From positions 1-17,069 of the forward strand of contig CAMNNR010000010.1 of assembly GCA_946545675.1 (NCBI GenBank): a stretch of DNA of 17,069 bases. The letters run 5' to 3'. This DNA is from an uncultured Thermoplasmata archaeon (GTDB lineage: Archaea > Thermoplasmatota > Thermoplasmata > Methanomassiliicoccales > Methanomethylophilaceae). The position numbers and the translations under genes are program-made. The notes beneath the pieces were generated by a model. It made no database searches, had not been told where the DNA came from, and worked only from the letters and a program-made list of their open reading frames with translations. Positions 1 through 17,069 of this stretch are shown piece by piece (position 1 is the first letter of the stretch; each line of letters opens with the position of its first letter).

Positions 1-2090
1 CCGATCATGAAGTTGTCGTCGGTGATGGTCACCGAGACGTTTGCACCGGTGAGGCTGGTGATGCGGTATGCGTATCCCCTGGACAGGGCGTCGTTCACGC
101 GCCTTCCGAAGGGATAGTGGAAGATGATCCTCTGGTTGCCGGAGGGGTCGATATACTCCTCGATGGCGAGACGGTCGATGTCTGGGATGAACCCCGCAAC
201 GGCCGCCTGTTCGCTGAAATAGGATACCAACGAACGTGCCGAACCTGTGTCGATATCGAACTCCTGGGACAGTTTGTCGAGACGATCGGGAGAGTCGTCC
301 TTGATGATGGCTGCCATCTCCTTCCTGAACCTCGCCACGTCCATGGAGAGGTCGAACGAACGGGGCAGCATCTCTCCTGCCCATGAGGGGACGGTGGGCT
401 TCCTGCCGTTGGCCTCCTTGACGAAAGCGGTCATTCCCTTGGAGCGTACGAACTCCAGACTCCTTCCGCCCAGGACGAAGACGTCACCGGGGGACAGCCT
501 CTCCACGAACTTCTCGGAGAGTTCTCCGGCCACGGAACCGTAGCTGGTGATTACACGGTAGTTTGCCTCCTCGGGGATGGTACCCAGGTTCATGAAGTAG
601 ATCATGCGGGCACCCTTCTTCTTCCCGAACTGGTTGTTGTCAGTATCGTACCAGATCTTGGAGTACACTCCCTCGTGTTCCTCCTTGCTTCCGAGATACG
701 AAAGCACATTCAGGAACTTCTCGTGCGGGAGGCGATGATAACAATAGGAGGAGCGTACGACGTTGTAAGCCTCCTCCACGTCCCAGCGCTTGTCGATACT
801 CATTCCGACGATGGCCTGGGACAATACGTCTAGGCAGTTCTCGGGGATGCCCACGCGGTCGATATCGCTGCGGTGGGCGGCCCTGCACATGACCGCGCAC
901 TCGGAGAGGTCGTCGGGATCGAACACTATGAGCCTTCCCTTGGCGATCTTTCCGAAACTGTGTCCGCTCCTTCCGATCCTCTGCAGACCCTTGGCCACGG
1001 ACTTGGGGGAACCAATCTGACACACCAGGTCGACCGAACCGATATCGATTCCGAGCTCCAACGAAGTGGAGGATACGACGCACTTGATCTCGCCGTTCTT
1101 CAGACGTTCCTCCACATCAAGACGGGTCTCCTTTCCGAGGGAGCTGTGGTGGACCTCGATGTTCTCCAGTCCCCTCTCCTTGAGCTTGTATACGACAGCC
1201 TCGGCTCCGGAACGGGTGTTGGTGAAAATGAGGGTGGTCTCGTGCGCGTCCACCAGTTCCTTGAGGCGGTCGTACATCATCGAACTGACCACGTCTGTAG
1301 GCAGAGCAGTCATATCGTCCGTAGGACAGATCACCTTCAAGTCCAGGACCTTCTTGGAACTCGATTGAATCAGGACGACGTCCCTCTCCGTACCGTCAGG
1401 ATTGAAACCTACCAGGTACCTGGCGACCTCCTCGATGGGGGCCACGGTGGCGGAGAGACCGATCCTGGTGAAATCATGCTCCACATACGAACGAAGCATC
1501 TCCAGGGTAAGCGAGAGGAAGGCACCCCTCTTCGAATCGCAGATGTCGTGGATCTCGTCGAGGATCACCCACTCGATGTTCTTCAGGTTCTCCTTGAATT
1601 TGGGGGAGGCCAGAAGCAGTGCCATGGACTCCGGGGTGGTTATGAGGATATGCGGCGGGTGGCGGACCATCTTCTGCCTCTCGTTCTGCGGGGTGTCCCC
1701 GGAACGGACGGCCACACGGATGTCTGGCACATCCATACCGTCGCGGGCAGCCAATTCCTTCATCTGCTGAAGGGGGTCGCTGAGATTGCGCTTGACATCG
1801 TTGGCGAGGGCCTTCAGGGGCGAGATGTAGATACAGTAGATCCTCTCCTCGAGGATGCCTTCAGAAGAATACTTGATGAGCTGGTTGAGGATGCTTGTGA
1901 AGGCGGTGAGAGTCTTACCGGACCCTGTAGGCGAAGAAATCAGAACGCTCTTCCTGTCATGGATGACGGGAATGGCCATTGATTGGGGTTCGGTCAGCGA
2001 ATCGAAACGCTCGTGGAACCATTTGGAAACCAGGGGTTCCATGAGACTGAGGACCTCTTCGGTCGAGTGTACTTTGTCTATTCTCTGCAT
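1..2090 (-). CDS. lhr: Lhr-type superfamily 2 ATP-dependent helicase, 3' end cut off by window edge
   Basis: The frame is open from an ATG at 2090 to the window edge, giving 696 N-terminal residues of a protein whose family usually runs to about 850-950. Visible helicase motifs are Walker A SSPTGSGKT (residues 52-60), DEIH box (178-181), SAT motif III (213-215) and motif VI QRIGRSGH (370-377); the last form is typical of Lhr helicases. The N-terminal WF-x-x-RF and 'LTEPQ' Q-motif region also fits. Lhr proteins translocate 3' to 5' on nucleic acid and act in DNA repair or RNA metabolism. The ATG is preceded by GGTGAGA. No frameshift or internal stop was seen in the part translated by hand. The gene is divergent from a surface-protein gene. 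Family assignment is secure; the exact cellular role is not readable from sequence. Confidence 0.93.
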   Translation of the reverse strand, partial: MQRIDKVHSTEEVLSLMEPLVSKWFHERFDSLTEPQSMAIPVIHDRKSVLISSPTGSGKTLTAFTSILNQLIKYSSEGILEERIYCIYISPLKALANDVKRNLSDPLQQMKELAARDGMDVPDIRVAVRSGDTPQNERQKMVRHPPHILITTPESMALLLASPKFKENLKNIEWVILDEIHDICDSKRGAFLSLTLEMLRSYVEHDFTRIGLSATVAPIEEVARYLVGFNPDGTERDVVLIQSSSKKVLDLKVICPTDDMTALPTDVVSSMMYDRLKELVDAHETTLIFTNTRSGAEAVVYKLKERGLENIEVHHSSLGKETRLDVEERLKNGEIKCVVSSTSLELGIDIGSVDLVCQIGSPKSVAKGLQRIGRSGHSFGKIAKGRLIVFDPDDLSECAVMCRAAHRSDIDRVGIPENCLDVLSQAIVGMSIDKRWDVEEAYNVVRSSYCYHRLPHEKFLNVLSYLGSKEEHEGVYSKIWYDTDNNQFGKKKGARMIYFMNLGTIPEEANYRVITSYGSVAGELSEKFVERLSPGDVFVLGGRSLEFVRSKGMTAFVKEANGRKPTVPSWAGEMLPRSFDLSMDVARFRKEMAAIIKDDSPDRLDKLSQEFDIDTGSARSLVSYFSEQAAVAGFIPDIDRLAIEEYIDPSGNQRIIFHYPFGRRVNDALSRGYAYRITSLTGANVSVTITDDNFMI

Positions 2091-2130
2091 TCTCACCAGC
2101 CCAGTGTGGAATCGAAACACCTAACCCTAA

Positions 2131-2141
2131 GGAATATATCT
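2131..2141 (-). promoter_or_regulatory. TATA-like promoter of the Lhr helicase gene
   Basis: On the minus strand this reads GATATATTCC, about 46 bp upstream of the ATG at 2090. That places transcription start near 2110 and gives a short leader of about 20 nt containing GGTGAGA just before the start. This leader-plus-Shine-Dalgarno arrangement differs from the apparently leaderless genes elsewhere in the window. Assigned by pattern only. Confidence 0.45.
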
Positions 2142-2225
2142 ACTTTGGCGCAATTGGCGGAGTTGACTTACACAGAACGACAAATCGTCCTAAGGTAAAG
2201 CACACGTTCGGCCGCTCAACGATAT

Positions 2226-2234
2226 CTTAAATTA
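2226..2234 (+). promoter_or_regulatory. TATA-like promoter of the surface protein gene
   Basis: CTTAAATTA lies with its centre about 29 bp before the ATG at 2259. Archaeal TATA boxes sit about 26-27 bp before the transcription start, so the mRNA would start at or within a few bases of the ATG (leaderless). No Shine-Dalgarno-like sequence precedes the ATG, which agrees. Confidence 0.5.
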
Positions 2235-2258
2235 TGGCAGACTGCAATACAGCCTCTG

Positions 2259-3107
2259 ATGCACGGGAAACTAGTTGCTATCCTATTGGCCGCGATGATG
2301 TTCGTATCGACGGCTGTCGTCTTTTCGGATAGCAACAGTTCTGACGCGGTAGATCCCACATACACCTTCGTAGGGTACGTTTCGAACGAGGCCGGTGCAG
2401 CACTCGTTTCGAAGACTGTCGTGATTGACAATGCCACCACCATCCTTGGACAGGGAACTACCGATTCCACAGGGAAATTCAGCATCGAAGTAACGACTTC
2501 AGATACCAGTAACCTTCGCATCAGGATTGTATACGAAGGAACTGCCGGGCAAGCGGGGGAAGTCAACTACAAGATCGTCAATGCACCCGAAGGTATCGAA
2601 TGGATGAGCACCCCGGGAGATGACCATACTGTATTATCTTTGGATCTTTCCAAATTCACTCCAGTCGGCGACACATACACCCTTTCCTCCAGCATCGGAC
2701 ACGCTATCCAGGTAGCAAACGCCACATCTACCGTTACAATCCATGTTGTCGGGAAGGACGGCAAGGAACTGAACGGCGCAAAGATAAGTCTCTACGACGA
2801 TAAAAAAATCGTTGCCAGCGGGATATCTGATTACAACGGCCACTGCGAACTCAGTTCCACTATAAATTACGACACCTACAGACTTGTCATCAAGTGTAAC
2901 GGTTACAAAGATTATGAGTCAAGCCTCGTGGTTAACGAATCGCAGATTTACCCTGAGATAACCCTCACTGAAAAACAGGCACCGACCTTCCTCGGAATGA
3001 CCACTTACCATATCCTCATGCTCTTCGGAGTCATCCTGGGACTTGCACTGGTAGTGATTTCTTACATACTGGTTGCCCGTAACTGGAAGGGAATGCAGGA
3101 AGACTGA
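2259..3107 (+). CDS. Membrane-anchored surface protein with two beta-sandwich-like domains, unknown function
   Basis: The 282-residue protein starts with a signal peptide (basic K4, hydrophobic core residues 5-22, likely cleavage around 24-30). It ends with one transmembrane helix (about 249-273) and a short basic/acidic cytoplasmic tail, so most of it should be outside the cell. Two segments, about 34-81 and 156-236, have the 'T-x-x-G-x-V' start, central asparagine/glycine turn and 'D-x-x-G-x-F/C' turn of carboxypeptidase-regulatory-like or PEGA-like beta-sandwich domains. No catalytic motif is visible. It is a single gene, divergent from lhr and convergent with the fumarase beta gene, with only one base between the two stop codons. 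Candidate roles are adhesion or cell-envelope structure, but the sequence does not decide this. Confidence 0.85.
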   Translation: MHGKLVAILLAAMMFVSTAVVFSDSNSSDAVDPTYTFVGYVSNEAGAALVSKTVVIDNATTILGQGTTDSTGKFSIEVTTSDTSNLRIRIVYEGTAGQAGEVNYKIVNAPEGIEWMSTPGDDHTVLSLDLSKFTPVGDTYTLSSSIGHAIQVANATSTVTIHVVGKDGKELNGAKISLYDDKKIVASGISDYNGHCELSSTINYDTYRLVIKCNGYKDYESSLVVNESQIYPEITLTEKQAPTFLGMTTYHILMLFGVILGLALVVISYILVARNWKGMQED

Positions 3108-3108
3108 G

Positions 3109-3687
3109 TCACTGCTTGCTGAGGTTCTCGGCGACCTTCTCGCGTACCTTATCGTAGAGGCTGTTGCCTTCCGAATCGATGGCGACAACGAGAGGTCCGA
3201 GCGAACGGGTCTCAAAGTGCCAGAGCGCCTCCGGCATACCAAGATCTGCCCAGTCGCGTCCGGTGACCCTAGAGAGTCCTTCCGCATAGGAAACCGCTGC
3301 ACCTCCTGTAGCTGCCAGATAAACGCAGCCGACCTCCTTCATGGCCTCGGCCACTTCCCTGGACATGCCCCCCTTGCCGATGATTGCACGGATCTTAAAC
3401 TCACGTATGAAACGTGGTTCCAGAGTATTCATCCTGGCACTGGTCGTGGGGCCAGCAGCGACGACACTCCATTTACCTTCCTTGTCCTCGACCATGATGG
3501 GTCCGCAGTGGTAGAGCACCGCTTCCTTAAGACATTGGGGAACTTCCTTGCCCTCATCAAGGTACTCGAGTGCACGAATGTGGACTTCGTCCCTCCCGGT
3601 GTACACAGGACCGGTGATACTGACGATATCTCCGAGTTTCAGTGAACGCACGGACTTTTCATCGAGAGGGGAATAGAGCGTTTTCAT
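3109..3687 (-). CDS. fumB: Class I fumarate hydratase, beta subunit (C-terminal domain)
   Basis: The 192-residue product matches the separate beta subunit of two-subunit, oxygen-sensitive fumarases, which with the alpha subunit interconverts fumarate and (S)-malate in the cytoplasm. Family landmarks are the LGD-I-V-x-x-T-G start (residues 18-26), 'YTGRDEVH' (29-36), the 'YHCGPIM' segment (59-65), 'AAGPTTSARM' (77-86), 'IGKGGM' (103-108) and 'AATGGAA' (125-131). Its ATG overlaps the alpha-subunit stop as ATGA, so the two are probably translationally coupled. A related family, the beta part of L(+)-tartrate dehydratase, cannot be strictly excluded, but adjacency to a matching alpha subunit in an archaeon favours fumarase. 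Confidence 0.93.
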   Translation of the reverse strand: MKTLYSPLDEKSVRSLKLGDIVSITGPVYTGRDEVHIRALEYLDEGKEVPQCLKEAVLYHCGPIMVEDKEGKWSVVAAGPTTSARMNTLEPRFIREFKIRAIIGKGGMSREVAEAMKEVGCVYLAATGGAAVSYAEGLSRVTGRDWADLGMPEALWHFETRSLGPLVVAIDSEGNSLYDKVREKVAENLSKQ

Positions 3688-4556
3688 AGTCTGACCCCCT
3701 GAGAATAGACGATGTCACTGTCGGTGATGCGCGCGACCGCCCTCCTGGTCGCCCAGCAGCCGATATTGACCGCTACCGGAAGACTCGCTATATGACAGTA
3801 GGCTTTCCTTACCTTGACGCCGAGTACGGTGGTGTCTCCACCAAGACCCATCGGACCGAGTCCGCTGGAATTGATTTTCACGAAGAGCTCCTCTTCCAAA
3901 GCCTGGATCTCGGGGTCTGGATCCTCCATGTCCAGAGGCTCCATCAGGGCCCTCTTCGCCATGGCGACGCACTCATCGGCGGTACCGCCGATACCGACTC
4001 CGACGATTCCGGGAGGACAGGGACGCCCTCCGGCATCGATGACCGAGTCGATGATGAACTTCTTGACTCCCTCCATTCCGTCAGAGGGGTTGAGCATCTT
4101 GAGCTTGGTCATATTCTCGGAACCTGCCCCCTTGAGCATGACGGAGATCTCGGTGAAATCGTCGTCGGTAGGAATGTAATGGATACAGGGCATACCAAGA
4201 CCGAGGTTGTTACCGCTGTTGACACGGATGATGGGATCGACGGTGTTGGGGCGCATGGGGACTGATTTCGTGCAGTTCTCCACCGCCTGAGTGATGTCCT
4301 TGGCAATGGACGAATCGAACTTCCCGCGTACATAGAATATCGGGATTCCGGTATCCTGGCACATGGGCTTGTACATATGCTCGGCCTTGCGGACGTTCTC
4401 GAGGATCGCTCCGAGCTGGGCCTGTGCGGTAGGATTGGTCTCCCATCCTGCGGCTGCCTCGAGAGCCCATCCGATGTCCTCGGGGATCTTGGTGTTCGCC
4501 ACGCGCAGGAGGTTCTCGATGATCTTTTCGGTTGGTTCGGGTAATTTTACGACCAT
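3684..4556 (-). CDS. fumA: Class I fumarate hydratase, alpha subunit ([4Fe-4S] domain)
   Basis: This is the catalytic, iron-sulfur-binding half of class I fumarase, 290 residues from the ATG at 4556. Likely cluster ligands are C66 in MCQDTGIP, C180 in 'RPCPPGIVG' and C267 in 'NIGCWATRR'. The sequence 'SGLGPMGLGGDTT' (231-243) is also typical. The same frame stays open upstream to 4628, but that extension reads through the NMD3 3' end, has low-complexity Ser/Thr content and is not family-like, so I chose the ATG four bases after the NMD3 stop. It overlaps fumB by 4 nt. Archaea of this kind usually run a partial citric acid cycle for biosynthesis. Its place behind ribosome and replication genes suggests growth-linked expression (inference). 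Confidence 0.94.
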   Translation of the reverse strand: MVVKLPEPTEKIIENLLRVANTKIPEDIGWALEAAAGWETNPTAQAQLGAILENVRKAEHMYKPMCQDTGIPIFYVRGKFDSSIAKDITQAVENCTKSVPMRPNTVDPIIRVNSGNNLGLGMPCIHYIPTDDDFTEISVMLKGAGSENMTKLKMLNPSDGMEGVKKFIIDSVIDAGGRPCPPGIVGVGIGGTADECVAMAKRALMEPLDMEDPDPEIQALEEELFVKINSSGLGPMGLGGDTTVLGVKVRKAYCHIASLPVAVNIGCWATRRAVARITDSDIVYSQGVRL

Positions 4557-4560
4557 GCTA

Positions 4561-5595
4561 TCACTGGGGGACATAGTAGAGGATCCCGTCGATCCTCGCG
4601 AATTTGACTGTTTCACCGATGTCGGCATCTTTGGGGACCAGCAGGTCCTTCATCGAATAATTGGTGGGGTCCATGATCTGGACTTCTCCATAGGATTTCG
4701 AGATCACATCAGCGACCTCGAGTTCTGAGGATTTGAGATATACCTTCAGTTCCGGCATGTTGGCGCGTCTGACCGGGGTCTCCTGGAAGTTTGTGAGGGA
4801 CCTCAGTTTCCCTCCGGAATTGGATATGCGGATCAACTGGTAGTATTTCTTGCCGTAACGCACGATGTCACCCAGGTGGAACTCGGGCAGACGGACCAGG
4901 TAAGATACCCTGTACATCTCGATTCCGTCACGGGTCTGACCCACGAGTTTGGAGGACTCGTCGGTCTCCGCACAATACTGATCTCCGAGGAGCTTCACCA
5001 GCTCCCTTCCAAGGGCGATCATGGAAAGGTACACGTCCACTCCGCCGGGGACTATCTCCATCTTGGTGATGAAGGCGTTCGGGTTGGTCGTCGCGGTATA
5101 ATCCACGAAATCCTCGATCTTCTTGAGGACCTCGTCCTGCAAAGCAGGGGAAAGGGTCTTCTCGGAAGTACGGACCTGGAGGATTGCCTCGTAATAGTTC
5201 CCGGTACGTCTGGAACATATCTTGCAGACGGTGTTCTTGATGCGCACGATGGTGGAGGCCACCGCATCGGTCTCGAAATCGGAGATGGCTACCTTGCACT
5301 GCAAAGTCACCGCGTAGTTGTAATTGTCGCGGGGCTCGATCACAGCGTTGACCTTCACTACCTTTCCCTCCCTGATGCATGTGAGGGCCGATTTGGCTGC
5401 GAGGGCGATGGCCTTCTCAGAAGCCATGGACTGGTATTCTCCGTGCCACAGGAACTGCCCGCAGCTGGTGCACACTGAGAGGTCGACGTGATCGGGCAGA
5501 CTGACGAGGGTACGGTCCTTCAGGAAACACTCCATGCAAAGACCGTTGACGAGCTGGTTCGTGTTGATACCGCACTCCACGCAGAACCCGTTCAC
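4561..5595 (-). CDS. nmd3: NMD3-family 60S/50S ribosome-associated protein
   Basis: The product is 344 residues from a GTG start at 5595. Eukaryotic NMD3 binds the 60S subunit as an export adaptor; archaeal members probably act in late large-subunit assembly. The N terminus carries the zinc-binding pattern C5-x2-C8, C20-x2-C23 and C42-x2-C45, then 'GQFLWHGEY'. A further cysteine pair follows around 'VCKICSRRTGNYYEA', also typical of the family. The GTG is chosen because the first cysteine pair lies just after it, GGTGAG (5599-5604) precedes it, and the GTG overlaps the DUF424 stop. The frame continues to 5898, but that part is an out-of-frame read of DUF424. It is the fourth gene of the MCM operon. 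Confidence 0.93.
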   Translation of the reverse strand: MNGFCVECGINTNQLVNGLCMECFLKDRTLVSLPDHVDLSVCTSCGQFLWHGEYQSMASEKAIALAAKSALTCIREGKVVKVNAVIEPRDNYNYAVTLQCKVAISDFETDAVASTIVRIKNTVCKICSRRTGNYYEAILQVRTSEKTLSPALQDEVLKKIEDFVDYTATTNPNAFITKMEIVPGGVDVYLSMIALGRELVKLLGDQYCAETDESSKLVGQTRDGIEMYRVSYLVRLPEFHLGDIVRYGKKYYQLIRISNSGGKLRSLTNFQETPVRRANMPELKVYLKSSELEVADVISKSYGEVQIMDPTNYSMKDLLVPKDADIGETVKFARIDGILYYVPQ

Positions 5596-5891
5596 ATCCT
5601 CACCGCCTGGACATGTTTGACATCGCCGATGACCATGACGCTGTCCTCGGAGACTATGCCTTCGTTGATCGCGAGTTCCACGGCGCGGTTGCCCACGATG
5701 TTGAGGATGGTGAAGCTGCCGATGTTGATGCGGACGAACTCCTCTTCGACCAGGTCCCCCCCGTAGAATCCTTCGCTCACGGAGATCTTGGCCTTCTCGC
5801 CCCTGAATGTCTGTCCCAAGATCTCCTCGTCGCATATCGCGATGATCATCTCGCTGGGATGTTTGTGCACTTTGAAGTAGAAACGGGCCAT
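5592..5891 (-). CDS. DUF424 family protein
   Basis: A 99-residue protein matching the small archaeal DUF424 family, of unknown function. The pattern is a beta-strand start 'FYFKVH', then 'EMIIAICDEEILGQTF', a 'FYGG' turn followed by an acidic stretch, and 'NIVGNRAVELAINEGIV' toward the C terminus. It starts three bases after the MCM stop and its own stop overlaps the NMD3 GTG, so translation is likely coupled to both. The tight link to NMD3 suggests a role in translation or ribosome assembly, but that is guilt by association only. No catalytic motif or signal sequence is visible. Confidence 0.85.
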   Translation of the reverse strand: MARFYFKVHKHPSEMIIAICDEEILGQTFRGEKAKISVSEGFYGGDLVEEEFVRINIGSFTILNIVGNRAVELAINEGIVSEDSVMVIGDVKHVQAVRM

Positions 5892-5894
5892 GTG

Positions 5895-7991
5895 TCACAC
5901 CTTCTTGTAACGGTCGGTCGCAGGGGAATATATCATGCCGTTAGCGGTCATCTTCCTGAGCATGGTCTTGAGCTCTGCCTCGGTGAACCCTTCCTCGGCG
6001 GCCAGAGGAAGGAGGTCGTCGTAGAGCATACCCTCCTTGTCAGGACAGGAACTAATTATACCCAGGAGCAGACCGTTGTTCTTGCGCTGCCTGCTTGATT
6101 GGGAACTTATGATCCTATCGACATCGTAGTTCCCTCCCTTGTCTCCGGCCATCTTGGACAGATAGTATTCGACGAGATCGATTGCACGCCTCGCATCCTC
6201 TTCGTCCACGAAGTGGCTGAGCCTCATCTTCGCAGATGCTTCGGAGAGACGCACGTATGCCTCGAGCTGCCTGGCGGTGATGGGGATCGTCTTCTTGTCC
6301 TTTCCGGACATCCTTATGGCCATATAGGCCTCCTCGATCATTTTAGAGGCCTTGACGGTCATGACAGGGGTGATACGCTTGGAATATGCCACGTATTTCC
6401 TCAGGAACTCGATGTCATAGTAAGGTTTGATATTCGAAGTCTGGTCCCTGATTTCTTTCAGATCGACGCCGTCGAGGACCTCCTGGTCCTTGTACTGCAG
6501 TGCCTGACCGCGACGGTGGACCTTGAGAATGAACTCGGTGATCTTACGGTCACGGTCCTCGTCAGGGATATCGGTGAGTACGAAGATGAGATCGAAACGG
6601 GAGATGAGTGCGGGGGGCAGGTTGATCTGATCCGAGAGGTTCTCGGATTCGGTGTCGAAACGTCCCTCCTTGGGGTTGGCGGCTGCCAGAAGCGAACATC
6701 TGCACTGCAGTGTGGCGGTGATTCCCGCTTTGGCGACCGAGATCTTCTGCGATTCCATGGCCTCGTGCAGTGACGATGTATCCTGCACGGTCATCTTATC
6801 CAATTCGTCGATGCAGGCCAGACCCTTGTCGGCAAGGACCAGGGCACCGGCTTCGAGGGTGTAGCCCTCCCCGCCGAAATCGTCCTTGACGGCAGCGGCG
6901 GTGAGACCTGCCGCGGATGCTGATTTTCCGGATGCGAAGATACCTCTGGGGGCGAGTGCGCTCATATAACGGAGCAGCTGGGACTTTGCGACACCGGGGT
7001 CTCCGATCAGGAGGATATGGGTGTCACCCCTGATGGTGGTACCGTCGTCCATGACCTTGTGGCTGCCTCCGAACAGCTGCAACGCGATGGCGCGTTTCAC
7101 TTCGTCCAGACCGTAGATGGTGGGGGCGATGGATTTCACGATGTGCTCGAAGAGCAGGGGATCGTGGGAGGCTTCGATAATCTTCCTCTCGTCCTCCTCG
7201 GAAATCACGATCTCATCATACTCGTGCTGTTCGAATTCGATGGAGATGATGTCGAGATAGATCTCGAAGATGGTAGTCTTGTCGCGCTCGGCCTTCTCGA
7301 CCGGTCTGACGATGGCATTGAGTGTAATCCTGTTACCTGCGGTGAGGATGCCTGGGAGATCGTCTTCCACGAAACCGGAGATCTTCTCGGGCTGCTGTCC
7401 TCCCCTGAGACCTTCGGGACTCTCCTGGATTTCCACCTTCTGGGTATTTACAAAACGACAATTCTTGTTATCGAGGATGAAACGGTTGGCCTGCTTGTTA
7501 CAGCTGCCGTTAGGGTTGGGACACATGAGGGGTTCGCGGAGGAACATCCCCGACTGATTCTCCCATACCTCTGCGCCGCAGCGGGAACATACGAACCTCG
7601 CACGGGTCATGCGGGGTTTGACAGCGGACACCTTCTTGGCGAGTCCTGCCACTGCCACGAGTTTTCCGAGGTGGGTCTCCCTCAGTTTGCGGATGTCAAC
7701 CAGCGAATCGGGGGGAAGTCCGATGATCCTGAGGTTGACGAGGTTGCTGGGATCCCATCCGGAAGGCATGAGGGAGGTTATGACTGAACGTCCGATGTCC
7801 AGACAGAAATCGGGGTTCTCGAGGATGAACATGGCCAGATCGGTGTTGTAGGTGTCGATATCGGCGTATTTGACCATCAGACTGCGCTTATCAGGATAGC
7901 TGTCAGCGATCTCCTGGATGTTCGTATGGTATTTGTCCTGGAAGATCTCCTCCCAGGCCTCCCTCACCTCGTCCTCTTGAAATGAAATCAT
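5895..7991 (-). CDS. mcm: Replicative DNA helicase MCM
   Basis: This is the archaeal MCM, which forms the hexameric 3'-5' replicative helicase; 698 residues is the usual full length. Order: N-terminal helical and OB domains with a zinc finger (C135, C138, C157, C164), then the AAA+ module. The AAA+ motifs are Walker A GDPGVAKSQ (330-338), Walker B LACIDELDKM (391-400), sensor-1 Asn in 'AAANPKEGRFD' (N439) and arginine finger SRFD (464-467). The last 80 or so residues look like the C-terminal winged helix. The ATG overlaps the stop of the preceding 80-residue gene as ATGA. All catalytic residues are present and there is no intein at the usual P-loop site. Confidence 0.98.
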   Translation of the reverse strand: MISFQEDEVREAWEEIFQDKYHTNIQEIADSYPDKRSLMVKYADIDTYNTDLAMFILENPDFCLDIGRSVITSLMPSGWDPSNLVNLRIIGLPPDSLVDIRKLRETHLGKLVAVAGLAKKVSAVKPRMTRARFVCSRCGAEVWENQSGMFLREPLMCPNPNGSCNKQANRFILDNKNCRFVNTQKVEIQESPEGLRGGQQPEKISGFVEDDLPGILTAGNRITLNAIVRPVEKAERDKTTIFEIYLDIISIEFEQHEYDEIVISEEDERKIIEASHDPLLFEHIVKSIAPTIYGLDEVKRAIALQLFGGSHKVMDDGTTIRGDTHILLIGDPGVAKSQLLRYMSALAPRGIFASGKSASAAGLTAAAVKDDFGGEGYTLEAGALVLADKGLACIDELDKMTVQDTSSLHEAMESQKISVAKAGITATLQCRCSLLAAANPKEGRFDTESENLSDQINLPPALISRFDLIFVLTDIPDEDRDRKITEFILKVHRRGQALQYKDQEVLDGVDLKEIRDQTSNIKPYYDIEFLRKYVAYSKRITPVMTVKASKMIEEAYMAIRMSGKDKKTIPITARQLEAYVRLSEASAKMRLSHFVDEEDARRAIDLVEYYLSKMAGDKGGNYDVDRIISSQSSRQRKNNGLLLGIISSCPDKEGMLYDDLLPLAAEEGFTEAELKTMLRKMTANGMIYSPATDRYKKV

Positions 7992-8230
7992 GCCCTCACC
8001 TCGTCCAATTTAGAACGGCATTCGTCATCGACCCACCAAATCCATCCGCCGTTCTCGAATGAGATCTTGCCTTTCACAAGGCCTTCCTTCTTGTATTTGT
8101 TGAGGGTCTTCGCAAGGTCGTCAGGACACTTGTAACTGAAGGCTTCCTCCAGCCTAGCGGCTGCTTCCGCGGTGGTGATGCGGTCATCGCCGAAGGCTTT
8201 CCAAATCATCGGGAGAAGGTCGTCCGACAT
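7988..8230 (-). CDS. Small winged-helix-like protein leading the mcm operon
   Basis: An 80-residue protein I do not recognise by name. It looks like a compact winged helix: helix 1 'DDLLPMIWKAF', a helix-turn-helix-like section from 'ITTAEAAARLEEAF' to 'DLAKTLNKYKKEGLV', and a tryptophan-rich wing 'GGWIWWVDDECR' (residues 61-72). It is first in the operon behind a TATA box and overlaps the MCM start by 4 nt, so the two products should be made in step. In other archaea the gene next to mcm is often a GINS subunit; this protein is too short and unlike GINS. It could be an MCM-binding or DNA-binding factor, or an autoregulator (inference). Confidence 0.82.
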   Translation of the reverse strand: MSDDLLPMIWKAFGDDRITTAEAAARLEEAFSYKCPDDLAKTLNKYKKEGLVKGKISFENGGWIWWVDDECRSKLDEVRA

Positions 8231-8256
8231 AGCGAACAGAGAACATGCGGGTTTCG

Positions 8257-8265
8257 AAAATAAAA
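8257..8265 (-). promoter_or_regulatory. TATA box of the winged-helix-mcm-DUF424-nmd3-fumAB operon
   Basis: TTTTATTTT on the minus strand is centred about 31 bp before the first ATG at 8230, predicting a leader of only about 5 nt. It is the only convincing promoter I see for the six-gene run; gaps inside the run are too short for others. Confidence 0.55.
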
Positions 8266-8274
8266 CTTACTACT

Positions 8275-8284
8275 GCGTGCACGC
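8275..8284. promoter_or_regulatory. Palindrome upstream of the mcm operon TATA box, candidate regulator site
   Basis: GCGTGCACGC is a perfect 10-bp palindrome within a longer GC-alternating stretch (8274-8290). It lies just upstream of the TATA/BRE position, where archaeal activators or repressors bind. It also sits between the tsr3 stop (8365) and the operon start. Function is inferred from position only. Confidence 0.3.
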
Positions 8285-8364
8285 GCGCACATAATTGTGG
8301 TGCAAAATGCGAAAAACGAAAAGATTCCGTGAAGAATTTAGATGAAATCTGAATGCTGGCACAT

Positions 8365-8907
8365 TCATTCTTGATCTTCACCAACTTCGGGATGGCGGGG
8401 ACGGGAAACCGACTCGATATAATCGTTCTGAATCCTTTCGATCTCGGCACCGTCCTTCGCTGCACGGTACTCGTCCAACAGCGCCTTGTTCATGGTCACG
8501 AAGGTCTGCGCCCAGTTGAAACGGGGCATGAAGAGTTCGGCCTGTTCATCCTGCCCGAGCACCAGCAGGGCGGCCAACACGGCCTCCGCACTGTTGAGCC
8601 TCCACGGCTTACCGAAGTTGATGGGGTTGGCGGCCACGAAATACGGGAGCTTCCTCGCCTTCTCCCCGCGGATGTGCGGGCATTCGTCGATGTGTGCCCA
8701 AGTGAGGTCGAGGACCACGATTCCGCGGTGAGCGTATTTCAGATCGGCAGGACTCAGCGTCTCCTTGCCGAAAGGCGACAGCACGATGCAACCCGGCGGT
8801 ATCCTGTTCAGGGGAAGTTCCTTGGCCAGTCCGAACTTCTCCATACGTTTGGAAGTGCACTTCTTGGGGTCGCACTGATCCTTGTCGTAGACGATGATCG
8901 GGATCAT
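8365..8907 (-). CDS. tsr3: Tsr3, 16S rRNA 3-amino-3-carboxypropyl transferase (DUF367 family)
   Basis: The 180-residue product matches Tsr3 (with RLI-like N terminus), a SPOUT-fold enzyme. It transfers the aminocarboxypropyl group of S-adenosylmethionine to a uridine of the small-subunit rRNA P-site hairpin. Landmarks are 'DPKKCTSKRMEKFG' near the N terminus, 'GCIVLSPFGKETLSP' , 'VLDLTWAH' (71-76 region), 'KLPYFVAANPINFGKPWRLNSAEA' spread over about residues 86-109, and a helical C-terminal half. The ATG overlaps the stop of the phosphatase-like gene as ATGA. It ends 134 bp before the mcm operon and is probably co-transcribed with the upstream partner only. Length is normal for the archaeal family. 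Confidence 0.93.
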   Translation of the reverse strand: MIPIIVYDKDQCDPKKCTSKRMEKFGLAKELPLNRIPPGCIVLSPFGKETLSPADLKYAHRGIVVLDLTWAHIDECPHIRGEKARKLPYFVAANPINFGKPWRLNSAEAVLAALLVLGQDEQAELFMPRFNWAQTFVTMNKALLDEYRAAKDGAEIERIQNDYIESVSRPRHPEVGEDQE

Positions 8908-9392
8908 GCAACGACCAAACTTGAGAGCTTCTCGGGGTCAGCGAGGTTCTCCTTGACCCATTCGCGGACACGGTCCGCCATGTCACAGAAGCACTTGTCC
9001 AGTTCCACATCGTCTGTGGCTGTGAACTCGCTGCGGGTCCCCATGTCGGCCAGGATCTGTTTGCCTCCCCAAGGGGAATCGGCATGGAGATCGTCGAAGA
9101 TCCCTTTCTCGGTCCAGATTATGAAATCGTATTCGGCATCCTCAGGCAGATGCTTGGTGTCCTTGAAATCCTTGGAGACCATGTTGCGGAGGTCGTCTCC
9201 CCTGCGATACATGGCGGAGAGCAGGTCGCAATCGATGATGTCCTTCGTTGGTCCGGCGCTGTATGCCTCGTACATATCGGAATACAGCTGCTTGGTGTAG
9301 AACTCAGCGAGCTGCGAGGATGCGTTGTTCTGACTATCCACGAAAAGGATGCGGACTTTCTTCGCAACCTTGGATTTCTTCATAATGGCCAT
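8904..9392 (-). CDS. Low-molecular-weight tyrosine phosphatase/ArsC-fold protein with degenerate active site
   Basis: The fold signature is ILFVDSQNNASSQLAEF (residues 15-31), which aligns with the family P-loop FVC-x-x-N-x-x-R-S-Q-x-AE. The nucleophilic Cys is Asp19 and the invariant Arg is Ser25; Asn22, Ser26, Gln27 and Glu30 are kept. Later segments ('AYSAGP', 'DFIIWTEKG', 'DMADRVREWVKENL') fit the LMW-PTP/ArsC layout. A phosphatase or arsenate reductase needs the Cys, so this is probably a binding or regulatory pseudoenzyme. I chose the ATG at 9392 (162 residues). A TTG start at 9413 is also open, but a TATA-like box lies 26 bp before 9392 and would make the mRNA leaderless from there. 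It overlaps tsr3 by 4 nt. Confidence 0.85.
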   Translation of the reverse strand: MAIMKKSKVAKKVRILFVDSQNNASSQLAEFYTKQLYSDMYEAYSAGPTKDIIDCDLLSAMYRRGDDLRNMVSKDFKDTKHLPEDAEYDFIIWTEKGIFDDLHADSPWGGKQILADMGTRSEFTATDDVELDKCFCDMADRVREWVKENLADPEKLSSLVVA

Positions 9393-9414
9393 GCGTTCGC
9401 ATGGTCTTGCCAAT

Positions 9415-9421
9415 CATAAAC
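9415..9421 (-). promoter_or_regulatory. TATA-like box of the phosphatase-like/tsr3 operon
   Basis: On the minus strand AAAGTTTATGAT is centred 26 bp before the ATG at 9392. This spacing puts the transcription start on the start codon, which supports 9392 over the TTG at 9413. Confidence 0.5.
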
Positions 9422-9452
9422 TTTTGTGGGAGAACAACTACGCGCCGACAAC

Positions 9453-9460
9453 TGTTTTAT
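9453..9460 (+). promoter_or_regulatory. TATA box for the C/D box sRNA
   Basis: TGTTTTAT on the plus strand is centred about 22-25 bp before the predicted 5' end of the sRNA terminal stem (9478). This is the expected spacing for an independently transcribed sRNA gene. Confidence 0.5.
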
Positions 9461-9477
9461 GCAAGCATCCGATTGTC

Positions 9478-9546
9478 ATATGCTGCGATGATGAAGATTT
9501 TTTCGAGCTGATCACTGATGAGTGACGGGCGAGCTGAGCGGCATAT
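9478..9546 (+). ncRNA. C/D box guide sRNA, predicted to direct 2'-O-methylation of 16S rRNA C1402
   Basis: All four boxes occur in order with archaeal spacing: C box ATGATGA (9488-9494), 13-nt guide, D' CTGA (9508-9511), 4-nt spacer, C' TGATGA (9516-9521), 12-nt guide, D CTGA (9534-9537). The flanks ATATGCTGC (9478-9486) and GCGGCATAT (9538-9546) pair as a 9-bp terminal stem with one G-U, closing the kink-turn. The D guide (9522-9533) contains GTGACGGGCG, complementary to the universal 16S segment CGCCCGUCAC (E. coli 1400-1409; 1409 varies in archaea). The fifth base before box D (9529) pairs with C1402, the predicted methylation site. The D' guide (9495-9507) has no target I recognise. It has its own TATA-like box. 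Confidence 0.88.
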
Positions 9547-9573
9547 CTCAAACTCAGATTCAGAGAGATGTTG

Positions 9574-9766
9574 TATGAAGTGCAGTCCCCTTGAGCCACC
9601 GGGAAAGACCCGGCTCAGCCCAACAGCTTCAGCATCCTTCCGAATGCGGCTGACGACGCTACCTGAATGGAGGTGGCACCGCACAGCATCCCCGCATCCC
9701 CGTCCTTCATGCCGACCTTTTCGCGAGCTCAGATAGGTCGGGGCACCCCAACTGCACCACGTCATA
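9574..9766. ncRNA. Candidate structured RNA of unknown class and strand
   Basis: About 190 nt without a convincing ORF can fold as one closed domain. TATGA (9574-9578) pairs with TCATA (9762-9766), and GTGCAGT (9580-9586) pairs with ACTGCAC (9751-9757). Inside are hairpin A (9591-9597 with 9612-9618, then 9601-9603 with 9609-9611), hairpin B (9632-9637 with 9642-9647) and hairpin C (9712-9718 with 9735-9741, perfect 7 bp). Read on the minus strand, hairpin B becomes a 6-bp stem (with one G-U) closed by a GGAA (GNRA) tetraloop, favouring minus-strand transcription. Hairpin A fits the plus strand slightly better. I find no SRP, RNase P, tRNA or riboswitch core motifs. It could also be the leader or trailer of a neighbouring RNA. 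Confidence 0.45.
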
Positions 9767-9816
9767 ATCTGTTCATTTTCGGATAGTTTCAAAGGGACAA
9801 AGGCCCACTCATCTTC

Positions 9817-9824
9817 AAATATCT
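9817..9824 (+). promoter_or_regulatory. TATA-like promoter of the hexulose-phosphate synthase fusion gene
   Basis: AAATATCT is centred about 25 bp before the ATG at 9845, so the mRNA is probably leaderless. No Shine-Dalgarno sequence precedes the ATG. Confidence 0.5.
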
Positions 9825-9844
9825 CGGATTGTCTACGATGAAAC

Positions 9845-11137
9845 ATGGATCCCGTTTTACAGGTTGCCCTGGACATGATGCAGTTGAAACGCAGTATAGG
9901 TATTGCGAAAGAAGCTGTCGAAGGCGGGGCTGACTGGGTCGAAGTAGGTACCCCCCTCATCAAGAGCGAGGGCGCCGAGGCGGTGCGTACAATCAGGAAG
10001 ACATTCCCCGGTCACAAGATCATAGCAGATACGAAGACCATGGATACTGGGGCCTTTGAGGTCGAGATTATGGCCAAGGCAGGTGCCGATATCGTTACCG
10101 TTCTCGGCCTTGCCGACGATGCTACCATTTCCGAAGCTGTCCAATCCGGGAGGAAATACGGTGCCGAGGTCATGGTGGACATGATCAATGTTCCAGACAA
10201 GGTGAAACGTGCCAAAGAGATAGATAAACTGGGCGTAGGTTACATCTGCCTCCACATGGGTATCGACTCACAGATGAGGGGCGAGGATGCCCCCGTAGAC
10301 ATACTCAGGAAGATCGTGTCCGAGGTCAGTACCCCTGTGGCAGTCGCCGGCGGCATAACCGCTGAAACCGCCAAAGAATACGTCGAAGCAGGTGCTTACG
10401 ACATCATCGTGGGCGGAGGTATCACAAAGACCGATGATATCAAATCCGCAGCGGCAAACCTCAAGAAGGCCATGAAAGGCGCCAAAGTGGATACAATCGT
10501 AGCGAAGAAATACACCGAGGATGACCTGTTCGAGGCATTCTCCAAAGTATCCACCTGCAACATCTCGGATGCATACCATAAGAAAGGAGTGATCTTCGGT
10601 CTCCACCCCTACATCAAACACGGTGCGAGACTGGTCGGCCGTGCACTGACCGTGCAGACCTGTAACGGCGACTGGGCGAAACCCGTGGAGGCCATCGACC
10701 GTGCAAAACCAGGCGATGTCATAGTCATCGATGTGGGCGGCGCACCTATGGCCGTATGGGGCGAACTGGCAGCCAACTCCGCTCAGATGATGGGTGTCAG
10801 GGGAGTGGTCATCGACGGTGCCATAAGGGACATCGACGACATCCAGGATCTGGACTTCCCCGCTTTCGCGAGGACCGCGGTACCGTGTGCCGGAGAAGCG
10901 AAAGGATACGGCGGAATCGGAATGGAGATCACCGTTGGCGGACAGAGGGTCCGCACCGGCGACTGGATCATCGGCGACGAGAGCGGACTCATCGTCGTTC
11001 CCAAAGAAGAGGCCGTCGAGGTCGCCAACCGGGCGCTTGACGTCCACGAACACGAGACCCGCACCCGTGCTGAGATCAGAAGGGGATCCACCCTCTCGAA
11101 GGTCAACGAGATCAGCAAGTGGGAACCCGTTCAATAA
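9845..11137 (+). CDS. hps: 3-hexulose-6-phosphate synthase fused to an RraA-like domain
   Basis: Residues 1 to about 210 are an orotidine-phosphate-decarboxylase-fold hexulose-6-phosphate synthase. It has VALDM at the start, the catalytic D62-x-K64-x2-D67 in IADTKTMDTGAFE, the 'GADIVTVLG' strand and the phosphate-binding 'VAGGI' (167-171) and 'VGGGIT' (189-194). The enzyme joins formaldehyde to ribulose 5-phosphate or, in reverse, releases formaldehyde while making ribulose 5-phosphate; archaea without the oxidative pentose phosphate pathway use the reverse reaction. Residues from about 225 to 430 are an RraA/class II pyruvate-aldolase-like domain with 'WGELAANSA' (305-313) and the R328-D329 pair in 'DGAIRDIDD'. 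The second domain's activity is unknown. It is a single-gene unit ending at the shared hairpin with htpX. Confidence 0.92.
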   Translation: MDPVLQVALDMMQLKRSIGIAKEAVEGGADWVEVGTPLIKSEGAEAVRTIRKTFPGHKIIADTKTMDTGAFEVEIMAKAGADIVTVLGLADDATISEAVQSGRKYGAEVMVDMINVPDKVKRAKEIDKLGVGYICLHMGIDSQMRGEDAPVDILRKIVSEVSTPVAVAGGITAETAKEYVEAGAYDIIVGGGITKTDDIKSAAANLKKAMKGAKVDTIVAKKYTEDDLFEAFSKVSTCNISDAYHKKGVIFGLHPYIKHGARLVGRALTVQTCNGDWAKPVEAIDRAKPGDVIVIDVGGAPMAVWGELAANSAQMMGVRGVVIDGAIRDIDDIQDLDFPAFARTAVPCAGEAKGYGGIGMEITVGGQRVRTGDWIIGDESGLIVVPKEEAVEVANRALDVHEHETRTRAEIRRGSTLSKVNEISKWEPVQ

Positions 11138-11148
11138 ACGTGAAAACC

Positions 11149-11174
11149 TCCAGTGGGCCCGACGGCTCACTGGA
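11149..11174. terminator. Bidirectional terminator hairpin between hps and htpX
   Basis: An 11-bp stem pairs 11149-11159 with 11164-11174 (one G-U) around the loop CGAC. On the plus strand it is followed by GTTTTG (11181-11186), and on the minus strand by GGTTTTCA. It can therefore stop both convergent transcripts. The htpX stop codon (11167-11169) lies inside the stem. Other gene pairs in the window lack such a hairpin. Confidence 0.5.
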
Positions 11175-12102
11175 AGGAAAGTTTTGACCTGGAAGAATCC
11201 TCGGAGGGCTCGTATTCCGGGACTTCGTTGGTCTTCATCTTCTCGGCAAGGATCCTTAGGCGCCTGACACGCTCCTCGGTGGAAGGGTGGGTGCTGAAGA
11301 GTCCTCTGAACATGCCTTTGCGGATGGGGTTGCTGATCCACATATCCGCACGCGCGGTGTCGGAATAGTTATTGCTGGGGCTGGCACATCCGCCTTCGAG
11401 ACGCATGAGTGCGCTGGCGAGCTGAAGGGGCTTACCGGTGATCCTGGCACCGGTCTCGTCGGCGAGATACTCCCTGTTCCTGGATACCGCCAGCTGCATG
11501 ATCAGAGCAGCGATGGGGACGAAAATCATACAGGCCACACCGACTGCGAGCATGGCCGCATTGTTCTCCCTGCGGTCGCTGAAGAGCGCATAATAGAACA
11601 CCATCCTCGATGCGTAGGTGAGCACGGATGCGATGGTGGACGCCACCGACATGACGAGTATGTCGCGGTTCTTGATGTGGGACATCTCGTGACCGATGAC
11701 CGCTTCCAGCTCGTCGTCGCTCAGGAGATTCAATATCCCGCGGGTCGCCACGACAGCGGAATTGCTAGGGTTCCTGCCGGTCGCGAAGGCGTTTGGCATG
11801 GCGAACTCGCTGACACCGACCTCTGGCATAGGCAGTCCTGCTTTCTCCGCTACCCTCCTGACAGTATTGTAAAGTCTGGGTTCCTCGTATTCATCGACCA
11901 GATGGACCCTGTTGGCACGGAGCGCACTGGACTTCGAAAACCAGTATGAGTAGAAACTCAAAAGCAGGGACACGATGAGCATGGCTGTAAGGCCTGCGTA
12001 ACCGTATCCGAATATCCAACCGATGAGGAATCCGATCCCCATCAGGAAGAGTGTCAAAACCAAGAACGCACCGAGTGTCCTGAACTGCCACATCAACCTC
12101 AT
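11167..12102 (-). CDS. htpX: HtpX-type membrane zinc metalloprotease (M48 family)
   Basis: The 311-residue product has two N-terminal transmembrane helices (about 10-31 and 35-53) and the zinc site H138-E139-x-x-H142 with the third ligand E211 in 'RNREYLADETG'. Two further hydrophobic segments lie between them (about 150-172 and 183-205). The C-terminal part carries 'STHPSTEERVRRL'. HtpX degrades damaged membrane proteins. The start is the ATG at 12102, backed by GAGGAGAT five bases upstream; the frame also allows a GTG at 12123, which has no such site. It is third in an operon after the TatD-like and metallo-beta-lactamase genes, with a 30-bp gap. Length is normal for archaeal HtpX. Confidence 0.95.
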   Translation of the reverse strand: MRLMWQFRTLGAFLVLTLFLMGIGFLIGWIFGYGYAGLTAMLIVSLLLSFYSYWFSKSSALRANRVHLVDEYEEPRLYNTVRRVAEKAGLPMPEVGVSEFAMPNAFATGRNPSNSAVVATRGILNLLSDDELEAVIGHEMSHIKNRDILVMSVASTIASVLTYASRMVFYYALFSDRRENNAAMLAVGVACMIFVPIAALIMQLAVSRNREYLADETGARITGKPLQLASALMRLEGGCASPSNNYSDTARADMWISNPIRKGMFRGLFSTHPSTEERVRRLRILAEKMKTNEVPEYEPSEDSSRSKLSFQ

Positions 12103-12105
12103 GAT

Positions 12106-12113
12106 ATCTCCTC
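12106..12113 (-). promoter_or_regulatory. Strong Shine-Dalgarno site that fixes the htpX start
   Basis: GAGGAGAT on the minus strand ends 3 nt before the ATG at 12102. It lies downstream of the alternative GTG at 12123, so only the ATG can use it. Confidence 0.6.
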
Positions 12114-12132
12114 GACTGTTCACCTGTACCGA

Positions 12133-12900
12133 TCAGAATACTTTAAAGGTAATGGACTGCCCCGCATAGAAATCGTTTACACCCTTAAGACCCAGAGTGG
12201 CCCTCAGGCGCCCTATGCCTACCAATCCCGTGCAATGGTTGAGGTACAGCTGCCTGCATCCCACTGTCTGAAGGTATTCAGCATAGAGGTCTGCCAGTCT
12301 GTCTTTCTTCCCGCCGAGGTGCAGGCCCCCGATGACCGCCATCGGATATGCTCCGAAACGGTCCTTTACCGCCTCGAATACATTATCCAGACCGCAGTGG
12401 CAGCATCCGGACATCAGGACCGGGCCGTTCTTGGATTTCAACACCAGAAAGATCTCCTCCGCCTCCGAATCATGGAAACGGACGGGCTTGGTGATGAAGA
12501 GATGCTCGCTGAGCTGCACCCATTCGGTGACATCCCTGCGCTCGATCTTGCCTGTGGCTTCCTCTTTGAAACTCATCCCGGTCGAACCGAGGAGCTTCTT
12601 CTCACCCCAGGCGGAAACAGGTGCATAAAGGTCGATTTTTTCCTCTCTGGCACGTGTGATTGCGGGCAGTGCGCCCCAATGGTCGACATGACCGTGGGAG
12701 ACCACCACACGGTCGATGTCCTCCGCCTCGATTCCGGCGACATACAGATTGTTCAATAGATAACGCTCCCTGCGCCCGGTACCGAAGAGCGTGCGCTCCC
12801 CGTCCGCTTCAACCAGGAGCGAGAAGCCTACGGCACCGATATACGTGGTGCCTTCGGCGGCGCCTTCGTCGTAGATTACGGTAATCTTAGCTTCGTCCAT
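12133..12900 (-). CDS. Metallo-beta-lactamase-fold hydrolase
   Basis: The 255-residue protein carries the MBL metal motif H69-x-H71-x-D73-H74 in SHGHVDHWG, with further likely ligands H168 in 'SGCCHCGLDN', H194 in 'GGLHLGG' and H222 in 'LYLNHCTG'. This arrangement fits the cytoplasmic subfamily often annotated as dihydropterin ribofuranosylaminobenzene-phosphate synthase-like, an annotation that rarely has direct support. The usual DTG motif before 'xxLL-N' is GTG here (G40-T41-G42), losing an Asp that often helps bind metal. GGTGAT lies about 8 nt before the ATG. It sits between the TatD-like gene and htpX with 30-bp gaps on both sides. Substrate unknown. Confidence 0.88.
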   Translation of the reverse strand: MDEAKITVIYDEGAAEGTTYIGAVGFSLLVEADGERTLFGTGRRERYLLNNLYVAGIEAEDIDRVVVSHGHVDHWGALPAITRAREEKIDLYAPVSAWGEKKLLGSTGMSFKEEATGKIERRDVTEWVQLSEHLFITKPVRFHDSEAEEIFLVLKSKNGPVLMSGCCHCGLDNVFEAVKDRFGAYPMAVIGGLHLGGKKDRLADLYAEYLQTVGCRQLYLNHCTGLVGIGRLRATLGLKGVNDFYAGQSITFKVF

Positions 12901-12930
12901 ACCCGTTCATCACCCTTCGACTAGTTAGAT

Positions 12931-13764
12931 TCAGCGATGATACATCCTATCGGGGTAATCCTTGCAGATGCGCCAGATCCGGTCTTCGTCCGCGTTCCCA
13001 GAAGCGAGCATCCACTTGACCTTGTTGGGGACGGTGGTCACCGCCATTATGGCAGAGGGCTTCTCCGGATCGTCGATGTAATCGGTCTCCAGCATGAAAC
13101 GGTCGGTTCCTTTGGCCAGTGCCTCCTTGATGTTGCTCTTGGAAGCGGGCATCGAAGGCATCACCCCATGGGTCTCCTCTTCGGTCACATAAGGGGGAGA
13201 GGAGTGCTTTATCACCAATCCTGGGTCCAGACCTGCCTTCCTGGCTATCTCCGCCAGACTGCGGTCGGTATCCTCTGTGGATTCACAGTGTATGATTACC
13301 GGGACATCATTCTCCTTGGCGATCTCCATGCCCCTCTGCAATATCCTGTTGGAAGCATCCCATATCTCCCGGGTGCATTCGAAGTGCGGCCTTCCGATCT
13401 CCCCGATCGCCACCGCCTTCCCTTCCTCGACCGCCCTGCCGGCATCCTCCATTCCCTGGAGGAGCATCTGCTCCGCGGCCTCGAGGCCGTATTGCTCCGC
13501 GAGTCCGATGAGAAGCACGGGATAGGGGCCCACGGCGACGTTAATCTCCAACCCCGTGGCGGCCCTCGCCTTATCGGCCAGATCGAAGGTTATCTCGTAG
13601 GATTCTGCGAAATCACGCCCTTCGCATATCCTGACCTCGGGATAGGGTAGGGTGACCAGCGTGAGCCCCGTGCCGCCCGCGGCCTTGTATTCCAAGAGAG
13701 CATCGACGTTCCTTCCGTGAGGACTCATGTGGATGTGGTTGTCGTATACCGGGAGGGAATCCAT
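12931..13764 (-). CDS. TatD-like metal-dependent hydrolase
   Basis: This is an amidohydrolase-superfamily TIM barrel of 277 residues from the ATG at 13764. Metal ligands expected for TatD-like enzymes are visible: H10-x-H12 in 'YDNHIHM', E122 in 'AIGEIGRPH', H159 in 'VIIHCES', H187 in 'VIKHSSP' and D228 in 'LETDYID'. TatD proteins are nucleases in bacteria and eukaryotes; archaeal homologues are mostly untested. The same frame is open to 13839, but that part would cross the TATA element and lacks family similarity. It leads the TatD-like/MBL/htpX operon and is divergent from the primase gene. Confidence 0.88.
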   Translation of the reverse strand: MDSLPVYDNHIHMSPHGRNVDALLEYKAAGGTGLTLVTLPYPEVRICEGRDFAESYEITFDLADKARAATGLEINVAVGPYPVLLIGLAEQYGLEAAEQMLLQGMEDAGRAVEEGKAVAIGEIGRPHFECTREIWDASNRILQRGMEIAKENDVPVIIHCESTEDTDRSLAEIARKAGLDPGLVIKHSSPPYVTEEETHGVMPSMPASKSNIKEALAKGTDRFMLETDYIDDPEKPSAIMAVTTVPNKVKWMLASGNADEDRIWRICKDYPDRMYHR

Positions 13765-13783
13765 GAACACGAACCCACAACAG

Positions 13784-13791
13784 TTTATAAA
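13784..13791. promoter_or_regulatory. Palindromic TATA element shared by the TatD-like gene and priS
   Basis: TTTATAAA is its own reverse complement and the only TATA-like sequence in the 50 bp between the two divergent ATGs (13764 and 13815). Its centre is about 27 bp from the priS ATG, ideal for a leaderless mRNA. It is about 23 bp from the TatD-like ATG, slightly short. Confidence 0.5.
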
Positions 13792-13814
13792 ATCGTATTC
13801 GATAGAAGGGACCG

Positions 13815-15083
13815 ATGGAACAGGCGGGTACTTTTCCACAGCAGAAACCCTACGCGGAGGTGGAACTCGATGCGAACAGCCGCTTCCTTTACAAGCTGTT
13901 CAGAAGGTACTACCGCGGTTTCAAACCCGATATGCCCGACCGTTTCACCAAGAAGGAATACGGGTTCATACCCTTCGGTAAGACTATGCAGAGGCACATC
14001 GCCTTCGGGAGTCAGGATGACCTCAAAACCTTCATGGTATCCAAAGTACCAGCACACAGTTATTACTCCACCGCGTACTACCGCCATCCCGCCCGCCCGC
14101 TGATGGAGGAGAAGGAGTGGATGGGTGCCGAGCTCATCTTCGATCTCGACGCAGACCACCTGGCCGGAGCGGAGGAGATGACCTATTCCCAGATGATGGT
14201 GCAGATCCGCAAGGAGATGATCTCCCTGGTGGACGATTTCCTCTATTCGGACCTGGGTTTCAGCGAGAAACAGGTGCACATCTGCTTCTCGGGAGGAAGG
14301 GGTTACCACGCCCACATCCGTTCCAACGACATCTACACCCTGGGCACCAACGAGAGGAGGGAGCTGGTTGACTACGTCTCGTGCATGGGCCTCAACCTCG
14401 ACGAGGTCTTCAAGATCAAGACCGATGTCATAGGTGCCAGCACCATGTCGAACGGTATGATCCGTTCCAATGTCCGCAACTTCAGGACCATTCCCTCCGC
14501 TGAGGAAGGGGGATGGATGAGGAAGATGCGCGAAGCGCTGAAACTCATATGCAAGAACATGGCGGAGGAGGACCCCAAGAGGATCAAGGCCCTCTACCCC
14601 TCGGTGAATTCCGGTGTCCAGACACTGGAAAAGCTCAGCGCCCATCTGCGCGCCTGCACGGACACCATGTTCCGCAACAACAGCATGGCGGTCCTGAGCA
14701 CTAACGAACAGGACATCCTCATGAAGGCGATGGGGGATGTCGCCCCCACCCTTTCGAGCGAGGTCGATAAGCCTGTCACCCCCGATATCAAAAGGTTAAT
14801 ACGTCTGCCTGGGTCATTGCACGGGAAGACCGGGTTAAAAGTATGTCACATCACCCGTCAGGAACTGACCGATTATGATCCGCTGCAGTTTGCTGTCCCC
14901 GACTGCTACACGGACGAAAGCGTGAAGGTGACCATGCGCAAGGACATGTCCCTCTACATGCTGGGCGAGGAGATGTCTCTCAAGGGTGAGACCGAAGTGC
15001 CCGAATATGCGGCGGCCTTCCTGATAGGCAGGAAATACGCGAGTTACGGTTGGGCCTCCGAGAGAAAAGACAAACTTTTCTGA
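13815..15083 (+). CDS. priS: DNA primase small (catalytic) subunit PriS
   Basis: This is the archaeo-eukaryotic primase catalytic subunit, which makes the RNA/DNA primers for replication together with PriL. The catalytic D110-x-D112 is in ELIFDLDADHL. The nucleotide-binding 'CFSGGRGYHAHI' spans 157-168 with S159, R162 and H165, and the conserved 'KPVTPDIKRLIRLPGSLHG' (319-337) contains the basic substrate-binding RLIRLPGS segment; D318 is the likely third acidic residue. At 422 residues it is at the long end for the family. The ATG is about 27 bp from the shared TATA element. No PriL gene lies in the window. A short inverted repeat (15063-15069 with 15075-15081) overlaps the stop codon. Confidence 0.96.
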   Translation: MEQAGTFPQQKPYAEVELDANSRFLYKLFRRYYRGFKPDMPDRFTKKEYGFIPFGKTMQRHIAFGSQDDLKTFMVSKVPAHSYYSTAYYRHPARPLMEEKEWMGAELIFDLDADHLAGAEEMTYSQMMVQIRKEMISLVDDFLYSDLGFSEKQVHICFSGGRGYHAHIRSNDIYTLGTNERRELVDYVSCMGLNLDEVFKIKTDVIGASTMSNGMIRSNVRNFRTIPSAEEGGWMRKMREALKLICKNMAEEDPKRIKALYPSVNSGVQTLEKLSAHLRACTDTMFRNNSMAVLSTNEQDILMKAMGDVAPTLSSEVDKPVTPDIKRLIRLPGSLHGKTGLKVCHITRQELTDYDPLQFAVPDCYTDESVKVTMRKDMSLYMLGEEMSLKGETEVPEYAAAFLIGRKYASYGWASERKDKLF

Positions 15084-15111
15084 CTGGCCATACCCTCTCT
15101 TCCACCCTAAC

Positions 15112-15130
15112 CTTTATTTATATAATAAAG
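15112..15130 (+). promoter_or_regulatory. AT-rich promoter of the rpl18a-pfdA-ftsY operon
   Basis: CTTTATT, TATAT, AATAAAG form a perfect 7-bp inverted repeat around a TATA core centred about 33 bp before the rpl18a ATG. Transcription should start near 15147, leaving a leader of about 7 nt. The dyad could orient TBP on either strand or mark a regulator site. Confidence 0.5.
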
Positions 15131-15153
15131 CTAGACCCCGCCTAGGTATATCT

Positions 15154-15378
15154 ATGAAGGCATTCCTTGTTACCGGTCACTTCGCTGACCCCAGGAAAGA
15201 GCAGCCCTTCTCCATCGAGATGGCTGCAGAAGATGAAGCAGCAGTCAGGGAGAAAGCACTCTCCACCATCGGATCCAAGCACAAGATGAAGAGATGGCAG
15301 ATCACCATCACCGACATCAAAGAGATTCCCGCCGACCAGGTCGAGAACCACGTTGTGAAATACCAGATCGGTGCATGA
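15154..15378 (+). CDS. rpl18a: Large-subunit ribosomal protein L18Ae (L20a/LX)
   Basis: The 74-residue product is the short archaeal form of eukaryotic L18a, also called LX or L20a. It starts 'FLVTGHF', has the acidic 'AEDEAAVREKAL' helix and the diagnostic 'IGSKHKMKRWQITI' (39-52), then 'DIKEI'. The protein belongs to the large subunit. It heads a conserved archaeal order, rpl18a, prefoldin alpha, ftsY, and its stop is one base before the prefoldin ATG. Size is normal. Confidence 0.95.
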   Translation: MKAFLVTGHFADPRKEQPFSIEMAAEDEAAVREKALSTIGSKHKMKRWQITITDIKEIPADQVENHVVKYQIGA

Positions 15379-15379
15379 A

Positions 15380-15808
15380 ATGAACGACGAGGAACTCCGC
15401 CAGGCGATGCAGGCACTCGAGAGCTATCAGCAGCAGCTCGAGAGCGTGGAGCGCCAGGCAAGGCTTCTGCAGAACACCAGGGACGAGGCCACCAGAGCCA
15501 GCAGGACAATCCAGGCTCTGATGGATGCGAAACCCGGTGACGAACTGCTGGTGCCCATCGGTTCCTCCTGTCTCATCACCGTGAACGTGTCCGAGAAGAA
15601 GAAAGCTGTCATAGGCGTCGGGAGCAAGGTCTCCGTCGAGAAAGACCTCCCCGACGCACTCGAAACCCTCGAGACCACCACCAAAGAGCTCAACGAGGCC
15701 ATCCAGAAGACCATCGGAGCCATGCGTGAAATCCAGGGTTACGTGGAACAGCTCACCAACGCCGTACAGAGCGAATACAGCGCCAGAAGGCAGCAGCAGG
15801 CGCAGTGA
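15380..15808 (+). CDS. pfdA: Prefoldin subunit alpha
   Basis: From the ATG at 15380 the product is 142 residues. Two long coiled-coil helices (about 2-46 and 93-139) flank a beta-hairpin region 'ELLVPIGSSCLITVNV' and 'KAVIGVGSKVSVEKDL', the prefoldin alpha layout. Hexameric prefoldin captures unfolded proteins for the thermosome. The frame also permits a GTG at 15371 inside the rpl18a gene; the ATG one base after its stop is more likely. The C terminus is Gln-rich ('RRQQQAQ'). Confidence 0.94.
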   Translation: MNDEELRQAMQALESYQQQLESVERQARLLQNTRDEATRASRTIQALMDAKPGDELLVPIGSSCLITVNVSEKKKAVIGVGSKVSVEKDLPDALETLETTTKELNEAIQKTIGAMREIQGYVEQLTNAVQSEYSARRQQQAQ

Positions 15809-15813
15809 AGGAC

Positions 15814-16980
15814 ATGTTCGATTCACTCAAGTCGAAACTGAAAGGCCTTTTCAAGAAAGGAAAAGACCTCAACTCCGAGGCAATCTACGAAGACGAGCCG
15901 AAGACACCGGAACCTCAGCCTGAGGTGCCGGCAGTCGAGCCTGTACCCGCAGCGGAGACAGTTCCGGAAAAGACAGTGGATCAGCCGAAACCCCAATCGG
16001 AACCGGTTCCCGAGCCCAAAAAGGCAGCCCAGCCTGAGGTGCCTGCGGCCGAGACCAAGACTGCAGCCAAACCCGTGAAGGGAAAGGACAAGAGATCCAA
16101 CGAGATGCTCAAACAGTCCTTCCTCTCCAAGAAGATCAAGGACGACGCACTCGACGACCTTCTGGACGAACTCGAGGTAACCCTCCTGGAGTCCGACGTC
16201 GCCTATCCTGTCGTACAGGAGATCATCCTCGGAGTCCGCGAGAATCTCGCAGGCAAGAAGTACAGCAGGGAGTACTCCCTCGAGGAGATCGTCGAACTCG
16301 CTGTGAAAGAAGCGGTCTCAGACGTCCTCCAGATCAACGTTTTCGATTTCGATAAGTGGCTCTCCGAGCAGAAGAAGCCCACCGTGGTCATGTTCATCGG
16401 CATCAACGGTACCGGCAAGACCACCGCCATCGCAAAGATCGCCAACAGGCTCAAACAGCAGGAGAAAAGCGTCGTGCTCGCGGCCTGCGATACGTTCAGG
16501 GCAGGTGCCATCGAGCAGCTCACCATCCACGCAGACAAGCTCAACGTGAAGATCGTGAAATCCGTTCAGGACGCGGACCCCGCTTCCGTCGCATACGATG
16601 CCATCGAACATGCCCGCTCCAAGATGAAGGACGTCGTTCTCATCGACACCGCGGGAAGGATGCAGACCAACAACAACCTCATCGCAGAGATGAAGAAGAT
16701 TGTCAAGGTCGCAAAACCCGACCTGAAGATATTCGTCGGCGACTCCCTCGCAGGCAACGATGCCGTCGAGCAGGCGAAGGTTTTCGACGAGGCCGTAGGA
16801 ATCGATGCCATCATCCTCACTAAGATTGACACCGATGCAAAAGGCGGTGCCGCCCTTTCCATTGCCAAGACCATCGGCAAACCCATCGCATTCGTGTGCA
16901 ACGGACAGGAGTACGAGGACATCGAGAAGTTCGATGCAGACTGGATGCTCGAGAGACTTTTTGACCAGGTCGAAGCTTGA
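15814..16980 (+). CDS. ftsY: Signal recognition particle receptor FtsY
   Basis: The 388-residue GTPase receives SRP-ribosome complexes at the membrane. After a basic amphipathic start 'MFDSLKSKLKGLFKK', likely the lipid-binding helix, comes a Pro/Glu-rich linker (about 26-93), then the NG domain. Motifs are G1 GINGTGKTT (196-204), DTFRAGA (226-232), G3 DTAGR (278-282), G4 TKID (336-339) and 'DAKGGAALS'. The frame also has a GTG at 15805 overlapping the prefoldin stop as GTGA. I prefer the ATG because it gives the usual FtsY N terminus, but the GTG would add only three residues. Last gene of the operon. Confidence 0.96.
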   Translation: MFDSLKSKLKGLFKKGKDLNSEAIYEDEPKTPEPQPEVPAVEPVPAAETVPEKTVDQPKPQSEPVPEPKKAAQPEVPAAETKTAAKPVKGKDKRSNEMLKQSFLSKKIKDDALDDLLDELEVTLLESDVAYPVVQEIILGVRENLAGKKYSREYSLEEIVELAVKEAVSDVLQINVFDFDKWLSEQKKPTVVMFIGINGTGKTTAIAKIANRLKQQEKSVVLAACDTFRAGAIEQLTIHADKLNVKIVKSVQDADPASVAYDAIEHARSKMKDVVLIDTAGRMQTNNNLIAEMKKIVKVAKPDLKIFVGDSLAGNDAVEQAKVFDEAVGIDAIILTKIDTDAKGGAALSIAKTIGKPIAFVCNGQEYEDIEKFDADWMLERLFDQVEA

Positions 16981-17069
16981 AAGTTCTTGTCAATTTCGAT
17001 GTCAAACTGATATTAGTTTCGAATCGGATCAAGGCATACACCAAAAATCGCAGTCTAACTATTTACCCC

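Follow-up and report, generated by a model that had tools for sequence, protein, structure and literature searches.

A predicted C/D box sRNA for 2'-O-methylation of 16S C1402, conserved across the archaeal order Methanomassiliicoccales

The stretch of DNA analysed here (the window, 17,069 nt, from a gut-type methanogen) was predicted to carry, at 9478-9546 on the forward strand, the gene of a C/D box sRNA whose D guide directs fibrillarin to 2'-O-methylate residue C1402 of 16S rRNA, a reading to which we give a probability of about 0.92. It is based on the anatomy of the element, the guide and box spacing conserved in relatives, the target in the relatives' 16S, genes for two of the three particle proteins, and the lack of RsmI or RsmH matches over the family cut-offs. 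The kind of guide itself is already known; what is added here is the order-wide conservation of the Cm1402 guide and its linkage to tsr3, both unreported in the literature searched, in a search aimed at the guide and its site.

Judging from established C/D sRNP biochemistry, the sRNA transcribed from 9478-9546 would bind L7Ae, Nop5 and fibrillarin, its D guide (9523-9531) would base-pair with 16S positions 1400-1408, and fibrillarin would 2'-O-methylate C1402, which lies beside the P-site codon. The expected product would be Cm1402 without the bacterial N4-methyl group. Bacteria use a protein enzyme for the 2'-O-methylation of C1402, whereas guided C/D particles place this mark in eukaryotes and, as predicted, in at least some archaea. 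A guide spread across an order of methanogens, together with the lack of RsmI and RsmH matches over cut-off, would make a clear comparative case of one mark made by different machinery.

Anatomy of the sRNA gene

The terminal (kink-turn) stem is formed by a 5' arm at 9478-9486 and a 3' arm at 9538-9546, the latter placed by the stem alignment of relatives. Between the arms lie a C box ATGATGA (9488-9494), also seen in the relatives' alignment, a D' guide region AGATTTTTTCGAG of 13 nt (9495-9507), a D' box CTGA (9508-9511), a C' box CTGATGA (9515-9521), a D guide GTGACGGGCGAG of 12 nt (9522-9533) and a D box CTGA (9534-9537), all on the forward strand and read off the sequence. The D'-C' spacer is 3 nt. 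An earlier note made from the letters of the window had described four boxes, correct spacings and a 9-bp terminal stem, and re-reading confirmed them, the nine pairs being eight Watson-Crick pairs and one T-G. The features that define the archaeal C/D class were found together: an RUGAUGA C box, a CUGA D box and a terminal stem (with a presumed kink-turn), internal D' and C' boxes with a short spacer, and a D-box-adjacent guide complementary to rRNA with its target at N+5 in the 16S of relatives.

The inner five pairs of the stem (5' arm 9482-9486) are kept in relatives and were unpaired in just one cell of their alignment. Two of these pairs had changed on both sides, from A-U to G-C in six rows and from C-G to U-A in two. 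The outer four pairs of the window stem, often broken in relatives, are not kept. When all nine pairs were tested together, 1 of 500 shuffles reached the observed covariation score, but 119 of 500 reached the number of pairs with two-sided changes.

An Rfam search, which the earlier note had proposed as a check, matched two archaeal C/D families over 9478-9546, both below gathering: sR1 (RF01152) with 33.2 bits against a gathering score of 45 (E = 3.2e-5), and snoPyro_CD (RF00095) with 29.9 bits against 45. Both families share the archaeal C/D architecture with the element and align over its full length, but besides the sub-gathering scores their guide letters differ in the alignments. No family named sR12 or SNORD43 was listed when the window was scanned at E ≤ 1. 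A mechanically called ORF on the reverse strand (9457-9963) runs across the sRNA; it was not taken as a gene because all the tblastn stretches listed, 8 of 45, lie antisense to hps or the sRNA. A promoter and terminator scan, with models that exclude archaeal promoters, returned nothing useful, and no match was obtained when a plasmid collection was searched with the window.

Guide regions and their targets

Since no 16S match was found in the window's own MAG (70.6% complete), the 16S sequences of relatives were used for the target checks. Six congeners have CGCCCGUCAA at the target site of their 16S, so the window guide would pair with it over nine uninterrupted Watson-Crick pairs, which in the congener G045 join 9523-9531 to 1400-1408. 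The earlier note had counted about ten paired nucleotides, which is right for the E. coli sequence but not for the congeners. The nucleotide five back from the D box (N+5) is G9529, and it stands opposite the residue that is C1402 in E. coli numbering, in agreement with the published site alignment. The earlier claim that the N+5 rule lands on this residue was borne out in the congeners' 16S, and the sRNA can be placed, at the level of prediction, in the functional class of C1402 guides (sR12/SNORD43).

Across the order, 30 of 147 genomes were searched for 16S and 29 gave matches. The target CGCCCGTCAA is present at all 25 loci, from 24 genomes, that extend to the site, the remaining 5 of 30 loci being partial. 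The guide pairs over 10 positions in congeners with TTGACGGGCG, over 9 including one G-U in genomes of family f5, and over 8 in the other genera tested. Sites in 16S were ranked in 20 genomes, each with its own guide, by a score of our own (pairs minus 0.7 per G-U, no mismatch allowed), and C1402 was the top N+5-compatible site in 18 of them. Another, G-U-rich site slightly outscored it in two f5 genomes (G010 and G015). The best site for the guide in 23S of G045 has 8 pairs with one G-U.

The D' guides of the window's family are T-rich, variable and 11-14 nt long, and with such varying length the N+5 relation would be broken for any one target. Scanning the 16S and 23S of relatives with the D' guides of 11 genomes revealed no site common to the family. 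The tRNA scan covered 76 ARAGORN tRNAs at 70 loci, with all 44 tRNA matches of the congener G037 and 25 of the 28 of the window's own genome, and used 36 distinct D' guides parsed from 78 of the 81 loci. The best tRNA match of the window's D' guide was the anticodon loop of tRNA-Ser(CGA) of G037 (8 bp, N+5 at A36). This tRNA was rejected as an unsupported D' target, with at least 8 bp (8-9 bp) reached by just 9 of the 36 guides and N+5 falling on A36, which is not known as a usual site. In the rRNAs and tRNAs scanned, the D' guide thus has no target that can be recognised, in line with the earlier note. Because no conserved D' target was found, the D' half is probably there mainly to supply the second K-loop motif that assembly requires in this sRNA family.

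Families other than the window's carry different D' guides. In G001 (locus L001) the D' guide has a 10-bp match to the genome's own 16S. Guides of the AACCCAGC type (L002, L003, L069) match part of the 23S that is found in many relatives, over 9 bp in the case of AAACCCAGCA, the form carried by L002 and L003. As the D' guides differ between lineages and the D guide is constant, the D guide is the conserved half. Outside the order, seven loci of families f8 and f9 (L297-L302 and L305) were seen to have a different, TTCAGCCTTAG-like D' guide beside the same Cm1402 guide.

Conservation, machinery and alternative readings

A strict pattern (C' box, 0-6 nt, GACGGGCG, 2 nt, CTGA) was found in 97 of the 147 genomes of the order, representing 22 of 30 genera and 56 of the 74 genomes with a completeness of 90% or more and a contamination of 5% or less. 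The same pattern written backwards, used as the control, was found in 0 of 147, which argues that the sRNA pattern is not due to chance. A covariance model was made from 28 copies hand-picked for spread among 81 pattern-bearing loci (63 distinct) and applied to the other 50 genomes. Matches at E ≤ 2.2e-6 were obtained in 21 of these, bringing the total to 118 of 147; in 18 of the 39 genomes with a covariance-model match it was weak only (best E 0.009 to 0.76), and these were excluded from the count. Eight of the 21 keep GACGGGCG, and the other 13, all of family f5, carry GATGGGCG, which replaces the C-G pair opposite G1405 by U-G. Some f5 copies also have a degenerate D box (CCGA, CGGA). By family, copies were present in 85 of 102 (f1), 1 of 1 (f2), 4 of 6 (f3), 1 of 1 (f4), 13 of 15 (f5) and 14 of 22 (f6) genomes. 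By our own count, 70 of the 74 good-quality genomes have a copy, and the 29 of 147 genomes in which no convincing copy was found include the other four.

In the wider phylum the pattern was present in 58 of 389 genomes, 13 of these being among the 332 outside the order. Two outside-order matches (L173 and L174, in G425 and G353) lack a C/D' half and are probably due to chance; they were left aside. When loci were fetched with the neighbouring hps protein instead of the RNA, 33 of 80 bore the sRNA pattern, in each case in the orientation of hps; the 47 without it include many that come from outside the order or are cut short. It has been reported that archaeal C/D guides evolve fast and have a variable genomic context (PMC7994747, in the part available), so a guide and neighbourhood conserved order-wide stand out.

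Fibrillarin exceeded its cut-off in 132 and Nop in 134 of the 147 genomes. Both were found in the window's own genome, where the fibrillarin and Nop5 genes are on contigs C66 and C23. Four genomes (G027 to G030) gave neither fibrillarin nor Nop matches, and one of them, G027, nevertheless has the guide gene. The fibrillarin frame of G119 (contig C3, 418956-419594) was observed to contain one internal TGA. For RsmI (TIGR00096), 0 of 147 order genomes had a match over the cut-off and the window's own genome had no match, with 10 of 14 control genomes positive; weak matches in four order genomes reached at most 24.3 bits against a cut-off of 167.9. RsmH was likewise over its cut-off in 0 of 147 order genomes and positive in 10 of 14 controls, with weak sub-cut-off matches in three order genomes. 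The two bacterial enzymes act on the same residue as the sRNA would (2'-O and N4), but they are stand-alone proteins.

The claim of the earlier note that the sRNA would be an RNA-guided route to the 2'-O-methyl mark made by bacteria is supported as a prediction by the guide, the fibrillarin and Nop genes and the lack of RsmI and RsmH matches over cut-off, but its novelty was overstated, because RNA-guided methylation of the equivalent of C1402 has already been described (sR12, snR70/SNORD43/AtU43). The archaeal sR12 of Pyrococcus and Sulfolobus, also a C/D sRNA, has been predicted to direct 2'-O-methylation to the counterpart of the yeast snR70 site, i.e. C1402 (PMC3511168, in the part available); the window sRNA differs in its methanogen-order host and is likened to sR12 by predicted target, not by sequence. 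In eukaryotes, the snoRNAs SNORD43, snR70 and AtU43 are likewise C/D guides, directed at the 18S residues that correspond to E. coli C1402, namely yeast Cm1639, human Cm1703 and Arabidopsis Cm1645, the last guided by AtU43 (PMC11542601), and Cm1376 of the Pyrococcus abyssi 30S subunit was aligned with m4Cm1402, Cm1639 and Cm1703 (PMC7005279). Whether SNORD43 and archaeal sR12 are homologous or convergent was left undecided in the accessible part of the published comparison (PMC3511168). Some archaea may lack the mark, since the Haloferax volcanii table, as far as available, has no entry at the C1402 position (PMC2584109). Helix 44 methylation predictions are sparse in seven archaea in a survey whose main text, in the part available, does not mention C1402 (PMC4644070), and PMC5539422, to the extent of its accessible text, concerns other sRNAs. 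No report on a Methanomassiliicoccales box sRNA was found in a literature search with most subscription journals outside its range.

The sRNA could be real and bind the decoding strand, and yet act mainly as an RNA chaperone or a checkpoint of helix 44 maturation, with methylation incidental or absent. The pairing does span 1400-1408 of the decoding region, and the available text of PMC7994747 mentions archaeal C/D sRNAs with RNA chaperone activity. However, N+5 falls on C1402 because guide and D box are 2 nt apart, and this was the sole spacing in all 33 pattern-bearing hps loci although spacers of 1-3 nt were allowed, and Cm was reported at the equivalent residue of P. abyssi (PMC7005279), so we regard a chiefly chaperone-like role as quite unlikely.

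It is very unlikely that the main target is another RNA, reached through the D' guide or a second site of the D guide, with the C1402 complementarity secondary. Such a role could draw on the anticodon-loop matches of some D' guides to tRNA-Ser(CGA) and on a runner-up 16S site in the congeners G037 and G045, with 10 pairs including two G-U; but the former are confined to a quarter of the guides and put N+5 on A36, and the latter was among the top three sites in 2 of the 5 congeners tested and in 0 of the 15 other genomes. Any single 69-nt element could also be fortuitous, the more so when its own genome is one incomplete MAG, but given the outcome of the reversed control and the four intact boxes of the window copy, a chance match or a decayed, functionless gene is extremely improbable. 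Guided methylation of C1402 is the reading we prefer.

The tsr3 neighbourhood

On the reverse strand at 8365-8907, the window contains a conserved neighbour of the sRNA, a Tsr3 homologue (Fer4_RLI and Ribo_biogen_C; DUF367) predicted to be the 16S h31 aminocarboxypropyltransferase. Of the 147 order genomes 113 gave a tsr3 match, as did 108 of the 118 with the sRNA. The two lie on one contig in 92 genomes, with match starts at most 5 kb apart in 88 of these, across all six families, and 289 nt apart in G001. Of the remaining pairs, four share a contig but are more than 5 kb apart and 16 are split between two contigs; in G081 neither gene of such a pair is near a contig end. In genus g14 the sRNA is present in all six genomes (G119-G124), but none of them gave a tsr3 match. 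Outside the order, tsr3 was near the sRNA in 0 of 11 loci (2-5 kb on each side, less at contig or stretch ends), so the linkage looks like an order-level feature.

Tsr3 and Nep1 produce the hypermodified P-site nucleotide of h31 (PMC11698992, in the part available). It is possible, though we hold this only tentatively, that in this order tsr3 and the gene of the Cm1402 guide make up a conserved locus for P-site modification, with an RNA guide for C1402 and a protein enzyme for the h31 residue equivalent to 966, perhaps coordinating both marks in late 30S maturation. A functional link is opposed by the g14 genomes, the distant and split pairs and the loci outside the order, and the linkage may be no more than synteny shared within a single order. 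In P. abyssi, moreover, Cm1376 is present, yet no Tsr3 was found there, as far as the available text of PMC7005279 goes. The link would offer a simple test case for coordinated P-site modification.

The tsr3 gene is overlapped by an ArsC-like ORF (8904-9413, reverse strand) that is divergent from the sRNA gene. It had no Pfam match, and its NCBIfam matches, weak ones to arsenate reductase, were all sub-cut-off. Homologues near the sRNA are mostly in family-1 loci, with a few weak matches elsewhere. Judged against the C-X5-R motif, the catalytic Cys and Arg of this ArsC/LMW-phosphatase-like ORF look replaced (FVDSQNNASSQ). Further genes of the window encode MCM, PriS and FtsY, which is consistent with an archaeon.

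Downstream of the sRNA and on the same strand lies hps (9845-11137), a hexulose-6-phosphate synthase / RraA-like fusion gene. In 25 of the 33 hps loci (our own count) no more than 200 nt separate the start of the sRNA pattern from the downstream hps gene; in the window the distance is 329 nt. Most archaeal C/D sRNAs are processed from a longer transcript, according to the available part of PMC7994747, and the position of the sRNA close upstream of hps on the same strand is compatible with such processing.
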